Shown: positions 1 through 64,000 of the stretch, piece after piece | How positions within the stretch are numbered: the first letter of the stretch is position 1 | How the letters are laid out: each line of letters begins with the position of its first letter | Program-made: the position numbers and the translations under genes | Origin: a virus | DNA: 64,000 bases | Strand: one strand, 5' to 3' | IMG/VR virus record: IMGVR_UViG_3300050821_001858 | Span: 1 to 64,000 of that record | Notes under the pieces: generated by a model | What the model was told of the DNA's origin: nothing | What the model saw: only the letters and a program-made list of their open reading frames with translations | The model's database searches: none

Positions 1-1482
1 GATACAGTTTTGGATGGACTTCAAAGCTGTTTTGAAGAAATCCTCAAACTCCTAAACTTCCAAAATTTCGCCTATGAAATCTTCCGTCGTTGGTATATTG
101 ATGGTCGTTTGTATTTCCATTGTATCATCGACCCGGCTAACACAACCGATGGTCTTCAAGAAATTCGCTATATCGACCCCCGTAAGATTAGAAAAATCCG
201 TGAAGTTATTAAAGTGAGAGTTGCAGGAGGCGATGGCAATCTAGCGTCTGGCGCAGCGGTAGTAACTCAGCCCAAGAACGAGTACTATGTGTATAACGAT
301 AAAGGGTTTAACATAGGGAACCGTGTTGTTGGTGGTTCATCTGCCGCTCAAGGATTAAAGATTGCCAAGGATGCTATTGTATATGTTACATCGGGTATTA
401 CCGATACAGCCGGAACTATGTGTCTTGGTTACCTACACAAGGCTATCAAACCCTTAAACCAGCTTCGAACACTTGAAGATGCGGTCGTTATCTATCGACT
501 TGCCCGAGCACCGGAACGTCGTCTTTGGTATATTGACGTTGGTAACCTACCGAAACTTAAAGCTGAGCAATACGTTAGAGATATTATGGTTAAACACAAG
601 AACCGTGTTAACTATGATGCTTCTACCGGTAATATTCGTGATGATCGTAAGTTCATGACCATGTTGGAAGATTATTGGCTTCCACGCCGAGAAGGTGGTC
701 GAGGAACCGAAGTTTCAACTCTTCCGGCTGGTCAAAACCTAGGAGAAATGGAAGATGTCCTATATTTTCAGAAAAGGTTATATAACTCTCTGCACGTGCC
801 TATCAATCGACTTAATCCCGATAATCAATATGACCTTGGCATTGCTACTCAGATTACCCGTGATGAATTGAAATTTGGTAAATTCATCTCCCGTATGCGT
901 CTTCGTTTCTCCCAGATATTCATTAAGCTTTTAGAGAAACAAATTGTCCTTAAAGGTATAATGACAATCGAAGACTACCAGAAACTTATACCATATCTGG
1001 TATTCGATTTTGCTCGTGATAACTATTTCACCGAGCAAAAGAACCAATTCCTTTTGGAGGGTCGAATGAACCTTCTTATGCTTATGCAGCCGTTTGTTGG
1101 AAAATACTACTCCAATGCATGGGTTCGTAAGAATATCCTTACTCAGTCTATCCAAGATCAAGAGCAAATGGATAAGGAAATTGTAGAAGAATTGAATAAT
1201 CCATTGTACCACCAGATGCCTGCTGGTCCTCCTGAAGAGGATGATCAACAAGATGATGGGCAAGAGATGGGACCGCCGGGAGCAATAGTTGACCCTCGTT
1301 TGGCACCACCTAATGCCGGTGCTCCAAAGCCGGGCGGTGATACTCCGGGAATATCAACACCAAAAGGAAACGAAGCTAATCCCGATAATGCTCAAAACCG
1401 TAAAAATAAAAGGCACCCCAAAGAAGCAGGGGGAGGGGGAGATTTCAAAGCTTTGGCGTCCTTAATTAGCAAAACGACTTAA
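1..1482 (+). CDS. gp20: Portal vertex protein, gp20-like (5' end outside window)
   Basis: Dodecameric portal at the head vertex: the DNA packaging channel and nucleation point for the prohead. The reading frame is open from base 1; the first possible start (TTG at 10) falls inside conserved sequence, so the true start lies upstream and roughly 30-60 residues are missing compared with T4 gp20 (524 aa). The segment RYIDPRKIRKIREV near residue 60 matches the gp20 family. The last 80 residues are Gly/Pro/Asn-rich and then basic, a low-complexity tail. It is followed by a late-type promoter and the prohead core gene, the same order as in T4 (20-67-68-21-22-23). Confidence 0.93.
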   Translation, partial: DTVLDGLQSCFEEILKLLNFQNFAYEIFRRWYIDGRLYFHCIIDPANTTDGLQEIRYIDPRKIRKIREVIKVRVAGGDGNLASGAAVVTQPKNEYYVYNDKGFNIGNRVVGGSSAAQGLKIAKDAIVYVTSGITDTAGTMCLGYLHKAIKPLNQLRTLEDAVVIYRLARAPERRLWYIDVGNLPKLKAEQYVRDIMVKHKNRVNYDASTGNIRDDRKFMTMLEDYWLPRREGGRGTEVSTLPAGQNLGEMEDVLYFQKRLYNSLHVPINRLNPDNQYDLGIATQITRDELKFGKFISRMRLRFSQIFIKLLEKQIVLKGIMTIEDYQKLIPYLVFDFARDNYFTEQKNQFLLEGRMNLLMLMQPFVGKYYSNAWVRKNILTQSIQDQEQMDKEIVEELNNPLYHQMPAGPPEEDDQQDDGQEMGPPGAIVDPRLAPPNAGAPKPGGDTPGISTPKGNEANPDNAQNRKNKRHPKEAGGGGDFKALASLISKTT

Positions 1483-1484
1483 TA

Positions 1485-1492
1485 CCTAAATA
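1485..1492 (+). promoter_or_regulatory. Putative late promoter box CCTAAATA
   Basis: CCTAAATA just after the portal stop, 23 nt before the next start. It resembles the T4 late box TATAAATA, and the phage encodes gp55. A ribosome site (AAAGGAAA) lies between box and start. Confidence 0.6.
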
Positions 1493-1515
1493 TTATAAAC
1501 CAAAAAGGAAAAAAT

Positions 1516-1743
1516 ATGCCTATTACATCCATGGATTTAGTTGCAAATATTTTAGATAACAAACCTGCTGAAGTTTCGGCTGGTTTTCATCAGGTTATGA
1601 TGGACAAAATTCACGCCCTAGTCAATGACCACAAAAAAGTCGTGGCAGCTAATCTATTTGGTGGGGGAGAAACTCCCTCTGTAACCCCTGAACCGGAGAC
1701 GAAAGATAATGAAAAAGTTGTCGCAGATAGTAAAGCTGAATGA
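1516..1743 (+). CDS. gp67: Prohead core protein, gp67-like
   Basis: 75-residue protein between portal and protease, the T4 gene 67 position. The middle (KIHALVNDHKKVVAANLF) resembles the short helical motif of T4-type gp67 proteins and the C-terminus is acidic (PEPETKDNEK). Such proteins form part of the internal scaffold core and are degraded by gp21 during maturation. AAAGGAAA stands upstream of the ATG. It overlaps the next gene by 35 nt in another frame. Assignment rests on position, size and one motif. Confidence 0.7.
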   Translation: MPITSMDLVANILDNKPAEVSAGFHQVMMDKIHALVNDHKKVVAANLFGGGETPSVTPEPETKDNEKVVADSKAE

Positions 1744-2545
1744 AGCCCTAGATGATGGTTCCTACCTTCAGAATTATTCTCAAAAGACTGAAGTAGGAAA
1801 GTCATTCGTCGCCATTCACCGTGAAATGAATGCAACTCGTAAAGAGTTGGAAAAGGACCGTCTGAATAGCAATACTACGAATGTTGCTACCAAGACCTAT
1901 GATCGTTCCAAGGATCATATGGGCTACAATGCTAGCCCAAACAATATGGGCGATGACCTTACCAAGGCATTCCCGGCTATGAATAAGTTCAACGACTATC
2001 GCCTTCAGGATACTCCAAAGCCTGCCGATGCCTATCGTCTTCAAGATGAAGAAACTCAAATCAATGAAAATACATTCTCGTCACAAAGTGCTAGAGAATG
2101 TTACTATCACCATCATGGCATGTGCTTAAAGCACGATGATGCTATGAAAGCTGCACCTGATGAAAAAACCAAAGAATTTCATTGGGAAGCAATGAAACAT
2201 CATGCAAGACTACAACATATGTATGATCAGTTAAGTAATCATCTTTCAACTGCCCCCCATGTTAAAGAAAATACTGTTCTAGGGGTAGAAGGTACTACAT
2301 CAGAATCATCCGTTGAAGCCGGTCATACTGAGGAAACTATGAAGCCATTTAAATCGTTTCTAGAAGAAGCATCAGTCACTCGTAAGCATTTCCGTGAAGT
2401 CGCTAATACTGTTCGTGCTGTCGAAGACCCGGCGAAGCGTCAAGAACTAGCCGATCATCATGCAGCTATTTTCAAGCGAGCAAATCCGAATTTCTCTCAT
2501 GAGAAATTCCACGAAGCTTGTGGCACCCATTATCGTTGCGCATAA
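1709..2545 (+). CDS. Putative prohead core / internal head protein (gp68 position)
   Basis: 278 residues in the place of T4 gene 68 (prohead core) but about twice its length. The N-terminal third is polar and basic; a His-rich helical segment (about residues 128-170) looks amphipathic. The C-terminal roughly 65 residues (TRKHFREVANTVR, then ANPNFSHEKFHEACG) form a compact motif I recognise from other T4-like head-region hypothetical proteins. The start overlaps gp67 by 35 nt, implying translational coupling. Function in head assembly is inferred from neighbours only. Confidence 0.7.
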   Translation: MKKLSQIVKLNEALDDGSYLQNYSQKTEVGKSFVAIHREMNATRKELEKDRLNSNTTNVATKTYDRSKDHMGYNASPNNMGDDLTKAFPAMNKFNDYRLQDTPKPADAYRLQDEETQINENTFSSQSARECYYHHHGMCLKHDDAMKAAPDEKTKEFHWEAMKHHARLQHMYDQLSNHLSTAPHVKENTVLGVEGTTSESSVEAGHTEETMKPFKSFLEEASVTRKHFREVANTVRAVEDPAKRQELADHHAAIFKRANPNFSHEKFHEACGTHYRCA

Positions 2546-2554
2546 GGATTTAAC

Positions 2555-3187
2555 ATGACCCAAATTAACGAAGTCACCCCTCCGGGGATACCTGATAAAG
2601 ATGTGAAGGACATGAAGCCTTCATTCAAGAAGCAATATGGTGATCGCTGGAAGAGCGTGATGTACGCTACCCTATGGAAGCGTCATAACAAAAACGAAGA
2701 TACTCGTATTGAAATGATCAACTATATTTGGGAACACGTTCATCCATCACGTAAGGTCGAAGAAAACCAAGCTATTCTAGTTATGCATCCCGAGCAAGGT
2801 CGTCAAGCACGCCCCCTTGTGGAAATGTCGGATAATGAAATTGAACATCATTATATGAATATCAAAAAGATCAAAGAAGATGCTATTGACGACCAACTAG
2901 CACGCCATGGTCTATCTCGTCAATCTGTAAATAATCTTAATAAGTCTAAAGGTCTTGTTGATTTGAGTAAGTTTAAACGACCAAAACCACAGGCTGCTAA
3001 AGCTGTTGTTGATGAAGCTTGGGCTGGTGATAAGACAGGTGAAAATGCCACTAACCCTAAGAAAAAGGGAATGTGGGCTGGCTACAGTTTAGAGGATTTA
3101 CACAAGGCTCGAAAGACTGCATCTGGTACAAGATTGAAAGAAATTGATTTTGCAATTCGCGCGAAAACAGGATGGGGTAAGGTTTAA
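2555..3187 (+). CDS. Conserved head-region protein, unknown function
   Basis: 210 residues; AAGGA lies 7 nt before the ATG. The segment MKPSFKKQYGDRWKSVMYAT near residue 20 is a recurring motif in T4-like structural-region proteins. The C-terminal half is Lys-rich (KGLVDLSKFKRPKPQAAK; KARKTASGTRLKEIDFAIR). No transmembrane segment or known catalytic motif. It ends with a 1-nt overlap with the next gene and belongs to the head operon. Confidence 0.75.
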   Translation: MTQINEVTPPGIPDKDVKDMKPSFKKQYGDRWKSVMYATLWKRHNKNEDTRIEMINYIWEHVHPSRKVEENQAILVMHPEQGRQARPLVEMSDNEIEHHYMNIKKIKEDAIDDQLARHGLSRQSVNNLNKSKGLVDLSKFKRPKPQAAKAVVDEAWAGDKTGENATNPKKKGMWAGYSLEDLHKARKTASGTRLKEIDFAIRAKTGWGKV

Positions 3188-3603
3188 TGTCAGTCGTATT
3201 AAATAAATTCAATATATTCGTTGCTGACCTAGCAGCTAAAGTTCATAACCTCGACAACGACGTTTTGAAAGTTGCTTTATGTAATGCTGCTCCAAATTCG
3301 AATAACACAGTTTTAGCTAACTGTACTCAAATTTCACAAGCAGGTGGTTATCTAACTGGTGGTCTACAAGCTACCCAAAATTCAGGGGGACAAGCTAACG
3401 GATTATATACTTTGATCCTGAATAGTATTGTTTTTACTGCTAATGCTTCGATGGGTCCGTTCCGTTGGGCAGTTTTATACAATTCAACCGCTACTTCCAA
3501 TAATCTTATCGGATGGTATGATTATGGTTCTAATGTAACCTTGTCAGCAAATGAAACGTTCTCAGTTCAATTCACCGCAAATGGTGTATTAACACTACAA
3601 TAA
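3187..3603 (+). CDS. Putative virion / capsid-associated protein
   Basis: 138 residues, Asn/Thr/Ala-rich and beta-type. It begins MSVVLNKFNIFVADLAAKVHNL and has the later motifs MGPFRWAVLYN and LIGWYDYGSNVTL, a pattern I know from small tailed-phage virion proteins encoded next to head genes. It probably decorates or plugs the head; not proven. Its ATG overlaps the preceding stop (TAATG). Confidence 0.7.
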   Translation: MSVVLNKFNIFVADLAAKVHNLDNDVLKVALCNAAPNSNNTVLANCTQISQAGGYLTGGLQATQNSGGQANGLYTLILNSIVFTANASMGPFRWAVLYNSTATSNNLIGWYDYGSNVTLSANETFSVQFTANGVLTLQ

Positions 3604-3605
3604 AA

Positions 3606-3613
3606 GGTAAATA
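3606..3613 (+). promoter_or_regulatory. Possible late promoter box GGTAAATA close to start
   Basis: GGTAAATA followed by 5 nt and ATG at 3619. The box differs from the consensus at the first two bases and overlaps the ribosome site AAAGG, so it could be coincidence. Confidence 0.35.
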
Positions 3614-3618
3614 ATACT

Positions 3619-3867
3619 ATGAGTTTAGATGCAGTATTAAAACTTAGAGGGCTTGAACTTTCTTGCAATACCGCTAACAACGTTGCAAACGCTACGTATG
3701 TACGTGTCTATGTACCTGCTGCTGCACTTATCACTGTAGCATATGCCAATGGTGTAAATTATGGATCGTTTACTGCACTTGGTAATAACGAATATATTCT
3801 TGTTAAGAAACCAACTGATACCGTTCAAGGCACCAGTTGCAACGCAGTATCAATAGGATTTAATTAA
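3619..3867 (+). CDS. Small head-region protein, unknown
   Basis: 82 residues, Asn/Ala/Val-rich, likely beta-sandwich (YVRVYVPAAALITVAYANG; YILVKKP). No charge clusters or membrane segment. It sits between a virion protein gene and the gp21 protease and abuts the latter (stop TAA at 3865-3867, ATG at 3868). Perhaps a minor structural protein; I do not recognise a family. Confidence 0.65.
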   Translation: MSLDAVLKLRGLELSCNTANNVANATYVRVYVPAAALITVAYANGVNYGSFTALGNNEYILVKKPTDTVQGTSCNAVSIGFN

Positions 3868-4536
3868 ATGAAGCTACTTACGGAACTTTACGAAACAGTC
3901 GAATATATTACTGAAGAAGTAAATGGCGGAAAACGTACCTTTATTAAGGGTATTTTTGCCGAAGCCGAAGTATTGAATCGCAATAAGCGCATGTATCCAA
4001 TGCCTATTCTTGAACGTGAGATTACCCGGTACACGAAGGAGAATATCTCCACAAACTCAGCATACGGAGAGTTAAATCATCCCGATGGACCGGGTATTAA
4101 CCTTGATCGAGCATGTATCCTTATCAAGGAAATGAACAAGGATGGTAATGCTTTTATTGGTAAGGCTCTGGTTACTTCCACCCCTATGGGGAAGATTGTA
4201 GAAGGTCTAATTGCTGACGGTGCTAGATTGGGAGTTAGCACCCGAGCATTAGGCTCTCTACAGCCTATTAAGGAAGGTGTAAATGAAGGGTCGTTTCTGG
4301 TACGTCCCGATCTACGATTGCTCGCCGTGGACGTAGTTGCTGACCCTTCAGCCCCTAATGCTTTTGTAAACGGTATTCTTGAAGACCGTGAGTACATTTA
4401 CGATGCTTCCAAAAATATTTTTGTCGAAGAATTCCTTGATGAAACCAAGAAAGTCCTTAAAAATATGGATCAAAAGCGTGTTGATGAAGCTAAATTGGCT
4501 ATGTTCCAAGAATTTTTGGATAAACTGGCTTCATAA
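3868..4536 (+). CDS. gp21: Prohead maturation protease gp21
   Basis: Serine protease that cleaves scaffold and capsid proteins after (L/I)xE sites. 222 residues, close to T4 gp21 (212). The S78-type active site is visible: catalytic His in GELNHPDGPG (about residue 70) and Ser in GVSTRALGS (about residue 122). The N-terminal EVLNRNKRMYP is also typical. Located before scaffold gp22 and capsid gp23 as in T4. Confidence 0.95.
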   Translation: MKLLTELYETVEYITEEVNGGKRTFIKGIFAEAEVLNRNKRMYPMPILEREITRYTKENISTNSAYGELNHPDGPGINLDRACILIKEMNKDGNAFIGKALVTSTPMGKIVEGLIADGARLGVSTRALGSLQPIKEGVNEGSFLVRPDLRLLAVDVVADPSAPNAFVNGILEDREYIYDASKNIFVEEFLDETKKVLKNMDQKRVDEAKLAMFQEFLDKLAS

Positions 4537-4548
4537 AGAAAAGAATAT

Positions 4549-4556
4549 TCTAAATA
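4549..4556 (+). promoter_or_regulatory. Putative late promoter box TCTAAATA (gp22)
   Basis: TCTAAATA 28 nt before the scaffold ATG; a separate ribosome site (TAGGAG) follows. Fits gp55-type late transcription. Confidence 0.6.
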
Positions 4557-4584
4557 ATATTGAGCATTTATAGGAGAAATAATA

Positions 4585-5595
4585 ATGGTAAAGAAAGACA
4601 ATAAGAAGGTGAATGAAGATTCTGTTGCTGCTGAAACAGTGCATCCAGACACTCGCCCTGCAAATCTTCCTCGCACCAAATTTGACACCATTAAGGCAGT
4701 TATTGGTAAGTTTGCCGAAATGACTGACGAAGATTTGAATAACTTCGAAAAGATTTTCACCAGTGTCCAGTTCAAAGGTGATCTTCCTTCTCGTGTATCT
4801 TCAGAACATAACAAGGCAACTATTGAAGCGCATCCTTCCCATGCGGTTGGTAAAGCAGTCAAGGAAGACATTGAAGCCCTTTTAGCTGGCGGCGAAGGTC
4901 TATCCGAAGAATTTAAGACCCAGGCTGCTGTGCTTTTTGAAACAGCCCTTAACGCTCAACTTCAGCTTAAGGAACTAGAACTTCAGGAACAATTCGACAA
5001 GGAACTTGACGAAAAGGTTCGAGAAATCCTCGAAAACACTTCCGATTCAGTTGACACTTTCTTGAATTATACCGCTCAGAACTGGCTTAAGGAAAACAAG
5101 GTCGCTGTTGAGCATGCTCTTAAGATTGCCGTCTATGAAGATTTCATTGCTGGCATGAAGAAGGTATTTGAGGAAACTCATATCAATATTCCTGAAAACA
5201 AAGTTGATGTTGTTGAAACCCTTGCTTCAGAGGTTTCGGAACTTCAGGATGCTCTTTCTGAAGCAATCAAGGAAAACGCTGATCTACGTCAGCAAGTTAA
5301 CGAAGCTGCACGTACTAAGGTAGTTGCCAAGCTTTCTGAGGGGCTAACTACTCTTGATATTGAGAAGTTCAAGAAGTTTTCTGAAAGCGTTGAAGCCGAA
5401 GATATCGAAGAGTTTTCTTCGAAGCTTAAGGTTATTCGTGAAAGCAACTTCCTTAAGGACCTAAAGAAGCCTTCGCTTCTAGCGGAACAAATGGAAGAGG
5501 TTGATGAGACAAAGCAGAACAATGAGGAACCTAAGGAAGTTTCTCCAGCTATGAAGTCTTACGTTGATACAATTCGTCGTACTAACCGTTTCTAA
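4585..5595 (+). CDS. gp22: Prohead scaffold protein gp22
   Basis: Major scaffold of the prohead core, digested by gp21. 336 residues (T4: 269), strongly acidic and helical with long coiled-coil stretches between about residues 100 and 300. The C-terminal SPAMKSYVDTIRRTNRF is the conserved capsid-binding tail of the family. It lies between protease and capsid genes and carries its own late box and TAGGAG ribosome site. Confidence 0.92.
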   Translation: MVKKDNKKVNEDSVAAETVHPDTRPANLPRTKFDTIKAVIGKFAEMTDEDLNNFEKIFTSVQFKGDLPSRVSSEHNKATIEAHPSHAVGKAVKEDIEALLAGGEGLSEEFKTQAAVLFETALNAQLQLKELELQEQFDKELDEKVREILENTSDSVDTFLNYTAQNWLKENKVAVEHALKIAVYEDFIAGMKKVFEETHINIPENKVDVVETLASEVSELQDALSEAIKENADLRQQVNEAARTKVVAKLSEGLTTLDIEKFKKFSESVEAEDIEEFSSKLKVIRESNFLKDLKKPSLLAEQMEEVDETKQNNEEPKEVSPAMKSYVDTIRRTNRF

Positions 5596-5614
5596 TAAGT
5601 GAAGAACAGAATTA

Positions 5615-5622
5615 TATAAATA
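5615..5622 (+). promoter_or_regulatory. Late promoter box TATAAATA (gp23)
   Basis: An exact T4-type TATAAATA 30 nt before the capsid gene start, followed by a strong AAAGGAG ribosome site. Confidence 0.75.
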
Positions 5623-5652
5623 AAAATAACTAATAATAAAGGAGTTTTGAAA

Positions 5653-7071
5653 ATGAATCAGCAATATCCAGTTGATGAAATGCAAAAGAAGTGGAAGGAC
5701 GTTCTCGACGTAGACGTTTATCCGGCTATTGGCGATTCTCATCGACGCCGTGTTACCGCACAGCTTTTGGAAAACACCGAGCGTGAGTTAGGTCAGTATC
5801 GTGATCGTTCACAGTTTCTTTTGGAAACTTCACCAACCAACTCGATGGGTCTTTCTTCATCGACCGCTGGCGCTGGTGCAATTGACACCTTCGACCCGAT
5901 CTTGATCTCCCTTATTCGTCGTGCAATGCCTAATCTTATTGCATACGAACTTTGTGGTGTTCAGCCGATGACTGGTCCGACTGGTTTGATCTTCGCAATG
6001 CGTTCACGCTATGCTAACCAAGCTGGTAACGAAGCATTCTTCTACGAAGCTAACACTGGTTTCTCTGCTCGTGGTGGTGCTAACGCAACTTCCAACACAC
6101 AGGCTGGTTCTGCTGGTCCGTGGGCAAATGATACTGCTCCGGGTGGTGCCGCAAACAACGTAGGTTCTAACTCAACCTATACTATCCCGTCAGTTTCAAA
6201 CAACGCTGGTAACTCCACCTATAACTATGCTGGTGGTTTGTTTACCGGTCTTGCTGAAGGTTTGGGTTCTAACACAACCGCAATCTTCCCTGAAATGGCG
6301 TTCTCTATCGAGCGTGTTACGGTCACTGCACTTAGCCGTGGTCTTAAGGCTGAATACTCGATGGAACTTGCACAGGACTTGAAGGCAATTCATGGTCTTG
6401 ACGCAGAAACCGAGCTATCGAATATTCTTTCGACTGAAATTCTTGCTGAAATCAATCGTGAAGTTATTCGTACTCTTAACGTAACCGCTGTTTCCGGCGC
6501 ACAGGACAATACTACCACTGCTGGTATCTTTGACCTTGACGTTGACTCTAACGGTCGTTGGATGGTTGAAAAGTTCAAGGGTCTTCACTTCCAGATTGAA
6601 CGTGAAGCTAACCAGATTGCTAAGCAGACCCGACGTGGTAAGGGTAACCTAATGCTTTGTTCTTCTGACGTTGCATCAGCACTTCAGATGACTGGCATGC
6701 TATCCAACACCCCTGGTCTTAACGGCAACAAGCTTGAAGTTGACGACATGGGCAACACCTTCGCAGGTGTTCTTAACGGACGCATTAAGGTCTATATTGA
6801 CCCGTATGCTCTTGGTGGTCAGTACATGACAGTCGGTTATAAGGGTAACAACCCGTTTGACGCTGGCTTCTTCTATTGCCCGTATGTTCCTCTACAGATG
6901 GTTCGTGCTGTCGATCAGAGCACCTTCCAGCCTAAGATCGGATTTAAGACCCGATATGGTATGGTCGCTAACCCGTTCGCAGTCGGTATGCCAGTTGGTC
7001 ACGTCTCCGGTACTCTTACCCAAGACTCCAACCAATACTACCGCCGTGTAATCATAAATAATCTCCAATAA
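5653..7071 (+). CDS. gp23: Major capsid protein gp23
   Basis: Main shell protein, 472 residues. ATG 5653 is chosen over an in-frame TTG at 5647 because AAAGGAG lies 8 nt upstream. A gp21-type site FLLE (after residue 58) precedes the expected mature N-terminus TSPTNSMGLSSST, followed by IDTFDPILISLIRRAMPN, a hallmark of gp23. The C-terminal part (YGMVANPF, YYRRVIINNL) is also typical. Codon use is biased toward C-ending codons compared with neighbours, as expected for a highly expressed gene. A terminator follows. Confidence 0.97.
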   Translation: MNQQYPVDEMQKKWKDVLDVDVYPAIGDSHRRRVTAQLLENTERELGQYRDRSQFLLETSPTNSMGLSSSTAGAGAIDTFDPILISLIRRAMPNLIAYELCGVQPMTGPTGLIFAMRSRYANQAGNEAFFYEANTGFSARGGANATSNTQAGSAGPWANDTAPGGAANNVGSNSTYTIPSVSNNAGNSTYNYAGGLFTGLAEGLGSNTTAIFPEMAFSIERVTVTALSRGLKAEYSMELAQDLKAIHGLDAETELSNILSTEILAEINREVIRTLNVTAVSGAQDNTTTAGIFDLDVDSNGRWMVEKFKGLHFQIEREANQIAKQTRRGKGNLMLCSSDVASALQMTGMLSNTPGLNGNKLEVDDMGNTFAGVLNGRIKVYIDPYALGGQYMTVGYKGNNPFDAGFFYCPYVPLQMVRAVDQSTFQPKIGFKTRYGMVANPFAVGMPVGHVSGTLTQDSNQYYRRVIINNLQ

Positions 7072-7101
7072 ATTTACATACTTTTGTAAATTTCAAGATA
7101 A

Positions 7102-7134
7102 ATACTCCCATTGGAAACTTTGGGAGTATTTTTT
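7102..7134 (+). terminator. Rho-independent terminator after gp23
   Basis: 9-bp stem ATACTCCCA/TGGGAGTAT with a 10-nt loop and six T. The ATG of the following homing endonuclease begins at the end of the T run. Confidence 0.9.
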
Positions 7135-7725
7135 ATGAGAGAACGATATACATCTGGATTTGTTTATATTTGGCGTGATAAAAAACACAAACGTTATTAT
7201 ATTGGATCACATTGGGGACCTGAAGATGATGGATATATATGTTCATCAAACTGGATGAAACAAGCTTATAAAATTCGCCCCCAAGATTTTAAAAGACGAA
7301 TAATCAAACGTATCTACACATCACGGGCTGACTTATTAGCTGAAGAAAACAGATATCTTCAAATGATCAAATCTGAAGAAATCAAACATCGATATTACAA
7401 TCTATCAAAATCAAATGCTCTTAATCATTGGACAGGAAATAAAGACAAATATGATAAGATATCTGAAAACATGAAAGGAAATAAACACGGGGCTGTTCCT
7501 TGTTCCCCCGAGAAAGCCAAGAAAATATCAGAAGCTAAAAAAGGAATAAAATTTTCCCTTGAACACATTCAAAAACTGTCTGAAGCTAAAAAAGGTACTA
7601 AACATACCGAAGAACGGAAAGAGGCTGCTCGTATTCGGATGAAAAAACAATGGGAAACCGGTGCACGGAAAGGTAAGCCGAGAATAAATAAACCACATGC
7701 TTTAGAATTAAAACTGAAGCGTTAG
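7135..7725 (+). CDS. GIY-YIG homing endonuclease, free-standing
   Basis: 196-residue mobile endonuclease. The N-terminus carries the GIY-YIG core (FVYIWRDKKHKRYYIGSHWG); the C-terminus has repeated NUMOD-type DNA-binding motifs (SPEKAKKISEAKKG, SLEHIQKLSEAKKG, TEERKEAARIRMK). ATG 7135 is preferred over in-frame TTG 7111, which lies inside the terminator stem. There is no ribosome site, so expression may be poor or depend on read-through. T4 has SegD, also a GIY-YIG enzyme, in the same place after gene 23. Confidence 0.9.
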   Translation: MRERYTSGFVYIWRDKKHKRYYIGSHWGPEDDGYICSSNWMKQAYKIRPQDFKRRIIKRIYTSRADLLAEENRYLQMIKSEEIKHRYYNLSKSNALNHWTGNKDKYDKISENMKGNKHGAVPCSPEKAKKISEAKKGIKFSLEHIQKLSEAKKGTKHTEERKEAARIRMKKQWETGARKGKPRINKPHALELKLKR

Positions 7726-7955
7726 GAAGGCAAAAGGGGGCTCACACTTGCCCCCTTTTTTATTTTATTAAATGGCTCTTCGCCAATTATTTGAAAATCA
7801 GTCATACGAATATGCCCCGGTGTATCAGTCCAACTTATGGAAACTGGCCAACGAAAGCTGTGCGTTTTAACAAGTTCAAAAAAATAATCCCTTGTCCTAG
7901 GAAAAAATCTATCGTGAAGTCTTTCTCTTTCCTGTCTCTCAAGCATCCTCAGCAT
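7722..7955 (-). CDS. Small protein, unknown
   Basis: 77 residues, last of four leftward genes. Start ATG 7955 is supported by GGAG 6 nt upstream. Sequence is basic and aromatic (RDYFFELVKTHSFRWPVSISW); no known domain. The C-terminal codons run through the bidirectional terminator, an unusual economy that also means the last residues (KKGASVSPLLPS) are set by RNA structure. Confidence 0.6.
   Translation of the reverse strand: MLRMLERQERERLHDRFFPRTRDYFFELVKTHSFRWPVSISWTDTPGHIRMTDFQIIGEEPFNKIKKGASVSPLLPS
7732..7761. terminator. Bidirectional terminator
   Basis: GGGGGC/GCCCCC stem flanked by AAAA and TTTTTT, able to end transcription from both sides. On the minus strand it lies inside the last codons of the 77-residue gene ending at 7722. 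Confidence 0.85.
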
Positions 7956-7956
7956 A

Positions 7957-8166
7957 TCATTCTCCAAATAGAGATTCAAGAACAAAACGTAAAGTACTAA
8001 TCGGTAATGAATGTGTAGCAGGAGTTAAGTTAATATTATATCCCCAAATGTTCAAGCTTGTATAAACAAAAGCCTTTGTTTGTGCTTTCGTATCAGCAAA
8101 AAATTTTCGTTCCATAATAGACTGAATATGAAGCATGTCAGTCTTATTATATCCTGCCCTATTCAT
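7957..8166 (-). CDS. Small protein, unknown
   Basis: 69 residues starting MNRAGYNKTDMLHIQSIMERKF. The ATG overlaps the upstream gene's stop region; spacing to neighbours is 1 nt or overlapping, so all four leftward genes form one operon. No membrane helix and no recognised domain. Confidence 0.6.
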   Translation of the reverse strand: MNRAGYNKTDMLHIQSIMERKFFADTKAQTKAFVYTSLNIWGYNINLTPATHSLPISTLRFVLESLFGE

Positions 8167-8338
8167 CAAATATCCCCTTTATAATTTCTGACCATCTAGA
8201 CTTAGTAGAAAACGAATACATAGAGGATATAATAATTGAACTCCGAATTGTAAGGTTATTTGTAACTATCATCCACTCACGATGAGCCTCACTTATTCTA
8301 CAATACAATCGTTCTCCTTGCTCTGCTATATTAAGCAT
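8159..8338 (-). CDS. Small protein, unknown
   Basis: 59 residues from ATG 8338, chosen because GGAGAG lies 6 nt upstream; an in-frame TTG at 8356 is the alternative. Contains an amphipathic Ile/Ser-rich middle (LTIRSSIIISSMYSF). Second gene of the leftward operon; function unknown. Confidence 0.6.
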   Translation of the reverse strand: MLNIAEQGERLYCRISEAHREWMIVTNNLTIRSSIIISSMYSFSTKSRWSEIIKGIFDE

Positions 8339-8339
8339 T

Positions 8340-8633
8340 CTAATCTCTCCGATCAAATACTCTATTATGTACCATTAAATGGTTCCATAATCTAGCTTGT
8401 AAGAATTGTGCTTGAAATGTATCCCTTGTTATGGAATATTGATCATATACTGTCATTTCATTAGGCATCTTATCTCTTATGTCTTGGGTAAACCTCCACA
8501 TATAAAAATGTTTATCACAAAAATCTTTAGGGGTAAGTTTCTTAACATAGACTTCGTAATTATTCAAACCTAACGCTCCATCCTTTTTAGTATAATCAAT
8601 AATAACCTCTTTTGGATCAATACGTGTAATCAT
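8340..8633 (-). CDS. Small protein, unknown
   Basis: 97 residues, first gene of the leftward operon. Its ATG (8633) is 13 bp from the divergent tail-tube start at 8647, so control elements of both genes overlap. Charged and aromatic (KHFYMWRFTQDIRDKMP) with no membrane segment. Function not recognised. Confidence 0.65.
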   Translation of the reverse strand: MITRIDPKEVIIDYTKKDGALGLNNYEVYVKKLTPKDFCDKHFYMWRFTQDIRDKMPNEMTVYDQYSITRDTFQAQFLQARLWNHLMVHNRVFDRRD

Positions 8634-8641
8634 CCTAAATA
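8634..8641 (+). promoter_or_regulatory. Putative late promoter box CCTAAATA, 5 nt before ATG
   Basis: CCTAAATA-N5-ATG. If transcription starts about 6 nt after the box, as in T4, the message begins at the start codon itself. Confidence 0.6.
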
Positions 8642-8646
8642 TTCCT

Positions 8647-9213
8647 ATGGTTACAGCTAATGGAATTCCTCATGGCGTTCTTCTACAGAACCCTGAAAAT
8701 AACAATCTTTTAAGCCCGTTAAACTTCGTAATGAGGATTCAACGAGCCCCTTCGACCAACTGGTTCATCCAGAAGTTGAACATGCCGGGGGTCCAGTTAC
8801 GACCTGTCATACAGAATACACCATTTGCTGACATTTGGCAACCCGGTGATCATTTAACCTATTCCCCCTTCAAGATTCAATTCAGGGTTGATGAAAGCTT
8901 GCAAAATTACTTCGAATTGCTCAATTGGATCACGGCTTTAGGTCTACCCAAGGACTTTGATGGATATGCTGCACTTGCGAAGGAACCGGAGTGGACTGGC
9001 TTGGGGGTAAAATCTGATATCACCTTAACGATTCTTGACTCAGCACGCAATGCATTGTATACTGTCTACTTTCACGATTCATTCCCCATCGATCTATCGG
9101 ATATGAATTTTGATTTGACTCCCCAAGGTATCAACTATCAATTCGCATCAGCAACATTCCGTTATACAACTTATACGTTTGAAAAAGTCTATCGTCCTGA
9201 TGCTAACCCCTAA
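8647..9213 (+). CDS. gp19: Tail tube protein, gp19-type
   Basis: 188 residues. The pattern FVMRIQR, WFIQKLNMPGVQLRP, PGDHLTYSPFKIQFRVDE, LNWITALGLP and a C-terminal beta strand pair (IDLSDMNFDLTPQGINYQFASATF) follows the T4 gp19 tube fold, which builds the inner tail tube. It could instead be a tube-initiator paralogue. No ribosome site; a late box lies directly before the ATG. Confidence 0.75.
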   Translation: MVTANGIPHGVLLQNPENNNLLSPLNFVMRIQRAPSTNWFIQKLNMPGVQLRPVIQNTPFADIWQPGDHLTYSPFKIQFRVDESLQNYFELLNWITALGLPKDFDGYAALAKEPEWTGLGVKSDITLTILDSARNALYTVYFHDSFPIDLSDMNFDLTPQGINYQFASATFRYTTYTFEKVYRPDANP

Positions 9214-9222
9214 GGATAAATT

Positions 9223-9405
9223 ATGAAGTATTTTTGGAAACGTCTCTATGAAGTTGGTATCTTCTGGGGAGCAATGTTCACATTACTGATATTCATGCTT
9301 TTATTGCTCGTATCAACATCAATTGAAATTTTTCATTTCACTATCTTATTCGTGGTTGTAATGTTAATTGGTTTACTTGTCATCAAGTGTGGACATTGGG
9401 CGTGA
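9223..9405 (+). CDS. Small membrane protein
   Basis: 60 residues with two predicted transmembrane helices (about 11-32 and 37-56). AAGGA precedes the ATG. Co-transcribed with the tail tube gene. Function unknown; a holin role cannot be excluded but no lysis gene is adjacent. Confidence 0.6.
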   Translation: MKYFWKRLYEVGIFWGAMFTLLIFMLLLLVSTSIEIFHFTILFVVVMLIGLLVIKCGHWA

Positions 9406-9555
9406 AGGGCACCATCCAAGTTGATTCAACATTATCCAACGATATAGATATCTATATAGATATAATTCTTCATATCCGCCCTACATGGACATTATAGCGT
9501 CGTCCCCGGTAAAAGTCAAGCACTTTTTTATCACTTTTTCGTGATCGAAATTCTC

Positions 9556-9583
9556 TTGACATTTCAGCGATTTAGCGTATGAT
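9556..9583 (+). promoter_or_regulatory. Host-type promoter TTGACA-N16-TATGAT
   Basis: Strong -35 and -10 before the phosphoesterase. The predicted transcription start (about 9590) touches ATG 9591. The 150-bp gap upstream also holds an AT-rich repeat (TATAGATATCTATATAGATA). Confidence 0.8.
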
Positions 9584-9590
9584 CCCTTCT

Positions 9591-10310
9591 ATGAGAATTG
9601 TTTTCTTTTCCGACCTACATCTTACCCATTGGGAACGCATCATTGGCAATGAACGGCTTAATGAAAATCTTGAGCGTATTGTTGAGGAATGTACTGATGC
9701 TAACCCTGATTTGATCGTAAATCTTGGCGATACAGTCGAGGCTCCTGATTGGGAAGCTAATCCTAATTTTATGAAGGAGATGTTCGAAGGACTTCCCTAC
9801 TTTGAGATTATGGGCAATCATGATTTTTATCATGGTTCGTTTGGTTCAACTTGTGAAGTTCATAATATTGGAGATGATAAGCTTTTTCTTGGTACCTTAT
9901 GGACTAATTTTAGAAACAATCCTCTTGCTGCCATGGTCGCTCAGCGATCAATCAATGATTTCAGGCTCATTCGCGAATGCACGTCTGATGTAGCTATTAA
10001 TGCCTATCTTAGTGCGGTTGAGAAGATTAATGCGGAAAAACCAACGATTGTCTGTACTCATTTCCCGCCAGTAAAGGTTTGCGTCGATAATGTTCGTCAT
10101 CCGCCTGATATGTTGACTAATTACTTCGTTAATGACATGGCGGATTTGTTCGGACGTTCTCCACAAATCAAGATTTGGCTGGCTGGTCATACTCATGCTG
10201 ACTTCGATGTCACTGTTAGAGGAATTAGAGTTGTTTCTAATCAACTTGGTTATCCTTCGGAAAATTTTAATGATATTGAAGATTATCATCCTAAAGTCGT
10301 CTACACATGA
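9591..10310 (+). CDS. Calcineurin-like metallophosphoesterase
   Basis: 239 residues. Metal-binding motifs in order: SDLHLTH (N-terminus), NLGDTVE, GNHDFYHG, a C-terminal THFPP and AGHTHADF. Likely a cytoplasmic phosphodiesterase or phosphatase; the substrate cannot be told. ATG 9591 is chosen because the -10 overlaps the alternative ATG 9579. First gene of the rightward replication and recombination block; overlaps uvsY by 4 nt. Confidence 0.88.
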   Translation: MRIVFFSDLHLTHWERIIGNERLNENLERIVEECTDANPDLIVNLGDTVEAPDWEANPNFMKEMFEGLPYFEIMGNHDFYHGSFGSTCEVHNIGDDKLFLGTLWTNFRNNPLAAMVAQRSINDFRLIRECTSDVAINAYLSAVEKINAEKPTIVCTHFPPVKVCVDNVRHPPDMLTNYFVNDMADLFGRSPQIKIWLAGHTHADFDVTVRGIRVVSNQLGYPSENFNDIEDYHPKVVYT

Positions 10311-10762
10311 ACTTAGAAGAACTTGGAAATAAATGGGAACAAGATGGAAGGTTAAATCGTACTCAGCCTGCTTATGAAGCTGAACGAACACCCCATCTTC
10401 ATTCCGAATACCTGAAACTCTTAATGAAGGCTAGAGAGGCTTTTTCTAGGAGTGATGTTGTTTACAAAAAGCTTTATTCGGAAAAGTGGTATTACTATTC
10501 TATGGGTCCTCGAAATGATGAAGATGCTAAGCTTCGTGCCAAGACATGGAAAAGCATGCCTGTTCGGGGACAGAAGTACATCAAGCAAGATTTGCCGATG
10601 ACGCTTGACGGAGACGAAGATATCATCAACGCCAAGTTGGTTCGGGACTTTGACCAGAATTTTGTACAGGCTCTTGAAGAGATTGTCAAGCAGATAAACA
10701 ACCGGGGTTTCTATATCACGGGAATGATCGAGTGGGCGAAATTCCAGGCTGGTGTGAAATGA
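10307..10762 (+). CDS. uvsY: Recombination mediator UvsY
   Basis: 151 residues (T4: 137). UvsY loads UvsX recombinase on gp32-coated ssDNA. The helical central region (YLKLLMKAREAF, KWYYYSMG) and the C-terminal motif INNRGFYITGMIEWAKFQAG parallel T4 UvsY (IKSRGFAIKHI...FEAGK). It lies beside uvsW, as in T4. Confidence 0.88.
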   Translation: MNLEELGNKWEQDGRLNRTQPAYEAERTPHLHSEYLKLLMKAREAFSRSDVVYKKLYSEKWYYYSMGPRNDEDAKLRAKTWKSMPVRGQKYIKQDLPMTLDGDEDIINAKLVRDFDQNFVQALEEIVKQINNRGFYITGMIEWAKFQAGVK

Positions 10763-10977
10763 GTGATATTACGTTTTTTAAGTTAAGAGAAAAAGATTGT
10801 GAGTTTTCATATTTAATTGATTTTTATATGATAAAACAGATTGCTTTTAGTATAGATTTACAACCATATTATAATTATGCAACTGATGCTTTTGATTTGT
10901 TTCCTCAATATATTTCCCCACATATAAATGGATTAATTTCTGCTCTTTGGTCGCATGGATATTTCGATAAAGAATAA
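10759..10977 (+). CDS. Small protein, unknown
   Basis: 72 residues; ATG overlaps the uvsY stop (ATGA). Aromatic and acidic, with FSYLIDFYMIKQIAFSIDL. AT-rich relative to its neighbours, which may indicate a late insertion between uvsY and uvsW. No known domain. Confidence 0.65.
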   Translation: MSDITFFKLREKDCEFSYLIDFYMIKQIAFSIDLQPYYNYATDAFDLFPQYISPHINGLISALWSHGYFDKE

Positions 10978-12487
10978 CAATGCCGTCTATAGTGTTGTTG
11001 AATGTGATGATGGTATAGCACAAGATTTGACAGATTATTTCACTTTCGAGGCACCGGGTGCCAGATATATCATAGCACGAGCCAAGAAATACGAAAGAGA
11101 AACCGGCAAAAAGAACAAGTTCTACAAGTGGGACGGTAAAATTCATCTCTTCTCTAAGAAGACTAATCGTATCTATGCTGGTCTAGACGAGCGAATTAGA
11201 CAGTTTGCTGAAGAACGAGATTTGTCATTCCAGGCTCCCCTCAAGACTAAGAACCCTTTCACCAAAGAAGAAGCACGTCGCTTTATTGAAAGCTTGGATA
11301 TTCCCGAGAAGTTCAAGGAGCGTTATTACCAAATCGACACTTTCATTGAAGCTGTACAGAATAGGCGAATGCTTATTCTGTCGCCTACGTCTAGCGGTAA
11401 GTCGATGATGATCTATTTCTTGACCCGTTGGTACCTTCAGGATGCAACCAAGCGTGTTTTGATCATTGTACCGTCGATTGGTCTGGTTAACCAGATGCAT
11501 ACCGACTTTGTAGACTATGGTTATGAAGAGAGCCTTGTCTATCGGATTATGGGGGGAATGCCTAAGGATGCCACCCCCCGAGTATATATTTCGACTTGGC
11601 AGTCGATCTACGACCTCCCTTCCGATTATTTCCTCCAATTCGGGACGGTTATCTGCGACGAGGTTCATGGAGCAGAAGCCAAGTCGATTAAGGGTATCAT
11701 GGAAAAGCTTACCGATTGTCATCACCGGTTTGGCTTTACTGGTACCCTGAAGGATACCTTGTGCCATCGATTAGTTCTGGAAGGGTTATTTGGCTCTGTC
11801 TATCAGGCAATCACCACCAAGGAACTAATCGAGCAGGGGTATGCATCTGATTTAAAAATAAAGTGCCTGTTATTAAAACACAGCGCCGAAAACGCCAAGA
11901 AGGTGTCTAGAGCCACCTACGCCGAAGAATTAAAGTACATCGTTGATAATAACCCTAGGAATGAATTCATAAAAAACTTGACATTGAGTTTAAAGGGGAA
12001 TATAATGGTATTATTCAGATTAGTTGAGGAACATGGAAGGGTCCTTTATAGTTTGATTAAGAACCAGACGAATCAACCAGTTTACTTTATATCGGGGGCA
12101 ACTCCGGGAGAAGAAAGGGAGCAAATTCGTAAGATCGTTAACAGCGAACAAAACGCTATATTGATTGGAAGTGTTGGATGTATTTCTACAGGTATTAACA
12201 TACCTAACATCCATAATATTGTATTTGCAAGTCCGTATAAAAGCCGAATTAGAGTGTTACAGTCCATAGGTAGAGGATTACGCCTTTCTGACCGTGATTT
12301 AACGGTCTATGACATAGCTGATGATTTGTCCTACAAACGCCACCAAAATTTTTCTTTATTGCATTTTGTCGAACGTGTCAAAATCTATAATGAGGAAAAA
12401 TTCGATTACAAAGTTTATAGGATCGATTTAAAAAATGCCGAATTATCTAGACAAGGAAAAATTCTTTCAGGAGGTAGTGAAGTTTAA
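10955..12487 (+). CDS. uvsW: UvsW RNA-DNA/DNA helicase
   Basis: 510-residue SF2 helicase that unwinds R-loops and branched DNA and shifts T4 from origin- to recombination-dependent replication. Walker A LSPTSSGKS (about 142), DEVH box (CDEVHGAE, about 235) and motif VI (QSIGRGLRLSD, about 445) are intact. The N-terminal substrate domain (KFYKWDGKIHLF) is also typical. Overlaps both neighbours (23 and 53 nt). Confidence 0.95.
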   Translation: MDISIKNNNAVYSVVECDDGIAQDLTDYFTFEAPGARYIIARAKKYERETGKKNKFYKWDGKIHLFSKKTNRIYAGLDERIRQFAEERDLSFQAPLKTKNPFTKEEARRFIESLDIPEKFKERYYQIDTFIEAVQNRRMLILSPTSSGKSMMIYFLTRWYLQDATKRVLIIVPSIGLVNQMHTDFVDYGYEESLVYRIMGGMPKDATPRVYISTWQSIYDLPSDYFLQFGTVICDEVHGAEAKSIKGIMEKLTDCHHRFGFTGTLKDTLCHRLVLEGLFGSVYQAITTKELIEQGYASDLKIKCLLLKHSAENAKKVSRATYAEELKYIVDNNPRNEFIKNLTLSLKGNIMVLFRLVEEHGRVLYSLIKNQTNQPVYFISGATPGEEREQIRKIVNSEQNAILIGSVGCISTGINIPNIHNIVFASPYKSRIRVLQSIGRGLRLSDRDLTVYDIADDLSYKRHQNFSLLHFVERVKIYNEEKFDYKVYRIDLKNAELSRQGKILSGGSEV

Positions 12488-13070
12488 TGAAGCTAGGAAG
12501 CTAAACCCCGATGCTCAGATGAGCAACTATATTGGGGAATGTATTATGAGGATTTGTAATGGATTGGCTCAACGACCTAATTTTCATTCCTATACGTACA
12601 TAGGGGAAATGGTGGAGGATGCTATCGAAGACTGTATAGCTGCAATCAAAAACTTTGATCCAGCTAAGTCTAGCAATCCTTATGGTTATTGTACACAAGT
12701 AGCGTGGTTTGCTTTTGTTCAAAGAATTCATTTGGAGAAGAAACAACAATACTTGAAACATAAGAATTATCAAAATCAGTTCATTATAAATGACCTTATG
12801 AATTCCGAAACTCCGACGACCGAAAGGTTGAAGTGGGCTGAGACTTCGAACCAGATAATCACCGATTTTGAGCGCACGATGAAAAAATCCTTGACAAAAA
12901 CCAAAAACAAGAATAAGATCAAGGAGATAGAAGTGGAGACTACCGATGACAGACATGAAAAACAACCTGATGATCCCCGAGATCGTAAAAAACCACGGCG
13001 AGGTCCTGCAAAGGGAAGCAAGAAACCACGTGCAGCAAAACGAGCAGGAAAACCGGGCAAAAACGCTTGA
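12435..13070 (+). CDS. gp55: Late sigma factor gp55
   Basis: 211 residues. The core (FDPAKSSNPYGYCTQVAWFAFVQRI) matches the sigma-2-like region of T4 gp55, which directs RNA polymerase to TATAAATA late promoters. The C-terminal 45 residues are Lys/Arg/Pro-rich and lack the SLDFLYE-like clamp-binding motif of T4 gp55. The last 125 nt overlap another ORF in a different frame, so the tail may be overprinted. Confidence 0.88.
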   Translation: MPNYLDKEKFFQEVVKFNEARKLNPDAQMSNYIGECIMRICNGLAQRPNFHSYTYIGEMVEDAIEDCIAAIKNFDPAKSSNPYGYCTQVAWFAFVQRIHLEKKQQYLKHKNYQNQFIINDLMNSETPTTERLKWAETSNQIITDFERTMKKSLTKTKNKNKIKEIEVETTDDRHEKQPDDPRDRKKPRRGPAKGSKKPRAAKRAGKPGKNA

Positions 13071-13149
13071 GCAGATTCGAGACTATTGTATCGATGTTTT
13101 GAACAAGTATTACGCTCGGACTAATTCCAAGCGTAAGAAGGTAGCTTAA
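12946..13149 (+). CDS. Small helical protein, unknown
   Basis: 67 residues (MTDMKNNLMIPEIVKNHGEV...), amphipathic helix with a basic end. Begins inside gp55 and continues 79 nt beyond it; its stop overlaps the next ATG (TAATG). It does not resemble T4 gp33 to me. AAGGAGATAGAAG lies upstream but distant. Confidence 0.55.
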   Translation: MTDMKNNLMIPEIVKNHGEVLQREARNHVQQNEQENRAKTLEQIRDYCIDVLNKYYARTNSKRKKVA

Positions 13150-13391
13150 TGTTTGAAATAGGAGCAATAATGGAAATTGGAGATGGTGTTTGGGTAACTT
13201 TACCCGAGGGTACGACGTTAGTGTGTCCTAACCCTTATTGGAATGGAGACTGGCCAGAAACACAATTCAATTATCGAGTGAAGCTTAAGAAGGCAATGAG
13301 TGTACAATTAGGTGGTCATAAGGAATGGGTCCAGGCTGAAGTTCTGGAAGTCCTTCCTAAGGAAACTAAGCTAAAGAAGAGAGGAAAATGA
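13149..13391 (+). CDS. Small protein, unknown
   Basis: 80 residues, beta-rich (GDGVWVTLPEGTTLVCPNPYW, NYRVKLKKAMSVQL). Two starts are possible: ATG 13149, coupled to the upstream stop, or ATG 13170 with AGGAG 6 nt before it. Function unknown. Confidence 0.65.
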   Translation: MFEIGAIMEIGDGVWVTLPEGTTLVCPNPYWNGDWPETQFNYRVKLKKAMSVQLGGHKEWVQAEVLEVLPKETKLKKRGK

Positions 13392-13392
13392 A

Positions 13393-13797
13393 ATGGCACA
13401 GATGATTAATGTATTTCATGATGTGAAAGCACGATACCAAACTGATGTTTTGGTTCGGGCGTTGACACATTATAAGGAAGAGCATGTTAAGGAATATAAG
13501 CTTGCTCTTGATGCCTATCGACTTGCAATTCGTAAGAAGATCAAGGAATTGAATAAGCAGTTCAAGAACAAGTTTACCAATATTCAAGACTTTAAGCTTG
13601 AGTGGAATCTTTTTGCTCCGGTCAATGTCGAAAGTGCATATGATAAGTTGATTGTCAACTTCAAGAATATGAATTCGGATGCTGTTGATTTGGATATGAC
13701 GCAAGCCAATTGTATTTTGAATAACGATTGGGATTGGGCTCATGCAGCTAAGACTTCGAATTCGTTTTATATGATGGAAGCGGGTTCGGCACGATGA
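13393..13797 (+). CDS. Hypothetical protein
   Basis: 134 residues, mostly helical (YKEEHVKEYKLALDAYRLAIRKKIKELNKQF). GAGGAAA ribosome site. Located between gp55 and gp47; no family recognised. Its stop overlaps the ATG of a 39-residue membrane protein. Confidence 0.7.
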   Translation: MAQMINVFHDVKARYQTDVLVRALTHYKEEHVKEYKLALDAYRLAIRKKIKELNKQFKNKFTNIQDFKLEWNLFAPVNVESAYDKLIVNFKNMNSDAVDLDMTQANCILNNDWDWAHAAKTSNSFYMMEAGSAR

Positions 13798-13913
13798 CAG
13801 CATTTTTCACCTTGATTGGATTGGTAGTATTCTTTTTGTTACTACCATGTAAGTATGATCCAGCAATCCGGTTAAAGGAATGGACAAGTGGGAAGAATCG
13901 CTCTAATAACTGA
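13794..13913 (+). CDS. 39-residue membrane protein
   Basis: Starts with ATGA overlap at the previous stop and reads MTAFFTLIGLVVFFLLLP, one clear transmembrane helix, then a short basic tail. The last 26 nt overlap the gp47 start and contain its ribosome site (AAGGAA). Confidence 0.55.
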   Translation: MTAFFTLIGLVVFFLLLPCKYDPAIRLKEWTSGKNRSNN

Positions 13914-14919
13914 CAGTCACTTTGGTAACCGGGGAGACGATCCTCGCTTACTTGAAAACCTTAGACGCTTTAGTGAAGAATTGTTTTTTCCTACTCTGGA
14001 ACGAGAAGGCATCAAAACAGTTATTCATTTAGGGGATATGTTTGATCGTCGTAAATACTTAAATACTCAGGTTGCTAAGGTTGCGAGGGAATGTTTTATC
14101 GATCCTGTTCGTAAAGGTTATGATTTTCATTGGATAATTGGTAATCATGACACTTTTTATCACGATAGTAACGATACTAACGCTGCCCGCGAGTTTTACC
14201 CTTATCTTAACTATTATGAAGATGCTACTGACGTAGTTATTGAGGGATTACCAATTTTATTTGTTCCTTGGATTACACATGAGAACAAAGAGAGAACGCA
14301 TCAAGCTATACGTGAGACTAAAGCAAAGTTTGTTATGGGGCATTTGGAGTTACGAAACTTTGAAATGCATGCAAAAGGACAGGTAAACGAAAATGGCGAC
14401 GATCCTGAACGTTACTACAAGTTTGAACGTGTTTTCACCGGGCATTTTCATCACAAATCTAACAATGATAATATATATTACTTGGGAGCTAGCGCGGAAT
14501 ATACTTGGAATGATTATGACGATCCAAGGGGATTTCATCTATTTGACACCGATACTAAAGAATTGGAGTTTATTCAAAACCCGTATCACATGTTTAGTCG
14601 TATTTATTACTATTCGGGAATGGATGTCCCGAATGTTTCGGATAAGTACGTTCAGCTTTACGTCAAAGTCGGTTACTCCCCGAAGGAACTAGAATTATTT
14701 ATAAGTAACTTACATAATCAGAAGCCGATTAATGTTGAGATTGCTTATGAGACTGATGGTTATATTGCTGATATAGAACTGGCTAATATTGATGGAAAGA
14801 ACGCCCTTGATTTGCTTTTATTTGAGATCGAGGATACAGAACTTCCAATTAACAAAGAAAAGACAATAGAAATCGCAACAGATTTATATAAAAGGGCATA
14901 TGAGATTACTGTTTCATAA
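13888..14919 (+). CDS. gp47: Recombination nuclease subunit gp47 (SbcD/Mre11-like)
   Basis: 343 residues. Phosphoesterase motifs: TDSHFGN (about 8), HLGDMFDRR, GNHD (about 85), GHLELR, TGHFHHKS (about 185). With gp46 it forms the Mre11/Rad50-type nuclease that resects DNA ends. Starts with GTG (AAGGAA 7 nt before); overlaps gp46 by 20 nt. Confidence 0.94.
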   Translation: MGRIALITDSHFGNRGDDPRLLENLRRFSEELFFPTLEREGIKTVIHLGDMFDRRKYLNTQVAKVARECFIDPVRKGYDFHWIIGNHDTFYHDSNDTNAAREFYPYLNYYEDATDVVIEGLPILFVPWITHENKERTHQAIRETKAKFVMGHLELRNFEMHAKGQVNENGDDPERYYKFERVFTGHFHHKSNNDNIYYLGASAEYTWNDYDDPRGFHLFDTDTKELEFIQNPYHMFSRIYYYSGMDVPNVSDKYVQLYVKVGYSPKELELFISNLHNQKPINVEIAYETDGYIADIELANIDGKNALDLLLFEIEDTELPINKEKTIEIATDLYKRAYEITVS

Positions 14920-16648
14920 AATGGAGATGTCAAATTTTATGTCGTTTGGGGCAGTACCTCAACCGATTATTCTTGATAGTTATCCTTTAACTATGGTATC
15001 GGGACCAAATGGTGTTGGAAAAACATCAGCGTTTCTTGATGGTATTTGTTATGCTTTGTATGGTAAGAATTTTCGTCAGGTTAATGTTGACAATCTTACC
15101 AATATTCATAATAATGCAGGTCAGGTTGTGAAGTTGTGGTTTTCGATTAATGGGGTGGAGTATATTGTTGAACGTAGTGACAAGGGTTTAAAGTTATGGA
15201 AAGAAGGCGAGCCTATTCGATTGGACGTTGGTAAGCTTGAAGCCCAAGCTATGTTTCAGTCAATTATTCAAATTGATAAAGCAACATTTATCCAAATGGT
15301 GCTTATGGGCGTTAAATTTACTTCCTTTATGGATATGAAAGCTGACGCTCGCCGTAAGATTGTTGAAGAGTTATTAGACCTTACTGTTTTCACTGTAATG
15401 AATGAAGATTTGAATGAACAAATTAAAGTTAATAAAGCTTCAATTGATGTTGTTGGACATGAGATTGATAAGATCAATGATCGTATTCGTTTGATGGATA
15501 ACTTTTATAATAGTACAAAGACCGATGCTGATAAAGAACGAGATCGTAAAGAAGAACAAATCGATAATTGGAATGACGAACTCGTTATTCAGTTGGGAAA
15601 AAAAGAAGATTTGTTCAAAAAATATGATGAACTTCGGTTGTCTTTATTTGTCAAAGTTGAAGGTAAAAAGCGCGCCCAGAGCAAGGTAGATATTGTTCAA
15701 GGTAAAATTCAAGATGCTCGTTCGATCCTATATAAGTTTGAGCATGTGGTGAATGTTGTCAATAACGAGAATGAGTTTCTGAATGACAATACTGTTTGCC
15801 CGACTTGTACTCAGCCTATTGATGAAGGATTTCGAGCGACGAAGATTGAAACCAATGATGTTCGTAAGCAAGAGCAAATTGATAGAATTGAAAGTCTTAA
15901 GAACCTTATTGAAAAGTTTAGTGTCGAATTGATTGAATATGAGAATATTAGTGATCAAGTTGATGAGATAGCTGATCAAATTAGAAAGGTAGGTAATGAT
16001 ATTTCTCTTATTAATGAGAATATTAAGAATGCTCGGCTTGATATTGAAGCGATGAAACAGAAAAAAAGTATTACTGATCGCTCGGAATATAATGCTTTAA
16101 TTAAGTTGCGTAATGATACTGAAGAAAAGCTGACGGATGAGAAAGATACGAAACGTTCCCTTGAATTTCTCAAGGTTATGCTTAAGGATACTGGTATTAA
16201 GACACAGATTATTAAGTCTTATCTTCCAAGATTGAATGGTTATATCAGTGATTACCTTGAAAACGTAATGCAGGTAAGTCTTCAGTATGAGTTGGATGAA
16301 AATTTCAATGGTAAGGCTACGTTGCCAAACCGAGAAAACTTTGAGTTTAATTCATTCTCGGAAGGTGAAAAAGCCCGTATCTCTCTTGCTATCATGTTTG
16401 CTTGGCGAAAGATTGCCAAGGATCGAGGGGCAATTGATACCAATCTTTTGATTATGGATGAAATCCTTGATGGAAGTTTGGATGATCAGGGTATTGATGC
16501 TGTGTTACAAATTCTTAATGCAGTGAATAAAGATGAGAACTATATCGTGATTTCGCCGCGTCAGCGTGAGTTTGCGAACGTCAATATTCGGGAGTTGCGT
16601 TTCAGTAAACCTAACGCTTTCACGGAAATTGACGAAATTCTCCCGTAA
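14900..16648 (+). CDS. gp46: Recombination nuclease subunit gp46 (SbcC/Rad50-like)
   Basis: 582-residue SMC-type ATPase. Walker A SGPNGVGKTS (about 35), long coiled coils, zinc hook CPTC near residue 300, signature FSEGEKARISLA and Walker B LLIMDEILDG near residue 520. Partner of gp47 in end processing and host DNA degradation. Confidence 0.95.
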   Translation: MRLLFHKMEMSNFMSFGAVPQPIILDSYPLTMVSGPNGVGKTSAFLDGICYALYGKNFRQVNVDNLTNIHNNAGQVVKLWFSINGVEYIVERSDKGLKLWKEGEPIRLDVGKLEAQAMFQSIIQIDKATFIQMVLMGVKFTSFMDMKADARRKIVEELLDLTVFTVMNEDLNEQIKVNKASIDVVGHEIDKINDRIRLMDNFYNSTKTDADKERDRKEEQIDNWNDELVIQLGKKEDLFKKYDELRLSLFVKVEGKKRAQSKVDIVQGKIQDARSILYKFEHVVNVVNNENEFLNDNTVCPTCTQPIDEGFRATKIETNDVRKQEQIDRIESLKNLIEKFSVELIEYENISDQVDEIADQIRKVGNDISLINENIKNARLDIEAMKQKKSITDRSEYNALIKLRNDTEEKLTDEKDTKRSLEFLKVMLKDTGIKTQIIKSYLPRLNGYISDYLENVMQVSLQYELDENFNGKATLPNRENFEFNSFSEGEKARISLAIMFAWRKIAKDRGAIDTNLLIMDEILDGSLDDQGIDAVLQILNAVNKDENYIVISPRQREFANVNIRELRFSKPNAFTEIDEILP

Positions 16649-16652
16649 CCCC

Positions 16653-16681
16653 TTGACAACATTCAGATTTTGGTGTAAGGT
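16653..16681 (+). promoter_or_regulatory. Possible host-type promoter TTGACA-N17-TAAGGT
   Basis: Good -35 and spacing, but the -10 touches ATG 16682, so a transcript from it would start inside the gene. May serve genes further downstream or be fortuitous. Confidence 0.35.
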
Positions 16682-17095
16682 ATGCGTTGTGTAATTGCAG
16701 GAAGTCGTTCAATCACGAGCTATGATGCAGTCTGTGAAGCGATTAAGGAATCGCGATACGATATTACCGTGGTAGTCTCCGGTGGAGCGAGGGGTGTCGA
16801 TCTCTTGGGGGAGCGGTGGGCTAAGGAGCGCGGCATTCCTATCGAGACGCATAACGCCATATGGCGTCGAGAGGATGGAAGTTATAATCCGGGAGCCGGT
16901 TTGATACGCAATACTGAGATGGCGCGAGTAGCCGATGCCGGAATTATTGTTTGGGATGGTCATAGTAATGGTTCTCGTGATATGTCGGAGAAGTTGATTA
17001 AGGCTCGTAAACCTTGTTTTATTTATATGTATACAGCAGAAGAGCCTGAAAGTCAAGAAGAAAAGCTTTGGGATATGATATATGAAGAAAATTGA
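16682..17095 (+). CDS. SLOG-family protein (YspA/DprA-like)
   Basis: 137 residues with the Rossmann-like SLOG fold signature: MRCVIAGSRSITSY at the N-terminus and VVSGGARGVDLLGERWAKERGI. Related cellular proteins bind nucleotides or nucleotide-derived ligands; the phage role is unknown. Overlaps the next gene by 14 nt. Confidence 0.8.
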   Translation: MRCVIAGSRSITSYDAVCEAIKESRYDITVVVSGGARGVDLLGERWAKERGIPIETHNAIWRREDGSYNPGAGLIRNTEMARVADAGIIVWDGHSNGSRDMSEKLIKARKPCFIYMYTAEEPESQEEKLWDMIYEEN

Positions 17096-17402
17096 AAGAA
17101 CTGATAGTACGACAATTGTGTTTGAATATCTTTTTCATGTTATCAAAGATGAAAAAGAAGCTGATAATGTTTTGAAGGACGTTACTAGTGAGCGGTTTTT
17201 TGAATTTCAACGGTTTGTAGATGAGAAAACATTTGCTCCTTGGGTAGCATTCGGTATTCCAAACAATAAGCGAACGACGATAAATGAGTTATTGAAGTAT
17301 TGTTGTCCTATTGAAATGTTAGCGAAATATCCAAAGTTAGGGTATGTAAAAGTACCTACAGCAGCGGATAAGTTTTTTGGAATGGTGAAAAATGAAGTAT
17401 GA
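17082..17402 (+). CDS. Hypothetical protein
   Basis: 106 residues, charged N-terminal half then a more hydrophobic C-terminal half (CCPIEMLAKYPKLGYVKVPTA). No domain recognised. Overlaps both neighbours, so it is co-translated with the SLOG protein and deformylase genes. Confidence 0.7.
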   Translation: MKKIERTDSTTIVFEYLFHVIKDEKEADNVLKDVTSERFFEFQRFVDEKTFAPWVAFGIPNNKRTTINELLKYCCPIEMLAKYPKLGYVKVPTAADKFFGMVKNEV

Positions 17403-17919
17403 TATAGTCAAAGGGGATTTGGAAGCATTGACGCAGCCGTGTGCGCCATTTGATTTTTCTAATCCCCCTTATAACCCTCAGGAACTAGCTGAAAGTCTAG
17501 TTGAAACTATGTACGCCAACAATGGAATTGGATTGGCAGCGATACAATGTGGAATTCCCCTAAAAGTCTTTGCAATGCGTGGGAATGAACACAACTTCGT
17601 TTGTTTTAATCCACGGGTCGTGATGCCTTCTACAGAAACCATCAAACTTGAGGAAGCGTGTTTATCATGGCCCGGTCTAAATTTTAATATAAATCGACCT
17701 CAACATGTAAGGGTGAGGTTTGCTGGTCCGAATGGAGAAGTAAGTACTCATACCTTTATTGGACTTACTGCAAGAGTGTTTCAACATGAAATGACTCATG
17801 TCAATAGTACAGTTTTTTGGGAAGGTTTGAAGCGATATAAGATTGAGAAAGCCATTAATAAAGCAAAGAAACGTGGCTTTGATTATGAAGGAAAGGGACT
17901 GCTTCGTTATGCTGACTAA
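17392..17919 (+). CDS. def: Peptide deformylase
   Basis: 175 residues. Removes N-formyl groups from nascent proteins. Motif 1 NGIGLAAIQCG (about 46), motif 2 EEACLSWPG (family EGCLS, about 88) and motif 3 FQHEMTHVN (family QHExDH, about 132). The metal ligands Cys and both His are kept, but the usual Asp of HExxDH is Thr. Deformylases are common in marine and alphaproteobacterial myophages. Confidence 0.9.
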   Translation: MKYDIVKGDLEALTQPCAPFDFSNPPYNPQELAESLVETMYANNGIGLAAIQCGIPLKVFAMRGNEHNFVCFNPRVVMPSTETIKLEEACLSWPGLNFNINRPQHVRVRFAGPNGEVSTHTFIGLTARVFQHEMTHVNSTVFWEGLKRYKIEKAINKAKKRGFDYEGKGLLRYAD

Positions 17920-18346
17920 TTTTGAAAAGGTTAAAGAGTTTCATCAACGGTTTAATGTTCCAATTCGGGAGACACCTAGTTTTCCATCAGTGGAAATTAT
18001 GTCTGATCGATCAAGAAAGATCGAAGAAGAACTTGATGAATTTCGAGAAGAGATGGCAAAGATTATCTTTGAAGGAATTCCTGAGGATGAAGAAGAACAA
18101 CGAAAGCTTTTGGCTTTCATAATTGGGGAAGCTATTGACGTTATCTATACGTTTTATGGCTTAGGGGTTTCGTGTGGTGTGAATATGGATGATGTTTTTG
18201 CGGCTATCCATCGTGCAAATATGACAAAGACACTGGAAGGCGACAAAATCAAAAAGGGAGCCAAATTCACACCAGCGAATATTCAAAGAGTTATTTTTGA
18301 TAAAATAGTTCAATCAAAAAGTCCATGGGCTAAGGAAGTAGTATGA
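17909..18346 (+). CDS. MazG-like / PRA-PH-type nucleotide pyrophosphohydrolase
   Basis: 145 residues from ATG 17909. All-alpha NTP-PPase fold: EELDEFREEMAKI, then GEAIDVIYTFYGLGVSCG supply the ExxE and ExxD metal ligands. Probably hydrolyses (d)NTPs to monophosphates. Neighbours (dCMP deaminase, a dGTP/dATP diphosphohydrolase-like protein) support a role in the nucleotide pool. Confidence 0.8.
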   Translation: MLTNFEKVKEFHQRFNVPIRETPSFPSVEIMSDRSRKIEEELDEFREEMAKIIFEGIPEDEEEQRKLLAFIIGEAIDVIYTFYGLGVSCGVNMDDVFAAIHRANMTKTLEGDKIKKGAKFTPANIQRVIFDKIVQSKSPWAKEVV

Positions 18347-18750
18347 ATAAGAAAATTCTAGTGCTAGATTTTGATGGTGTTATTCATTCTTATTCGTCAG
18401 GATGGAAGGGTATTGATGTAATTCCTGATCTACCTGTGGATGGTGCTATTGGTTTTATTGTAAGAGCAGTTGAACATTTTGATGTACAGATTTTTTCTTC
18501 TCGTTCATCTGAATATAAAGGGCGGGACGCTATGAAGAATTATCTAGTTACTCATCTTTATAATTATTTCGATGGTGAAATGTTATCAGTTAATGATGTA
18601 ATGAGTAAGATTTGGTTTCCAGTAGAAAAGCCGCCGGCATTTGTTTCTATTGATGATAGAGCAATACAATTCGAGGGGGTTTTTCCTTCGATAGAGGATT
18701 TGAAGATGTTTAAACCATGGTATCAACGTGAAGGAGTATTTGCAATATGA
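18343..18750 (+). CDS. HAD-family phosphatase
   Basis: 135 residues. Motif I DFDGVIHSY at the N-terminus, motif II SSRSS (about 48) and a late acidic motif SIDDRA. Similar in size to the phosphatase part of polynucleotide kinase or nucleotidase-like HAD proteins; the substrate is unknown. 4-nt overlaps with both neighbours. Confidence 0.75.
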   Translation: MNKKILVLDFDGVIHSYSSGWKGIDVIPDLPVDGAIGFIVRAVEHFDVQIFSSRSSEYKGRDAMKNYLVTHLYNYFDGEMLSVNDVMSKIWFPVEKPPAFVSIDDRAIQFEGVFPSIEDLKMFKPWYQREGVFAI

Positions 18751-19313
18751 GTGACGAGTTTAAGTGGCAACGACATTTTTTAAAGATGGCTGAGCATGTG
18801 GCACAGCAATCAAAAGACCCATCAACCAAGGTAGGAGCGGTGATCGTTCATCCTGAAACAAAGCATGTGCTTTCGACCGGGTATAATGGTTTCCCTCAAG
18901 GCGTAAAAGACCTTCCAGAACGTTATAATGAACGTGCTCTAAAGTATGAATTGGTTGCTCACGCCGAAGTTAATGCGATTGTTCGGGCAGGACGACATGG
19001 TATATCAGTCGATGGTTGTCATCTTTATGTAGTGCCAACTCTTATGGTACCGTCTTGTTGTAATAACTGCGCCAAGTATGTTGTCCAGGCTGGTATTAAG
19101 AAGCTTTGGTATTGGGAACCTTTAAAGGTTGAAGATCGTTGGGAACAACTTGCCAAATTTACTCGTATTCTTTTTGATGAAGGTGGTGTTGAATATCAGG
19201 CAGTCCCGCGTGAAGTTTCTATTCCTGAGGTTCTGTCCAACCGTCAACAGGAATATACCAGAACAATCACTATTGATGAACGTGCTCACGGGCATGAAAA
19301 TGGACACCACTAA
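18747..19313 (+). CDS. cd: dCMP deaminase
   Basis: 188 residues. Zinc site HAEVNAIVRAG (about 72) and PSCCNNCAKYV (about 101-107). N-terminal KDPSTKVGAVIVHPE is typical. Converts dCMP to dUMP, the substrate of the ThyX encoded at 47.3 kb. Confidence 0.93.
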   Translation: MSDEFKWQRHFLKMAEHVAQQSKDPSTKVGAVIVHPETKHVLSTGYNGFPQGVKDLPERYNERALKYELVAHAEVNAIVRAGRHGISVDGCHLYVVPTLMVPSCCNNCAKYVVQAGIKKLWYWEPLKVEDRWEQLAKFTRILFDEGGVEYQAVPREVSIPEVLSNRQQEYTRTITIDERAHGHENGHH

Positions 19314-19915
19314 TGAGACAGAAATATACTGAATATACGGGTAAACTGCCCACTGATAAAGAGTTGCGTAAGAAGATGCCGATTGGTACGGGTGTTTTGG
19401 ATTATTTTCCAGATGCCTTGGCAGCGGTTGCTTATGTGTCTTATGTAGGTAATCAGCAACATAATCCGGGGGAACCTTTACATTGGGCACGGGGAAAGAG
19501 TACTGATCAAGAGGATTGTGTTGTACGACATTTCATGGAAAGGGAAACCTTTGATGATGATAAGTGCCGTCACTCGGCTAAGTTGGTATGGCGTGCTCTT
19601 GCAAATCTTCAATTAGAAATTGAAGAAGCACGTGCCAAAGGTCAACCGGGTATTTGTGCGGAGGATGCTTCTTATAAAGAAGCAGAGAAGGGTGTTACAG
19701 GAGCTAGAGGTAATGAGTTTGCTCACCTTCCTCCGGGTTATCCATCATCTTTTACTGCCCCCCAAAGAGAAATTACATTAGCCGATATTGGTCATAATAC
19801 ACCACAACAAGCTGTTCCGATAAATCGTCCTGAAATGTCCGAAGAAGATAAGAAGTTTGTAAAAGCCGTTTCTTCACATTATACTCCAACTGATAAATCA
19901 ATCCATAGTATATAA
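19313..19915 (+). CDS. DUF5664-type protein (dATP/dGTP diphosphohydrolase N-terminal-like)
   Basis: 200 residues. FPDALAAVAYVSYVGNQQHN, PLHWARGKSTDQEDCVVRH and CRHSAKLVWRALANLQLE match the helical phage domain I know as DUF5664/dGTP_diPhyd_N. Members are linked to purine dNTP hydrolysis, but activity here is inferred. The C-terminal 90 residues are low-complexity. Confidence 0.65.
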   Translation: MRQKYTEYTGKLPTDKELRKKMPIGTGVLDYFPDALAAVAYVSYVGNQQHNPGEPLHWARGKSTDQEDCVVRHFMERETFDDDKCRHSAKLVWRALANLQLEIEEARAKGQPGICAEDASYKEAEKGVTGARGNEFAHLPPGYPSSFTAPQREITLADIGHNTPQQAVPINRPEMSEEDKKFVKAVSSHYTPTDKSIHSI

Positions 19916-19928
19916 AAAGGGAAATATA

Positions 19929-20813
19929 ATGCCTGAACTTCAAGTAAAAGTAGAAGACCTACAAAAGAATAGAATTTTTCTAGCGACACCATGTTATGGC
20001 GGCATGTGTGGAGGAATGTTTGCGAGATCGGTAGCTGACTTGTCGGCTCTCTGTACTCACTATCGTATTCCTTTACAGATTTACTTCCTGTTTAACGAAA
20101 GCTTGATTACTCGTGCTCGAAACTATGCGTGTGATGAATTCATGCGTTCGGGGGCAAGTCATCTTCTTTTCATTGACGCTGACATTGGTTTCTCGGCACA
20201 GGATGTGCTTGGAATGTTGGCTCTTCAACGTGATGAAAGTCCTTTTGATATTATCGGGGCACCTTATCCGAAGAAGACCATTTCATGGGAAAAGATCGTG
20301 GTTGCAGTAAACAAGGGAATGGCAGACGAAAATCCCAACAATCTTGAAAAGTATGTTGGAGATTATGTTTTCAATCCGAAAGCTAATACTACTTCAATTC
20401 CGTTGAATGAACCGGTTGAGGTTTTGGAAATTGGGACTGGTTTTATGATGGTTAAGCGTCAATCGATGCAGCATTTTTATGATAACTATCCTCAGTATCT
20501 TTATAAGCCTGATCATGTTAGGACTGAGCATTTTGATGGCTCGCGTGAAATCCTACAGTTTTTCCAGGCAGAAATTGATCCAGTATCGAAGCGATATTTG
20601 TCAGAAGATTATTGGTTCTGTCAGAAAGCCCAGGCTATCAATTTGAAGACTTGGTTCTGCCCGTGGGTCAAATTGACACATACTGGTACGTATGTATTTG
20701 GAGGAAGTCTTCAGGATTTGGCTTCTATTCAGGTTCATGCGACCGCTGATGGTGATCTTTTGAAGAAGGCTAGAGAAAACCAGAAGAAATCTGAAGAAGC
20801 AAAGGTTGCTTAA
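19929..20813 (+). CDS. Glycosyltransferase, GT-A-like
   Basis: 294 residues. IFLATPCYGGMCGGMF at the N-terminus, LFIDADIGFS (DxD motif, about 83) and EDYWFCQKAQAIN near residue 230 fit an inverting sugar transferase. May modify DNA bases, virion proteins or host surface; no target can be read from the sequence. AAAAGGGAAA ribosome site. Confidence 0.75.
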   Translation: MPELQVKVEDLQKNRIFLATPCYGGMCGGMFARSVADLSALCTHYRIPLQIYFLFNESLITRARNYACDEFMRSGASHLLFIDADIGFSAQDVLGMLALQRDESPFDIIGAPYPKKTISWEKIVVAVNKGMADENPNNLEKYVGDYVFNPKANTTSIPLNEPVEVLEIGTGFMMVKRQSMQHFYDNYPQYLYKPDHVRTEHFDGSREILQFFQAEIDPVSKRYLSEDYWFCQKAQAINLKTWFCPWVKLTHTGTYVFGGSLQDLASIQVHATADGDLLKKARENQKKSEEAKVA

Positions 20814-21010
20814 TGATTAAGGATGAACTTCGAAATATAGCTCAGTTTTTATCAGGACTGGCGAATGATTTAGAGATTGATGCCTCTACCATTCAAGAGT
20901 TTGATAGACCTTATATCAAGCGAAAAGCTGCTAAGGTTCGAAGTAAGGCAGCAAATATTATGGATATTGTGAAAAGGCTGGACAATGAAACTATCAAGCT
21001 TAACTATTGA
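20813..21010 (+). CDS. Small helical protein, unknown
   Basis: 65 residues, predicted helical, basic centre (YIKRKAAKVRSKAANIMDIVKRL). ATG overlaps the upstream stop; the end overlaps gp45 by 26 nt, which suggests coupled translation with the clamp gene. Confidence 0.65.
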   Translation: MIKDELRNIAQFLSGLANDLEIDASTIQEFDRPYIKRKAAKVRSKAANIMDIVKRLDNETIKLNY

Positions 21011-21659
21011 TGCATTGAATAATTTCAATCGTATCAACCCAAGTATCATCTTACATCCGGGTAATGTGATTTATTCACGCACCCCGGCATCAGAGATGTA
21101 TGCTATGGCACGTGTGCCTGACTTGTTTGAAACCAAGGCAGCTATTGGGGACCTTCGGGAGTTTCTACAACTTCTAAAGTCTTATGATAACCCTGAAGTT
21201 GCGTTTGAAGAAAAGCGGGTTATTATTGGGGATGATAAGCATCCAACTTATTTTCCTTATGCTTTAGCTGATCGAATTGCAACTCCAAACCCCGACCGTA
21301 AACCGGGTATCAAGGGTGATATTGAGACTTCAATTGCCGATAAGACTTTTAAAGAATTTATGCAGCGGGGTATGATCCGAAAGTACCCTCATGTAGCGTT
21401 TGTTATCGAGGATAGTAGTTTGTATCTTCGGGCATTGGATTTCAAACAACCATCTCAGTTGTTCACTGAGATATATTTAAAAGATGTGGGGGAGGAAGAC
21501 CCCCTTGTGATTGGTTATACCATGGAAAATTTCAATCGGATTTTACCGAGAAACTACAAAATTTCGATTTCCAAAAAGGGACCGGCTCAGTTTGTGAGTG
21601 AAGGTGGCGATTATACATTTATTGCGTTACACGTTCCCGGATTGGGAGGAGTCCTATGA
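20985..21659 (+). CDS. gp45: Sliding clamp gp45
   Basis: 224 residues (T4: 228). N-terminal MKLSSLTIDALNNFNRINPSI parallels T4 gp45, and the C-terminal NYKISISKKGPAQFVSEGGDYTFIAL matches its last strand pair. Trimeric processivity clamp for gp43 and, in T4, late transcription activator. Followed at 4-nt overlap by the clamp loader gene. Confidence 0.92.
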   Translation: MKLSSLTIDALNNFNRINPSIILHPGNVIYSRTPASEMYAMARVPDLFETKAAIGDLREFLQLLKSYDNPEVAFEEKRVIIGDDKHPTYFPYALADRIATPNPDRKPGIKGDIETSIADKTFKEFMQRGMIRKYPHVAFVIEDSSLYLRALDFKQPSQLFTEIYLKDVGEEDPLVIGYTMENFNRILPRNYKISISKKGPAQFVSEGGDYTFIALHVPGLGGVL

Positions 21660-22591
21660 AAGATTTCGTATGGTGTGAAAAGTATCGACCTCAAACACTT
21701 GATGATTGTATTCTACCGAAGTCTATGAAGGTAGCTTTAAAGAATATGGTTGCCAGTGGGGGTATTCCAAACTTGCTATTAGTGGGACCGAAAGGTTCAG
21801 GTAAAACTACCGTTGCTATGGCGATTGTGGGAGCCCTTGGAGCCGAAGGGTTAAAGATTGATGGCACTAAAGATGGTGACATTGAAACCCTTCGGAGTAA
21901 AATTGCTCCTTTTGCCATGACAGGTAGTCTGGATGGGGGTAGGAAATACGTCATTATCGATGAAGCTGATTATTTGACGTGGAAAACACAGCCTGCTCTT
22001 CGATCTTTTACTGAAGAGAATTCGAGGAATTGTGGTTTTATTTTCACAGCTAATTATCAGAACCGTATTATTCCGCCTTTGCAGTCTCGTTGTGCGGTTC
22101 TAGATTTCACGTTGTCAAAAGAAGAGCGTCCTAGAATGATGCTTGAATTCTTTCGACGGGTGAAGATGATCCTCGACTTAGAACAAGTCGAGTATGATAA
22201 GGATGCTTTACAGTCATTTGTTGTAAAGTATTTTCCTGACTACCGTCGAACTTTGAATGAACTTCAGAGTTATGCTAGTTCGTTTGGAAAGATCGATCAA
22301 AATATTCTTGCGACACAGGATGCTTCGTTCCTTGAATTGATTGGTTTCCTCAAGGAAAAGGATGTTATAAAACTTCGTCAGTGGATTGCTGATAATTGTG
22401 ATAACGATCCTTGGACTTGGTTTGATTTATTCTATGAGCGATGTATACAGGAATTTGATGTTTCGTATATTCCCGAATTGGTATTACTTCTTGCTGAATA
22501 TCAAGAGAAGGCAACTCGGGTGAACAACCAAGAGATAAACATGAGTGCTTTTTTGCTATCTGTTATGGTGAATGCTGTTTATAAAAAGTGA
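21656..22591 (+). CDS. gp44: Clamp loader large subunit gp44
   Basis: 311-residue AAA+ ATPase. Walker A GPKGSGKTT (about 43), Walker B YVIIDEADYLT (about 101), arginine finger region QSRCAVLDF. With gp62 it loads gp45. gp62 normally follows directly; here two genes intervene. Confidence 0.94.
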   Translation: MKDFVWCEKYRPQTLDDCILPKSMKVALKNMVASGGIPNLLLVGPKGSGKTTVAMAIVGALGAEGLKIDGTKDGDIETLRSKIAPFAMTGSLDGGRKYVIIDEADYLTWKTQPALRSFTEENSRNCGFIFTANYQNRIIPPLQSRCAVLDFTLSKEERPRMMLEFFRRVKMILDLEQVEYDKDALQSFVVKYFPDYRRTLNELQSYASSFGKIDQNILATQDASFLELIGFLKEKDVIKLRQWIADNCDNDPWTWFDLFYERCIQEFDVSYIPELVLLLAEYQEKATRVNNQEINMSAFLLSVMVNAVYKK

Positions 22592-22594
22592 TTT

Positions 22595-23116
22595 ATGCAT
22601 CCGTATAGTTTAGAATATATGCAATCTAATGGTCCTTGGGGAAAATGGATAGTGATTGATATAGCACCTTCTCGTGGAGGTAATTTATATTGGTTGTGTA
22701 AATGTGAATGTGGACATTTACAAGAAATATATGGATATGATTTACGACGTGGACATTCGACTAAATGTCGTACTTGTAGCATGAAAGGATCAAAACGTGC
22801 TTTATACCACGGTTTAAGTAAACATTATCTTAGAAATACATGGCATCATATTAAAAGTAGATGTTATAATGAAAAGGATACTCATTATCGGTGGTATGGT
22901 AAACGTGGTATAAAAATGTATGAACCATGGATTAATGATCTTTTGGCTTTTTATGATTATATTATGAAAAATTTGGGAGAACGTCCAGAAAGACATACAT
23001 TAGATCGAAAAAATAATGATGGGAATTATGAGCCCGGTAATCTCCGATGGGCTACATATAGACAACAAGCATTAAATCGGAGTAATTCTATATTGAAAGA
23101 AGAGGTTACATTATGA
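22595..23116 (+). CDS. HNH homing endonuclease
   Basis: 173 residues. Zinc-ribbon-like N-terminus (CKCECGH, CRTCSMKG) followed by an HNH core: HTLDRKNNDGNYEPGNLRWA. The Trp/Arg-rich segment RNTWHHIKSRCYNEKD is also typical. AT-rich and poorly biased codons against neighbours mark it as an insertion between gp44 and gp62. Confidence 0.88.
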   Translation: MHPYSLEYMQSNGPWGKWIVIDIAPSRGGNLYWLCKCECGHLQEIYGYDLRRGHSTKCRTCSMKGSKRALYHGLSKHYLRNTWHHIKSRCYNEKDTHYRWYGKRGIKMYEPWINDLLAFYDYIMKNLGERPERHTLDRKNNDGNYEPGNLRWATYRQQALNRSNSILKEEVTL

Positions 23117-23712
23117 TAGTAGGAACAGATATGCAAAATGGTAGAAGTGCAATCTATTTGTGTGGTCCGATCCAGGGGTGCACGGATAATGAAGCCCATG
23201 GTTGGCGAGATCGCATTCAACAAGATTATCCGACATATACCTATCGTGATCCGATGGTCCGTGATTATCGGGGTCGGGAATTGGAGTGTATGGCTGATAT
23301 CGTTGAAATTGATAAGATCGATATTGCGGAATCGGATGTGGTGCTTGTTAATTGGCCAGGGGATAAGCCGTCTGCTGGTACTTCCATGGAAATTATCTAT
23401 GCATGGATGACTGACAAGCTTGTCGTGATCGTTTCTCCGAAACCCCTTAAACTGTCCCCGTGGATTGTTTATCATTCCCATGCTCAGTTTCATGATTGGG
23501 ATGAAGCCATGGATTGGATTTGGATGAATAAGAACAAGCGTCATTGGCGTGAGCGGGAGAAGGAATATGTGGCTTTTGAAATTACGCCAATTGATGGGGC
23601 GAATGATCCGTTTGATAAGCTTAATCGTCCCGAGACTTTCAATTCTGCCTATCGAAGAGAACAGAAAGCCAATACCAATTACGAAGCAGCCCAATCAGTT
23701 TATAAAGGCTAA
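23113..23712 (+). CDS. Nucleoside 2-deoxyribosyltransferase-like protein
   Basis: 199 residues. IYLCGPIQGC (N-terminal strand and loop), IDIAESDVVLVNW and AGTSMEIIYAWM (catalytic Glu) fit the deoxyribosyltransferase fold, which swaps nucleobases on deoxyribose or cleaves them. The C-terminal 80 residues are extra and charged. Start could also be ATG 23131 (AGGA 7 nt before). Situated between the HNH gene and gp62. Confidence 0.75.
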   Translation: MIVGTDMQNGRSAIYLCGPIQGCTDNEAHGWRDRIQQDYPTYTYRDPMVRDYRGRELECMADIVEIDKIDIAESDVVLVNWPGDKPSAGTSMEIIYAWMTDKLVVIVSPKPLKLSPWIVYHSHAQFHDWDEAMDWIWMNKNKRHWREREKEYVAFEITPIDGANDPFDKLNRPETFNSAYRREQKANTNYEAAQSVYKG

Positions 23713-23760
23713 GTGTAAAATTTGTGGTGGGTATTGTGGACAATGTGGGAGTGAATGTTT

Positions 23761-24168
23761 ATGACCGAAGAACAGAAGAACCCATTTCGCTTCCTAAATT
23801 CCCTTTTAAAGGGGAATGATTATATCGAGATTGATGAAACTAATGAGGAAGAGTACTGGCCACAGTTTATCAATGTGGGGCTTTCTCAACATGTCGATTG
23901 TATTCTTCATGCCAACGAGATGAACCTTCATCCATTCCTGAAGAAGAAAGCTCATTATGATTATCTATTTTATTCGATTAGAAAGACTAGTCGTAAGTAT
24001 GGGAAATGGGCAACTGGTAAAATTACTCCCGAAGAAGAGGCTGTAGCTAATCACTTTCAGATACGTACTTCTTTAGCAAAAGATTACCTCAAACTACTAA
24101 ATAGAGAACAAATAGTAGAAATTTGTGGTCAATTTTTTGGGAGAAGTTATGGGAATGTGCAATTGTAA
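23761..24168 (+). CDS. gp62: Clamp loader small subunit gp62
   Basis: 135 residues. HYDYLFYSIRKTSRKYGKWA corresponds to the conserved YGKW region of T4 gp62 (YLMAAVPRGKRYGKW), and LHANEMNLHPFLKKK to the preceding helix. Shorter than T4 (187). ATG 23761 is preferred to 23755 because GGGAG is then 9 nt away. Confidence 0.8.
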   Translation: MTEEQKNPFRFLNSLLKGNDYIEIDETNEEEYWPQFINVGLSQHVDCILHANEMNLHPFLKKKAHYDYLFYSIRKTSRKYGKWATGKITPEEEAVANHFQIRTSLAKDYLKLLNREQIVEICGQFFGRSYGNVQL

Positions 24169-24619
24169 CGGTTCGTGTAGAAATGGTGGTGGATGTGGGG
24201 GCGCGGGTCCCGGTTATCCTCAGATGGGTGTAGGTGTAGCACCACCGGTTGTTGATGATAATAATTATCAGCCCCCTTATGATACGTCGGGAGCACCAAA
24301 TCCTTATTATTATCCTAACGGGTTTTATTATCCTCCTTATAATCCATGGGCACCATGGCAAGGTTATCCTCCGTGTGGAGGTTGTTGCCGATGTCGAGGA
24401 TGGATGCCAATGCCTTATTGGCATGGTGGGATGGCAGTAGCACAAGGTGGTGTAGGAGTGTGTCAGTCTAATGGTCTACCAGCAGCTATGGGAACATATG
24501 GACCTTTACCTAATGTTTCGAGTGTTACTATTAATAACCCTGGTCCTGTAACAACAGGTGTTGTAGAAGTTGATCCTACAAAGGTTGATCCTAATGTAAG
24601 TTTTTATACAAAATTATAA
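24149..24619 (+). CDS. Gly/Pro/Tyr/Cys-rich protein, unknown
   Basis: 156 residues with Cys-rich head (CNCNGSCRNGGGCGG), Pro/Tyr-rich middle (YYYPNGFYYPPYNPWAPW) and CGGCCRCRGW. Such composition suggests an extended metal-binding or sticky protein, possibly surface exposed. GGGAGA precedes the ATG. No homologue recognised. Confidence 0.6.
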   Translation: MGMCNCNGSCRNGGGCGGAGPGYPQMGVGVAPPVVDDNNYQPPYDTSGAPNPYYYPNGFYYPPYNPWAPWQGYPPCGGCCRCRGWMPMPYWHGGMAVAQGGVGVCQSNGLPAAMGTYGPLPNVSSVTINNPGPVTTGVVEVDPTKVDPNVSFYTKL

Positions 24620-24621
24620 GT

Positions 24622-24762
24622 ATGTATGCTACATTATTGTTTTTACTTGAGAATCCAATGTTTTATATTTGTATGGCAACTTCTGTAACTGTCATATATT
24701 TGACTGCTTTGGCTGGATCAGGAAGAGACAATAAAGATAGTGATGACGAGTATGGTAATTAA
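24622..24762 (+). CDS. 46-residue membrane protein
   Basis: MYATLLFLLENPMFYICMATSVTVIYLTALAG forms one or two membrane segments; tail acidic (DNKDSDDEYGN). No clear ribosome site, but it is tightly placed between two coding genes and has a sensible membrane-protein profile. Confidence 0.5.
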   Translation: MYATLLFLLENPMFYICMATSVTVIYLTALAGSGRDNKDSDDEYGN

Positions 24763-24777
24763 ATAAGGAATAAGAAA

Positions 24778-25185
24778 ATGAGTGAAAGTGATGTATTTCG
24801 TGGCTTTGGCGTTCCCGTGTCCTTACCAGATGATGATGCGTTCCTTAAGGTGAGGGAAACCTTGCAACGTATTGGAGTTGCTAGCAGAAAAGAAAAAGTG
24901 CTCTATCAGAGCGCCCACATCTTGCATAAGCAGGGAAAGTATGCTATTCTACACTTCAAGGAACTTTTTGCTTTGGATGGCAAGCCGACTGACTTCACCG
25001 AAGATGATCGGGCTCGCCGCAATGCAATAGCGTCTTTGTTGGAAGAGTGGGACCTGATTAAAGTCCTAGACCCTAACAGGGCTCAGCCAAAAGCACCGAT
25101 GAACCATATTAAGGTTTTGACATTTAAAGAGAAAAATGATTGGACCCTAAAAGCTAAATATTCGGTAGGTAGAAAAGTAAAATGA
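24778..25185 (+). CDS. regA: Translational repressor RegA
   Basis: 135 residues (T4: 122). FLKVRETLQRIGVASRKEKVLYQSAHILHKQG and HFKELFALDGK closely parallel T4 RegA, which binds start regions of early mRNAs and blocks translation. Position after gp62 and before gp43 is conserved, although 6 kb of accessory genes now separate it from gp43. Confidence 0.92.
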   Translation: MSESDVFRGFGVPVSLPDDDAFLKVRETLQRIGVASRKEKVLYQSAHILHKQGKYAILHFKELFALDGKPTDFTEDDRARRNAIASLLEEWDLIKVLDPNRAQPKAPMNHIKVLTFKEKNDWTLKAKYSVGRKVK

Positions 25186-25186
25186 T

Positions 25187-25262
25187 GCGCGGTGAGCAGC
25201 AAGGTGTTGCAGTCGAATTCTAAATCGGACGCAGGCAGGTTCAATTCCTGTATCGCGCGCCA
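25187..25262 (+). tRNA. Atypical tRNA with probable 8-nt anticodon loop
   Basis: 76 nt with CCA. Acceptor GCGCGGT/ATCGCGC, D arm GCAG/TTGC and T arm GCAGG/CCTGT (loop TTCAATT) pair well. The anticodon region pairs only as TCGA/TCGG (or GTCGA/TCGGAC with a bulge) around the loop ATTCTAAA. Conventional reading would be TCT (Arg); an 8-nt loop could expose UCUA. Lone tRNA far from the main cluster, one base after regA. Confidence 0.75.
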
Positions 25263-25364
25263 AGTTTAAGGAGTTAAAGATGTCTTAGATTTATACGTGG
25301 TCCTCCAAAGTTTTGAGTTTTATTATGTCACAAATAGGTTATTGCTTATATTGGAGTAAATTAA

Positions 25365-26000
25365 ATGGTAAAGAAGTACGTAGATTATCTAAAGCAGAAG
25401 GCAACTTCTCTAGAACTGGAATGCAAAAACATCCGCAAGATGGAAAATAAGAGACTTGCGCTTGCCGCTAAGGCACGTGCCGGGGGTTTTAGTGATGCCT
25501 ATCATATGGCGATTTACTTTGGTCTTAACGAGCATCGTGTTAACTTCCTTCGTCGGATTAACCGTGCTGTGACCATCGCCCTTGGTTTCCTTAACGGTTA
25601 TGAGTATTCGGATATTGAACGAATTTCCTATACTCAGCCGGATTGGGAACATATCGAAAGCCTTGTTCGTGAATACGGAGAGGGTAATGCCAATGAGCGC
25701 ATGGATCGTTATGGTGAATGGGAAAAGCGTGCTCTTAATGGGGTAACGAAGCTTAAGAATGGTGGTATTCGTACCGCTTCTTATGCTATGAAGGACAAGG
25801 ATCATGTTTATGGTCTTAAGCCCGGTTCTGTTAAGGAAGTGTATGAATACATCAACAAGGATTGGGTTTTACGCAACCATGAGGGGAGTCTTACGGCATG
25901 GGAAACTTTTTGGGATAGCTTGCACCCCAAGAAGGAAAAGAAGCCTTACAATCCTGGCGTAGGGCATCAAAAGGCATACGCGGAAGGAGAGGGGGCTTGA
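25365..26000 (+). CDS. Hypothetical protein
   Basis: 211 residues. Helical basic N-terminus (KQKATSLELECKNIRKMENKRLALAAKARAG), then charged segments (EHIESLVREYGEGNANERMDRYG). TTGGAG ribosome site. Its stop codon lies in the loop of the downstream terminator. No known family. Confidence 0.7.
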   Translation: MVKKYVDYLKQKATSLELECKNIRKMENKRLALAAKARAGGFSDAYHMAIYFGLNEHRVNFLRRINRAVTIALGFLNGYEYSDIERISYTQPDWEHIESLVREYGEGNANERMDRYGEWEKRALNGVTKLKNGGIRTASYAMKDKDHVYGLKPGSVKEVYEYINKDWVLRNHEGSLTAWETFWDSLHPKKEKKPYNPGVGHQKAYAEGEGA

Positions 26001-26014
26001 CGGTCCCCCTTTTT
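25990..26014 (+). terminator. Terminator whose loop carries the next promoter's -35
   Basis: AGGGGG/CCCCCT stem, loop CTTGACGGT, five T. The loop contains the stop codon of the upstream gene and the -35 (TTGACG) of the next promoter. Confidence 0.8.
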
Positions 26015-26025
26015 CATGTTAAGGT
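25997..26025 (+). promoter_or_regulatory. Host-type promoter TTGACG-N17-TAAGGT
   Basis: Exact 17-bp spacing; predicted start about 26032. The leader then contains the inverted repeat at 26026-26046. Confidence 0.65.
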
Positions 26026-26046
26026 CGTCTCCTAACATAGGAGACG
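26026..26046 (+). promoter_or_regulatory. 5'-leader hairpin covering the ribosome site
   Basis: CGTCTCC-TAACATA-GGAGACG, a perfect 7-bp inverted repeat; its 3' arm contains the AGGAG ribosome site of the gene at 26050. If the predicted start (26032) is right the 5' arm is only partly transcribed from that promoter and complete only on read-through RNA. Confidence 0.55.
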
Positions 26047-26049
26047 GTC

Positions 26050-26298
26050 ATGACGTTGAAGCTGAAGCCTCGTGAATTTAAACTTGGTGATGTAATTAAG
26101 GCTTATGACGGAGCGTTCGGGACAGCCTGTGTGACAAAGATCACCAAGGAGTCCGTTCAACTTCATCGTCCTTATGGTTTGACAGATGATTTTGAATCGA
26201 CAGCCGGGGTGAATTATTATACTGGTGTCGAGATTTATAGTCTTTGGCTCACCAGTGAACGTGAGTATGAACTTTATTCTAGTAAGGAGGTTCGATGA
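26050..26298 (+). CDS. Small protein, unknown
   Basis: 82 residues, beta-rich (FKLGDVIKAYDGAFGTACVTKI). Resembles small SH3-like nucleic-acid-associated folds in hydrophobic pattern only. First gene of a four-gene rightward mini-operon. Confidence 0.65.
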   Translation: MTLKLKPREFKLGDVIKAYDGAFGTACVTKITKESVQLHRPYGLTDDFESTAGVNYYTGVEIYSLWLTSEREYELYSSKEVR

Positions 26299-26471
26299 AA
26301 ATCTGGCTCGTTGTCTGGCTTTGTGTTTCATCCTATTGTAATGATTTTGATCCGAAGAAGGATGAAAATTTGCGTTTTCAAACAGTAACAGCGTGTCGGG
26401 ATTACATTGTTAATGAGGTTGAAAAGCCTGAGAATGTAAATCTGATGGCTCTATGTAAGGTGGGACCATGA
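26295..26471 (+). CDS. 58-residue putative exported protein
   Basis: Starts with ATGA overlap, GGAGG ribosome site. N-terminus MKIWLVVWLCVSSYC looks like a signal peptide or membrane anchor; four Cys in the rest could form disulfides. A similar layout occurs in the 56-residue gene at 63479. Confidence 0.55.
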   Translation: MKIWLVVWLCVSSYCNDFDPKKDENLRFQTVTACRDYIVNEVEKPENVNLMALCKVGP

Positions 26472-26719
26472 AACCAAAAGAGATGCGTGATTATCTATTG
26501 AATGTGATGAAGCTTTATTCGTTTAAGCTTCAAGATGAAACAATGAAGGTTAAGACCGCAGGAAAAATCCATCCTATGGATAAAGAGTTTCATGGTTCTG
26601 GTATAACTCTTAGAGAAATGTTTAAACAATGTAAGGAAGAAGAATTGCAAGCTAAGTTTGTTATTCAATGGTTACAGGAGATGAAGTTTGATGAAGCAAA
26701 TTCTGAAAGTTCTGTCTGA
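26468..26719 (+). CDS. Small protein, unknown
   Basis: 83 residues, charged, helical C-terminus (KEEELQAKFVIQWLQEMKFDEA). Overlaps its neighbours by 4 and 29 nt. No family recognised. Confidence 0.6.
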   Translation: MKPKEMRDYLLNVMKLYSFKLQDETMKVKTAGKIHPMDKEFHGSGITLREMFKQCKEEELQAKFVIQWLQEMKFDEANSESSV

Positions 26720-26858
26720 TATCGCTGATGAATATGATAATAAAGATCGGTCAGCCGAGAATGGTTATGGGGGAGGGTTTCAAGTTAAAATCCCTCTGTC
26801 TATTTGTAGGAAGGCACGCGAGATATTAAAAAAGCCCCCGAAGGGGCTTTTCAGTTAG
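26691..26858 (+). CDS. 55-residue protein running into a terminator
   Basis: MKQILKVLSDIADEYDNKDR, then a Gly patch and KIPLSICRKAREILKK. GGAG precedes the ATG. The last nine codons lie within the bidirectional terminator, and the stop overlaps the end of the convergent gene. Confidence 0.5.
   Translation: MKQILKVLSDIADEYDNKDRSAENGYGGGFQVKIPLSICRKAREILKKPPKGLFS
26829..26853. terminator. Bidirectional terminator
   Basis: AAAAAAGCCCC-CGAA-GGGGCTTTT: stem with A run on one side and T run on the other, between convergent genes. Confidence 0.8.
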
Positions 26859-27061
26859 GCAGCGAGTTCATAAGTAAACTTGCGCTTACCGTTTTTCAAA
26901 GTGTACTGATTGGTACGAACGTTGTAACCAGAGTTACGAAGATCACGAACCGCAGTCGAAGGGTCGCTAAGACCAGTGCGACGACGAATTTCAGCAGTAG
27001 AAACTTCGTCCTTTGATTCCAAGATATTCAAAAGCTTTTCAATTCCAGTCATTTTCATCAT
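26855..27061 (-). CDS. Winged-helix DNA-binding protein
   Basis: 68 residues. LLNILESKDEVSTAEIRRRTGLSDPSTAVRDLRNSGYNV is a compact helix-turn-helix with wing-like end (YTLKNGKRKFTYEL). Possible transcriptional regulator of the nearby accessory genes. Start among three close Met codons (27061, 27058, 27052); AAGGAA upstream. Confidence 0.75.
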   Translation of the reverse strand: MMKMTGIEKLLNILESKDEVSTAEIRRRTGLSDPSTAVRDLRNSGYNVRTNQYTLKNGKRKFTYELAA

Positions 27062-27090
27062 TTCCTTTTCTCTTAAGTTAATATATACGG

Positions 27091-27122
27091 AAAAACCCGG
27101 CAGTCACTCATTGACTACCGGG
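27091..27122 (-). terminator. Minus-strand terminator
   Basis: Imperfect stem CCCGG-AGTCA/TGACT-CCGGG followed on the minus strand by five T. Ends the two leftward genes at 27158-27520. Confidence 0.8.
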
Positions 27123-27157
27123 ACATCATAGCAGAAAACGTATGGAATGTCAAGGGG

Positions 27158-27361
27158 CTACGCGGACTCTTTTTTCTTTCGCTGTCTTTTTGACTTGGCG
27201 GGGGGCTTCTTTACCGGCTCTTCAGTCTTTTGGAGAGCCTTCCATTCGGACTTAGGGATGTATTGACCGCCTCCTTTATTCACAATTTCTTGTGCTGTTG
27301 CGTCAGGGAGACGCAGGATCATGTTGGATTCAAGGGAACCGTTAAGTTTTATAGTTTTCAT
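27158..27361 (-). CDS. Small basic protein, unknown
   Basis: 67 residues; MKTIKLNGSLESNMILRLPDAT is beta-like, C-terminus very basic (KKPPAKSKRQRKKKESA), suggesting nucleic-acid binding. AAGGAAA ribosome site overlapping the upstream stop. Confidence 0.65.
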   Translation of the reverse strand: MKTIKLNGSLESNMILRLPDATAQEIVNKGGGQYIPKSEWKALQKTEEPVKKPPAKSKRQRKKKESA

Positions 27362-27370
27362 GGATTTTCC

Positions 27371-27520
27371 TTAAGAACTAGCGATAAGGGTAACGAATGC
27401 GATTACCACAAGGAGTAATGCAGGTAATATAATATAACCAGCCCAAAGAAGCAATCCTACGCTTAGGAGAGCGAAGAATAAGGCGAAAAAGGTGCCGGGT
27501 TTTTGATTTCTCGTAACCAT
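27371..27520 (-). CDS. 49-residue membrane protein
   Basis: Two adjacent hydrophobic helices (FFALFFALLSVGLLLWAGYI and PALLLVVIAFVTLIA) after a basic N-terminus. Forms a two-gene leftward operon with the basic protein downstream. Confidence 0.6.
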   Translation of the reverse strand: MVTRNQKPGTFFALFFALLSVGLLLWAGYIILPALLLVVIAFVTLIASS

Positions 27521-27565
27521 GAGCGGACTATATCATAGATTTTCGGAATGTATACCGGCATTTTT

Positions 27566-27580
27566 GCATAGCTGCTATGC
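27566..27580. repeat. Palindrome GCATAG-CTG-CTATGC, operator candidate
   Basis: Perfect 6-bp arms directly upstream of the -35 at 27582 and between divergent transcription units. Confidence 0.45.
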
Positions 27581-27581
27581 C

Positions 27582-27610
27582 TTGACAGAGGGACCGTTCG
27601 ACTGTATAAG
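27582..27610 (+). promoter_or_regulatory. Host-type promoter TTGACA-N17-TATAAG
   Basis: Consensus -35 and good -10, 40 bp before the gene at 27650. Confidence 0.8.
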
Positions 27611-27649
27611 TGACACCATCAATGGTCGTTATAGAGGAAACATGTTGAA

Positions 27650-27958
27650 ATGGACTTTCCGCGTTTAGACGGGAATGAGGAAATTTGGTTGAAGGATTTG
27701 GTTGGTTCAACTCGTTATGGTGTTTGGAATAAAGGACCACCCGAGGCTTTTGCGGCTCTTGCTCGAAAAGGCTTAGCCGAAGCACACCCGAAGGGTAAGG
27801 AATTTGGATATCAGGCGACCCCCGAAGGGAAGGCTTTTGTCTCGTTCCTTATCAAAGAGGATTTGGAGGCGTCCAAGCGTCGTAAAAAGAAGTCTCGTCG
27901 TCGGGATGAGGATGACGATTTCGATTACGAAGATGATTACGGTTACGACGACTACTAA
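27650..27958 (+). CDS. Small protein with basic then acidic tail
   Basis: 102 residues. N-terminal part (WLKDLVGSTRYGVWNK, ALARKGLAEAHPKGKEFGYQ, TPEGKAF) resembles a winged-helix-like fold; then KRRKKKSRRR and a run of Asp/Tyr. AGAGGA lies about 11 nt upstream. Function unknown. Confidence 0.65.
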   Translation: MDFPRLDGNEEIWLKDLVGSTRYGVWNKGPPEAFAALARKGLAEAHPKGKEFGYQATPEGKAFVSFLIKEDLEASKRRKKKSRRRDEDDDFDYEDDYGYDDY

Positions 27959-27999
27959 GTCTCCCCCGTAACCGCCTAATAATTGCCTTTACCACGACA

Positions 28000-28026
28000 G
28001 GGGGGCGTCCAATGCCCCCCTTTTTT
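28000..28026 (+). terminator. Rho-independent terminator
   Basis: GGGGGGC/GCCCCCC stem, 7-nt loop, six T. A promoter begins 2 bp later. Confidence 0.9.
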
Positions 28027-28027
28027 C

Positions 28028-28056
28028 TTGACATTCTCTCAAAAATCTGCTAAGTA
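28028..28056 (+). promoter_or_regulatory. Host-type promoter TTGACA-N17-TAAGTA
   Basis: Starts 2 bp after the terminator; serves the two small genes at 28091 and 28249. Confidence 0.7.
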
Positions 28057-28090
28057 GGTGGAATGTATGAATGAGTGGGAGGAACAGACA

Positions 28091-28252
28091 ATGAACAAGG
28101 TAATCTATAATGTCAGAGAAAAAGGACGTATTGTTCCTAAGGAAACCACTGTTTCTGATAAGGGTCTGGGTGAACTTATTCGAAAGCTTACGGCGTCTCA
28201 TATGAACGGAGATGTTGTAGGTAAACCGGTTATTGTGGAGATTCAACAGTGA
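28091..28252 (+). CDS. Small protein, unknown
   Basis: 53 residues. ATG 28091 is chosen because GGGAGGA lies 7 nt before it. Charged (NVREKGRIVPKETTVSDKG) with a helical LGELIRKLTASH. Overlaps the next GTG by 4 nt. Confidence 0.65.
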   Translation: MNKVIYNVREKGRIVPKETTVSDKGLGELIRKLTASHMNGDVVGKPVIVEIQQ

Positions 28253-28473
28253 CACATGAAGTTTATATTAAGCGAACAGTATTCGTTGCCAAATGTAATT
28301 GTGGTCAGGAAAATGCCTTAAATGAGACGCTGACCGACAACGCTCCCTGTGAGCGTCGATGTAATGCTTGTGGGGAGTGGATTTCTTTTGTCGAGAATAG
28401 TGTAGTAGCCCCCGAATATAAGGCAAATACTCCTAAGCTTCAGAATGGAAACTATAACGTTACGTATCGTTAA
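28249..28473 (+). CDS. Small putative zinc-binding protein
   Basis: 74 residues from GTG 28249. Cys pairs CNCG (about 16-18) and CNACG (about 38-41) with a further Cys form a zinc-ribbon-like set. Function unknown; convergent with the spanin genes. Confidence 0.65.
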   Translation: MTHEVYIKRTVFVAKCNCGQENALNETLTDNAPCERRCNACGEWISFVENSVVAPEYKANTPKLQNGNYNVTYR

Positions 28474-28751
28474 CGTATAGTACGTCCTGACTTCTTGTTG
28501 TAGGAAGCGATAGATGCTAACGATTGACGACAGGTTTTATTCGCGTTGGCAAATCGAACGAGTACATTGGCAACTTGTGCGTCAGTTAATCCCTTTACTC
28601 CCGGTAGTTTCCCCACCGTTGGACAGTTATATAGGCTTGAAGGAATCGACACAGACCGGTATTGAGTTACAGTTGGGGAGATACTTTGCTGCGTAGTAAC
28701 ACAGCCTGCTAGGAACAATGGAACTAATAGAATTGCAAGTAACTTCTTCAT
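28470..28751 (-). CDS. Outer-membrane spanin lipoprotein (Rz1-like)
   Basis: 93 residues with lipobox MKKLLAILLVPLFLAGC (acylated Cys at 17). The C-terminal LTDAQVANVLVRFANANKTC is typical of Rz1-type o-spanins. With the i-spanin upstream it would fuse inner and outer membrane at lysis. Small gap of 7 nt to the i-spanin gene. Confidence 0.82.
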   Translation of the reverse strand: MKKLLAILLVPLFLAGCVTTQQSISPTVTQYRSVSIPSSLYNCPTVGKLPGVKGLTDAQVANVLVRFANANKTCRQSLASIASYNKKSGRTIR

Positions 28752-28758
28752 GATATCC

Positions 28759-29160
28759 TCACTGGTTTAGGTTGCTTTTGTTAATTTGATCGATGGCTTG
28801 TTGTAATACAACTGAAGCAGCACGATCTTGAGCCTTGATTTTAGGAGAGCTAAGGAACTTATTAATCGCATCGGCAGTGGCTTTATTCGCTGTGATTTGC
28901 TTTGTTAGGGCGTCGGATGATGCCTGGGCATCCTTTTGTAGCTGAGCCGTTTGGGCGTCAAACTTTTTTTGATCGGCAATGACTTGCTGAAGCTGTGCGT
29001 TTTGGTCGGTCAAAAGTTGATCATGGGCAGCATTTTTACGGATATCGTAAATCAGGATGCCGATAATAGCGAGCACGATAAGGGTCATGCCCCCGTAAAG
29101 GACCAGTTTGCCCCACAAGCCACTAAAAAATGTCGTTATAGTCGTGATCAATGTTAGCAT
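28759..29160 (-). CDS. Inner-membrane spanin (Rz-like)
   Basis: 133 residues: N-terminal membrane helix (LVLYGGMTLIVLAIIGILIYDI), then a periplasmic coiled coil rich in Gln/Ala/Lys. Directly followed by the lipoprotein gene; the pair is the usual two-component spanin. Unusually it is encoded leftward, 24 kb from the endolysin. Confidence 0.8.
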   Translation of the reverse strand: MLTLITTITTFFSGLWGKLVLYGGMTLIVLAIIGILIYDIRKNAAHDQLLTDQNAQLQQVIADQKKFDAQTAQLQKDAQASSDALTKQITANKATADAINKFLSSPKIKAQDRAASVVLQQAIDQINKSNLNQ

Positions 29161-29161
29161 C

Positions 29162-29190
29162 TTGACTTTCCTCGTGTTTTCTGCTACTAT
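29162..29190 (+). promoter_or_regulatory. Host-type promoter TTGACT-N17-TACTAT
   Basis: Lies just upstream of the SPFH gene and divergent from the spanins. Confidence 0.75.
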
Positions 29191-29221
29191 GTATTTATCA
29201 ACCCCTAACTTGGAGATTGTG

Positions 29222-30493
29222 ATGTTTGGACGATTTGTTGGTTCCTTTTTTGCTTGTATGACATATTATGTGATGGAATTTGTTATCAGTCCCACGACTA
29301 CATTAGTTATGGGAAAGGTAGCTGGTCAACAACTAGAAACTTCAGATTCATCTTATCTTATGGCAAGTGCATGGATGAATGGGTTGCATGTTATTGACAC
29401 GTTCGCCGTGTGGCTACTTGTAGCTACACTATTTTTAATCTGGTTCAAACCTTTGAAGGACTTTATTATGAGTTACAAGAATGATGCTAAAGATGTGACG
29501 AAGATTATCTTGGTTGCGGCAGGATTGATGTTTCTATTCACTCCTCATGCCAAGGCATATTATGACACTTATGATTGGGCAGAGAATGTGTTTATTCTTC
29601 CGAATGAAAGTGCATTCTGGATACCTGACGTAGGGGATAATAAGACTTCTCAGGCTCAGTTCATGTCTGAGCAGTATTTGAAGGACAGTAAGATCGCTGC
29701 AAAGCGTTTTCAGGTTCCTCATGTGAAGATGCCTAAGACGGGATGGATGCAGGATTCTTATGTTCCGGCTGGTCGTTTGATCCTTGTGGATCGTATGCCT
29801 GCAACTCGTTCTTGGGTCGATGCTCATGATCGGGGTACCTCTGATAAGAAGCAGGGTTTCCCTTGCCAGGATAATGGTGGTCTAGATATTACTGTTGGTA
29901 TCTCTATTGGTGCCACTGTGCATGAAGAGCAAGCCCCGAAGTTTCTTTATAACTTTGGTGTTCATCCGGTAGCAGGTAATCGTCTTGGGGATAAGCCTGA
30001 TCCGGCAGTTGTTTTCCAGACGATTTATACTGGTCGTTCACTTGCTGAAGTCATGGACTCCAACGTTCGTGATAAGGTCCATTCCTTGGTGTGTGACGAA
30101 ATGAGCACTCATGCCTTGGATGATGCTAACCTACACGCAAAGGAAATTATGGGCAGTATTGAGAAGCAAGTTGATGATTATCTCAAGAATGTTGGTATTA
30201 CTTTGCTCTTTATTGGTTGGGCTGATACCTTTAACTTTGATGAAAAGGTACAAGGTGCTTTGAACCGTAAGTATGAAGCAGTGAAAAATGCTGAAATCTC
30301 TAGAGAGATGGCACCCCATGTTGGGACTCTTCAGGGTCTAGCCTGGGTTGACACGATCCGAGAAGCAGGTAAGAAGTGGAATGGTGCTATTCCAAGTCAG
30401 ATTACCTTCTTCAATTTTGATGGTCTGAAGGATTGGGTTAAGAGTTTCTTTGTTAAGCCAACTACCCTTCCTGAAAAGCCATCAGTACAATAA
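29222..30493 (+). CDS. SPFH/band-7 domain membrane protein
   Basis: 423 residues from ATG 29222 (TTGGAG upstream). Three hydrophobic segments in the first 115 residues, then a long soluble part with SPFH features: GLDITVGISIGATVHEEQAP, VFQTIYTGRSLAEVMDSNVRD and a coiled-coil end (FNFDEKVQGALNRKYEAVKNAE). Cellular relatives (HflK/HflC, stomatins) form membrane rings and regulate proteases. Role in phage is unknown; membrane remodelling or protection of phage products are possibilities. Confidence 0.7.
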   Translation: MFGRFVGSFFACMTYYVMEFVISPTTTLVMGKVAGQQLETSDSSYLMASAWMNGLHVIDTFAVWLLVATLFLIWFKPLKDFIMSYKNDAKDVTKIILVAAGLMFLFTPHAKAYYDTYDWAENVFILPNESAFWIPDVGDNKTSQAQFMSEQYLKDSKIAAKRFQVPHVKMPKTGWMQDSYVPAGRLILVDRMPATRSWVDAHDRGTSDKKQGFPCQDNGGLDITVGISIGATVHEEQAPKFLYNFGVHPVAGNRLGDKPDPAVVFQTIYTGRSLAEVMDSNVRDKVHSLVCDEMSTHALDDANLHAKEIMGSIEKQVDDYLKNVGITLLFIGWADTFNFDEKVQGALNRKYEAVKNAEISREMAPHVGTLQGLAWVDTIREAGKKWNGAIPSQITFFNFDGLKDWVKSFFVKPTTLPEKPSVQ

Positions 30494-30498
30494 GGGAG

Positions 30499-30506
30499 TA
30501 TAAATA
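30499..30506 (+). promoter_or_regulatory. Putative late promoter box TATAAATA, 5 nt before ATG
   Basis: Exact T4 late consensus (TATAAATATTACT) ending 5 nt before ATG 30512; predicts a leaderless transcript. A GGGAG lies upstream of it for read-through RNA. Confidence 0.6.
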
Positions 30507-30511
30507 TTACT

Positions 30512-30877
30512 ATGAGTGAAGAACAAAACGTTGAAGTTGTAAAACTAAAGCACGAGGGGCTTGTTGTCCCTCGTGATCCTCATGCCGAAGTAGCTAAGCT
30601 TAAGCCAGAATTAAACGAAAGTCCTGAAGGCTTTGCTAGACGACGTTATGAAAGGTTTAATGAGGTTATTGGAGACAATAACAAGGATATTCGAGGAACG
30701 CCTAGATTTGGAATTCCTTGGAATTCGTTACCGGGTAAAATCCAAAAGGAATGGATTGAGGGAGCGCGTAAGTTTCTTGAACGCACGAACCCTGGAAATA
30801 GTCGTTATGCTCGTAAGTTTAAGACAAAGGCAGAAGCCCTGCTAGAAAAACGAGGGATTAAACGAGTTCCCTCATAA
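30512..30877 (+). CDS. Hypothetical protein
   Basis: 121 residues, strongly charged. ESPEGFARRRYERFNEVIGD and the basic end (RYARKFKTKAEALLEKRGIKRV) suggest nucleic-acid or head-interior binding. A late box precedes it, so it may be a virion or packaging-associated protein. Confidence 0.65.
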   Translation: MSEEQNVEVVKLKHEGLVVPRDPHAEVAKLKPELNESPEGFARRRYERFNEVIGDNNKDIRGTPRFGIPWNSLPGKIQKEWIEGARKFLERTNPGNSRYARKFKTKAEALLEKRGIKRVPS

Positions 30878-30891
30878 AGAGAGGTACACCA

Positions 30892-31281
30892 ATGTATCTA
30901 CGCTTATTGGGACTACAAGTTTCACTGATGAAGGTATTATGGGCTTATGGTTTTCGTTTAATGCTTAGTCTTTCATATGTGTTGGGGATTGAAATTCGTC
31001 CTCAGGTGGCGCAACCCGCTGACACGTTTAAAACGATTGTTGAGCCTTATCGTATAAAAAAAGAAGACATAGAAAAAATCAACATCGAAGTCCCTGAGGA
31101 ATTAATTAAGCGAGCAGCGGCTCATATCGGGGGAGATAATAATCAGTATCATATCCTTTTGAAGGTAGCTGATCAATATCGAGAGGCTAATCTTAATCCG
31201 GTTATTCTAACTGACACTGACCATGATGTATGGCGTGTTACATCTCGTGAGTTTATCGACAACCCCAAAATGATTAATTGA
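30892..31281 (+). CDS. Hypothetical protein with hydrophobic N-terminus
   Basis: 129 residues: residues 1-35 form a membrane segment (LLGLQVSLMKVLWAYGFRL), the rest is soluble with KKEDIEKINIEVPEELIKRA. AGAGG ribosome site. No family recognised. Confidence 0.6.
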   Translation: MYLRLLGLQVSLMKVLWAYGFRLMLSLSYVLGIEIRPQVAQPADTFKTIVEPYRIKKEDIEKINIEVPEELIKRAAAHIGGDNNQYHILLKVADQYREANLNPVILTDTDHDVWRVTSREFIDNPKMIN

Positions 31282-31283
31282 AC

Positions 31284-31463
31284 ATGAATGATATTATTGT
31301 AAGATTTGGACAGAGTATTTTTGTACAGGCGAGAACAACTACCATATGTGCTCTTCCCCAATATAGAGGTAATAGAGAATTAGTTGATCGTGTTATGAAT
31401 GCCTATTCTAATCGTAGAGAATATTATAGTGATATATGTCCCAATGTTTATGAGAAAGACTAA
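31284..31463 (+). CDS. Small protein, unknown
   Basis: 59 residues from ATG 31284 (MNDIIVRFGQSIFVQAR). Two nt after the upstream stop, one-nt overlap downstream. AT-rich, no known domain. Confidence 0.6.
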   Translation: MNDIIVRFGQSIFVQARTTTICALPQYRGNRELVDRVMNAYSNRREYYSDICPNVYEKD

Positions 31464-31636
31464 TGGATTTTAGAGATAAAACACGTGAAGTTTATATAAC
31501 AGTTAAAGATTATACATTAGATAGGATAGGATTGTCACTTCAAAAGAAAATTGAAGAAACAATGCCTTTTGGTTTTAATCAATTTGAATTATATTCATTT
31601 CAAGTTGATATGAATGAATCTATTTTTGGAGAGTAA
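31463..31636 (+). CDS. 57-residue protein, unknown
   Basis: MDFRDKTREVYITVKDYTLDRIG..., ending 1 nt into the polymerase start. Coupled in series with its neighbours (TAATG junctions on both sides), which is the main reason to accept it. Confidence 0.55.
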   Translation: MDFRDKTREVYITVKDYTLDRIGLSLQKKIEETMPFGFNQFELYSFQVDMNESIFGE

Positions 31637-34173
31637 TGAATAAGAAATTTGAGTATTTTTATACAAATGTGTATATGCGTGGTGATTTCCTTTATGTAGT
31701 TGGTTATGCCAATGGAAAAAGGTTTGAAGACAAATTAGAATACAAACCTTATTTGTTTGTTCCGACCTCTGAAGAGAGCGAATATCATACTGTCTTCGGT
31801 AGACCTGTCAAGCGTATGGAATTCAACACCATGCGCGACGCGCGTGAGTTTTTGAAGCAACAAAAGGACGTTGATAATTCCGAGGTCTTCGGTCTTAATA
31901 ATTTCCCGTATGTGTACATCAACGACGAATTTCCCGGTCAAGAAGTCGATTATAATCCCAACCTTATTTCGATTGTATCGTTGGATATCGAAGTCGCGGC
32001 AACTAATGGGATGCCTGATGTAGAGGTAGCTGTCGAGGAAGTAACAGCTATCACCATGGTTAAGCGTGGGCAGGTTATTACTTTCGGTTGTAAGTATTAC
32101 AAACCGGAACAAGATCATATCCAGTATATTTTGTGTGATGATGAAATAGACCTTCTTAAAAAATTCGTAGCTGTCTGGACTTCCGATGAATGGAAACCTG
32201 ATATTATTACGGGCTGGTCTTCGGACATGTTTGATATTCCGTATCTAGTGCGGAGAATTGAGCGTGTTTTAGGACAGAAATGGGTCAAATACCTTTCCCC
32301 GTGGGGATTTGTTGAAGAGCGCGAGATTGTTCGTGCTAAAGGTTCGGCTGCGTCGTTTGGTGACCGAGTTGAAAAGGTCTATGAGATCGCTGGTATTACA
32401 CAACTTGATTATCTTCAATTGTATAAGAAGTATACCTTTACGAATCATGAGTCCTATGCCCTTAATAACATTGCTCATTATGAATTGAAAGAGAAGAAGG
32501 TTGATTACTCGGAATATCGAAATCTAGATGAGTTGTACGAGAAGAATTATACCAAGTTCATTGATTATAACATTCATGATGCCGTGCTGGTCGAGCGTCT
32601 AGACAAAAAGATGGGCTTCATTAATCTTGTTCTAGCTTTGACGTATAAAGCTAAGGTAAACATGATTGATACTATGACGACCATTCGTTCATGGGACGTT
32701 ATCATTCATAACTACCTTATGGAACGCAAGATTGTCGTCCCCCAATATAAAAAGAAGAATTTCCGTCCGTTTGTAGGTGCATATGTGAAGGATGTACATA
32801 TTGGATTACATAAGTGGATTGTCTCGTTTGACGCCACGTCTCTGTATCCATCCGTGATTTCTCAGGTCAATATTTCACCTGAAACATACGTCAAGACGGT
32901 ACCGATTGCTTCGGTGGAACATATCATTGAGCGTAAGCTAGTTTCTGAATATGAAGGAGACTTCTCTCTGGCAGCTAATGGTGCTCTATATCGTAAAGAC
33001 GTTCAAGGTTTTCTGGGAGTTCTAGTTGATAAGTTTATAGCTGATCGAAAGATTATCAAAAATAAACAGCTTGCTTTGGAAGTCGAGAAAGAGGAACAAA
33101 AAGTTGAAGGGTTGGATGATGATATCTTAAAGTTATACAACTATCAGTGGGCATTGAAGATTTTGACTAATGGTTTATATGGTGCGCTTGGTAATCAGTA
33201 TTTTCGTTGGTTTGAAGTTATATTTGCTGAGTCAATCACTAAAACTGGTCAGTTGGTTTTGCAATGGGCAGAAACTCATATGAATGCCTATTTGAATAAA
33301 ACGATGAAGACAGAAGGAGTGGACTATATTGTTGCGGGAGATACTGATTCGATCTACGTTAATCTTGGACCGTTGGTGGATAAGTGCGGCATGTCGGGCG
33401 AACGACACGACAAGGTTGTCGAATTCTTGGACAAAGTTTGTAAGACTAAAATTCGACCTTATCTTGACGGACGTATGTTGGAACTTAGCGAGATGCTTAA
33501 ATCGTATCATCACAAGTTTGATATGAAGCAAGAAGCTATTTGTTCGAAGGCTATCTTCCGAGGTAAGAAGATGTACATCTTGAATGTGCATTCTTCGGAA
33601 GGTGTGACTTTTGATGAACCTAAGATTAAGATGAAAGGTATTGAGGCTGTTCGATCCTCGACTCCTATGTCTTGTCGGAATGCGATTAAGGATGCGTTGA
33701 AAATCATTATGAACAAAGAAGAGCCTGCTCTTCATGATTTCATTCGAGACTTTGAAAAGAAGTTTTATGAGATGCCTTTTGTTGATATTGCATTCCCTCG
33801 CACATGTAATAATTTGATGGAGTATTATGATAAAGATAAGTTGATCAAACCAAAGTGTCCTATTGCTGTTCATGGTGCTCATGTTCATAATATGATGCTT
33901 CAGAAACTAGATTTGATAAAGAAATACCCTCTTGTTCGAAATAAGGACAAGATTAAGTTTGCCTATCTCAAAGCTGATAATCCAACTGGTCATAATGTAA
34001 TTGCAATGGGTAATGAGATGCCTGAAGAGTTCAAAATTGAAGAGTATGTTGATCGGGCTCTCCAGTTTGAGAAAGCTTTCTTGTCACCAATTAGGTCTAT
34101 TACTGATGTTATTGGATGGCATGTTAAACCACAAGCAGATGAAAACTTATTTTACGAGGATGCATGGACATGA
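31636..34173 (+). CDS. gp43: DNA polymerase gp43 (family B)
   Basis: 845 residues (T4: 898). Exonuclease motifs SLDIEVA (about 115), GWSSDMFDIPYL and YNIHDAVLVERLD; polymerase motif A DATSLYPSV (about 398), motif B KILTNGLYGALGN and motif C AGDTDSIYVNLG (about 569) are intact, so both activities should be present. No intein or intron seen. Followed by 4-nt overlap with a small gene. Confidence 0.97.
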   Translation: MNKKFEYFYTNVYMRGDFLYVVGYANGKRFEDKLEYKPYLFVPTSEESEYHTVFGRPVKRMEFNTMRDAREFLKQQKDVDNSEVFGLNNFPYVYINDEFPGQEVDYNPNLISIVSLDIEVAATNGMPDVEVAVEEVTAITMVKRGQVITFGCKYYKPEQDHIQYILCDDEIDLLKKFVAVWTSDEWKPDIITGWSSDMFDIPYLVRRIERVLGQKWVKYLSPWGFVEEREIVRAKGSAASFGDRVEKVYEIAGITQLDYLQLYKKYTFTNHESYALNNIAHYELKEKKVDYSEYRNLDELYEKNYTKFIDYNIHDAVLVERLDKKMGFINLVLALTYKAKVNMIDTMTTIRSWDVIIHNYLMERKIVVPQYKKKNFRPFVGAYVKDVHIGLHKWIVSFDATSLYPSVISQVNISPETYVKTVPIASVEHIIERKLVSEYEGDFSLAANGALYRKDVQGFLGVLVDKFIADRKIIKNKQLALEVEKEEQKVEGLDDDILKLYNYQWALKILTNGLYGALGNQYFRWFEVIFAESITKTGQLVLQWAETHMNAYLNKTMKTEGVDYIVAGDTDSIYVNLGPLVDKCGMSGERHDKVVEFLDKVCKTKIRPYLDGRMLELSEMLKSYHHKFDMKQEAICSKAIFRGKKMYILNVHSSEGVTFDEPKIKMKGIEAVRSSTPMSCRNAIKDALKIIMNKEEPALHDFIRDFEKKFYEMPFVDIAFPRTCNNLMEYYDKDKLIKPKCPIAVHGAHVHNMMLQKLDLIKKYPLVRNKDKIKFAYLKADNPTGHNVIAMGNEMPEEFKIEEYVDRALQFEKAFLSPIRSITDVIGWHVKPQADENLFYEDAWT

Positions 34174-34421
34174 ATATATTATATGGTAATACAGTAACTT
34201 TTGCAGATATGGGGATCAAATATGATGGTCCGAAACATTTTTATATATACCATTCGACTAGCTGGAATAATTCTGATTTAATGGTAGATATTAATCTTGA
34301 AGATGGAACAATTCACTTTGGAGCGAGATATACTCCTACTTTAGCTGCTGAAACATTTTGGGAAAGTATTTCTGGTGAATATAAAGATTATTTGAAATGG
34401 AAAAGGGATAGAACAAAATGA
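34170..34421 (+). CDS. Small protein, unknown
   Basis: 83 residues from ATG 34170, overlapping the polymerase stop (ATGA). Beta-rich with TFADMGIKYDGPKHFYIYHST; AT-rich. No family recognised. Confidence 0.6.
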   Translation: MNILYGNTVTFADMGIKYDGPKHFYIYHSTSWNNSDLMVDINLEDGTIHFGARYTPTLAAETFWESISGEYKDYLKWKRDRTK

Positions 34422-34645
34422 ACACAAAGATAGATGAAACAAATGATTTTGATTTTGGTATAACTTATGAAGATAGGTCTGGTAAGACACCTGATGCTGA
34501 GAAAATTCAACAGTTACTAGCTCTCATTGAGCCTTTGTTGGATAATCTTGCTAAGGACCCTCAAAAGACGACCATCACCTGGGCGAAACGAGGGGAAGTC
34601 ATCACCAAAATCAAGGCGCGAATAAATCAAATCGTGGCGAGCTAA
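34418..34645 (+). CDS. Small protein, unknown
   Basis: 75 residues, acidic start then helical KIQQLLALIEPLLDNLAKD. ATGA overlap with the previous gene. Possibly a small regulatory protein; unknown. Confidence 0.6.
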   Translation: MNTKIDETNDFDFGITYEDRSGKTPDAEKIQQLLALIEPLLDNLAKDPQKTTITWAKRGEVITKIKARINQIVAS

Positions 34646-34649
34646 CCCC

Positions 34650-34678
34650 TTGACTCCCCTACCAAATTGTGCTATCAT
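34650..34678 (+). promoter_or_regulatory. Host-type promoter TTGACT-N17-TATCAT (uvsX)
   Basis: Located right after the previous stop and 136 bp before uvsX; the leader contains a short Cys-rich reading frame. Confidence 0.7.
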
Positions 34679-34813
34679 CTGGCTTCGTAATAGACTTTAT
34701 CCGTCATATGAATGTGAGGATTGTATTGGCATGCGTGAGCATGGTTGCTACTGTGAGTATTATGGAGCTATAGCACCGGGGGTACCACCGGGGAGAATAA
34801 GAAAGGGATTAAG

Positions 34814-35899
34814 ATGGCTACTGGCGAAATGGCTGCGCTGCTAAAGAAGATACAAAGCGTTAATAAGCTTGTTGGAACTGAAATGTTAGAAGATAGTATT
34901 ATCTTCGAAAACGTTGATCCAATTGTAACACCTGTACCGTTGATCAACGTGGCTTTGTCGGGTAGGTTGGATGGGGGACTTTTTCCAGGCACACTCATGA
35001 TTGCTGCTGAATCTAAGCGGTTCAAGAGTGTGTTTGGTCTTATGCTTGCGTCGGCTTATCTTCAGCAAGTTCCAGGGAGTTATTTGGTATTTTATGATAC
35101 TGAGCGAGGCACCCCCAAGGATTATTGGCAATCTGTTGGTATTGATCCTAAGCGTGTTGTTTATAAACAGCCGGATAATATTGAAAGATTGAATGCTGAT
35201 ATGATGCATTTGATCAATAGTCTTGAACCTGAACATGATGGTAAACTCTTCATTTTGATTGATTCGCTTGGTAATCTTCCAAGTATGCATGAGACGGAAG
35301 TTGCTGCTGAGGGTAAAGGTAAAGTTGATATGGCACGTTCAAAGGTGCTTAAGTCACTTTTTCGAACAACTACGTTGCCAATTGTTCAAAAGCGTTGTTA
35401 TTGTGTAGTCATCAATCATGTCTATTCCCAAATGTCAATGTATGCTCCTGTGAAAGTATCCGGGGGTGGTGGTCCAACATATAATTCAAATGATATTTGG
35501 ATTATCGGCAAGCGTGTTGACAGCGAAGGTAAGGGTGAAGAGAAGGTTGTACACGGAAATGAATTCATTATTAATATAGAGAAGTCCCGTATTGTTCGGG
35601 AGCGTTCTCAGTTTCCAATCAATGTAAGTTATACTGAAGGTATTCAGCGTTGGTCGGGTTTGTTTGATATCGCAATGTATGGAGAATTTATTAATGCCGC
35701 GACGACAAAAGGTTGGTACACAACAGATAAAATTGCCTCCCGTGATGGCAAAAAATTTCATCGCGCTGATGTTGAATATGATGACGCTTTCTGGAAAGAA
35801 ATGGTTAACCGAGAAGATTTCAAAGCGTTCATGACAGATTTGTTTACTCTTGGAAATAAACCATTGATTTCATACGATAACGTGTTTAATGAGAACTGA
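34814..35899 (+). CDS. uvsX: Recombinase UvsX (RecA-like)
   Basis: 361 residues (T4: 391). Walker A variant AAESKRFKS (about 66; T4 has a similar SKxFKS loop) and Walker B LFILIDSLGNLP (about 140). C-terminal part resembles T4 UvsX. Strand exchange for recombination-dependent replication together with UvsY. Overlaps gp41 by 11 nt. Confidence 0.93.
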   Translation: MATGEMAALLKKIQSVNKLVGTEMLEDSIIFENVDPIVTPVPLINVALSGRLDGGLFPGTLMIAAESKRFKSVFGLMLASAYLQQVPGSYLVFYDTERGTPKDYWQSVGIDPKRVVYKQPDNIERLNADMMHLINSLEPEHDGKLFILIDSLGNLPSMHETEVAAEGKGKVDMARSKVLKSLFRTTTLPIVQKRCYCVVINHVYSQMSMYAPVKVSGGGGPTYNSNDIWIIGKRVDSEGKGEEKVVHGNEFIINIEKSRIVRERSQFPINVSYTEGIQRWSGLFDIAMYGEFINAATTKGWYTTDKIASRDGKKFHRADVEYDDAFWKEMVNREDFKAFMTDLFTLGNKPLISYDNVFNEN

Positions 35900-37298
35900 A
35901 ACATCGATATTATCAAACCTTATTACCAACGAAGAATACATCCGAAAAGTCTTTCCTTATCTCAAAAAAGAGTACTTCATGGACGGTGCTGAAGCTACCG
36001 TTTTCCATGTGATCAAAGAATACTTTGACAAGTACAATAAACGCCCCCTTATTCAGGTAATGCAATCTGAATTGGCGGAATATAACCTGAGTACTAAGGA
36101 ATTTGATCAGGTAAAATCTGTCGTTGAAAGTATTAAGTCTCTTGATAGCGTAAAACCAGATTTGGAGTGGCTTGTTGACACCACAGAACAGTGGTGTCAA
36201 ACGCAAGCTATTCATGGTGCCATCCTTCAGTCGATGGATATCATTTCGGATGACAAAAAACCCCGGAACGCAATTCCGGGGTTGTTGCAAGATGCTTTAG
36301 CGGTTTCATTTAATAGCGACGTTGGACTTGATTTTTATGATCATGCTGATTATTGGTATGATTTAACTCATAGTCGTTTACCGCGTATACCTTTTGATAT
36401 TGATTATCTGAATAAAATCACCAAAGGTGGTTTACTCCCCAAGACGTTGAACATCATTATTGGTGGTGTTGGTTTTGGTAAATCGCTTTGGATGTGTCAT
36501 ATGGCAGGCGCTAACCTGCTACAAGGTAAAAAAGTCTTGTATATTACCATGGAGTTGTCGAAAGAACAAACCATGGAACGTATCTATGCAAATATGTTGA
36601 ATATTTCATTGGATATGATGCCTGATATCCCTAAAGAAATCTTCTTGAAAAAAGTTGAGAAGATGAAGGAAAAGACGGCTGGTCGTCTAAAAGTGGCAGA
36701 GTATCCTACTGGTTCCGCTGGTGCTGCTAACTTTCGACATCTTTTGAATGAACTGAAAGTCAAGCAGAATTTCGTTCCTGATATTGTTTATATCGATTAT
36801 TTGAATATTTGTTGTTCAAGTCGAGTAAAACTTTCGGGGAATCTAGGGATGTATAATTATGTCAAGTCAATTGCTGAAGAAATTCGTGCTCTCGCAGTTG
36901 AACAAAATATCCCTATTATCTCGGCTTCGCAGGTTAACCGTGAAGGGTTTAGATCGTCTGATCCGGGTATGGATGATATTTCGGAATCCTTTGGACTAGC
37001 AGCAACAGCCGATCTGATTATTATCATCATTCTGTCCGAAGAGTTAATAGCTCTAAACCAATATATGGTCAAGCAAGGAAAGAACCGGTACGCTGACGTT
37101 AATCGGTTCAATAAGTTCGTAGTTGGGGTAGATAAACCAAAGATGCGTCTTTATAATGTGGAAGCGCATGCTCAATCGAGAACTATAGAGGAACCAACCG
37201 TTGTTCAATTAGAAGCCCCCGTTGATTATGAGAAGTCTCTTATCGATGCTTTAGGATCGCTGGTTGAACCGGAACCTGAATGGAGTCAATATGGATAA
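35889..37298 (+). CDS. gp41: Replicative helicase gp41 (DnaB-like)
   Basis: 469 residues (T4: 475). Walker A IIGGVGFGKSL (about 193), Walker B DIVYIDYLNI, and ISASQVNREGFRSS typical of DnaB. Forms the primosome with gp61, encoded 7.5 kb downstream. Confidence 0.95.
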   Translation: MRTETSILSNLITNEEYIRKVFPYLKKEYFMDGAEATVFHVIKEYFDKYNKRPLIQVMQSELAEYNLSTKEFDQVKSVVESIKSLDSVKPDLEWLVDTTEQWCQTQAIHGAILQSMDIISDDKKPRNAIPGLLQDALAVSFNSDVGLDFYDHADYWYDLTHSRLPRIPFDIDYLNKITKGGLLPKTLNIIIGGVGFGKSLWMCHMAGANLLQGKKVLYITMELSKEQTMERIYANMLNISLDMMPDIPKEIFLKKVEKMKEKTAGRLKVAEYPTGSAGAANFRHLLNELKVKQNFVPDIVYIDYLNICCSSRVKLSGNLGMYNYVKSIAEEIRALAVEQNIPIISASQVNREGFRSSDPGMDDISESFGLAATADLIIIIILSEELIALNQYMVKQGKNRYADVNRFNKFVVGVDKPKMRLYNVEAHAQSRTIEEPTVVQLEAPVDYEKSLIDALGSLVEPEPEWSQYG

Positions 37299-37470
37299 AT
37301 CATCAACAACGTTAGAAGCGCTTTTTTGGGATATGGAACGCGCAATGGTAAAATGTATGAGTTATCATACTTTTTGGAATTATAAAGCTTTGATACCTGA
37401 GGTTAGTAATGGGAGTAATATTACTTCTTTACAATGGGACATGTTGTATAATGTTTACTTTAATGAATGA
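37291..37470 (+). CDS. Small protein, unknown
   Basis: 59 residues from ATG 37291 (MDKSSTTLEALFWDMERAM), overlapping the gp41 stop by 8 nt and the convergent methyltransferase by 16 nt. Unknown function. Confidence 0.6.
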   Translation: MDKSSTTLEALFWDMERAMVKCMSYHTFWNYKALIPEVSNGSNITSLQWDMLYNVYFNE

Positions 37471-38015
37471 AGACGGAAAGCAACTTGTTCATGTCCTGAT
37501 TTTGATATACAAGTGTATGTGTATAGTCCTAAATTAAGGAATTCTTGAAAAGCTTTATATTCCCCTTCCTCAAAACCAGTATATCCACAAAATTCATCGA
37601 ATAGAATAATAGTACCATCTCGTAATTGATCTTTAATTGTATTAAGAACATATGAAGTTGAAGAATATAGATCAGCATCCATATGTAAAAAGGCAACTGA
37701 ATCAGTTTGTTCTTTGAGGAAGGTTTCAAGAGTATCTTGAAATAGACCTATCACAAGATGAACGTTGGAGGGTAAGTCTTTCGGAGGATCACATTTAAAA
37801 TGCCCTTTGTCATAGCCGTTACGCCAATTTTCGGGTAATCCTTCGAATGAATCAAAACCATAAACAGTACGATTGGGTAAATGGTTGGCTATTCTTCGGA
37901 TTGAGCCTCCTGTTCCTACTCCAAATTCCATGATCATTCCATCCTCGGAGGATTGAGATAGAATTTCTTCAAGGGTTTTGCCTTCAGTTCCTTCAATTTT
38001 ATCTATGAGTGACAT
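37455..38015 (-). CDS. TylF-type class I methyltransferase
   Basis: 186 residues from ATG 38015 (upstream residues in the open frame are not protein-like). SAM motif MEFGVGTGGSIRRIA, then YGFDSFEGLPENW, AFLHMDADLYSST and ILFDEFCGYTGFEEGEYKAF match macrocin-O-methyltransferase-like proteins. Target unknown; may modify sugars, base or protein. Only gene leftward in this part, driven by its own late box. Confidence 0.8.
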   Translation of the reverse strand: MSLIDKIEGTEGKTLEEILSQSSEDGMIMEFGVGTGGSIRRIANHLPNRTVYGFDSFEGLPENWRNGYDKGHFKCDPPKDLPSNVHLVIGLFQDTLETFLKEQTDSVAFLHMDADLYSSTSYVLNTIKDQLRDGTIILFDEFCGYTGFEEGEYKAFQEFLNLGLYTYTCISKSGHEQVAFRLHSLK

Positions 38016-38018
38016 AGG

Positions 38019-38037
38019 ATTATTTAGTCTAAATAAT
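38019..38037. promoter_or_regulatory. Palindromic divergent late promoter pair
   Basis: ATTATTTAGTCTAAATAAT is a perfect palindrome around the central T. On the plus strand it holds TCTAAATA-N4-ATG (38040); on the minus strand ACTAAATA-N5-ATG (38015). Confidence 0.6.
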
Positions 38038-38039
38038 GA

Positions 38040-40112
38040 ATGTTCCTGATAGATGAAGAAGTCATTTTTGAAGCTGAAGAGCCTAAAGAACAAGAAAAGC
38101 CCCAAAAGCTGACTAAACAGGGTTATTTTGACCATGTAGAGGACTTGATTTTTCGTCATGGAGAAAAAGGTTATAAGGACGCTCTAAAAGTATTGGATAA
38201 AACATATGGGTTTGTTAAGGGAAGAAATAAAGGAATTAACGTCTCTACTAAATTTGACGGTAGTCCGGGAATACTTTGGGGACATGCAAACGGTAAATTC
38301 TTCGTATCCACGAAATCTTTTTTTAATCAATCCCCAAAACTCAATTTTACTACAAACGATATCCAATCCAATCATGGAAAGTCTAAGGGACTTACAACGC
38401 GCCTTCAACAAGCACTGAAATATCTCCCGGAAGTTACTCCTAAGAAGGGTATATTCCGAGGGGATTTGATGTTCACTAAGGATGATATAGAGCACGCCAA
38501 TGGAAATATCAAATTCACTCCAAACACTCTATCATACAATGTACCCGATGCCTCCGAAGAAGGTCAAAAGATTCTTAAGGCTAAGATCGGCATTGTCCCT
38601 CATATGGAATATGAGGAACAGCCTAATGGGTCATTAAAGGCTCGTTTCGATCTTTCCCCTTCTCGGTTTAAGAAGTCTGATAATGTGCATATGATCGATC
38701 CTCAATTGAAGGGTCCTCAGGAAATGCATCCTGAACGAGAAAAAGACTATATTGATAATATTAATCAGGCACAGAAATTAAAATCCGAGTTGGACAGTAA
38801 TCACTCCTTTATGGCGATTGAAGGTCATCAGGATTTATTACTCGGCTATATCAATAATTGCGTCAAGGAAGGCAAGCCCAAGTCAGTTGGGGGCTATATC
38901 TCGTTCTTGACCAAGAAAGCCGGGGAACATATTGGTAGTGTCAAGCAGGACAAAACTAAGAGTAAAGTTCAAAAGGAACTTGATGATGAAATCTTCAAGG
39001 TAAATCAGAATAAAAAGGGTCTTGATACCCTATTCAAGGTACATGGGCATCTTGCGAAGGCAAAGAAAGCCCTTACTGATACCTTAGGCAAGAATTCCCC
39101 CTATAAAGAAACAGTGTTGGATAAACCGGCAAAGCCTGAGGGTTTTGTTGCATCTGTCGATGGTCAACCGGTGAAGCTGGTAGACCGGTCGAAATTCTCT
39201 GCGCAAAATTTCGAATGGAACAATAAGGTTAATCCCGAAGATAATCCTCTTGTTTTGACATTTGGACGTATGAATCCAGCAACAAAGGGTCATGGTAAGC
39301 TTCTCGATAAAGCTGATGACGTTGCTCGTCGTATTGGAGCAAAGGCGAAGACAGTCCTAACCAATACTCAGGATAAGAAGAACAATCCTCTTACTCCCGC
39401 TGAAAAGCTTAAATGGGCAAAGACCCTATTCCCCGGAAAAGATATCGCCTTGGCGTCACCTGATAAAGGGACGATCATTGCTCAGTTGCAACATGCTCAT
39501 CATTCAGGTGTGCAGGATATGACGATTGTTACTGGTTCTGATAAGGCTAAGATGTATCAGGATTTGATCAACAAGTATAATGGTCCAAGTAAAAACCATC
39601 TATTCAACTTCAAGAGAGCCCGGATCGTGGTTGCTAACCGTAATAAGGGTGGTAAACCCGGTAGTGAGGACCCGGAGGATGCATCAGCTACAAGAGCACG
39701 TGATGCAGCTATGAAGGATGATTTCAACGAATTCAAGAAAGTGATGCCTAAGGGAGTGTCGGATGACGCTACCAAGGAAGTATATCATACGGTAAGAGCA
39801 AATGCCGGTGTTGTCAAAATTGACGACAAAACAGATGCTCATGCTTTGGTTATTCTCTCAAAGCGACACGATGATATCGGTAAACAGGCTAAGAAAGAGG
39901 TAGAACGACGTAAAACTCATGGTATCTGGACAGGTCATATTCATGAAGATGGTAATAAAGTAAATGATCCTAATAAGAGATTGTTTGCTACCAAGTCAGC
40001 GTTTGATGCATATGCATCAGATACCCCTGATCAATCAACGAAAATACCTAATTATCAAGCGAACCTTGAAACAATTAGAAAAGTAATGAAAAAGAAAGCC
40101 CTTAAATCCTAA
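38040..40112 (+). CDS. Ligase-like nucleotidyltransferase fused to NMNAT/cytidylyltransferase-like domain
   Basis: 690 residues. Residues about 50-250 contain the ligase/capping-type motif STKFDGSPGILWG (K-x-DG) with GKFFVSTKSFF and GIFRGDLMFT. Residues about 400-540 are a Rossmann nucleotidylyltransferase: TFGRMNPATKGHGK (T/HxGH), TGSDKAKMY, SATRARDAAMKDD. The C-terminal 80 residues are basic. Substrates are unknown: NAD-related or RNA-end chemistry are both conceivable. Late-type promoter and virion-gene neighbours suggest late expression or packaging. Confidence 0.75.
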   Translation: MFLIDEEVIFEAEEPKEQEKPQKLTKQGYFDHVEDLIFRHGEKGYKDALKVLDKTYGFVKGRNKGINVSTKFDGSPGILWGHANGKFFVSTKSFFNQSPKLNFTTNDIQSNHGKSKGLTTRLQQALKYLPEVTPKKGIFRGDLMFTKDDIEHANGNIKFTPNTLSYNVPDASEEGQKILKAKIGIVPHMEYEEQPNGSLKARFDLSPSRFKKSDNVHMIDPQLKGPQEMHPEREKDYIDNINQAQKLKSELDSNHSFMAIEGHQDLLLGYINNCVKEGKPKSVGGYISFLTKKAGEHIGSVKQDKTKSKVQKELDDEIFKVNQNKKGLDTLFKVHGHLAKAKKALTDTLGKNSPYKETVLDKPAKPEGFVASVDGQPVKLVDRSKFSAQNFEWNNKVNPEDNPLVLTFGRMNPATKGHGKLLDKADDVARRIGAKAKTVLTNTQDKKNNPLTPAEKLKWAKTLFPGKDIALASPDKGTIIAQLQHAHHSGVQDMTIVTGSDKAKMYQDLINKYNGPSKNHLFNFKRARIVVANRNKGGKPGSEDPEDASATRARDAAMKDDFNEFKKVMPKGVSDDATKEVYHTVRANAGVVKIDDKTDAHALVILSKRHDDIGKQAKKEVERRKTHGIWTGHIHEDGNKVNDPNKRLFATKSAFDAYASDTPDQSTKIPNYQANLETIRKVMKKKALKS

Positions 40113-40115
40113 ATA
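40108..40115 (+). promoter_or_regulatory. Putative late promoter box CCTAAATA
   Basis: Overlaps the stop codon of the fusion gene, 27 nt before the next ATG, with AAGGGG between. Confidence 0.6.
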
Positions 40116-40142
40116 CTTTATCTAATTTAAGGGGTGTTTCGA

Positions 40143-41612
40143 ATGAAAAGTTTTAAGAATTTAATCAAAGGATTGAAAGAAGATGAAAACACGACCAGCC
40201 CGCAACCCTATCCGTTTGCCCCTGAAGCCGCTAAGCCAGAAGCCCAAACGAGTAGTCGTAAAAAGGTTCAAGCCAACACGTCCCCATGGTCAAACCAAGA
40301 CGATCCAAACACTATAAAAATCGGCGAGGTAACACCCGTTGATACTGACCCTCAATTGGACACCAAGAATCCAAAGCCGTCAAATGTACCGGTGGGTCAG
40401 AACACTACTGTTGAATCAACAGTTAATGAGGCTGAATATAATCTTTCAACACAAAAGTCTACTCTTGAAAAGGATATGGCATTTGCGAAGTATCATCGTG
40501 ATATAGCTGAAAGGGTCATGGAAATCGTAAAGCGTCGTCAAAAGCACGCTGATCTTCATGGTATTCGTCCATTCGGTAATATGGCTCCGATGCAAACAGA
40601 ATCATCTTCAGGGACTATTGTTCGACACCCTGTAGAAGTCGTCGGACATATTATTGATGCTGCAATGAAGGGTTTAGGTACTGATGCTAGATTGAATATT
40701 CATGTTCCACGTACTGGTGAATTATCTCATGCTCAATCTCGACTAGGTGCTGAAACTAATAAGAATGCTAAGAAGGCTAAGCCAGAAGAAAAGCCTGTTG
40801 CAAAGGAACCAGAAAGGGAGAAGACCGTGAATGATAAGCTGATGGCTGCTGTTGGTAAGATGGGAGAGAATGTCAACGAAGGCTTCATGAAGCGTCGTTA
40901 TAATATCTCGGATATTCATTCGGAAGTAGACAAATTCCATCCTTCTGTCCCCCATGAGAATGTTTTGCAACATATCGATAATAAGACCGCTCATTGGGCT
41001 GATCCTGTACAAAAGTCACAGGCTGCGTCTGATGCAAGCATGTACCATGAGCGTCGTCAGAAAGATTTCCGTAAGTCTCAGTCGTCCCAGAAGCTTACTT
41101 TAGCTTCTCAGGCAACAGATGGTGGTTCGGGTATATCTGAGAACCTGGGAGCTACTAATGATAGTTCGGGTGGTGCTGATGGTGTTGGTACCATTGATAA
41201 GGCAAATGTCAAGAAGAACAAAATTCGTCAAGGTATCGGTAAAGATAGCAAGAGTTCCTTCAATAACAAGAATTGGAATTCCCCCGGTGTTGTTGAAAAC
41301 TTCGGACCTGTTAAGTGGTCAGATTTGAAGGCTTTGAATGAGATAATGGGCTTAATTGACAATCGTAAGCCCGAAGATTTCCCAAAGACTAAAGAAGATT
41401 ACCTTAAGCATGCTATTAAGGCAGACAAGAGTGCCCAAGATGCTGATAAACGAGGTAAGGGATGGCATGCGATGATGTTCCGTCGAATTAGGGATCGTCA
41501 TCTAGTTCATTATATCAATCGAGCAGAACCCGATGAACTTCACAAGCTTCATAAAGCTATGACAACTGAAGAATTTGAAGCTATGATGAAGGATAAATAT
41601 CCAACAAAATAA
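40143..41612 (+). CDS. Putative internal virion / core protein
   Basis: 489 residues from ATG 40143. Low-complexity, Lys/Asn/Pro-rich with several (L/I/V)xE-like sites and the recurring NEAE/NEGF type motifs of T4-like core proteins. C-terminal 100 residues look folded (WSDLKALNEIMGLIDNRKP; MTTEEFEAMMKDKY). No catalytic motif. Likely structural, from context. Confidence 0.6.
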   Translation: MKSFKNLIKGLKEDENTTSPQPYPFAPEAAKPEAQTSSRKKVQANTSPWSNQDDPNTIKIGEVTPVDTDPQLDTKNPKPSNVPVGQNTTVESTVNEAEYNLSTQKSTLEKDMAFAKYHRDIAERVMEIVKRRQKHADLHGIRPFGNMAPMQTESSSGTIVRHPVEVVGHIIDAAMKGLGTDARLNIHVPRTGELSHAQSRLGAETNKNAKKAKPEEKPVAKEPEREKTVNDKLMAAVGKMGENVNEGFMKRRYNISDIHSEVDKFHPSVPHENVLQHIDNKTAHWADPVQKSQAASDASMYHERRQKDFRKSQSSQKLTLASQATDGGSGISENLGATNDSSGGADGVGTIDKANVKKNKIRQGIGKDSKSSFNNKNWNSPGVVENFGPVKWSDLKALNEIMGLIDNRKPEDFPKTKEDYLKHAIKADKSAQDADKRGKGWHAMMFRRIRDRHLVHYINRAEPDELHKLHKAMTTEEFEAMMKDKYPTK

Positions 41613-41629
41613 TAATAAGGAGAAATATA

Positions 41630-42532
41630 ATGACACTTTGGGGAGCAAATGGAGCAGCATCTAGTAATTCAGTCAAATGGGCGGCTGAATCGATTGATGT
41701 TGCATCTGGACACGCTAATATAGTTAGCAACAACACGGCTTTGTATCAGAATACTACCCCTGGTGGATTTCCGTCTGGTCGTAATGCTGGTGCACCGACT
41801 ATTGGACAGTTTGGGGCATCAAAGACCCAGATTAATGCCAAGACAACCAATACCTCTTCGGAAGGTGGTAAAATCACTATTCCAGGCTGGCATTTACGTC
41901 GAGCCGGTGAAGGTGGTATTCAAACTGCACCGACCGGAGCAAATGGTGTATTCACAAATGGTGAATTTATTATCGTTTCGGGTGGTACTGCAAACGGTCG
42001 TTTGTCAGTAACTACAAACTCTCAGGGTAATCTAGTTTCGACTAGCCTTGTAACTCCGGGTTTGTTCGCAAACACTTCGTCCATGGTATTCACTTTTGAG
42101 CGTGATCAACACTTGGGTTCTCCGGGTGTTGCTGTTACTGCACCGGGTGGTGCTTATACCAACGGTGATGTTCTTACTGTAGCAAACGGTTTTGTTAACG
42201 CAGTATATGTTCTTACAACTAATGCTGCTGGTAACATTGCATCTTTAGCTGTTAATGCTGCTGCATCGGGTCCGGGTGGGGCTGGTCTATGGGGTAATGC
42301 GGGTTCCTTTGGTGGAACTGGTAACCTTGTATTCAGTATTGCCAACTCGACTGGTGGAGCATCGCTTGGTACGGGTGCAACATTTACTGGTAATCTTCAG
42401 ACTTCGACTGGTGGAGCGATTAATGCATCGTCTACCGTTCTAGGTGGTCGTGCTGGTCGTGTTCATTATGAAGCTTTGGCAGTTGTGAAGGGTCTAGCAA
42501 ACGGAACTTCTGCACAATTACCTAACACATAA
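41630..42532 (+). CDS. Virion structural protein
   Basis: 300 residues. MTLWGANGAASSNSVKWAAE, ALYQNTTPGGF and C-terminal GGRAGRVHYEALAVVKGL follow the pattern of virion proteins known from T4-like cyanophages. The middle holds two Gly/Ala/Asn-rich repeats (TNGEFIIVSGGTANGRLSV; TNGDVLTVANGFVNAVYVL), a tandem beta duplication. GGAGAAA ribosome site. Confidence 0.75.
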   Translation: MTLWGANGAASSNSVKWAAESIDVASGHANIVSNNTALYQNTTPGGFPSGRNAGAPTIGQFGASKTQINAKTTNTSSEGGKITIPGWHLRRAGEGGIQTAPTGANGVFTNGEFIIVSGGTANGRLSVTTNSQGNLVSTSLVTPGLFANTSSMVFTFERDQHLGSPGVAVTAPGGAYTNGDVLTVANGFVNAVYVLTTNAAGNIASLAVNAAASGPGGAGLWGNAGSFGGTGNLVFSIANSTGGASLGTGATFTGNLQTSTGGAINASSTVLGGRAGRVHYEALAVVKGLANGTSAQLPNT

Positions 42533-42562
42533 TTGTAAATATACAACGGAAAGTGATTGTAA

Positions 42563-42850
42563 ATGGTAGCAGAAGCCAAAGCAGTTCCAGATTTGCCTGC
42601 TAAGAGTACAGCGGCAAATACTGATAGAATAGTGTTTCTTTCTAATGCCGCTTCTAATGGGGGTAATGTATCGACCATTACCCTTTCCTTTTTGACTGGT
42701 AATTCATCATTATTCAATGTGGGTGTAACCGATCCAGCTAATTCAGCTTCTTGGTCCGGTCCTCCGGGGGTTTTGTTTTTCAGTAACACTTACGGCTATG
42801 TGTCCATTGCAAACAATTATCTTTTGAGGTTCCCCATCTCGACGTTTTAA
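42563..42850 (+). CDS. Small putative structural protein
   Basis: 95 residues, Asn/Ser/Gly-rich, beta-type (RIVFLSNAASNGGNVSTITL). A weak late box (TGTAAATA, 42534) and the tail/virion context suggest a minor structural role. Confidence 0.6.
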   Translation: MVAEAKAVPDLPAKSTAANTDRIVFLSNAASNGGNVSTITLSFLTGNSSLFNVGVTDPANSASWSGPPGVLFFSNTYGYVSIANNYLLRFPISTF

Positions 42851-42859
42851 GGGGATTAG

Positions 42860-43246
42860 ATGGAAGTTCTTACTGAAAAAAATTTGATCCTTTATGCTGC
42901 CAAGAACTACCGAAATCCCTCGTGTCGCGATACTGAAGAATTCTACGAGGATATACGGCGAATCAAGTACATTAAGAAGCTGATTACACGTTATGTGGAG
43001 TCGGGTATTCTGAAAGAACGTCTAATACTCAATCATCTTATAGTTCTTTCAAACGTCTTCCCCCCCGAGGTATTATGTCGTATTTTATACCTCAAAATGA
43101 AACCTCAAATCAAATATTTGAAACCTTTCTTGTTATTTCTTAATGTTTTAACTGATAGGATTAAAAACATTGAAGAAGTAAATAGTACTGACACATCACT
43201 ATTTCCTATGGATGAAACGATACTAGAAAAGTTGAGGCAAATATGA
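42860..43246 (+). CDS. Conserved T4-like protein, unknown
   Basis: 128 residues, helical, with RLILNHLIVLSNVFPPEVLCRILYLKM and LKPFLLFLNVLTDRI, a pattern I recognise from small conserved T4-like proteins near packaging/structural genes. No enzyme motif. Overlaps the next ATG by 4 nt. Confidence 0.7.
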   Translation: MEVLTEKNLILYAAKNYRNPSCRDTEEFYEDIRRIKYIKKLITRYVESGILKERLILNHLIVLSNVFPPEVLCRILYLKMKPQIKYLKPFLLFLNVLTDRIKNIEEVNSTDTSLFPMDETILEKLRQI

Positions 43247-43422
43247 GCAAAAAGGAACTTAAAGAAGACGCCCCAACGAATGCCCTTGGCGCATCATCTT
43301 CGACGCCTGGAACTGGCGCAATCGATACCTACGATCCGATTTTATTTCAACATAAGAAAATAGTGCGTAGAATTGTTGGCGTTTGGAAGGGTAAAAAAGA
43401 TGATCGAGGAATTCGAAGATAA
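43243..43422 (+). CDS. 59-residue protein mimicking the gp23 mature N-terminus
   Basis: ATGA overlap with the preceding gene. Residues 11-34 (PTNALGASSST, then GTGAIDTYDPIL) match gp23 residues 61-84 at 18 of 24 positions, and both are preceded by a gp21-like LxE site (ELKE here, FLLE in gp23). The DNA of the two segments differs at many third positions, so it is not a recent copy. The basic C-terminus (KKIVRRIVGVWKGKKDD) is unrelated. Function unknown; capsid binding or processing by gp21 is plausible. Confidence 0.7.
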   Translation: MSKKELKEDAPTNALGASSSTPGTGAIDTYDPILFQHKKIVRRIVGVWKGKKDDRGIRR

Positions 43423-43762
43423 AACCTCCTTGGTCAAGGTTGAGAGCCCTTATATCTCCTTAGCCAGAATCGAGGAACGAATTAAAAATTTACAGCTTCT
43501 TGTTGAAAGGGATCGCCTTGAATCGACTAGGCACAATGCTGAGTTGAAAGATGACATCATTAAGATTGTAGAAGATTTCAAAAAGGATATGGTTTCTCGG
43601 GCAGATGATAATAAAAAGGAGATGGTTACTCGGGCTGAATTTGAACCAGTCAAAAAGATTGTTTATGGGATTGCTGGTTTTTTGATGTTAGGTATTGGTG
43701 GTTTGATAATGTCATTCGTTACAAAAGGATTATTATTGGCTCCCATAATTGGGGGGCATTAA
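43400..43762 (+). CDS. Coiled-coil protein with C-terminal membrane anchor
   Basis: 120 residues from ATG 43400. Charged coiled coil (SLARIEERIKNLQLLVERD; KKDMVSRADDNKKEMVTRA) followed by one hydrophobic segment (YGIAGFLMLGIGGLIMSFV). The layout resembles XhlA-type phage membrane proteins. Overlaps the mimic gene by 23 nt. Confidence 0.6.
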   Translation: MIEEFEDKTSLVKVESPYISLARIEERIKNLQLLVERDRLESTRHNAELKDDIIKIVEDFKKDMVSRADDNKKEMVTRAEFEPVKKIVYGIAGFLMLGIGGLIMSFVTKGLLLAPIIGGH

Positions 43763-44221
43763 ATGAGAAGGTTCTTTGCGAATTTAATTCTAATACCGTT
43801 GTATATTTTTCTCGCTGTTCTCTTTTATTGGATGGCTGAATCACGATTTACATTTCCGACGCGCGTAGAATCACATAGTATTTTAACACCTGAAGTAGCG
43901 GCTGGTCAGAACCTTCATTTTGAAACAAAATTTTTTCGTTTGGCATCTTGTCGAGTTAGTCGTTCTCAGTTTTTATTGAATGGAGACAGACAAATTCGAT
44001 TGCATAACGAGGAATATTATATTGAAGCAGACGTTTCAATATTAGATGTTCAAAATCTTGTACATATACCTAAAGATGTTGAACCCGGGTTGTATGAATT
44101 TTATGTGCAAACAACATATTTCTGTAATCCAACTGATTATATTATGACGAGAACTCGTACCATTGATTATGGACGGGTTACTGTATTACCTTATAACGCA
44201 GACCACAAAAGACCTGAGTAG
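43763..44221 (+). CDS. Membrane-anchored protein, paralogue 1
   Basis: 152 residues. N-terminal membrane helix (LILIPLYIFLAVLFYWMAE), then a periplasmic-type domain with FTFPTRV, AAGQNLHFETKFFR, VHIPKDVEPGLYEFYVQTTYFCNP and GRVTVLP. Clearly paralogous to the next gene. Two conserved Cys could form a disulfide. Function unknown. Confidence 0.7.
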   Translation: MRRFFANLILIPLYIFLAVLFYWMAESRFTFPTRVESHSILTPEVAAGQNLHFETKFFRLASCRVSRSQFLLNGDRQIRLHNEEYYIEADVSILDVQNLVHIPKDVEPGLYEFYVQTTYFCNPTDYIMTRTRTIDYGRVTVLPYNADHKRPE

Positions 44222-44230
44222 TTCTAAATA

Positions 44231-44770
44231 ATGGAACCAGATATGAATAAGAACCTGATACAGAGATTATATCCATGGTTGCTTTTAGCCCCTCTATATT
44301 TGTTTTTGGGGTTGATGTTTTATTGGTTAGTTGAATCCAAAACTACTTTTCCTTCTTCGGTTATATCCAAAAGGGTGTTAAACCCAGAACTTCATTCAGG
44401 ACAGAACCTTTTTACGGAAGGTGTGTTCAAGAGAGATACACAATGTCGAATTAATCGTATTCATACCTTAGTCAATGATTTTCGACAAATTCGAGTTGGA
44501 AATGATGATTATTATATCTATCCTGATAATCTTCCAATTGCTATACAAAATGTTATTAACATTCCTATTGACGTACAACCGGGAGAGTATCAATATATAA
44601 TTCAGACGACTTATTTCTGTAATCCAATGGATTATTTGATAGGTAGACATCGTGATGTGCCTTATGGTAAAGTTACGATCCTTCCTCCGGTGACAACAAC
44701 ACCACAACCTGTGGTACCCGCTCCGGTGAATCCACCCGTAAAGGGAACGAACACTCAACAGCGAAAATGA
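44231..44770 (+). CDS. Membrane-anchored protein, paralogue 2
   Basis: 179 residues (175 if ATG 44243 is used). Same layout as the preceding gene: LLLAPLYLFLGLMFYWLVES, TTFPSSV, SGQNLFTEGVFKR, NIPIDVQPGEYQYIIQTTY, FCNPMDYL, GKVTILP, plus a Pro/Thr-rich tail. A TCTAAATA box ends directly at ATG 44231, so the later start or read-through RNA is likely. Tandem duplication. Confidence 0.7.
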   Translation: MEPDMNKNLIQRLYPWLLLAPLYLFLGLMFYWLVESKTTFPSSVISKRVLNPELHSGQNLFTEGVFKRDTQCRINRIHTLVNDFRQIRVGNDDYYIYPDNLPIAIQNVINIPIDVQPGEYQYIIQTTYFCNPMDYLIGRHRDVPYGKVTILPPVTTTPQPVVPAPVNPPVKGTNTQQRK

Positions 44771-44772
44771 TG

Positions 44773-44801
44773 TTGACAGGTCGAAGGTTTTAGGGCATAA
44801 T
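44773..44801 (+). promoter_or_regulatory. Host-type promoter TTGACA-N17-CATAAT (gp61)
   Basis: Predicted +1 falls on A of ATG 44808: a leaderless primase message. Confidence 0.75.
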
Positions 44802-44807
44802 TACCGA

Positions 44808-45839
44808 ATGGGTTGGCTTGAGACAAAATATGCCTTGATGTTGTCGTCAAGGCTTAGAAATTTCAAACAAAAATCCGGTGCTCTTCTTGAATTTTCGTGT
44901 CCTTTCTGTGGGGATTCGCAAACCAACAAGCGCCGTACCCGCGGTTATCTCTATGAAAAAGATGGAGAAATGCACTTCTACTGTCACAATGCTTGTGGTG
45001 GCATGGGTTTTACTAACTTCTTGAATCGAATGGATGTTCAACTTTGCATTGAGTACAAATTGGAACGTTTGAAAGAAGAAGGTAGACCGGCTCCTGATTA
45101 TAAGAAGTTTATTGCTAAACCTACGTTTGATGTACATCAAGCTACTAAGGATTTTGAGAAGCTTCCAACGATTTCCTCTTTGCCTTGGAATCATCCTGCT
45201 AAGGTTTACATACAGGATCGAAAGATTCCAAATTATTGGCACTCTCAAATTCGATGGGCTAAACTATTTCAGACATGGGTAAACGAGTATATGCTTCCGG
45301 GAAAGTATGAAGATGTGAGCATGGATGAAGGTCGATTGGTCATCCCTTTCATGAATGAAAAGAACAAAGTCTTTGCTTATCTTGGACGTGCTATCTCGAA
45401 TAATTCTGTACGTTATATGTTGAATGTTTTAGAGCACTCAGAACCTCTAATCTGGGGGCGAAATTATGTGAAGCTTCATAAGCGTAAGTATAAGGTACCA
45501 GTGACCGAGGGTCCAATCGATGCTATGTTTCTTTATGGTATGGCGATGAATGGAGGTAATTTCGCCCCCCTTCTTGATTTAGCTGAGCGGGACAAGTTTG
45601 TTCTTGTCTATGATAACGAACCTCGTTCCAAAGACACTCGTAAGAAAATGCTTCATGCTATAGAGAATAATTTTCCTATTTGTATTTGGCCAGATAATAT
45701 TGAATATAAAGACATTAACAAGATGGTTCTTGAAGGGTATTCGGTAGATCACATTTGGTCTATTATTGAAAAGAATACTTTCCAAGGTACGGTCGCAAAA
45801 TTAAAATTGCAACATTTCAGCAAAGTGGGATTGACATGA
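44808..45839 (+). CDS. gp61: DNA primase gp61
   Basis: 343 residues (T4: 342). N-terminal zinc site CPFCGDSQ (about 31) with CHNACGG, catalytic Toprim motif VTEGPIDAMFLYG (about 233) and LVYDNEPRSKDT. Makes RNA primers with gp41. Promoter directly before the ATG. Confidence 0.94.
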   Translation: MGWLETKYALMLSSRLRNFKQKSGALLEFSCPFCGDSQTNKRRTRGYLYEKDGEMHFYCHNACGGMGFTNFLNRMDVQLCIEYKLERLKEEGRPAPDYKKFIAKPTFDVHQATKDFEKLPTISSLPWNHPAKVYIQDRKIPNYWHSQIRWAKLFQTWVNEYMLPGKYEDVSMDEGRLVIPFMNEKNKVFAYLGRAISNNSVRYMLNVLEHSEPLIWGRNYVKLHKRKYKVPVTEGPIDAMFLYGMAMNGGNFAPLLDLAERDKFVLVYDNEPRSKDTRKKMLHAIENNFPICIWPDNIEYKDINKMVLEGYSVDHIWSIIEKNTFQGTVAKLKLQHFSKVGLT

Positions 45840-46114
45840 TCGGAATTTTAGTATATTGTGCGTTCTTCGTTGTCACCGGGTTTGTTTTGACCCTGTGGTT
45901 TGAAAAGAGTTCTACGGATAAAAGAGCGTGGCTTAAAGAGGAAGGTGATACAGCTTTTTGGTTGTTCACCGTTGTCTTTATAGCATGTGTTTTTATCGAT
46001 CCTTGGGTATCACAAGCACTGGTAAGTCTTTTCGTCGGTTATATGACAAGGCTGTATTGGGTTTTGGTTCAACTAGATAATGGAGAAAATGATGACTTTG
46101 AAGCAGAAGAGTGA
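45836..46114 (+). CDS. Membrane protein, unknown
   Basis: 92 residues with three hydrophobic stretches (ILVYCAFFVVTGFVLTLWF, FWLFTVVFIACVFID, ALVSLFVGYMTRLYWVLV) and an acidic C-terminus. Overlaps gp61 and the next gene. Confidence 0.6.
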   Translation: MIGILVYCAFFVVTGFVLTLWFEKSSTDKRAWLKEEGDTAFWLFTVVFIACVFIDPWVSQALVSLFVGYMTRLYWVLVQLDNGENDDFEAEE

Positions 46115-46745
46115 ATATAATATTGGTGAAAAGGTTGTTATCTTTTGTAACAACGTGGAAACCGATGGCATCGTTGCTGACGTGAAATATGATCTTGGAA
46201 GTGAGGTTCAATATATCATTCACATTGCAATAGACTGTTATGAGTGCCGTCCGGGTGAGTATGTTTGGATGGATGAGGAAAAGGAAACAAACGACAAGGA
46301 TGCCAAGATCGAAGCCCTTCTTGCTGATCTTGACGATATTTTTGATGAGTTGACCGATTTGTCAACTCCCGGTCATCCGGTTATTCCGTTCATGTTTTTG
46401 GGTATCATCAACGGTGATCGCTTGGATTTCCACACCCTCACTCCCGACGAAGGTGAATCCTTTGAAATTGGGGACGAAAACGAGGTTGATTTCTCGGCAG
46501 CGAAGGGTCTTCCGGTTTTGAGTGATATTGGACTGTATCACCCCGATGACCAGCCTGTGACTGACGAGGATGATCTTCCTCCTACGTGCGCTGATTATCC
46601 TGATTGCGTATGTGGACAGATGGATATTGCTCTTTATGGGGCACCACTCGAAGTGAAGTCTACGGAACGTGCTGACGATAAGCCTGAGGCTGAAAGTTCG
46701 ACACTCGGTGATATTCTTGACGCTGTGTTGAAGAACAAGAAGTAA
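46092..46745 (+). CDS. Acidic protein, unknown
   Basis: 217 residues, very acidic. ATG 46092 chosen for spacing from GGAG. N-terminal YNIGEKVVIFCNNVETDGIVADVKYD is SH3-like; later ADYPDCVCGQM has a Cys pair. May be a DNA mimic or regulatory protein by charge alone; not shown. A terminator follows. Confidence 0.6.
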   Translation: MTLKQKSEYNIGEKVVIFCNNVETDGIVADVKYDLGSEVQYIIHIAIDCYECRPGEYVWMDEEKETNDKDAKIEALLADLDDIFDELTDLSTPGHPVIPFMFLGIINGDRLDFHTLTPDEGESFEIGDENEVDFSAAKGLPVLSDIGLYHPDDQPVTDEDDLPPTCADYPDCVCGQMDIALYGAPLEVKSTERADDKPEAESSTLGDILDAVLKNKK

Positions 46746-46765
46746 GGTGCGGTCCAGACACCATG

Positions 46766-46794
46766 CCCGACACCTTTCGGGGTGTCGGGTTTTT
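46766..46794 (+). terminator. Rho-independent terminator
   Basis: CCCGACACC/GGTGTCGGG stem, TTTCGG loop, five T. Confidence 0.9.
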
Positions 46795-46891
46795 CCTTTG
46801 GAACGTTAGGGAATATCTCCGATAAGTTGGCGCGTCCATCATGACTTGCCTGAGGCTAACGGTAGGGCATTTAAGAACAAAGGATGAACAT

Positions 46892-47119
46892 ATGTCGCAT
46901 CATGTACAATGTCATTTAACAGACGAAAAGAAAGAAGTTCATTATCATTGTTGGCTTCCCGAAGATTATGCAATACCGGGAAAATCAATAGAAGTTAAAA
47001 TGGATGACGGGGAATGGCACCCATTTATTGTAGAGAATGCTTGGACACGTCTCCCCACTCCTGTTGTACGAGAGCGATCTCAGGATTATAAGAAAACAAG
47101 GAAAGCTAGTGACATATAA
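46892..47119 (+). CDS. Small protein, unknown
   Basis: 75 residues from ATG 46892 (AAAGGA upstream). VHYHCWLPEDYAIPGKSIEVKMDDGEWHPF is beta-rich with a central Trp/His cluster. Unknown. Confidence 0.65.
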   Translation: MSHHVQCHLTDEKKEVHYHCWLPEDYAIPGKSIEVKMDDGEWHPFIVENAWTRLPTPVVRERSQDYKKTRKASDI

Positions 47120-47351
47120 TATATACATACAAACAAATGATGATGCTTTTTTCTGTGTTAAGAAGGATGGAGAGATATTAGATTATTCAGATTATCACGA
47201 GGCTGTTGAATATGCTAAGAACATATTCGAAATGTATTTTGGTACTGGTTGGCAACCTCGAAAAGTAACAATTACAATCGAAAAAAAAGATTGGAAAGAA
47301 ACTAGAAAAAGAGGGTGGAATGACAATAGAAATAAAAGGAATCAAGGATAG
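47109..47351 (+). CDS. Small protein, unknown
   Basis: 80 residues from GTG 47109 (AAGGAAA upstream), overlapping the previous gene by 11 nt. TYNIYIQTNDDAFFCVKKDGEILDY suggests a beta fold; basic end. Overlaps thyX by 32 nt. Confidence 0.6.
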   Translation: MTYNIYIQTNDDAFFCVKKDGEILDYSDYHEAVEYAKNIFEMYFGTGWQPRKVTITIEKKDWKETRKRGWNDNRNKRNQG

Positions 47352-48153
47352 TATAAGTCCTGATGAAGTTAGAATAACAACGTTTCAATTGAGGTATCCT
47401 CGATTTATTCACGCTGAGTTTATGACGCATCGTGTGTTTTCACGTAATGCGTCTTCTTCGCGTGCGATCCCAATCAAGAAACAGATTGAAGCCATTATTA
47501 AAGACCCGGCTATTCCTATGCATTGGGGTAAAAACCAAAAGGGAATGCAAGCTGAGTTTGAATGTAATGAAGCTGTGAGGATTGCCGGATTGGATTTTAC
47601 CAATCGTGATGCGTGGCTCTATGCCATGGAAAAAGCAATCGAAATTGCTGAAGCATTTGACAGAGCCGGTTATCACAAACAGATTGTGAACCGACTCCTT
47701 GAACCATTTTCCCATATTAATGTGCTGTGCACTTCGACTACTTATTCGAATTTTATTGCTTTGCGTAATCACAAAGATGCAATGCATGAAATGCAGGTAA
47801 TTGGAGCGACGTTCGCCGAATATCTCAAAGAACCCCCACAGCAAGTTTTGGCACAAGGGAAGTGGCATTTACCATATGTTGATACGACGGATGGGGAGTT
47901 TGTTAAACAGTCGGTAGCTAGATCGGCTCGCCTTTCATATCTTACATTTGATATGAAGGAATCGACCCTGGATGATGATTTGCTTCTTTATGACAAACTG
48001 GTAGGTTCACATCCTATTCATGCATCACCGGCTGAGCATCAAGCAACACCCGACTATAAGTTGCAAAATGGTAATTGGCTCAACCCTAGCAAGCATGGTA
48101 ACCTTACGGGTTATATCCAGTATCGTAAGTTATTGGTCGGAGAATCTTTATGA
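47320..48153 (+). CDS. thyX: FAD-dependent thymidylate synthase ThyX
   Basis: 277 residues. The ThyX signature RHRxxSxNxxSxR appears as THRVFSRNASSSR (about 35-47), with an initial Thr in place of Arg. C-terminal RSARLSYL and SPAEHQATP are typical. Converts dUMP to dTMP with methylene-THF and NADPH; fits with the dCMP deaminase at 18.7 kb. Confidence 0.92.
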   Translation: MTIEIKGIKDSISPDEVRITTFQLRYPRFIHAEFMTHRVFSRNASSSRAIPIKKQIEAIIKDPAIPMHWGKNQKGMQAEFECNEAVRIAGLDFTNRDAWLYAMEKAIEIAEAFDRAGYHKQIVNRLLEPFSHINVLCTSTTYSNFIALRNHKDAMHEMQVIGATFAEYLKEPPQQVLAQGKWHLPYVDTTDGEFVKQSVARSARLSYLTFDMKESTLDDDLLLYDKLVGSHPIHASPAEHQATPDYKLQNGNWLNPSKHGNLTGYIQYRKLLVGESL

Positions 48154-48335
48154 AAAAATTTGAATATCTATTACGTTATGTTGAATTGCGTCAACCTGTA
48201 ACTTCAGTCAAAACTTTGAATGGGTTGGGTCAAGAAGGATGGGAATTAATTGCGATCCTTCACGATATCGGCTATTTTAAAAGGGAACTTGTAGAAAGTT
48301 ATGAACCTCTTGCGGTTCTGAACGAAGACTACTAA
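48150..48335 (+). CDS. DUF4177-like small protein
   Basis: 61 residues: FEYLLRYVELRQPV, LNGLGQEGWELIAIL, FKRELVE. The LNxLGxEGWELV pattern is the DUF4177 signature; function unknown. ATGA overlap with thyX. Confidence 0.7.
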   Translation: MKKFEYLLRYVELRQPVTSVKTLNGLGQEGWELIAILHDIGYFKRELVESYEPLAVLNEDY

Positions 48336-48386
48336 CGATAAATAAATTCAATAACTAGTTCTCCCAATATCCTAAGCTAACGTGTA

Positions 48387-48409
48387 GCGCACGGAGCAAT
48401 TTTGTGCGT
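48387..48409 (+). promoter_or_regulatory. Hairpin in the nrdJ leader
   Basis: GCGCAC/GTGCGT with an 11-nt loop, 39 nt before the nrdJ start. No B12-box is visible, so it does not look like a cobalamin riboswitch. A GATAAATA box lies at 48337. Confidence 0.35.
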
Positions 48410-48447
48410 GCATGGTCTATTATTGTCTAAAAAGGAAGAAGAAGAAA

Positions 48448-50481
48448 ATGCTCGTAAAAACTAAAGAGGCTTTATTAAATGATGTTTCTACCGGAACCGT
48501 GCCGCAGGCTTTTATCAATTCAGGAAGATATTTTGAAACACTTTTTCAAGAATACGTTTATGTATCCCGGTATTCGAGATTTGTACACGAGTTGGGACGA
48601 CGAGAATCGTGGAGTGAGACAGTTACAAGGTATTTTGACTTCTATACCACTCATCTTCGCGAAAGATGTGGATATGAATTATCCGCCGTTCTGAGAAATG
48701 AATTGGAACAGGCTGTTTTGAACCTTGAGGTTATGCCTTCAATGCGTTGTCTTATGAGTGCAGGACCAGCACTTGTACGTGACGAAATGGCTGGTTTTAA
48801 TTGTTCCTATGCTACTGTTGATAATCCTAAGGTATTTGCCGACATTCTATATATTTTGATGGTTGGAACTGGTGTCGGTTTTTCGGTTGAGCGTCAATAT
48901 GTAAATAAGTTACCGGAAGTTCCCGAAGAGTTGTATCCAACTGATACAACCATTGTAATTGCTGATTCCAAGATCGGATGGGCAAAGGGATTAAATGAGT
49001 TAATTTCTATTCTGTATACCGGTTGTATCCCCAAGGTGGATTATTCCAGGGTGCGCCCGGCTGGCTCGGTATTAAAGACCTTCGGAGGGCGCGCTTCTGG
49101 TCCTGAGCCTCTTAAGCGTTGTTTTGATTATATCGTTTCGACGTTTAAAGAGGCAAAGGGTCGTAAGCTTACGTCTCTTGAATGTCATGATATGGTTTGT
49201 ATGATAGGAGAATGTGTTGTATCTGGTGGTGTTAGGCGTTCTGCTACTATTTCTTTGTCTAATTTGTCTGATGATCGTATGCGTACAGCTAAGTCGGGTC
49301 AATGGTGGAATACAACGCCTTGGCGATCACTTGCAAACAATTCGGCAGTATATAATGATCGAAGACCCTCCATGGACGTGTTCATGTCGGAATGGTTTTC
49401 CCTGCATGCCTCCAAGTCAGGAGAAAGAGGCATCTTCTCAAGGTTCGCAGCTAAAAATGTCATCGAACGATCAAACGCTTTTAGAAAAGAATTCTGTGGT
49501 GATATCGAAGGTATCCGATATCGAGATGTTGACTTCGAATGGGGGTGCAATCCGTGTTCGGAAATAATTCTTAGACCAAACGAAGTCTGTAATCTAACAG
49601 AAATCGTTGTACGTGAAAATGATACTTTAGAGACGTTGCTTCGTAAGGCTCGAATTGCATCGATCCTTGGGACGTTTCAGGCAACTCTAACTCATTATCG
49701 TTTTCTTTCCAAGAAATGGCAACATAATGCTGAAGAGGAAAGATTGCTTGGTGTATCTTTGACAGGTATTATGGATAATCCAGTATTGGCGGGTGAAAAT
49801 GTCGATAAACTTAAGGATTGGCTTACTCAGATGCGAAGGGAAGTTATTAAAACTAATGTTGAGATCGCTAGCGACCTTAATATACCTTCTAGTACTGCAA
49901 GTACATGTATCAAACCTAGCGGAACCGTGTCTTCGCTTGTCGATTCTGCTGCTGGAATACACGGTCGTCATTCCCCTTATTATCTTAGGACAATTAGGTC
50001 TGATAAGAAAGACCCATGTGCACAAGTCATGATCGATGCTGGTGTTCCTTATGAGGATGATATTATGCGTCCTGATCATAATATGGTATTCACCTTCCCT
50101 ATGAAGAGCCCCCTAAGTTCTAAGAAGAGAGAGAATGCAACAGCTATTGATCAATTGAACTTCTGGCTTCTATATCAGATGTATTGGTGTGATCATAAGC
50201 CTTCTGTTACTATTTCAGTAAGGGATGATGAATGGATGGATGTAGGAGCATGGGTATACGCTCACTTTGAATATATGTCAGGTGTTTCGTTCCTTCCTTA
50301 TGCTGATCATGTTTATTCCCAGGCTCCTTATCAAGAGATAACGGAGAAGGAATATCATGAGTGGCAAGCAAAGATGCCTCAAAATATTGACTGGTCCACT
50401 CTGACTAAATATGAGAGTAACGATTTAACAATTGGGTCACAAAACTTCGCTTGTGTTTCAAAAGAAGGATGTGACCTTTAA
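48448..50481 (+). CDS. nrdJ: Class II ribonucleotide reductase (B12-dependent), NrdJ/RTPR type
   Basis: 677 residues from ATG 48448 (AAAAGGAAG upstream). Monomeric triphosphate-reductase-like: VGTGVGFSVERQYV, GGRASGPEPLKR, ECVVSGGVRRSATIS, active-site region EWGCNPCSEIIL (about 367), TCIKPSGTVSSLVD and C-terminal redox pair CVSKEGC. Needs adenosylcobalamin from the host, independent of oxygen. Confidence 0.94.
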   Translation: MLVKTKEALLNDVSTGTVPQAFINSGRYFETLFQEYVYVSRYSRFVHELGRRESWSETVTRYFDFYTTHLRERCGYELSAVLRNELEQAVLNLEVMPSMRCLMSAGPALVRDEMAGFNCSYATVDNPKVFADILYILMVGTGVGFSVERQYVNKLPEVPEELYPTDTTIVIADSKIGWAKGLNELISILYTGCIPKVDYSRVRPAGSVLKTFGGRASGPEPLKRCFDYIVSTFKEAKGRKLTSLECHDMVCMIGECVVSGGVRRSATISLSNLSDDRMRTAKSGQWWNTTPWRSLANNSAVYNDRRPSMDVFMSEWFSLHASKSGERGIFSRFAAKNVIERSNAFRKEFCGDIEGIRYRDVDFEWGCNPCSEIILRPNEVCNLTEIVVRENDTLETLLRKARIASILGTFQATLTHYRFLSKKWQHNAEEERLLGVSLTGIMDNPVLAGENVDKLKDWLTQMRREVIKTNVEIASDLNIPSSTASTCIKPSGTVSSLVDSAAGIHGRHSPYYLRTIRSDKKDPCAQVMIDAGVPYEDDIMRPDHNMVFTFPMKSPLSSKKRENATAIDQLNFWLLYQMYWCDHKPSVTISVRDDEWMDVGAWVYAHFEYMSGVSFLPYADHVYSQAPYQEITEKEYHEWQAKMPQNIDWSTLTKYESNDLTIGSQNFACVSKEGCDL

Positions 50482-50497
50482 TTATAGGGGTCACATT

Positions 50498-51160
50498 ATG
50501 TCTAAAATAGCTTGGCCACACGATGATAATGAAACGTTGATCAAGTTTTATGGAACGCCAGGAATGGTCAAACTAAGAGACTTTGTTCCTCCGTTCCAAA
50601 TGATCGATGCTGACACCAAAAAGCCAGTAAAATCGTTTGAAGTGCACCCCAAGTGTTTTAATGCTTTTGCCCAAGTGTTCCAAGAAATATGGGATAAGTG
50701 TAATCATGATCAGTCAGTTATTGAAAAGTATCATCTTCATCTTTTTGGTGGTTCTTACAATAAACGTCTTGTTCGTGGTTCCACCTCTCATTGGTCTGTT
50801 CATGCTTTTGGTGCTGCCATCGATATTAATCCTGCTGGTGCTCCCATGGCAGTCGATGAGCGACCTACGCAAGAAAATATGCCTGACTTTGCGGTTGAAG
50901 CCTTCAAACGAGCGGGAGCAACCTGGGGTGGAGACTTTCAACATCGCAAGGACTGGATGCACTTCCAATTCGTCTATGAAGGGAAACAGACGTTCTTTGA
51001 ACCTGTAGTAATGCCTGTAAGTAATGTTGTAATTCAATCGAATACTTCAGTATTTTCTAATACTACCAAACATCCTGTAGTTATTAATACTACTCCTATT
51101 CCTATAGAATCCCCTAGTATCTTTGACAACCTTCTCGATAAACTTAAGCACATATTGTGA
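50498..51160 (+). CDS. M15-family peptidase (D-Ala-D-Ala carboxypeptidase-like)
   Basis: 220 residues from ATG 50498 (AGGGG upstream). Zinc-peptidase motifs SVHAFGAAIDINP (HxxxxxxD, about 101) and DWMHFQF (about 152). Likely cleaves peptidoglycan peptides, as endolysin or tail-associated enzyme. The last 50 residues are a Thr/Val/Asn-rich tail. Confidence 0.85.
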   Translation: MSKIAWPHDDNETLIKFYGTPGMVKLRDFVPPFQMIDADTKKPVKSFEVHPKCFNAFAQVFQEIWDKCNHDQSVIEKYHLHLFGGSYNKRLVRGSTSHWSVHAFGAAIDINPAGAPMAVDERPTQENMPDFAVEAFKRAGATWGGDFQHRKDWMHFQFVYEGKQTFFEPVVMPVSNVVIQSNTSVFSNTTKHPVVINTTPIPIESPSIFDNLLDKLKHIL

Positions 51161-51167
51161 GGCTTGT

Positions 51168-51578
51168 ATGACCATAACCTTTACTGGAAAACACATCACT
51201 TGGTTCCTTCCGAAGCCTTATAAGTGGGTTGACAGTAAGGGCTATCAATGGTATGATCGGGGGGCGTTTAATAATGGGGAAGGTCCCAACGCTTCGGGAC
51301 TGCCTTTCGAGACACCGGGTTTTGCGTTCCATAATGAGAACCATACGCTTGGGGGTTGGTGGCAAATTGATATTCCTGATATTAAAAAAAGGATTATAAC
51401 CCGACAGACTGACATTGGTCCTCGTAAGCCTGTTATTGATTTAAATGCGATGCTTGCATTTGAATTATTTGGGACTGAAATGAAGGCTGATGCTAATGAT
51501 AACCATCAATGGACTATAACCTATCTTGGAAAGCAATTGCCTAATAATGTAAAAGAAGGAATAACTGATCTTGATTAA
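51168..51578 (+). CDS. Double-psi beta-barrel (RlpA-like) protein
   Basis: 136 residues from ATG 51168. The segment RQTDIGPRKPVIDLNAMLAF fits the DPBB signature (TDxGP...IDLS..A). Cellular relatives bind or cut peptidoglycan. Located between the M15 peptidase and a conserved nuclease; may act in lysis or tail penetration. Domain call is by motif only. Confidence 0.6.
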   Translation: MTITFTGKHITWFLPKPYKWVDSKGYQWYDRGAFNNGEGPNASGLPFETPGFAFHNENHTLGGWWQIDIPDIKKRIITRQTDIGPRKPVIDLNAMLAFELFGTEMKADANDNHQWTITYLGKQLPNNVKEGITDLD

Positions 51579-51801
51579 TTATCTTCGTAATTCAAATGTG
51601 AAAATATCTATTGATCTAAATCCGTTCTATTGGAGATTTCATTTTGATAGGATACTTCCTTCTCAATATGATCCATATTTACGTGTTTGGTGGTGTCAAC
51701 TTTTGTTCTTAAACTTGTGGATGGTAATAGATAATGGCAAGATCGTTTTGGACCCCCTTGAACAGATTGAAGTCAAAGAGGAAGAGGAAGATCATCCATA
51801 A
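51571..51801 (+). CDS. Small protein, unknown
   Basis: 76 residues starting with TTG 51571 overlapped with the upstream stop. Aromatic (LNPFYWRFHFDRILPSQYDPYLRVWW) with an acidic end. A TTG start makes the 5' end uncertain. Confidence 0.55.
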   Translation: MINYLRNSNVKISIDLNPFYWRFHFDRILPSQYDPYLRVWWCQLLFLNLWMVIDNGKIVLDPLEQIEVKEEEEDHP

Positions 51802-51804
51802 ATA
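51797..51804 (+). promoter_or_regulatory. Possible late box CATAAATA, 4 nt before ATG
   Basis: CATAAATACTGG then ATG 51809; another short-spaced box. Confidence 0.45.
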
Positions 51805-51808
51805 CTGG

Positions 51809-52246
51809 ATGTGTGATTGGACATTCGAAGGTAAACCAGTAGATTTTGAATCCACAGCCGAGTATTTTGGATTTGTCTACTCGATAACAAACAGACTTAC
51901 CGGTAAGAAATACATCGGTAAGAAAAAGCTTAAATTTACAAGATCAAGAAAAGTCAAAGATTCTAAGCGTCGGGTTCGTGTTGTAAAGGAATCTGATTGG
52001 AAGGAATACTATGGCTCTTCTAAGGAACTTGCCAAAGATATTCATAAGCACGGCAAGGAATGCTTTGATCGGGAAATTCTTCGTTGGTGCAACAGCGCCG
52101 GGGAGTGTTCCTATTGGGAACTTTGGTACCAGATGACGAACCATGTCCTTCTGAATCCAGCAAATTTTTACAACAATTACGTCGGCGCTCGGATACATCG
52201 CAAGCACCTGATGAAAAAATATCTTGACGAGATTGAAGAGACGTGA
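51809..52246 (+). CDS. Seg-like GIY-YIG endonuclease, conserved in T4-like phages
   Basis: 145 residues. MCDWTFEGKPVDF then FGFVYSITNRLTGKKYIGKKKL (GIY-YIG core) and DWKEYYGSSKELAKDI, FDREILRWCNSAGECSYWE. Relatives in cyanophages begin MWTYNGE, which supports ATG 51809 over ATG 51734. Widely conserved rather than sporadically mobile, so perhaps a housekeeping nuclease. Confidence 0.82.
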   Translation: MCDWTFEGKPVDFESTAEYFGFVYSITNRLTGKKYIGKKKLKFTRSRKVKDSKRRVRVVKESDWKEYYGSSKELAKDIHKHGKECFDREILRWCNSAGECSYWELWYQMTNHVLLNPANFYNNYVGARIHRKHLMKKYLDEIEET

Positions 52247-52258
52247 TATAAGCTTCCT

Positions 52259-52321
52259 ATGGTTGATGAAATTCAAATTTCTACGTGGGTTAAACGTGAA
52301 AATGAAAGGAATTCTAGATAA
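52259..52321 (+). CDS. Possible 20-residue ORF
   Basis: MVDEIQISTWVKRENERNSR between two genes; its stop shares an A with the next ATG. Accepted only because of the coupled TAATG junction. Confidence 0.25.
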   Translation: MVDEIQISTWVKRENERNSR

Positions 52322-52419
52322 TGCCACACCCTCATAAAAATCGCCCTCGAACGGGGCGTCGTAAGATTGGTTCAAAGAAGCGTCGAAAGAAACAGCAACA
52401 GAAGAGTATGAAGAGATGA
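52321..52419 (+). CDS. 32-residue very basic protein
   Basis: MPHPHKNRPRTGRRKIGSKKRRKK..., with AAAGGA upstream. The GRRKIGxKKRR pattern recurs in tiny T4-like proteins I have seen; role unknown, nucleic-acid binding likely from charge. ATGA overlap with the next gene. Confidence 0.6.
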   Translation: MPHPHKNRPRTGRRKIGSKKRRKKQQQKSMKR

Positions 52420-52598
52420 TCCCCGGATTGTTCTTTTTTGTCGTGATGGCAGTTATCTTCGGATGGTTTGTTCTTCAAGCCCTCCGAAGTAATATTGTGG
52501 TAATTCTAATTGCCTTTGTCGTTGTTTGTTATATGATCAAGGATAATCAGAATTTTGAACCTGTTAACTTTTATTTACGTCAGTTATATAGTCAATAA
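52416..52598 (+). CDS. Small membrane protein (holin candidate)
   Basis: 60 residues with two hydrophobic helices (GLFFFVVMAVIFGWFVLQAL and IVVILIAFVVVCYMI) joined by a short polar turn. Position 240 nt before the endolysin suggests a holin or antiholin, but no direct evidence. Confidence 0.55.
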   Translation: MIPGLFFFVVMAVIFGWFVLQALRSNIVVILIAFVVVCYMIKDNQNFEPVNFYLRQLYSQ

Positions 52599-52779
52599 TA
52601 ATCCTTTTGGTTGTCGATTTACCATGTAAAGTATTCAAAATGTTCTTTGCTGCATAGAGGTAAAGGGTTCCTAATAGATGGAGATCATTTGTATCGTCAG
52701 TCATTTGAATCTGAGACTCAATATTGGAGTACAAGTTCTTTAGTTTCTTAAGTTTTTTGGTGTCTTCCACGGCTCCCAA
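52564..52779 (-). CDS. Small helical protein, unknown
   Basis: 71 residues, starting with TTG 52779 behind GGGAGAGG. Lys-rich helix (TKKLKKLKNLYSNIESQIQ) and Leu-rich second half. Overlaps the membrane protein by 35 nt at its 3' end. Confidence 0.55.
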   Translation of the reverse strand: MGAVEDTKKLKKLKNLYSNIESQIQMTDDTNDLHLLGTLYLYAAKNILNTLHGKSTTKRIIIDYITDVNKS

Positions 52780-52790
52780 TGTATCCTCTC

Positions 52791-52798
52791 CCTAAATA
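52791..52798 (+). promoter_or_regulatory. Putative late promoter box CCTAAATA (endolysin)
   Basis: 36 nt before the endolysin start; leader contains TAGGGAGAG ribosome site. Confidence 0.65.
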
Positions 52799-52834
52799 TG
52801 AGTAACACTTCATTACTTATCTTAGGGAGAGATT

Positions 52835-53602
52835 ATGACTACATTTACCCCCAGAGTGTGCGACATTTCCCACTATGAATGGATTGATAATGACAATGGA
52901 TTTGGGAAGGCGCAAGCTGCTGGTCTATGGGGTATTATATCAAAAGCCACTCAGGGAACATCATCAAAAGATCAATATTACTTGTCACGTCGAGTAGCTG
53001 CTAAGAAAGCCGGATTGCTTTATGGTTCTTATCACTTCAATGACGGGGAAAATGTACAGAAACAGGTTGATTATTATCTAGCCTATGCTGATCCTCAACC
53101 CGATGAATTAGTATGTCTAGACTATGAGGCAAATCCTGCTTCTGATATGTCTATTAATCAAGCAGTAGAATTTCTTCATCGAATAGAAGAAAAGTTAGGT
53201 CGTAAAGCAGTTATCTATTCTGGTAACAAACTTAAGGAAACGATTAGTCGCCTTTCTGCTACTGATCAAGCTTATGTTGCTTCGCATCGTCTTTGGCTTG
53301 CTCAGTATTCGTATACAGCAACATTGCCTCATGGGTTTAAAAACTGGTGGCTTTGGCAATATACTGGCGATGGTGCTGGTCCGACCCCTCATTGGGTGAA
53401 CGGAATTACCGCTCCCGGCAACAAAGGACTTGACTTGAACATATTTTCTGGTACACTGGATGAACTGAAAGCAACATGGTCGGGACTACCCACTCAGGTA
53501 GCAAATGTACAACCAACGGTAGTGGCACCATCAATTGTTCCTTCAGTACCGGTAGCTAACGTTGTACCAACACCAACAAAGCATTGGTGGGATGTATTCT
53601 AA
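52835..53602 (+). CDS. Endolysin, GH25 lysozyme
   Basis: 255 residues. VCDISHYEWI at the N-terminus, GIISKATQG, YGSYHFN, catalytic CLDYEAN (about 96) and LWLAQYSY, WWLWQYTGDG typical of GH25 muramidases. The C-terminal 40 residues are Pro/Val/Thr-rich and end WWDVF, probably a linker plus anchor. No signal peptide, so a holin is needed. Confidence 0.92.
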   Translation: MTTFTPRVCDISHYEWIDNDNGFGKAQAAGLWGIISKATQGTSSKDQYYLSRRVAAKKAGLLYGSYHFNDGENVQKQVDYYLAYADPQPDELVCLDYEANPASDMSINQAVEFLHRIEEKLGRKAVIYSGNKLKETISRLSATDQAYVASHRLWLAQYSYTATLPHGFKNWWLWQYTGDGAGPTPHWVNGITAPGNKGLDLNIFSGTLDELKATWSGLPTQVANVQPTVVAPSIVPSVPVANVVPTPTKHWWDVF

Positions 53603-53660
53603 GAGATCGGGGCTAAGCCCGATTGGTGGAGCGCGCTTAGGCTGAGCCTACGCCCCTAGA

Positions 53661-53686
53661 CCCCTCAGAGAAATCTGGGGGGTTTT
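53661..53686 (+). terminator. Terminator with GAAA tetraloop after endolysin
   Basis: CCCCTCAGA-GAAA-TCTGGGGGG then TTTT. Two more hairpins lie just upstream (ATCGGG/CCCGAT at 53606-53623 and TAGGC/GCCTA near 53640). Confidence 0.88.
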
Positions 53687-53707
53687 GACGAACAGAGGGT
53701 TGACAAC

Positions 53708-53878
53708 ATGAATGTAGCAGTGTATGATGAAGCTTACGAATGCAAGATAGCGTGTATCCCCCTTGTTAAGGTGGTACCTGATCGAATTGAAGAAGCCCAA
53801 ATGTTCATTAAGGAATTTGGTCGTTTCTGGTTCAAACGTGATGGAAAGAGGATGTACCTTACCTATGTGCCAGGGTGA
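53708..53878 (+). CDS. 56-residue protein, unknown
   Basis: MNVAVYDEAYECKIACIPLVKVVPDRIEE...; GAGGG 8 nt upstream. Beta/alpha pattern, no known domain. First small gene of the RNA-rich region. Confidence 0.55.
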   Translation: MNVAVYDEAYECKIACIPLVKVVPDRIEEAQMFIKEFGRFWFKRDGKRMYLTYVPG

Positions 53879-53938
53879 AAATTTTTTTCACTGAAATACG
53901 ATTTTTGAAAAAATCGACATAAATAGGCTTAAGAGGGG

Positions 53939-53967
53939 TTGACAACGCCGTGCAGGTCGTATAGTAT
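53939..53967 (+). promoter_or_regulatory. Host-type promoter TTGACA-N17-TAGTAT with AT palindrome upstream
   Basis: A perfect hairpin (CGATTTTT/AAAAATCG) lies 23-41 bp upstream, like the arrangement at 58.67 kb; could act as an UP element or terminator. Confidence 0.65.
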
Positions 53968-53973
53968 ATGAAC

Positions 53974-54190
53974 CCTCGAAATTAGGAGTTAACAGTTCAA
54001 ATGAATTCGGATCGTACATATAGTATTAAATCGTGGTGGCTGAATAGCCCCGTGAATTCATTCGAATTAGATATTTAACTCGACAAGGCGCTTCGGCATC
54101 TTGTCTGGTTAAAGGGACAAGATGCCGGGACCAAAAAATCCCCAAATCTTATCCCACCAGTCTCCGAAAGTTTTTTCGGGTCGGACTAAA
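53974..54190 (+). ncRNA. Transcribed region with long hairpin, function unknown
   Basis: Downstream of the 53939 promoter. Contains a 25-codon frame (54001-54078) after AGGAG, then a perfect 12-bp stem CGGCATCTTGTC/GACAAGATGCCG (54094-54127, 10-nt loop) and CCGAAA/TTTCGG. Could be a leader-peptide unit or small RNA; no family recognised. Confidence 0.35.
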
Positions 54191-54197
54191 AAAAGTC

Positions 54198-54226
54198 TTG
54201 ACTTTCGTAAAAAAGTTCGATAGGCT
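54198..54226 (+). promoter_or_regulatory. Host-type promoter TTGACT-N17-TAGGCT
   Basis: Precedes the first tRNA of the cluster by about 140 bp. The interval (54230-54365) holds a hairpin (AGCTA/TAGCT near 54340) and no gene that I can support. Confidence 0.5.
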
Positions 54227-54367
54227 GTTGTGATGTTGGGGTGGTCCCGCTCTTTAGGCTTCGTTGCCGGGGGACGAATTGTCTAGTAGGTCGTCTAAAA
54301 CGCTCTGGTTTCTAGCAGTTCTTTATTATGTTTTTCCGAGAGCTATACGTAGCTTTTCGAAAAGCAT

Positions 54368-54443
54368 GCCTTCTAAAGCATTTCTGGTGATGCACTAGTT
54401 TCGTAAGCTAGGGAAAAGGGTCCGAATCCCTTTGGAGGCTCCA
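54368..54443 (+). tRNA. tRNA-Thr(CGT)
   Basis: Acceptor GCCTTCT/TGGAGGC (last pair mismatched), D stem GCAT/ATGC, anticodon arm CTAGT-TTCGTAA-GCTAG, T arm AAGGG/CCCTT, encoded CCA. Confidence 0.9.
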
Positions 54444-54445
54444 AT

Positions 54446-54540
54446 TTCCAAGGGTTATCCATTAAATCGCTCCTATGAGCCTTAGGGCACTTGACATAGG
54501 GTAGCTGTTTGTGGCAAGATAATCTCTTCGTCCCTTGGAA
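54446..54540 (+). ncRNA. Structured element closed by 9-bp stem
   Basis: TTCCAAGGG (54446-54454) pairs with CCCTTGGAA (54532-54540). Inside are GCTC/GAGC and other small stems. It starts 3 nt after a tRNA CCA. Not a recognisable tRNA; similar closed elements occur at 60.4 and 61.7 kb. Confidence 0.4.
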
Positions 54541-54563
54541 TCTTTTAACGTGAGGTATGTATT

Positions 54564-54686
54564 ATGATAGAGTTTAGTTTTGTTTCTTTATACATACTTG
54601 CCGTTGGTATATGTCTCATGTCTTTTGTTCTAGGTATTGCAGTTGGTATAAAAATAGGATGGAACAATGCCCGTAAGAATGACTGA
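54564..54686 (+). CDS. 40-residue membrane protein
   Basis: MIEFSFVSLYILAVGICLMSFVLGIAVGIKIG forms one long hydrophobic helix; short charged tail. Overlaps the HTH gene by 20 nt. Confidence 0.5.
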   Translation: MIEFSFVSLYILAVGICLMSFVLGIAVGIKIGWNNARKND

Positions 54687-54975
54687 TTTGTTTAATGAAG
54701 ATGGTAAGCCACGTCGGCTCATTGAAATTGAACGTGAACAGTTAAAATTCTTAGTGAAACGATGTAATGGAAACGTTGCTCAGATTGCTAAGATCATGGG
54801 TGTTACTCGTAAACAAGCTTATCGACGTTTGTTTAAGACTGGTTTATATACACCTGAGAAACATCGGGTGCATGATAAAGAAACTGGTCAATGGAAAGCA
54901 CCTGTTTTATCAGCTAAACAAGTTGGTAAGGTAAATAAGGTTACACCTAAGGTCAAAGAATATCATTGGACCTAA
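54667..54975 (+). CDS. Fis-type helix-turn-helix protein
   Basis: 102 residues. IEREQLKFLVKRCNGNVAQIAKIMGVTRKQAYRRLFKTGL is the Fis/NtrC C-terminal DNA-binding helix-turn-helix. The C-terminus is basic. AGGA upstream. May regulate the tRNA region promoters. Confidence 0.8.
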   Translation: MPVRMTDLFNEDGKPRRLIEIEREQLKFLVKRCNGNVAQIAKIMGVTRKQAYRRLFKTGLYTPEKHRVHDKETGQWKAPVLSAKQVGKVNKVTPKVKEYHWT

Positions 54976-54976
54976 T

Positions 54977-55051
54977 GGGGGATTAGTGCTAACGGGAACA
55001 CGACGCACTTGCAATGCGTAATCAAGGGTTCGACTCCCTTATCCTCCACCA
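54977..55051 (+). tRNA. tRNA-Ala(TGC)
   Basis: Acceptor GGGGGAT/ATCCTCC, anticodon arm ACGCA-CTTGCAA-TGCGT, T arm AAGGG/CCCTT, CCA. Starts one base after the HTH gene's stop. Confidence 0.95.
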
Positions 55052-55072
55052 TGATTTTAACATGAAGGTTAT

Positions 55073-55495
55073 ATGTTTGGTAAAAATAGTAAAAAACAAG
55101 GTGATAAAGGTTTAGGAGCAGCAATAGCGTATTTTACTGAATGTGAATATACAGTTTGTGTTCCTTTGACTGATAGTCAAGATTATGATTTACTTGTTGA
55201 TACTGGTGAATTCATAAAACGAGTTCAGGTAAGAACAACTTCATATAAAAAACGATCTTTTTATCGTGTTAATCTTCGTGTTATGGGTGGTAATTCAAAA
55301 AAGAATTATATTCATAAAACTGGTGATCAATTGATGTATGATTGGTTATTTGTTTTAATTGAAGATGGTACACAATATCTAATACCTAAAGATGAATTAG
55401 TTGCTAAAAGTTATCTTACTTTAGGTGCAGATAAAAGTAAATATAAAATACGGGAAGGTTTGATAAGGACAGAGGGTTCTGTCGATGCGCTGTAA
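55073..55495 (+). CDS. PD-(D/E)xK-type endonuclease
   Basis: 140 residues. DYDLLVDTGEFIKRVQVRTTS supplies the D...(E/Q)xR-like core of PDDEXK nucleases found in homing enzymes; YDWLFVLIEDGTQYLIPKDEL is the following strand pair. Very AT-rich. The last 44 nt overlap tRNA-Tyr, so the tail (GLIRTEGSVDAL) is encoded by the tRNA. Confidence 0.7.
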   Translation: MFGKNSKKQGDKGLGAAIAYFTECEYTVCVPLTDSQDYDLLVDTGEFIKRVQVRTTSYKKRSFYRVNLRVMGGNSKKNYIHKTGDQLMYDWLFVLIEDGTQYLIPKDELVAKSYLTLGADKSKYKIREGLIRTEGSVDAL

Positions 55496-55542
55496 ACGCA
55501 TTCCCTAAGGGCGTGGCGTTCAACTCGACCACCTTCCCACCA
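55452..55542 (+). tRNA. tRNA-Tyr(GTA)
   Basis: Type II with long variable arm. Acceptor GGGAAGG/CCTTCCC, anticodon arm ATGCG-CTGTAAA-CGCAT, CCA. T stem has one bulged A. Confidence 0.88.
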
Positions 55543-55550
55543 TTTTTCGC

Positions 55551-55579
55551 TTGACAAAAGTTTGCCTCTATCGTATAGT
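55551..55579 (+). promoter_or_regulatory. Possible promoter TTGACA-N17-TATAGT overlapping tRNA-Thr
   Basis: The -10 lies in the D arm of the next tRNA, so it could serve only the downstream gene at 55661 (AGGAG at 55651) or be coincidental. Confidence 0.4.
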
Positions 55580-55638
55580 GACTATTACACCACCTTTGTA
55601 ACGTGGATACTTCAGTTTGATTCTGAATAGGGGCTCCA
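55564..55638 (+). tRNA. tRNA-Thr(TGT)
   Basis: Acceptor GCCTCTA/TAGGGGC, anticodon arm CCACC-TTTGTAA-CGTGG (closing pair mismatched), T arm TTCAG/CTGAA, CCA. Confidence 0.85.
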
Positions 55639-55660
55639 CTCTAAATTAGGAGAATATATC

Positions 55661-55978
55661 ATGACATTTAGAACGAATATTGTTTTGACGAAAGATACAA
55701 AATCTGAAGATATTGAAAATCAAATGAAAAAAGACTATATTGCTCGACCTCTTAGAGAGGTCGGAGAAGAAGTTCGTCCATTAACAAATTCTAAAACTGA
55801 TGTAATTTATCAAACATTCAAATGTTCAAATTGTGGTTATATTCAAATAGTTGATGTACCAAACACATTTTTTGGTACTGGTGAATGTGAAAAATGTAAT
55901 CATGTAACAAATATGAATGTAGAGGGATGTAATTGTGTCCTTATTCGTGGACCTAAACCTCTTGTATTAACAGAATAA
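55661..55978 (+). CDS. Small zinc-ribbon protein
   Basis: 105 residues. CSNCGYIQIV and CEKCNHV give a four-Cys zinc ribbon, with another CNC motif nearby. AGGAG ribosome site. Function unknown; nucleic-acid binding is plausible. Confidence 0.7.
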   Translation: MTFRTNIVLTKDTKSEDIENQMKKDYIARPLREVGEEVRPLTNSKTDVIYQTFKCSNCGYIQIVDVPNTFFGTGECEKCNHVTNMNVEGCNCVLIRGPKPLVLTE

Positions 55979-56019
55979 TGACTGGACGTGGCGGTCCTAA
56001 AAACGCTACGATATATAAT

Positions 56020-56094
56020 GCCCATGTAGCTCAGTGATAGAGCGTCCGCCTGAAGAGCGGAGCGTCGGTGGTTTGATTCCATCCTAGGGCACCA
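56020..56094 (+). tRNA. tRNA-Phe(GAA)
   Basis: Anticodon arm TCCGC-CTGAAGA-GCGGA, T arm GGTGG/CCATC, CCA. Acceptor GCCCATG/CTAGGGC has two inner mismatches. Confidence 0.88.
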
Positions 56095-56098
56095 ATAT

Positions 56099-56182
56099 GC
56101 GGGTATGATGTAATGGTAGCCTTGTCGGTTTCAAAAACCGATGTCGAAAGACGTGGGGGTTCGAGTCCCTCTACCCGTACCA
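56099..56182 (+). tRNA. tRNA-Leu(CAA)
   Basis: Type II variable arm. Acceptor GCGGGTA/TACCCGT, anticodon arm TCGGT-TTCAAAA-ACCGA, T arm GGGGG/CCCTC, CCA. Confidence 0.92.
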
Positions 56183-56187
56183 TTTAT

Positions 56188-56237
56188 GCGGTTCTCTAAG
56201 TACGAGATTGAATTAGGGTGATCCCTTTGCCGCGCCA
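56188..56237 (+). pseudogene. 50-nt tRNA remnant with CCA
   Basis: GCGGT.../...GCCGC-G-CCA acceptor ends, one 4-bp hairpin (TCTC-TAAGTAC-GAGA) and a T-like stem AGGG/CCCT, but no anticodon arm. Looks like a tRNA that lost its middle, or a mini-tRNA-like RNA. Confidence 0.5.
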
Positions 56238-56241
56238 GTTT

Positions 56242-56403
56242 ATGGGAAGTACTTTCTTCGTGTGGTCGATCCATCACGCAATGTATCAACCTATTTCGCA
56301 TGTCATCATATCCTTGATTGACTTTGTGACACGCTTCCCATACCTTTTAGGAGAGAGTGATGTTACCAGATGGTTTAATGAATATAGATACTTCAGAGTA
56401 TAA
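56242..56403 (+). CDS. Possible small protein
   Basis: 53 residues (MGSTFFVWSIHHAMYQ...), hydrophobic middle. No ribosome site, overlaps the next gene by 44 nt in another frame. Weak. Confidence 0.3.
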   Translation: MGSTFFVWSIHHAMYQPISHVIISLIDFVTRFPYLLGESDVTRWFNEYRYFRV

Positions 56404-56584
56404 TGGTAATATTGTCATAGAAATGATGATGAGTTTTTATTGGGGAGAAAATTTTCGAAATACACATACTAATTTAAATCGAATTGGTTGGACAGAAATT
56501 CCGCTGAATATAATGTTTCCTCAAACATATAATGTTCGGGATTATCGACATTACGTTAATCGGTTTTTTTATAAGGATGTGTGA
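56360..56584 (+). CDS. Small protein, unknown
   Basis: 74 residues from ATG 56360, TAGGAGAG upstream. Aromatic/Asn-rich (MSFYWGENFRNTHTNLNRIGW). AT-rich, no domain. TGATG coupling to the next gene. Confidence 0.55.
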   Translation: MLPDGLMNIDTSEYNGNIVIEMMMSFYWGENFRNTHTNLNRIGWTEIPLNIMFPQTYNVRDYRHYVNRFFYKDV

Positions 56585-56781
56585 TGTTTAGTAATGAAGA
56601 TAGAGACTATAAAAATCCTCAGATGTTGACTTCTACTCCACATACAGTTGGAGCGAAATGTTTAGAAATTGATGTGATGAAGTCGTATAATATAAGTTTT
56701 CCTCCTATACAAAATATATGGGGAGGATTTTATCAAACTGTGTCTGTGATAAGATATCTTCGTCAGTTTTTTGATGAATAG
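56584..56781 (+). CDS. Small protein, unknown
   Basis: 65 residues from ATG 56584, AAGGA upstream. VMKSYNISFPPIQNIWGGFYQTV; AT-rich. The stop overlaps the first two bases of tRNA-Trp. Confidence 0.5.
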   Translation: MFSNEDRDYKNPQMLTSTPHTVGAKCLEIDVMKSYNISFPPIQNIWGGFYQTVSVIRYLRQFFDE

Positions 56782-56853
56782 GTGTGAGCCGGTGGCGGTG
56801 CAGGAAACTCCAAATCTCCATTGCCGAGGGTTCGACTCCCTACACACCTGCCA
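56780..56853 (+). tRNA. tRNA-Trp(CCA)
   Basis: Acceptor AGGTGTG/CACACCT, anticodon arm GGAAA-CTCCAAA-TCTCC (one mismatch), T loop TTCGACT, CCA. Confidence 0.88.
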
Positions 56854-56859
56854 GTTTAT

Positions 56860-56935
56860 TCCCCCGTAGCTCAGTTGGTAGAGCGAAATGCTGTTAACAT
56901 TAGGGTCGGACGTTCGAGTCGTTCCGGGGGAGCCA
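56860..56935 (+). tRNA. tRNA-Asn(GTT)
   Basis: Acceptor TCCCCCG/CGGGGGA perfect, anticodon loop CTGTTAA, T loop TTCGAGT, CCA. Confidence 0.93.
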
Positions 56936-56952
56936 TTTTTATAGGACATTTT

Positions 56953-57153
56953 ATGGAGTATATACCTTATGTGGTTAGAATTATGATCAAACAATTTTGG
57001 CATGATCGATGGAAATTGCTCACTAAAGAATATGATTGGGACTACGAATATCTCTTTGGAGAGGGATTAGATTTTCCGGCAATGCCATGGGATCAATTTG
57101 GTCAAGTTCATAATGTAATGATGAAAACAATTTCAGATAGTATATTTTCTTAG
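56953..57153 (+). CDS. Small protein, unknown
   Basis: 66 residues from ATG 56953 (AGGA upstream): aromatic and acidic (FWHDRWKLLTKEYDWDYEYLFGEG). Similar in style to other tiny AT-rich genes between the tRNAs. Unknown. Confidence 0.5.
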   Translation: MEYIPYVVRIMIKQFWHDRWKLLTKEYDWDYEYLFGEGLDFPAMPWDQFGQVHNVMMKTISDSIFS

Positions 57154-57157
57154 TTAT

Positions 57158-57232
57158 GGGACCTTCCTCTATCGGCTAGGAGAATCGCCTTTCAAGCGAT
57201 CAAGACGGGTTCGATTCCCGTAGGTCCTACCA
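57158..57232 (+). tRNA. tRNA-Glu(TTC)
   Basis: Acceptor GGGACCT/AGGTCCT, anticodon arm ATCGC-CTTTCAA-GCGAT, T arm CGGG/CCCG with TTCGATT loop, CCA. Confidence 0.93.
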
Positions 57233-57303
57233 AAACATATGCAGTTCGCGGGAACCTGCATTCATTGGCGTCGCCGTGAAAAAATAAAATCCCGCTGAGT
57301 TAA

Positions 57304-57378
57304 GCCTCTTTAGTACTAGTGATAGAACAATCCCTTGGTACGGGATAAGCCTGAGTTTGATTCTCAGAAGAGGCACCA
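57304..57378 (+). tRNA. tRNA-Thr(GGT)
   Basis: Acceptor GCCTCTT/AAGAGGC perfect, anticodon arm ATCCC-TTGGTAC-GGGAT, CCA. Third tRNA-Thr of the cluster. Confidence 0.9.
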
Positions 57379-57385
57379 GATTTAT

Positions 57386-57463
57386 GCAGCATTGACGGGA
57401 ATTGGTATACCTACTCCGCTTAAAACGGATTGTTTCTCGGTTCGAGTCCGAGATGCTGCACCA
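57386..57463 (+). tRNA. tRNA-Leu(TAA), short variable arm
   Basis: Acceptor GCAGCAT/ATGCTGC, anticodon loop CTTAAAA, T arm CTCGG/CCGAG, CCA. Variable region only 5 nt, unlike the long arm expected for Leu. Confidence 0.85.
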
Positions 57464-57469
57464 ATTAAT

Positions 57470-57554
57470 GCGAGAGTGATGGAACTGGTAGACTTGCCGG
57501 TCTAAGAAGCCGGTGCCTTCGGGCGTGGGAGTTCGAGTCTCCCTTTTCGCACCA
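57470..57554 (+). tRNA. tRNA-Leu(AAG), copy 1
   Basis: Type II. Anticodon arm CCGGT-CTAAGAA-GCCGG, variable arm TGCCTTCGGGCG, T arm GGGAG/CTCCC, CCA. AAG is an unusual bacterial/phage anticodon. Confidence 0.88.
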
Positions 57555-57584
57555 AACTTAACCTCAAACAGTGGAGTATATATT

Positions 57585-57797
57585 ATGACTACGAAGAACG
57601 TTAAAGGAATTAAGTTTCATTTGTTCGGTTGTCATGATTTTGATAGACTCGAAGGCGCGGAATATATTGGTGAATTTTCAACTTTAAATGCAGCAAAGAA
57701 ATATGCTGAAGAGGAAATGATTGGAACTGATTATATCTATTTCTTTGTTGTAGAAGTCAAAGCCCAAGGTCCATATGGTGGAGTTGCTTGGAAATAA
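57585..57797 (+). CDS. Small protein, unknown
   Basis: 70 residues from ATG 57585 (GGAG upstream). KGIKFHLFGCHDFDRLEGAEYIGEFSTLNAAKKYAEEEM, alpha/beta. It lies between two nearly identical tRNA-Leu genes. Unknown function. Confidence 0.6.
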   Translation: MTTKNVKGIKFHLFGCHDFDRLEGAEYIGEFSTLNAAKKYAEEEMIGTDYIYFFVVEVKAQGPYGGVAWK

Positions 57798-57802
57798 GTT
57801 AA

Positions 57803-57887
57803 GCGAGAGTGATGGAACTGGTAGACTTGCCGGTCTAAGAAGCCGGTGCCTTCGGGCGTGGGAGTTCGAGTCTCCCCTTTCGCACCA
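57803..57887 (+). tRNA. tRNA-Leu(AAG), copy 2
   Basis: Differs from copy 1 by a single base in the acceptor side (CTTTCGC instead of TTTTCGC). Confidence 0.88.
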
Positions 57888-57899
57888 ATTTAGGATAAT

Positions 57900-57976
57900 G
57901 CGCTAATAGCCCAACGGCAGGAGGCAACGGTCTTAGAAGCCGTACAGTGTCAGTTCGAATCTGACTTGGCGCACCA
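57900..57976 (+). tRNA. tRNA-Leu(TAG), short variable arm
   Basis: Acceptor GCGCTAA/TTGGCGC, anticodon arm ACGGT-CTTAGAA-GCCGT, T arm GTCAG/CTGAC, CCA. Variable region 5 nt. Confidence 0.85.
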
Positions 57977-58064
57977 TTTTATGATTGGAAAAAATATTGG
58001 AAAGTATTATTTATGGAACAAATATGACTTTCAAACGTTATCTCCTATAGAAGGGAGGTAACTT

Positions 58065-58286
58065 ATGATAGCAATGGCAATTTCTATCTTATGGTTGCTG
58101 ATTGGTTTGATTGTTATATTAGGTGTAGTATGGCTTGCACTTTATGTTGTTAAGCTATTTACTCCTGTGCCAGATGCAGTTGAAAAAGCTGTTTGGGCAA
58201 TTGTTTTGATATTATGTTTGATTTCAGCCCTAGGCTTACTAGGGGGTGGATCAGTAGGAATACCACATCCACCTTGGATGCATTAA
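58065..58286 (+). CDS. Membrane protein with two helices
   Basis: 73 residues, GGGAGG ribosome site. AISILWLLIGLIVILGVVWLALYVV and AVWAIVLILCLISALGLL with a polar link containing PVPDAVEKAV. Resembles small conserved bacterial membrane proteins. A 26-codon frame (57981-58061) lies upstream but lacks a ribosome site. Confidence 0.65.
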   Translation: MIAMAISILWLLIGLIVILGVVWLALYVVKLFTPVPDAVEKAVWAIVLILCLISALGLLGGGSVGIPHPPWMH

Positions 58287-58288
58287 CT

Positions 58289-58314
58289 AGGGGGCTTCTT
58301 TGCCCCCTTCCTTT
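58289..58314 (+). terminator. Rho-independent terminator
   Basis: AGGGGGC/GCCCCCT stem with TTCTTT loop, followed by TCCTTTT. Confidence 0.85.
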
Positions 58315-58329
58315 TATTTAAATAAAACG

Positions 58330-58560
58330 AAGAAATGGGTTCGATTCCCATACTTTTATAGGTCGCGGAAAGCCCGTTCGAAAGGGTAGACACAGACACC
58401 GAAAGTAGAGAGTAATTAACTCGAAATCACTATTAAAGTGAGCCATATGGATACGGCATTCGTTGCTATAAGAGCGGAAACGGAGATTGTTCGAATCCTC
58501 CCTGCGCCGACAGGCGTTGTAGTTTAATGGGCAAAACACCGCTCGCCTATAGCAGAATTT
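58330..58560 (+). ncRNA. tRNA-like structured region with halves in swapped order
   Basis: No gene. A free T arm (ATGGG-TTCGATT-CCCAT, 58334-58350) is followed by CTTTTATAG (58353-58361), which pairs with CTATAAGAG (58466-58474). Then a tRNA 3'-half-like part (AGCGG...TTCGAAT...CTGCGCC, 58473-58508), a GACA link, and a 5'-half-like part (GGCGTTG-TA-GTTT/AAAC D arm-A-CCGCT, 58513-58543). CCGCT pairs with AGCGG and GGCGTTG with CTGCGCC, so the order is that of a circularly permuted tRNA. The T stem has a 3-nt insertion. Confidence 0.5.
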
Positions 58561-58563
58561 TAT

Positions 58564-58639
58564 GGGTCATTCGCCAAGTGGAAAGGCACGGGTTTTACAC
58601 GCCCTGATTGCGAAGGTTCGATTCCTTCATGACCTACCA
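58564..58639 (+). tRNA. tRNA-Val(TAC)
   Basis: Acceptor GGGTCAT/ATGACCT, anticodon loop TTTACAC closed by GGGT/GCCC, T arm GAAGG/CCTTC, CCA. Confidence 0.88.
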
Positions 58640-58689
58640 GATGTCTCGGGAGTGAGAGGGCGACAGTCGAAAATTTTTTGAAAAAATTC

Positions 58690-58718
58690 TTGACTGTCCC
58701 TTCGACTTGCTGTAGAGT
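58690..58718 (+). promoter_or_regulatory. Host-type promoter TTGACT-N17-TAGAGT with AT-rich palindrome upstream
   Basis: Preceded by AATTTTTTGAAAAAATT, an UP-element-like palindrome. Predicted start about 58725; the only candidate driver of the long RNA. Confidence 0.7.
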
Positions 58719-58724
58719 ACTGAA

Positions 58725-59967
58725 ACTGAGAACAGAGTTGAGAGAAATCGAAACACAACATAGGAGGCAATCATGTGACCGCAAGGTCATAAACAGCCAA
58801 CAACTTTAATTGTTTTTGTGTGTAAAAGTGTGTAGAGAGTTTAAAGGTTAGGGAGAAATCACGGTTCGAGTCCGTGCGTTGTGGGGAAACCTGCTTTGTC
58901 GTCTAATGGTTAGGACGCTCCCGTTTCTATTCGTCTTTGGACGGATTAGGGCAAGCCCCCCTGAATGTGTGGGTATTAATATCAGAAAGTGTGTTATCAC
59001 AAGGTAGTGTACACTACCTACCTACCGGGAGATAGGTACGCAAGCCTATCTCCCATTTAAAATTATCAGATGTATTACAGATTGGGGGCATAGCCTCGTC
59101 AGGATAAGCCAGGGTGACTTGGTAAAAGCGGTAAGTCTTCCTACAGACCCGCACTATTAGCAATAATAGCCCATCTATGCAGGTCCGGTCTTCCCCGTGA
59201 GGGGCAATCGATGGCATCGGTTGTAAAGCAGGACGGTTAGGTAAGGTCGAAAGATAGGTTCGAGGGTAACACTGTAGAGCCAAGTCCCGAAAGGACACCT
59301 TACGTTCAAACTAACTTACTGTGTATAGATAACGGATAGTGGGATACAGAGCATGAGACTTGCAATCTAATGCGACCCGCAAAATGGAGGATAATGGCTG
59401 ACGTTAACACAGTCGGACAGCATCCAAGAATTTGGTTTAGTAGCTCGCAAGGCGAAGGACAGTTGCCGTGTTGTATTTGGTACCTCAAAAGGGTATTGAG
59501 CAACAGTCGCAGCACGTCAAGTAGGTTTCCGATAATTGAAACTAGGTGTTTCAATCTCACTGTGAATGAGATGTCGGTTGGTTCAAATCCAACTTATCAT
59601 GCAGAAAAAGCAAAGTCTGCGACTGTGTTGAATGAAAGTGGTTTAATCCTATGAGTCCTTTGGACTAACATAGGGGATTTGTTACTCGCAAGGTGACAGT
59701 CTTTGATAGCGTGATTTGTCATAGAGGGTTAGCCCCCTCGAATAGCTCGCAAGGCTAGTGGTGAAAAGCATGTCGAATAGTTCAACATGAAAGAGGTACC
59801 GCCCCCTCTATAATCAAGGCAACCATGTGACGATACTGGATAGTTGTCCAGTGGAAATCGGGGAACCTTTCTTAAATGTGCGCTCCGTCGCCGCATCCCT
59901 CGCAGGATGGAGGATAATCCCGTAAGTTGTCATGTAGAACCCGTATTCTCAGGGTTTTATCTTTTTA
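58725..59967 (+). ncRNA. Candidate giant structured non-coding RNA (about 1.24 kb)
   Basis: No credible coding sequence on either strand. Direct structural evidence: hairpin TGACC-GCAA-GGTCA (58776-58789); tRNA-like module with CACAAC/GTTGTG (58754-58759 with 58878-58883) and a perfect T arm at 58860-58876; palindrome AGGTAGTGTACACTACCT (59002-59019); 10-bp stem GGGAGATAGG/CCTATCTCCC (59027-59054); CCCC-GTGA-GGGG (59193-59204); GTCC/GGAC with GAAA (59284-59296); a second T arm GTTGG-TTCAAAT-CCAAC (59577-59593); three CTCGCAAGG loops (59444, 59685, 59746); long-range ATAGAGGG/CCCTCTAT (59721 with 59804). Starts at a promoter, ends at a terminator, lies among tRNAs. The setting resembles GOLLD and ROOL RNAs of phages, but I cannot match their consensus. 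Confidence 0.6.
59937..59967 (+). terminator. Terminator at the end of the long RNA
   Basis: GAACCC/GGGTTT stem, 9-nt loop, then TTATCTTTTT. Confidence 0.65.
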
Positions 59968-60083
59968 TCGCGTGGGTGTCCAATGTTCCGATGTGCAGGA
60001 CACATCTGGCTTGACCATTGCGCGGAGTAATCCCAGGTCAAGGAATAACTGATTACCAGTCGGAACAACCTTCCACGCGATAA
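59965..60083 (+). ncRNA. Compact pseudoknotted RNA, riboswitch or ribozyme candidate
   Basis: P1: TTATCGCGTGG/CCACGCGATAA (11 bp, 59965-59975 with 60073-60083). P2: TGTTCCGA/TCGGAACA (8 bp). Inside: hairpin ATGTG/CACAT, hairpin CTTGACC/GGTCAAG (60010-60042, 19-nt loop) and hairpin ACTG/CAGT (60048-60060). Loop bases GTAATC (60027-60032) can pair with GATTAC (60051-60056), a pseudoknot that competes with the last hairpin. It ends directly before the ribosome site of the gene at 60096. No known class recognised. Confidence 0.6.
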
Positions 60084-60095
60084 GAGGATAATGAA

Positions 60096-60272
60096 ATGTA
60101 TTTTCAAACAACATCAAAAGCTATTAAGCAATGGTTACTTGATAGTAGAATATCTCTTATCTATGAAAGATATGATAACCCATTTAATGATTTTTTTCTC
60201 CGGTTATATCAAACACAGATTAATAATAATGTACATTTTGTAATTCGACAACATTTATTTACGCGCGATTAA
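60096..60272 (+). CDS. Small protein, unknown
   Basis: 58 residues from ATG 60096 (AGAGGA upstream): MYFQTTSKAIKQWLLDSRIS, FNDFFLRLYQTQINNNVHFV. The competing frame from ATG 60091 looks less protein-like. The last codons lie in tRNA-Val. Confidence 0.55.
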   Translation: MYFQTTSKAIKQWLLDSRISLIYERYDNPFNDFFLRLYQTQINNNVHFVIRQHLFTRD

Positions 60273-60337
60273 CTCATTGGTAGAGTGCAACTTTGACATA
60301 GTTGAAGTAAAAGGTCCGATTCCTTTATCGCGCACCA
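60263..60337 (+). tRNA. tRNA-Val(GAC)
   Basis: Acceptor GCGCGAT/ATCGCGC perfect, D stem ACTC/GAGT, anticodon arm CAACT-TTGACAT-AGTTG, T arm AAAGG/CCTTT, CCA. Overlaps the upstream gene by 10 nt. Confidence 0.93.
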
Positions 60338-60341
60338 TTAT

Positions 60342-60420
60342 GGTCGGGTAGCTTAAAATATAAAGTAGCTGAAGCCTTGAAACTTCGGCAATGTAGGTGA
60401 AATCCCTACCCTGATCGCCA
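60342..60420 (+). tRNA. Atypical tRNA, 8-nt anticodon loop, Ser(TGA)-like
   Basis: Acceptor GGTCGGG/CCTGATC, D arm GCTT/AAGT, T arm GTAGG/CCTAC, CCA. The anticodon stem is GCTGAAG/CTTCGGC, 7 bp when extended, around the 8-nt loop CCTTGAAA. Conventional reading TGA (Ser) would need a long variable arm, which is absent. Confidence 0.7.
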
Positions 60421-60424
60421 ATTA

Positions 60425-60490
60425 AATCCTAGAGTAAGTCCCCTTTGTTTTTCGACAAGGTGAGATATAACCATTGTAGCATCTAGGATT
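60425..60490 (+). ncRNA. Structured element closed by 9-bp stem
   Basis: AATCCTAGA (60425-60433) pairs with TCTAGGATT (60482-60490). It fills the gap between two tRNAs. Similar layout to the element at 54446. Confidence 0.4.
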
Positions 60491-60495
60491 ATTAT

Positions 60496-60594
60496 GCCTC
60501 GGTAGCTTAGAAAATAGAGCGCATCCCGTTTAATATTCATATGGTGGATATTGGGAGGGGTGAGACGTAGGTGAAATACCTACCAGAGGCACCA
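60496..60594 (+). tRNA. tRNA with about 22-nt insertion in the anticodon loop
   Basis: Acceptor GCCTCGG/CAGAGGC (one mismatch), D arm GCTT/GAGC, T arm GTAGG/CCTAC, CCA. The anticodon stem CATCCC/GGGGTG encloses 29 nt instead of 7, including the hairpin AATAT/ATATT. The loop begins GTTTAAT; the anticodon is not certain. Confidence 0.7.
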
Positions 60595-60609
60595 ACGATA
60601 GAGGATATT

Positions 60610-60795
60610 ATGGCACGCAAATCTTTTTTGGATTGTAAACATGAGAATGTTCAAGAGTTTACGGAATGTTGTCTTGATTGTGGATATAATATTTGGACAA
60701 CAAAAAAAGAATATCTGAAAGACCTTCAGCGACAAGCTGGTGGGAAAAACGTTGAAGAAATTCGAAAGCTTGAAAAACAGCTTGGAATAGGTTAA
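60610..60795 (+). CDS. Small zinc-binding protein
   Basis: 61 residues from ATG 60610 (AGAGGA upstream). CKHENVQEFTECCLDCG holds a Cys/His zinc site; a basic helix follows. Unknown function. Confidence 0.6.
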   Translation: MARKSFLDCKHENVQEFTECCLDCGYNIWTTKKEYLKDLQRQAGGKNVEEIRKLEKQLGIG

Positions 60796-60796
60796 T

Positions 60797-60869
60797 GCGA
60801 GGTTAGTTTAGTGGCAGAATAGGCGCTTGATAGGCGTTTGGCTCGGGTTCGATTCCCGTACTCGCACCA
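60797..60869 (+). tRNA. tRNA-Ile(GAT)
   Basis: Anticodon arm GGCGC-TTGATAG-GCGTT, T loop TTCGATT, CCA. Acceptor GCGAGGT/TACTCGC has two inner mismatches. Confidence 0.85.
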
Positions 60870-60875
60870 TTTCAT

Positions 60876-60950
60876 GGACCAGTGGCTTGACGGGGAAGCA
60901 GTAGACTTTTAATCTTCGATATAGGGGTTCGAATCCCCTCTGGTCTTCCA
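60876..60950 (+). tRNA. tRNA-Lys(TTT)
   Basis: Acceptor GGACCAG/CTGGTCT, anticodon loop CTTTTAA, T arm AGGGG/CCCCT, CCA. Confidence 0.92.
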
Positions 60951-61080
60951 ATAGAATGCATTAGTATATTCTACAGATATTAATGTGAAAAGTATACGGT
61001 TCCGGTTGCATGTTTTGTAGAGAGTATATTGTAAACGTAAAGGGGGACAGTCTTCAAAACGGGAACCCAATAAATATCGA
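60951..61080 (+). ncRNA. Non-coding gap with weak structure
   Basis: 130 nt between tRNA-Lys and the usg-like gene. TCTACA (60973-60978) can pair with TGTAGA (61016-61021). CTTCAAA near 61052 resembles an anticodon loop, but no tRNA can be folded. Confidence 0.25.
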
Positions 61081-61320
61081 ATGCTAAGCGGATATGGGTT
61101 GACAACGGCTCACATTTTGTATAGAATACCGGACTACCAGAACATCCTTCAAACGTTTGTCTGGCAAGAATTTGACTTTCATCCTGAGTATCCTCATTTG
61201 AGGAAGTTTCTTGTCTTCTGGCATAAGAAGATTGAAGGACCGATCTTTAAGGTCGAAGTTGCTCATGCTGGTTATGAAAACAAGATTGAACTTGCAAAGG
61301 ATATCTGGAAATTACAATGA
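61081..61320 (+). CDS. usg: Usg-family protein
   Basis: 79 residues. GYGLTTAHILYRIPDYQNILQTFVWQ, FDFHPEYPHLRKFLVFW and IEGPIFKVEVAHA follow the Usg family, known mainly from alphaproteobacterial chromosomes. Its cellular role is unclear. GC content and codon use are nearer to the core genes than to the AT-rich tRNA-region ORFs, which suggests host origin. No good ribosome site. Confidence 0.82.
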   Translation: MLSGYGLTTAHILYRIPDYQNILQTFVWQEFDFHPEYPHLRKFLVFWHKKIEGPIFKVEVAHAGYENKIELAKDIWKLQ

Positions 61321-61535
61321 ATATGATTAAAGATATAATTGAAGAGTTGTATGGAAATATGTTCGATGCAACTAATACATCAACAATTTATGATTGGCGT
61401 AGTGCTTTTGAATATTATAAAGTAATAGGATATGATGAAATGAGATATCTGGATATACGACGATCAGAATTTTCCCAGATGCCCTTAGGGTATATGTGGA
61501 ATAATCACGATAAGATTTTTAGATCAGTGGAATAA
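61317..61535 (+). CDS. Small protein, unknown
   Basis: 72 residues, ATGA overlap with usg. DWRSAFEYYKVIGYDEMRYLDIRRSEFSQMPLGY; AT-rich. Its end is next to tRNA-Lys(CTT). Unknown. Confidence 0.55.
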   Translation: MNMIKDIIEELYGNMFDATNTSTIYDWRSAFEYYKVIGYDEMRYLDIRRSEFSQMPLGYMWNNHDKIFRSVE

Positions 61536-61536
61536 T

Positions 61537-61613
61537 GGACCAATGGCTCGATTGGAATGGCACGCCGCTCTTAACGGTTGTTTATAAGGGTTCGATTCCC
61601 TTTTGGTCCTCCA
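61537..61613 (+). tRNA. tRNA-Lys(CTT)
   Basis: Acceptor GGACCAA/TTGGTCC perfect, anticodon loop CTCTTAA, T arm AAGGG/CCCTT, CCA. Confidence 0.92.
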
Positions 61614-61620
61614 TTTTAAT

Positions 61621-61695
61621 GCGTCTGGACGCTGCTAGTGTGGCGACTCCCCTGTCACGGGAGCGAGCGGGGAGCGTAACCCCGTAGACGCGCCA
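61621..61695 (+). tRNA. tRNA-Asp(GTC)
   Basis: Acceptor GCGTCTG/TAGACGC, D stem CGCT/GGCG, anticodon arm CTCCC-CTGTCAC-GGGAG, T arm CGGGG/CCCCG with unusual loop AGCGTAA, CCA. Confidence 0.9.
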
Positions 61696-61699
61696 ATTC

Positions 61700-61812
61700 C
61701 CCGTATCTCGCTAGTAGGTACAGCATTATATTGATTAGCTGGTACGTGGGATAAAACAGGTCACAAAGAGAGTTGAGAGCCTTTACATGTGACCCGTTGG
61801 ATAAAAATGCTG
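61700..61812 (+). ncRNA. Structured non-coding element
   Basis: AGCATT (61722-61727) pairs with AATGCT (61806-61811); inside is GGTCACA/TGTGACC (61759-61794). A direct repeat GGATAAAA flanks the inner stem. Third element of this type between tRNAs. Confidence 0.4.
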
Positions 61813-61858
61813 ATAGTTTATCGCAATGAATTGTGGCTCATGGTTTTATAGGTGATCA

Positions 61859-62044
61859 ATGATCCGTGATACGGAAGCTAGAGAAATTGAAAGATTGTAT
61901 GCTGTCTATGCAAAGACTGTAGGGTATTTTGGAGAAGCTTTGAAGACTATACCTGATCATCCTTTGACTTTTTTTCCTATTAAACCGTATCAACGTAGTA
62001 TTAGAAGATACATACAAGAGACAATAAGTTATTTTTTTAGTTAA
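61859..62044 (+). CDS. Small protein, unknown
   Basis: 61 residues, AGGTG upstream. Helical (EAREIERLYAVYAKTVGYFGEALK) with a basic/aromatic end. Ends 1 nt before tRNA-Pro. Confidence 0.55.
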   Translation: MIRDTEAREIERLYAVYAKTVGYFGEALKTIPDHPLTFFPIKPYQRSIRRYIQETISYFFS

Positions 62045-62045
62045 A

Positions 62046-62122
62046 CAGGGCGTAGCTCAGTCTGGTAGAGTTCTCGTTTTGGAAACGAGCGGTCGCACGT
62101 TCGAGTCGTGCCGTCCTGACCA
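62046..62122 (+). tRNA. tRNA-Pro(TGG)
   Basis: Acceptor CAGGGCG/CGTCCTG, anticodon arm CTCGT-TTTGGAA-ACGAG, T arm GCACG/CGTGC, CCA. Confidence 0.94.
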
Positions 62123-62142
62123 ATTATTCACCATAAAAATCT

Positions 62143-62216
62143 CAGGGAGTAGCTTAGTGGTAAAGTTCTCGCTTCGGAAGCGAGCGACAAAGGTTCGATT
62201 CCTTTTTCCCTGACCA
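62143..62216 (+). tRNA. tRNA-Pro(CGG)
   Basis: Acceptor CAGGGAG/TTCCCTG, anticodon arm CTCGC-TTCGGAA-GCGAG, T arm AAAGG/CCTTT, CCA. Confidence 0.94.
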
Positions 62217-62232
62217 TTTCATAAAAAGTTCC

Positions 62233-62293
62233 TCTAAATAAAAATCTTTTTTACTCGATTATTGCGATTGCTAAGAGTTTTCTCCCCTAAATA
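62233..62293 (+). promoter_or_regulatory. Two putative late boxes (TCTAAATA 62233, CCTAAATA 62286)
   Basis: Both precede the coiled-coil protein at 62324; the second is 30 nt before its ATG with GGAGGGAAA between. Confidence 0.6.
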
Positions 62294-62323
62294 CTACGTC
62301 GAACACAAAGACGCGGAGGGAAA

Positions 62324-62683
62324 ATGAATTTAGATCAATATCAGCGCCTCTTTGTGATGTTAGAACTAGTCTTACACGAACAAAGGGAGTTAAAGAAGAT
62401 GGTAGTAGATTTTACAGCACTTATAAGCCAAGTTGCTAACACTGTTGGTGCAGAACAGTCAGCAATTGTTGCAATTCAGGGTATCGCAGCAGAAATTCAG
62501 GCAGCAGTAGCTTCCGAAGATTCAGCAGCAGCAACCGAGATTGCATCTCTTGCATCTCAGCTTTCGGCTTCAGCTAATGCTCTAGCAGCAGCAGTTGCAA
62601 CCACGGTTCCGGCTAACACTGTAAGTAACACTGTTGTTGCGAACACTGTTCCGGTTACCAATACCGCTCCGGTATCTAACTAA
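62324..62683 (+). CDS. Ala/Thr-rich coiled-coil protein, likely structural
   Basis: 119 residues: N-terminal charged helix (LFVMLELVLHEQRELKKMVVDF), Ala/Ser-rich coiled coil and an ANTV/SNTV repeat tail. Strong GGAGGG ribosome site and late boxes suggest a late virion-associated protein. Confidence 0.65.
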   Translation: MNLDQYQRLFVMLELVLHEQRELKKMVVDFTALISQVANTVGAEQSAIVAIQGIAAEIQAAVASEDSAAATEIASLASQLSASANALAAAVATTVPANTVSNTVVANTVPVTNTAPVSN

Positions 62684-62707
62684 TACGCCTTTCCAGGGCG
62701 TCGTGTT

Positions 62708-62736
62708 AGGGGGGCAGCAATGTCCCCCTTTCTTTT
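62708..62736 (+). terminator. Rho-independent terminator
   Basis: AGGGGG/CCCCCT stem with 10-nt loop then TTCTTTT; a further ACGCC/GGCGT hairpin lies just upstream. Confidence 0.85.
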
Positions 62737-62751
62737 ATAAGGGAGATCAAG

Positions 62752-62943
62752 ATGCGAGATTTTCGTAGAGGAAGAGAATATGGGCGTGTTGAGATTGTGC
62801 AGGTTTCTGTTGCTAACACAGCCAATACTGCTAATACGACAAGTAACACTAGTACAACCACCAATCCTTTAGCTAACGTTGTAAATCAAGTAGCTAATGT
62901 GGGTAGTATCTTTTCAAGTTTAGGTAATCTATTCAAACGTTAA
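62752..62943 (+). CDS. Asn/Thr-rich small protein
   Basis: 63 residues, AAGGGAG upstream. Basic start (MRDFRRGREYGR), then an ANTANTANTTSNTSTTT repeat like the tail of the preceding gene, ending in an amphipathic helix. Probably shares origin or function with it. Confidence 0.6.
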   Translation: MRDFRRGREYGRVEIVQVSVANTANTANTTSNTSTTTNPLANVVNQVANVGSIFSSLGNLFKR

Positions 62944-62944
62944 T

Positions 62945-63035
62945 GCGCTTCGGTGTTGGACATGAGATGGACTTATAAACCATTTTGCAGCGGACGGCTG
63001 TATCTAACTAGGTTCGAATCCTAGGAGGCGCACCA
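62945..63035 (+). tRNA. Type II tRNA, anticodon uncertain (TAT?)
   Basis: Acceptor GCGCTTC/GAGGCGC, long variable arm with CAGC/GCTG, T arm CTAGG/CCTAG, CCA. Anticodon stem GATGG/CCATT leaves a 9-nt loop ACTTATAAA. With one A-A mismatch the loop is CTTATAA (TAT, Ile), odd for a long-arm tRNA; a Leu(TAA) with one inserted base is another reading. Confidence 0.7.
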
Positions 63036-63042
63036 TTTTTCC

Positions 63043-63071
63043 TTGACTGGTAGGACTTAATCTGCTAGGAT
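63043..63071 (+). promoter_or_regulatory. Host-type promoter TTGACT-N17-TAGGAT
   Basis: Predicted +1 coincides with ATG 63078: leaderless RusA-like gene. Confidence 0.7.
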
Positions 63072-63077
63072 GGTATC

Positions 63078-63479
63078 ATGAAAGCTATGATGTCAATTGA
63101 CCAATATGCTGATCCATTGCCCTTGTTGACAATGTTCGTGCATGGTTGCCCCCACAAGAGGGTTTATCGTCCGTATCTTCAAAGGATGCGAGATGATTTC
63201 ACACATTCGGCTCAGAGGCAACTTAAGTTGCCGTTCATCAAGAACGAGTATAATTCAGGTTATATGATTGATTATCCTATCGATATTAACGTGGTCTATA
63301 CTAATCCCATGAGTGAGGATATGGATCACTTGATGGAAGCATTGTATATGATCATGGATGGTCCTTCAGGTTCTTTGAAGGGTCCTTCAGTTCTAAAGGA
63401 TGATCGATTGATCAAAGGTTTTTCTTGTCGGATATATTATCCCGAAGATAAAACCAAACGTGAAACGGAGAGATGGTAA
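63078..63479 (+). CDS. RusA-like Holliday junction resolvase
   Basis: 133 residues. PIDINVVYTNPMSEDMDHLMEALYMIMDG and VLKDDRLIKG fit the RusA pattern (DxDN...K..D....DD..I), with D-M-D-H in place of DLDN. Could resolve branched replication DNA; T4 uses gp49 instead. Confidence 0.7.
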   Translation: MKAMMSIDQYADPLPLLTMFVHGCPHKRVYRPYLQRMRDDFTHSAQRQLKLPFIKNEYNSGYMIDYPIDINVVYTNPMSEDMDHLMEALYMIMDGPSGSLKGPSVLKDDRLIKGFSCRIYYPEDKTKRETERW

Positions 63480-63649
63480 TGGTAACATATGTTTATATTT
63501 TAGTATTCTGTGTTGCCACCAACTTTGCATCTTGTCAACCGATTAAAGTTTTTGCACATAGTTCGGGTTGTGTTGCAGAGATAAAATCTAATCCTATTTC
63601 AAGACACGGATACTATGATTGTTTTGAATTACAAGTACATGAGGATTAA
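63479..63649 (+). CDS. 56-residue putative exported Cys protein
   Basis: MVTYVYILVFCVATNFASCQ looks like a signal or lipoprotein-type leader, with Cys at 11, 19, 31 and 48. Same style as the gene at 26295. TAATG coupling with RusA. Confidence 0.5.
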   Translation: MVTYVYILVFCVATNFASCQPIKVFAHSSGCVAEIKSNPISRHGYYDCFELQVHED

Positions 63650-63651
63650 TT

Positions 63652-63843
63652 ATGGGTTCAACATCAGCAGCAAAAAAGCGTTCCGACGCTTATCAATTTG
63701 GAGAACAAGCACGACATTTTTTCAAGACGTTTAATGGTAACAGGTTAGCCCAAGATGGTAAGCCTGTTCCTCACCCTAATGATCTTGAACAACGTAAACG
63801 TTTTCCAGAACGTAAACCTAAGAAAGCAAAACAGGAAGGTTAA
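63652..63843 (+). CDS. Small basic protein, unknown
   Basis: 63 residues, GAGG upstream: polar and basic (KKRSDAYQFGEQARHFFKTF; RFPERKPKKAKQEG). The last 10 nt belong to tRNA-Ser. Confidence 0.55.
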   Translation: MGSTSAAKKRSDAYQFGEQARHFFKTFNGNRLAQDGKPVPHPNDLEQRKRFPERKPKKAKQEG

Positions 63844-63920
63844 GTCGCCAGGGAGCGACCACGGCTTCGAACACCGTAGGTACCTAACGGTATAGGATTC
63901 GAGTTCCTCGCCTTCCACCA
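63834..63920 (+). tRNA. tRNA-Ser(CGA)
   Basis: Type II. Acceptor GGAAGGT/GCCTTCC, D stem GTCG/CGAC, anticodon arm ACGGC-TTCGAAC-ACCGT (one mismatch), variable stem TACC/GGTA, CCA. Confidence 0.82.
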
Positions 63921-63925
63921 TTTTT

Positions 63926-63957
63926 TCCTTGACAATTCAAGGAAACTCTGATACATT
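63926..63957 (+). promoter_or_regulatory. Promoter TTGACA-N17-TACATT within a palindrome
   Basis: TTCCTTGACAATTCAAGGAA is a perfect inverted repeat (8-bp arms) covering the -35. Predicted start about 63964 coincides with the 5' end of the next tRNA. Confidence 0.65.
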
Positions 63958-63964
63958 CCATTAT

Positions 63965-64000
63965 GCTAGCGACCAAGGATTTGGGACCTCGGCTGTGAAC
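63965..64000 (+). tRNA. tRNA-His(GTG), partial at window end
   Basis: GCTAGCG acceptor side, CCAA/TTGG D arm, anticodon stem CTCGG and loop CTGTGAA; the 3' half is beyond the window. Confidence 0.6.

What the first reader, a model, noticed from the sequence alone, without database searches (positions are those of the whole stretch)
43243..43422. Small protein copying the mature N-terminus of gp23
18 of 24 residues match capsid residues 61-84, both directly after an LxE-type gp21 cleavage site, while codons differ widely. Selection seems to keep the peptide. It could bind the capsid lattice as the gp23 arm does, act as a gp21 substrate or decoy, or control shell assembly.
Basis: seen in the sequence. 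Interest (0 to 1): 0.7.

Follow-up and report, generated by a model that had tools for sequence, protein, structure and literature searches.

The report
Phage head protein copying capsid's N-terminus
A 59-residue protein of a T4-like virus of bacteria carries a copy of the tip that the main shell protein exposes after maturation, and many related viruses carry their own matching version in the same genome position, which suggests a small head protein that plugs into the virus's own shell.

Summary
P0001 (43243-43422) aligns to gp23's mature N-terminus (18 of 25 residues identical; score 106, best of 2,000 shuffles 50). Both copies follow an LxE site, and 13 of the 18 shared residues use different codons.

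It is not a one-off. The ORF directly after DUF7207 is a conserved slot in T4-like phages of cyanobacteria and other bacteria. Of 190 different slot proteins, 88 score at least 55 against known gp23 N-termini (0 shuffled, 3 of 185 control ORFs). Slot and gp23 match within the same genome, including lineage-specific motifs (P-HM2 TNVGPINTQTT, Sf-CH8 GGGAxYRGxG..DSGSPT): 39 genomes, z=9.6, 0 of 200,000 permutations. The copied stretch corresponds to the T4 gp23 'N-fist' (residues 66-91), which ties neighbouring capsomers together after expansion. Published mass spectrometry places the S-CREM2 slot protein in virions. Some slot proteins begin with a T4-type capsid-targeting sequence. The slot proteins are basic.

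Best reading: a small internal head protein whose N-fist copy docks on gp23 and anchors a basic tail, or a fused cargo, to the shell. Docking itself is inferred. I found no description of it; databases call some members 'major head protein'.

The parts
43243..43422 (+). Slot protein P0001, 59 aa: leader, N-fist copy, basic tail
   Evidence: net charge +6; no Pfam or PHROG hit of its own
43243..43266 (+). Leader MSKKELKE ending in an LxE tripeptide (possible gp21 site LKE|D)
   Evidence: sequence; cleavage not shown
43267..43344 (+). Copy of the mature gp23 N-terminus (N-fist): DAPTNALGASSSTPGTGAIDTYDPIL
   Evidence: position corresponds to the T4 N-fist, residues 66-91 (PMC7136217)
43345..43419 (+). 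Basic C-terminal tail FQHKKIVRRIVGVWKGKKDDRGIRR (last 30 residues net +7)
5653..7071 (+). gp23 major capsid protein (ATG start; the ORF listing start TTG at 5647)
   Evidence: Pfam Gp23 E=2.3e-146 and phrog_138; TATAAATA at 5615; start context
5827..5904 (+). gp23 segment copied by P0001: TSPTNSMGLSSSTAGAGAIDTFDPIL, directly after LLE
42860..43246 (+). DUF7207 / phrog_407 protein (T4-GC 198), overlaps the slot ORF start; marks the conserved slot
   Evidence: AlphaFold mean pLDDT 95, no PDB fold match at E<=0.001
3868..4536 (+). Probable gp21 prohead protease, by gene order 21-22-23; no family search was run
   Evidence: gene order as in annotated T4-like phages; sequence start
4585..5595 (+). 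Probable gp22 scaffold, by gene order; no family search was run
   Evidence: gene order as in annotated T4-like phages
41593..41599 (+). ATAAATA late-promoter-like site upstream of the 41630-43422 gene run; weak, the motif is not enriched in the window

Best explanation
P0001 is a small internal head protein. Its short leader (a CTS-like leader in some relatives) takes it into the prohead, and the leader may be removed by gp21 at the LxE site. What remains starts with a copy of gp23's own mature N-terminus, the N-fist. That copy docks on the gp23 lattice where a gp23 N-fist would lie, and so fixes the basic tail (in relatives, a fused enzyme or other domain) to the shell, probably to hold DNA or cargo at the inner surface or to fill N-fist sites at vertices. 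Shown: the copy, its matching to the phage's own gp23 across lineages, selection on the amino acids, one slot per genome, virion presence of an orthologue, CTS-like leaders in some relatives, basic charge. Inferred: cleavage, docking site, anchoring role.
For: Slot and own gp23 N-fist match within genomes: 39 genomes, mean own score 53.7 vs other 34.5, z=9.6; 18 after removing similar N-fists, z=6.7; 0 of 200,000 permutations each. At least five lineage-specific motifs are shared by slot and gp23 of the same phage. In whole-genome scans the gp23 N-fist's second-best match is the slot ORF in Sf-CH8 (104, next 54), DSL-LC02 (89, next 53) and G021 (88, next 47). 88 of 190 slot proteins score >=55 against gp23 N-fists; shuffled 0, controls 3 of 185. 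Codons of shared residues differ; pN/pS in the copy is 0.27, against 0.50 in the leader and 0.34 in the tail. The copied stretch corresponds to the N-fist, which contacts four subunits and moves outward on expansion (PMC9958956, PMC7136217). S-CREM2 ORF160, the slot protein, was found in virions with 7 unique peptides (PMC10665884); S-SCSM1's slot gene is labelled 'virion protein' (MS in PMC9602691). MKSFxxFxEE leaders match T4 IPII/IPIII MKTYQEFIAE and IPI MKTFKEF, including residues 4, 7 and 10 that mattered in T4 (PMC9026906). Slot proteins are basic.
Against: About half of the slot proteins carry a different 'generic' tail (N..G..IAG..PPV/GEPG, then KKK) with no gp23 copy; near-identical gp23 N-fists can pair with a copy (DSL-LC02) or a generic tail (G040). 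P0001 itself lacks a clear CTS. In T4 the N-fist ends up on the outer surface, which sits awkwardly with an internal anchor. S-SZBM1's generic slot protein was not in its virion list. No complex could be modelled with the tools. Permutations do not correct for shared ancestry.
Confidence: 0.5

Rival explanations
1. The copy is a recognition tag for gp21: the protease reads residues after the cut, so the slot protein is a good substrate or a decoy/inhibitor that times maturation.
For: Both segments follow an LxE-type site; slot proteins tend to have E or D right after the first candidate E (39 of 63), whereas gp23 never has D or E there (0 of 44), as a poor-substrate mimic might.
Against: gp21 has few known determinants and cleaves C-terminal to Glu in varied contexts (PMC5694885, PMC9026906). 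The copy spans about 25 residues to D-P-x-L and includes lineage-specific insertions far from the cut. With EE leaders the cut could also follow the second E.
Confidence: 0.15
2. The copy fills N-fist sites that gp23 cannot fill: these phages have one Gp23-family gene and no separate gp24 was found, so the peptide would seal pentamer or portal-vertex sites and control shell closure.
For: Exactly one Gp23-family gene in 21 of 21 genomes tested; in T4 the N-fists next to the portal are disordered (PMC7136217).
Against: No positional or copy-number data; generic tails in half of the relatives lack a fist; fused cargo domains do not suggest a pure sealing role. It is a special case of the docking model.
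Confidence: 0.2
3. A repeated recombination by-product: pieces of gene 23 are copied into a small variable gene without function.
For: Slot genes are highly variable and switch between module types.
Against: Codons of identical residues differ at 7-15 positions per pair, four-fold sites are mostly changed, pN/pS 0.27 in the copy, fixed position and one per genome, virion presence of an orthologue.
Confidence: 0.05
4. Both segments are ligands of a shared assembly partner (a chaperone, or the neighbouring DUF7207 protein) rather than of gp23.
For: The slot start overlaps or abuts the DUF7207 gene in nearly all loci.
Against: DUF7207 is also kept where the tail is generic; its predicted fold has no PDB match and suggests no role.
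Confidence: 0.1

Closest known systems
T4 internal proteins IPI, IPII, IPIII and Alt with capsid-targeting sequence (CTS)
   Same: Small basic head proteins with an N-terminal leader ending in E; some slot proteins start MKSFxxFxEE, almost the T4 CTS; the locus also holds an ADP-ribosyltransferase-like protein with such a leader in Cr30
   Different: No gp23 N-fist copy was found in T4 internal proteins or elsewhere in the 49-kb T4 stretch scanned (best non-self score 39); P0001 has no clear CTS
gp23 N-fist / N-arm of the T4 major capsid protein
   Same: Sequence of the mature N-terminus, LxE in front, D-P-x-L at the end
   Different: No capsid fold; followed by a basic tail or cargo domain; often Y instead of F before D-P/D-K
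PHROG phrog_696 'major head protein'
   Same: Holds slot proteins of S-WAM1 and DSL-LC02
   Different: Name is misleading: these are not capsid proteins; P0001 itself does not match it
Encapsulin cargo-loading peptides (own knowledge)
   Same: Short peptide that ties cargo to an HK97-fold shell
   Different: Not a copy of the shell protein's own N-terminus; no relation tested

Membership tests
T4-type internal head proteins (CTS class) | N-terminal ~10-residue CTS with aromatic residues at 4 and 7 and E at 10 | tested here: not met
   P0001 starts MSKKELKE. A CTS-like pattern is met in 11 of 182 related slot proteins, 0.1 expected
T4-type internal head proteins (CTS class) | Cleaved by gp21 after (L/I)xE | not testable with these tools
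   LKE|D present; cleavage needs mass spectrometry
T4-type internal head proteins (CTS class) | Present in the virion head | tested here: inconclusive
   For P0001 no data; orthologous slot protein of S-CREM2 found by MS (PMC10665884), S-SCSM1 labelled virion protein, S-SZBM1 generic one not listed
T4-type internal head proteins (CTS class) | Basic protein | tested here: met
   P0001 net +6; 38 of 39 slot proteins (some trimmed) positive
Major capsid protein gp23 / Pfam Gp23 | HK97-fold Gp23 domain | tested here: not met
   No Pfam or PHROG hit for P0001; 59 aa
phrog_696 'major head protein' | Match to the profile | tested here: not met
   P0001 no hit; S-WAM1 E=7e-39 and DSL-LC02 E=4.6e-12 slot proteins hit
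T4 Inh protease inhibitor | Inhibition of gp21 | not tested
   no sequence comparison made; function not testable here

The most novel reading that the evidence does not exclude
A capsid-docking principle not described before: a head protein that carries a copy of the shell protein's own mature N-terminal fist, kept in step with it lineage by lineage, used as an interchangeable anchor that fastens basic tails or enzymes to the shell of T4-like phages.
Probability: 0.4. Interest if true: 0.85.

Novelty: new variant of a known kind. Interest (0 to 1): 0.72.

Why it matters
It would explain a gene slot present in hundreds of T4-like phages, many of them marine, that is annotated as 'hypothetical' or, misleadingly, 'major head protein'. 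It would give the gp23 N-fist a second user, and offer a natural, phage-matched tag for loading proteins into T4-like heads. The matching of two segments of one genome makes docking directly testable by mutation.

Tried and rejected
Chance similarity: rejected by shuffles, own-record search and controls. Recent gene duplication: rejected by codon divergence. A repeated tag on many proteins of one genome: in most genomes scanned the module was seen only in gp23 and the slot protein; S-SKS1 has two modules in one slot protein. First two viral-contig hits to P0001 (L001, L002) turned out to be gp23 genes themselves. DUF7207 fold as a clue: confident model but no PDB match. PDB hits of P0001 to hemocyanin have no plausible relation. 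A query made from cyanophage slot proteins found few isolates by tblastn because the slot is too short and variable. Literature: only two papers use 'N-fist', and the searches run returned no description of a gp23 N-terminus copy.

Full report
What is there. The ORF at 43243-43422 encodes 59 residues and starts on the last bases of a DUF7207 gene (42860-43246). The window is part of a 113-kb virus record with T4-like genes; gp23 is at 5647-7071, with a likely ATG start at 5653. Aligning the two gives SPTNSMGLSSSTAGAGAIDTFDPIL over APTNALGASSSTPGTGAIDTYDPIL: 18 of 25 identical, score 106, best of 2,000 shuffles 50. In the record's own 113 kb, P0001 finds only itself and gp23, E=1.8e-9. Among 50,697 phage records its only hit is the gp23 of Ochrobactrum phage vB_OspM_OC.

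A conserved slot. Using DUF7207 as a marker, 80 loci per query were fetched from viral contigs with three queries and the ORF directly downstream was read. It is short or carries extra domains (HExxH peptidase-like by eye, a 'VYQFxKRLxTPF' domain of phrog_18642/2086, others), and usually holds one of two modules: a gp23-like stretch, or a generic N..G..IAG../GEPG/PPV stretch, each followed by lysines. Of 190 different slot proteins, 88 score >=55 against gp23 N-termini of this set; shuffled 0, downstream control ORFs 3 of 185.

It copies the phage's own capsid protein. Paired slot and gp23 sequences were collected for 39 genomes. Examples, slot versus gp23: P-HM2 TNVGPINTQTTGKGAIMGFDPIL / TNVGPINTQTTSAGAVDGFDPIL; S-H35 TTGFTGGDAATGPTAGYDPVM / TTGYTGGDTATGPVAGFDPVL; Sf-CH8 GGGAMYRGTGKDDSGSPTGGYDKPL / GGGAYYRGSGQTDSGSPTAGFDPVL; DSL-LC02 GPTMSVGTGGF / GPTMSAGTGGF; S-CREM2 GFTGAAAPEGPVAGYDPLM / GFTGAAAPGGPNAGFDPVM. 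Mean own score 53.7, others 34.5, z=9.6, 0 of 200,000 permutations; after removing similar gp23 N-termini, 18 genomes, z=6.7. The permutations do not correct for shared ancestry, but parallel change of two segments within lineages is itself the point. Codons of identical residues differ at 7-15 positions per pair. Within one cyanophage group pN/pS is 0.27 in the copy, 0.50 in the leader, 0.34 in the tail. In ten whole genomes scanned, the gp23 N-fist's second-best match is the slot ORF in three with a clear copy.

What the copied stretch is. In T4, residues 66-91 of gp23, the first after the gp21 cut, form the N-fist. It touches four subunits of two capsomers, is disordered inside the prohead and moves to the outer surface on expansion (PMC9958956, PMC7136217). 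The copied stretch begins after the corresponding LxE site in the gp23 of these phages and ends at the start of the N-arm (DPxL).

Where the protein is. S-CREM2 ORF160 (128342-129235) is the slot gene and is in the published virion proteome with 7 unique peptides, 13.1% coverage (PMC10665884). The S-SCSM1 slot gene is labelled 'virion protein' in its record, and that study determined virion proteins by MS (PMC9602691). The generic-tail slot protein of S-SZBM1 is not in its list. Eleven of 182 slot proteins carry MK[ST]FxxF-type leaders (0.1 expected by shuffling); T4 IPII and IPIII start MKTYQEFIAE and IPI MKTFKEF. In T4, residues 4 and 7 of this leader target and 8 and 10 govern processing (PMC9026906). 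P0001 lacks a clear CTS. It is basic, like nearly all slot proteins. Leader sites differ from gp23: after the first candidate E comes E or D in 39 of 63 slot proteins, never in 44 gp23; whether they are cleaved, and after which E, is unknown.

Mechanism. The evidence fits an internal head protein whose N-fist copy docks on gp23 and anchors a basic tail or cargo. This is inference from sequence and from T4 structure. A gp21 decoy is less likely, because the copy runs about 25 residues past the cut and includes lineage-specific insertions. Filling of N-fist sites at vertices is a sub-model: one Gp23-family gene in 21 of 21 genomes. Half of the family has no copy, so other anchors must exist.

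Known or new. Databases name part of the family 'major head protein' (phrog_696; S-WAM1, S-SZBM1, S-H35). The literature searches run returned no paper describing the copy; the library holds open-licence papers only.

Noticed in passing
window 40143-41612 (+): The 489-aa protein starts MKSFKNLIKGLKE|DENTT, a CTS-like leader with the same LKE-D as P0001; possibly another head-targeted protein.
   Followed up: partly
window 38040-40112 (+): One ORF joins DUF6267 and a cytidylyltransferase-like domain; cytidylyltransferase/NMNAT-like proteins are reported in cyanophage virions (PMC9602691, PMC10665884).
   Followed up: no
window 43763-44221 and 44231-44770 (+): Two neighbouring similar proteins with an N-terminal hydrophobic stretch, no family match; the region holds spanin-like genes (by eye) in phage DLP6.
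   Followed up: no
L090 3889-4209 and 4206-4502 (Caulobacter phage Cr30): At the slot, a weakly ART/PARP-like protein with leader MKTFKQFFNESLTE, followed by a protein whose tail has the phage's own PTT instead of PTN.
   Followed up: partly
L091 3866-4324 (S-SKS1): One slot protein carries both module types: a gp23-like stretch near its start and a generic IAG..PPV-KKK tail at its end.
   Followed up: no
window 42860-43246 (+): DUF7207 model is confident (pLDDT 95) and has no PDB fold match; its conserved link to the slot is unexplained.
   Followed up: partly
slot proteins such as in L065, L075, L052: The generic tail GIGVGPKGEPGV-KKKKLR is conserved across many loci but resembles nothing else seen in G014's genome; its role is unexplained.
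   Followed up: partly
window 37455-38159 (-): A long ORF on the opposite strand, methyltransferase-like by eye, overlaps the start of the 38040 gene.
   Followed up: no

What the first reader, a model, noticed from the sequence alone, without database searches (positions are those of the whole stretch)
58690..59967. Giant structured non-coding RNA between tRNAs
A 1.24-kb tract has its own promoter (TTGACT-N17-TAGAGT plus an AT palindrome) and a terminator, no plausible ORF, and many perfect stems, several capped by GNRA loops (GCAA, GTGA, GAAA). A CTCGCAAGG loop recurs three times. It contains at least two tRNA-like T arms. Known giant phage RNAs next to tRNAs are GOLLD and ROOL; this may be a member or a new class.
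Basis: partly seen in the sequence, partly recalled or inferred. Interest (0 to 1): 0.88.

Follow-up and report, generated by a model that had tools for sequence, protein, structure and literature searches.

The report
A phage GOLLD giant RNA
The tract is a real giant structured RNA of the known GOLLD family, carried in the tRNA cluster of an uncultivated T4-like phage and holding a histidine tRNA-like fold in its linker; an extra tRNA-mimicking hairpin sits upstream of it, but the thing itself belongs to an already described kind.

Summary
Between tRNA-Val (58564-58639) and tRNA-Val (60263-60337) lies a non-coding structured tract. Rfam's GOLLD model matches 59461-59955 at 174.5 bits (cut-off 150, E=2.5e-47). 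Eight phage GOLLDs aligned here covary strongly on Rfam's structure: 57 of 97 pairs have double-sided changes. A relative phage carries a 63%-identical copy of 59082-59959, so the GOLLD RNA is about 59080-59959 (about 880 nt), not the whole 58690-59967. The linker holds a tRNA-His-like fold, conserved by compensatory changes in the relative and matching the published tRNA-in-linker arrangement. The 5' 390 nt are not shared with the relative and contain a different thing: a circularly permuted tRNA cloverleaf (58851-58922), with a stronger sister copy at 58463-58555. Comparison across IMG/VR identifies such elements as phage Y-RNA-like tRNA mimics (Rfam YrlA sub-threshold, often a Ro60/TROVE gene in the same phage), though the window copies themselves do not reach YrlA. 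Verdict: new member of a known kind, moderate interest. Working mechanism: an RNA nanocage with a tethered tRNA-like linker, inferred from published cryo-EM.

The parts
59461..59955 (+). GOLLD 3' domain (full Rfam model)
   Evidence: RF02032, 174.5 bits, gathering 150, E=2.5e-47, model 1-416 of 416; covariation over 8 phages; MFE z -4.0
59080..59460 (+). GOLLD 5' domain (start approximate)
   Evidence: aligned with the relative L165 at 63% over 59082-59959; 56% in the 5' domain alone, shared CCATC-AAACAAGC-type block with XacN1; folding energy alone not remarkable, z -0.6
59529..59602 (+). tRNA-His-like fold (anticodon GTG) in the GOLLD linker; no encoded CCA, two terminal acceptor pairs missing
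   Evidence: ARAGORN, RF00005 31.5 bits; the relative has tRNA-His (ATG) with CCA at the same place, 44.8 bits
59444..59452 (+). first of three CTCGCAAGG loops (others at 59685-59693 and 59746-59754)
   Evidence: the last two fall on CGCAAGG-type hairpin loops of the GOLLD alignment
59937..59971 (+). conserved 3' terminal hairpin of GOLLD followed by a T-rich stretch (terminator-like)
58690..58718 (+). promoter-like TTGACT-N17-TAGAGT (9 of 12)
   Evidence: not above chance by itself; the relative has TTGACA-N17-TATAGT about 55-85 nt before its GOLLD homology (sequence)
58851..58922 (+). circularly permuted tRNA-like cloverleaf, acceptor helix capped by GAAA, in the leader of the tract
   Evidence: flanking-arm pairing z -2.2 (10/300 shuffles)
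58463..58555 (+). second permuted tRNA-like cloverleaf (T arm with 3-nt bulge, acceptor helix capped by GACA, D arm) closed by an 8-bp basal stem
   Evidence: MFE fold is the permuted cloverleaf; basal pairing z -4.05, 0/300 shuffles; top hit of model R1 in the window (a model that does not separate tandem tRNAs)

Best explanation
The tract encodes a GOLLD RNA of about 880 nt (about 59080-59959) with a divergent 5' domain, the conserved 3' domain, and a linker that carries a tRNA-His-like fold (shown by sequence comparison). It most likely works as other GOLLD RNAs are thought to: it would be transcribed during infection and assemble by kissing loops and A-minor contacts (the repeated CGCAAG loops are candidates) into an RNA-only nanocage with its linker, here a tRNA-like fold, inside. 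The cage would then hold or protect that tethered tRNA-like element or other cargo late in infection. Family membership, fold and linker tRNA are shown here; cage assembly and cargo function are inferred from the published GOLLD structure (PMC12286853). The confidence given is for the identity; for the cargo mechanism alone it is about 0.4.
For: RF02032 full-length match, 174.5 bits. Same-family matches at 180-295 bits in 7 other phages. 72.6% of cells paired, 57/97 pairs with double-sided changes, covariation score 0.416 against 0.188 +- 0.014 shuffled and at most 0.211 slid. Homolog at 63% identity over 880 nt in a relative with a 71%-identical ribonucleotide reductase. tRNAs in the linker in 4 of 8 phages: His, His, Pro, Gln. 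About seven double compensatory changes in the tRNA-like fold between window and relative (hand count). Published GOLLD 14-mer cage with linker inside.
Against: No expression data. The 5' domain has no Rfam model, and its folding energy is ordinary (z -0.6). The window's tRNA-His-like fold is weak (31.5 bits, no CCA, acceptor end unpaired) and may be a relic, as in a mycobacterial GOLLD (PMC6582537). Cage formation cannot be tested by sequence.
Confidence: 0.88

Rival explanations
1. A composite transcript: from the 58690 promoter one 1.25-kb RNA would carry a Y-RNA-like tRNA-mimic module at its 5' end fused to GOLLD, so that a cage would display or recruit tRNA-binding proteins.
For: Promoter-like site upstream of both; permuted cloverleaf at 58851-58922 with arms pairing z -2.2; no strong terminator found between it and GOLLD on the + strand.
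Against: Promoter match is at chance level; the relative G076 starts its GOLLD about 60 nt after its own consensus promoter and lacks the module; only one phage shows the arrangement.
Confidence: 0.2
2. The GOLLD gene is a host for a functional tRNA: the linker tRNA is cut out by RNase P and CCA addition, and the rest is a by-product.
For: Half of the phages looked at carry a tRNA there, one with encoded ACCA and 44.8-bit score, another at 55.2 bits (L150).
Against: GOLLD domains covary strongly even in phages without a linker tRNA; the window's copy lacks CCA and two acceptor pairs; no expression of the internal pseudo tRNA was detected in a mycobacterium (PMC6582537).
Confidence: 0.12
3. A new class of giant RNA, unrelated to GOLLD.
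For: The 5' 390 nt have no Rfam match and are not in the relative.
Against: Full-length GOLLD match above cut-off, shared helices with covariation.
Confidence: 0.02

Closest known systems
GOLLD RNA (Rfam RF02032; 14-mer nanocage, PMC12286853)
   Same: Full-length 3' domain match above the cut-off, covarying helices, divergent 5' domain, phage tRNA island, tRNA in the linker, about 880 nt.
   Different: Lowest-scoring of the eight phage GOLLDs looked at here (174.5 bits against 180-295); T4-like phage; tRNA-His-like linker; long unrelated leader with a tRNA mimic.
ROOL RNA
   Same: Giant phage RNA near tRNAs (per PMC12286853).
   Different: No ROOL match in the window at gathering, nor in 57980-60400 at E up to 5.
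Bacterial Y RNA, YrlA (Rfam RF02553)
   Same: Upstream elements have the YrlA plan: T arm, closed acceptor-like helix, D arm, basal stem joining the RNA's ends (description in PMC8394870).
   Different: Window copies do not match RF02553 in 58300-59075; no TROVE/Ro60 gene in the 113-kb record.
Circularly permuted tRNA genes of algae and archaea (PMC3978253)
   Same: 3' half before 5' half.
   Different: Here the acceptor is closed by a short loop, no splicing-type processing is implied, and the related phage elements resemble YrlA.

Membership tests
GOLLD | Rfam covariance model at or above gathering score | tested here: met
   174.5 vs 150 bits, model 1-416
GOLLD | Consensus helices supported by covariation | tested here: met
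   57/97 pairs with double-sided changes, 0/500 shuffles reach the score
GOLLD | Conserved 3' region, less conserved 5' region, total over 800 nt | tested here: met
GOLLD | Phage or prophage location near tRNAs, sometimes a tRNA in the linker | tested here: met
   20 ARAGORN tRNA calls in the window, 19 of them in 54.3-62.3 kb; tRNA-His-like at 59529-59602; T4-like genes
GOLLD | Assembly into a closed 14-mer cage | not testable with these tools
   needs mass photometry or cryo-EM
GOLLD | Expression rising at lysis | not testable with these tools
   no transcriptome of this uncultivated phage
ROOL | Rfam covariance model match | tested here: not met
YrlA / bacterial Y RNA (elements 58463-58555 and 58851-58922) | Rfam RF02553 match | tested here: not met
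   no match up to E=2 in 58300-59075; related phage elements reach about 25-50 bits, below the cut-off of 69
YrlA / bacterial Y RNA (elements 58463-58555 and 58851-58922) | tRNA-like T, acceptor and D arms in permuted order on a basal stem | tested here: met
   basal stem strong for 58463-58555, modest for 58851-58922
YrlA / bacterial Y RNA (elements 58463-58555 and 58851-58922) | Ro60/Rsr (TROVE) partner gene | tested here: not met
   none in the 113-kb record, which may be incomplete

The most novel reading that the evidence does not exclude
A phage RNA that joins a Y-RNA-like tRNA mimic (58851-58922) to a GOLLD cage RNA in one transcript, with a second tRNA-like fold in the cage linker: one molecule carrying two tRNA mimics, one outside and one inside the cage.
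Probability: 0.15. Interest if true: 0.65.

Novelty: new member of a known kind. Interest (0 to 1): 0.4.

Why it matters
GOLLD is one of the few natural RNAs known to build an empty cage, and its cargo is unknown. Two related T4-like phages keep a His-type tRNA fold at the same linker position, with compensatory changes, although their sequences have diverged. That is evidence that the linker content can be under selection and gives a concrete cargo hypothesis to test. The side finding, that phage tRNA arrays hold Y-RNA-like tRNA mimics that tRNA finders miss and that these often travel with a Ro60 gene, would help annotation of phage tRNA clusters.

Tried and rejected
Exact-pattern search for other GOLLDs with 14 bases: chance hits; of the 50 records checked only the same phage was confirmed.

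A GOLLD alignment with three sequences on the wrong strand (A1) was discarded and redone (A2).

Permuted pre-tRNA processed by ligation: T4-type RNA ligase and RtcB are not consistently present, and acceptor helices are closed by tight loops, so rejected as a general account.

Candidate 58327-58463 (74-nt linker): the cloverleaf pairs exist but the arms do not pair beyond chance (z -0.14); not claimed.

A covariance model of the permuted core (R1) cannot tell permuted elements from ordinary tandem tRNAs (an ordinary Pro-Asp pair, L289, scores 48.6), so its scores are not used as evidence.

BLAST of four phage tRNA-mimic elements found nothing in named phages.

The idea that the permuted elements are a wholly new class was dropped after the YrlA and TROVE results.

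Full report
What is there. The window lies in a 113-kb virus record with T4-like replication genes. The DNA polymerase, at most about 44% identical to any phage in the collection, is closest to cyanomyoviruses. A Usg-like gene and tRNA similarities to Caulobacter, Brevundimonas, Ochrobactrum and Sinorhizobium phages suggest an alphaproteobacterial host (inference). Nineteen ARAGORN tRNA calls lie between 54.3 and 62.3 kb.

GOLLD identity. Rfam RF02032 matches 59461-59955 over its whole length with 174.5 bits against a gathering score of 150; no ROOL match appears. To ask for more than a model score, seven other phage GOLLDs were fetched: five from IMG/VR by a GOLLD pattern, one from Xanthomonas phage XacN1, and one from a relative found through its ribonucleotide reductase (71% identical). 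On their alignment Rfam's structure pairs 72.6% of cells, 57 of 97 pairs show changes on both sides, and the covariation score is 0.416. Shuffles give 0.188 +- 0.014, and versions slid by 1-3 columns at most 0.211. The structure comes from Rfam, not from this alignment, but it was placed by way of the window row, which was fitted to it, so the percentage paired leans towards it. The 3' domain also folds better than shuffles (z -4.0); the 5' domain does not (z -0.6).

Extent. The relative aligns to 59082-59959 at 63%. It has its own TTGACA-N17-TATAGT about 55-85 nt before the homologous part. The GOLLD RNA in the window is therefore about 880 nt, and 58690-59080 is a leader or a neighbouring unit. 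The window's own promoter-like site at 58690 is not above chance.

The linker tRNA. The GOLLD model is interrupted by an insertion where ARAGORN finds tRNA-His (GTG), 59529-59602. The relative has tRNA-His (ATG) with ACCA there, L151 has tRNA-Pro and L150 tRNA-Gln. Between window and relative about seven base pairs of the fold change on both sides (hand count). [quoted passage not shown] In one mycobacterium the internal tRNA was judged a pseudogene without detected expression, so a working tRNA should not be assumed.

Mechanism. Shown: family, fold, linker tRNA-like element, tRNA-island context. Inferred: transcription during infection, assembly into a cage, the linker held inside. GOLLD's cellular role is unknown in the literature read here; cargo holding is the authors' hypothesis and the one I find most likely, at perhaps 0.4 on its own.

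The other T arm. The T arm at 58860-58876 is not part of a tRNA gene. It is followed by a helix capped with GAAA, then a D arm, and its two outer arms GGGAG/CTCCC pair: a tRNA cloverleaf in circularly permuted order, which is also the predicted fold. A better copy lies at 58463-58555 with an 8-bp basal stem (z -4.05).

Is this real beyond the window? In the fetched viral loci, sampled without regard to acceptor pairing, T-arm to D-arm neighbours outside recognised tRNAs had 7/7 complementary acceptors in 10 of 22 cases, against 4 of 383 for neighbours in ordinary tandem tRNAs (Fisher 2e-11; the window's 58851-58922 element is among the 22 but not among the 10). A second pattern search gave more with GAAA caps, along with ordinary tandem tRNAs. 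Flanks of the elements pair beyond shuffles (mean z -1.7 over 20 elements, tandem-tRNA controls 0.0).

What they are. Rfam's nearest family is YrlA, the bacterial Y RNA that mimics tRNA. Many of these phage elements score about 25-50 bits, below the 69-bit cut-off; ordinary tRNA pairs also give weak hits. Nine of 17 such phage records carry a TROVE (Ro60/Rsr) gene, several within about 1 kb of the element (1 of 14 control genomes). Y RNAs have been reported in mycobacteriophages and suggested in a Listeria phage (PMC12282133). So these are best read as phage Y-RNA-like tRNA mimics, a known kind. For the two window elements the assignment rests on topology only: they miss the YrlA model and the record has no TROVE gene.

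Verdict. New member of a known kind. The most novel reading not excluded, a fusion of a tRNA mimic with GOLLD in one transcript, stands at about 0.15.

Noticed in passing
window 58463-58555: Circularly permuted tRNA-like cloverleaf with GACA-capped acceptor helix and 8-bp basal stem, Y-RNA-like in plan, missed by ARAGORN and by Rfam.
   Followed up: yes
L290:5179-5364 (-), L288:3770-3955 (-), L295:492-677 (-), L230:8691-8876, L294:12964-13149, L299:5619-5804, L214:2124-2309 (-), L266:2010-2195, L226:9185-9370 (-), L228 near 2489, L282 near 2609-2879 (-), L167 near 9662 and 11219, L198, L247, L234, L298: Phage Y-RNA-like permuted tRNA mimics: closed acceptor helices (often GAAA-capped), many with a basal stem and some with a full anticodon-like arm (for example CTC in L290, GTG in L288, TCT in L266); 9 of 17 such records also carry a TROVE/Ro60 gene.
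   Followed up: partly
window 59957-60091: A 135-nt branched hairpin (19-nt arms, internal junction, possible GTAATC/GATTAC pseudoknot) directly after GOLLD, folding z -6.5, no Rfam match, absent from the relative; lies just before a small ORF with a ribosome-binding-like AGAGGA. Function unexplained.
   Followed up: partly
L153 (XacN1 record 35548-41613) 1654-2074 and 2147-2242: XacN1 has a permuted tmRNA (RF04321, 123 bits, tag ANANTFDYALAA) upstream of its GOLLD, and another T-arm/D-arm element with a 7-bp outer stem between them; the GOLLD occurs in two copies in the record.
   Followed up: partly
window 58327-58463: T arm and D arm in permuted order with a 74-nt linker; arms pair 5/5 and acceptor 6/7 but the flanks do not support a basal stem; may be a tRNA relic.
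   Followed up: yes
window 25187-25262: ARAGORN calls a tRNA with anticodon CTA (named Pyl) far from the tRNA cluster; could be an amber suppressor or a false call.
   Followed up: no
window 61081-61320: Usg-like family protein (PF06233, E=3e-30) within the phage tRNA cluster, a hint of an alphaproteobacterial host.
   Followed up: no
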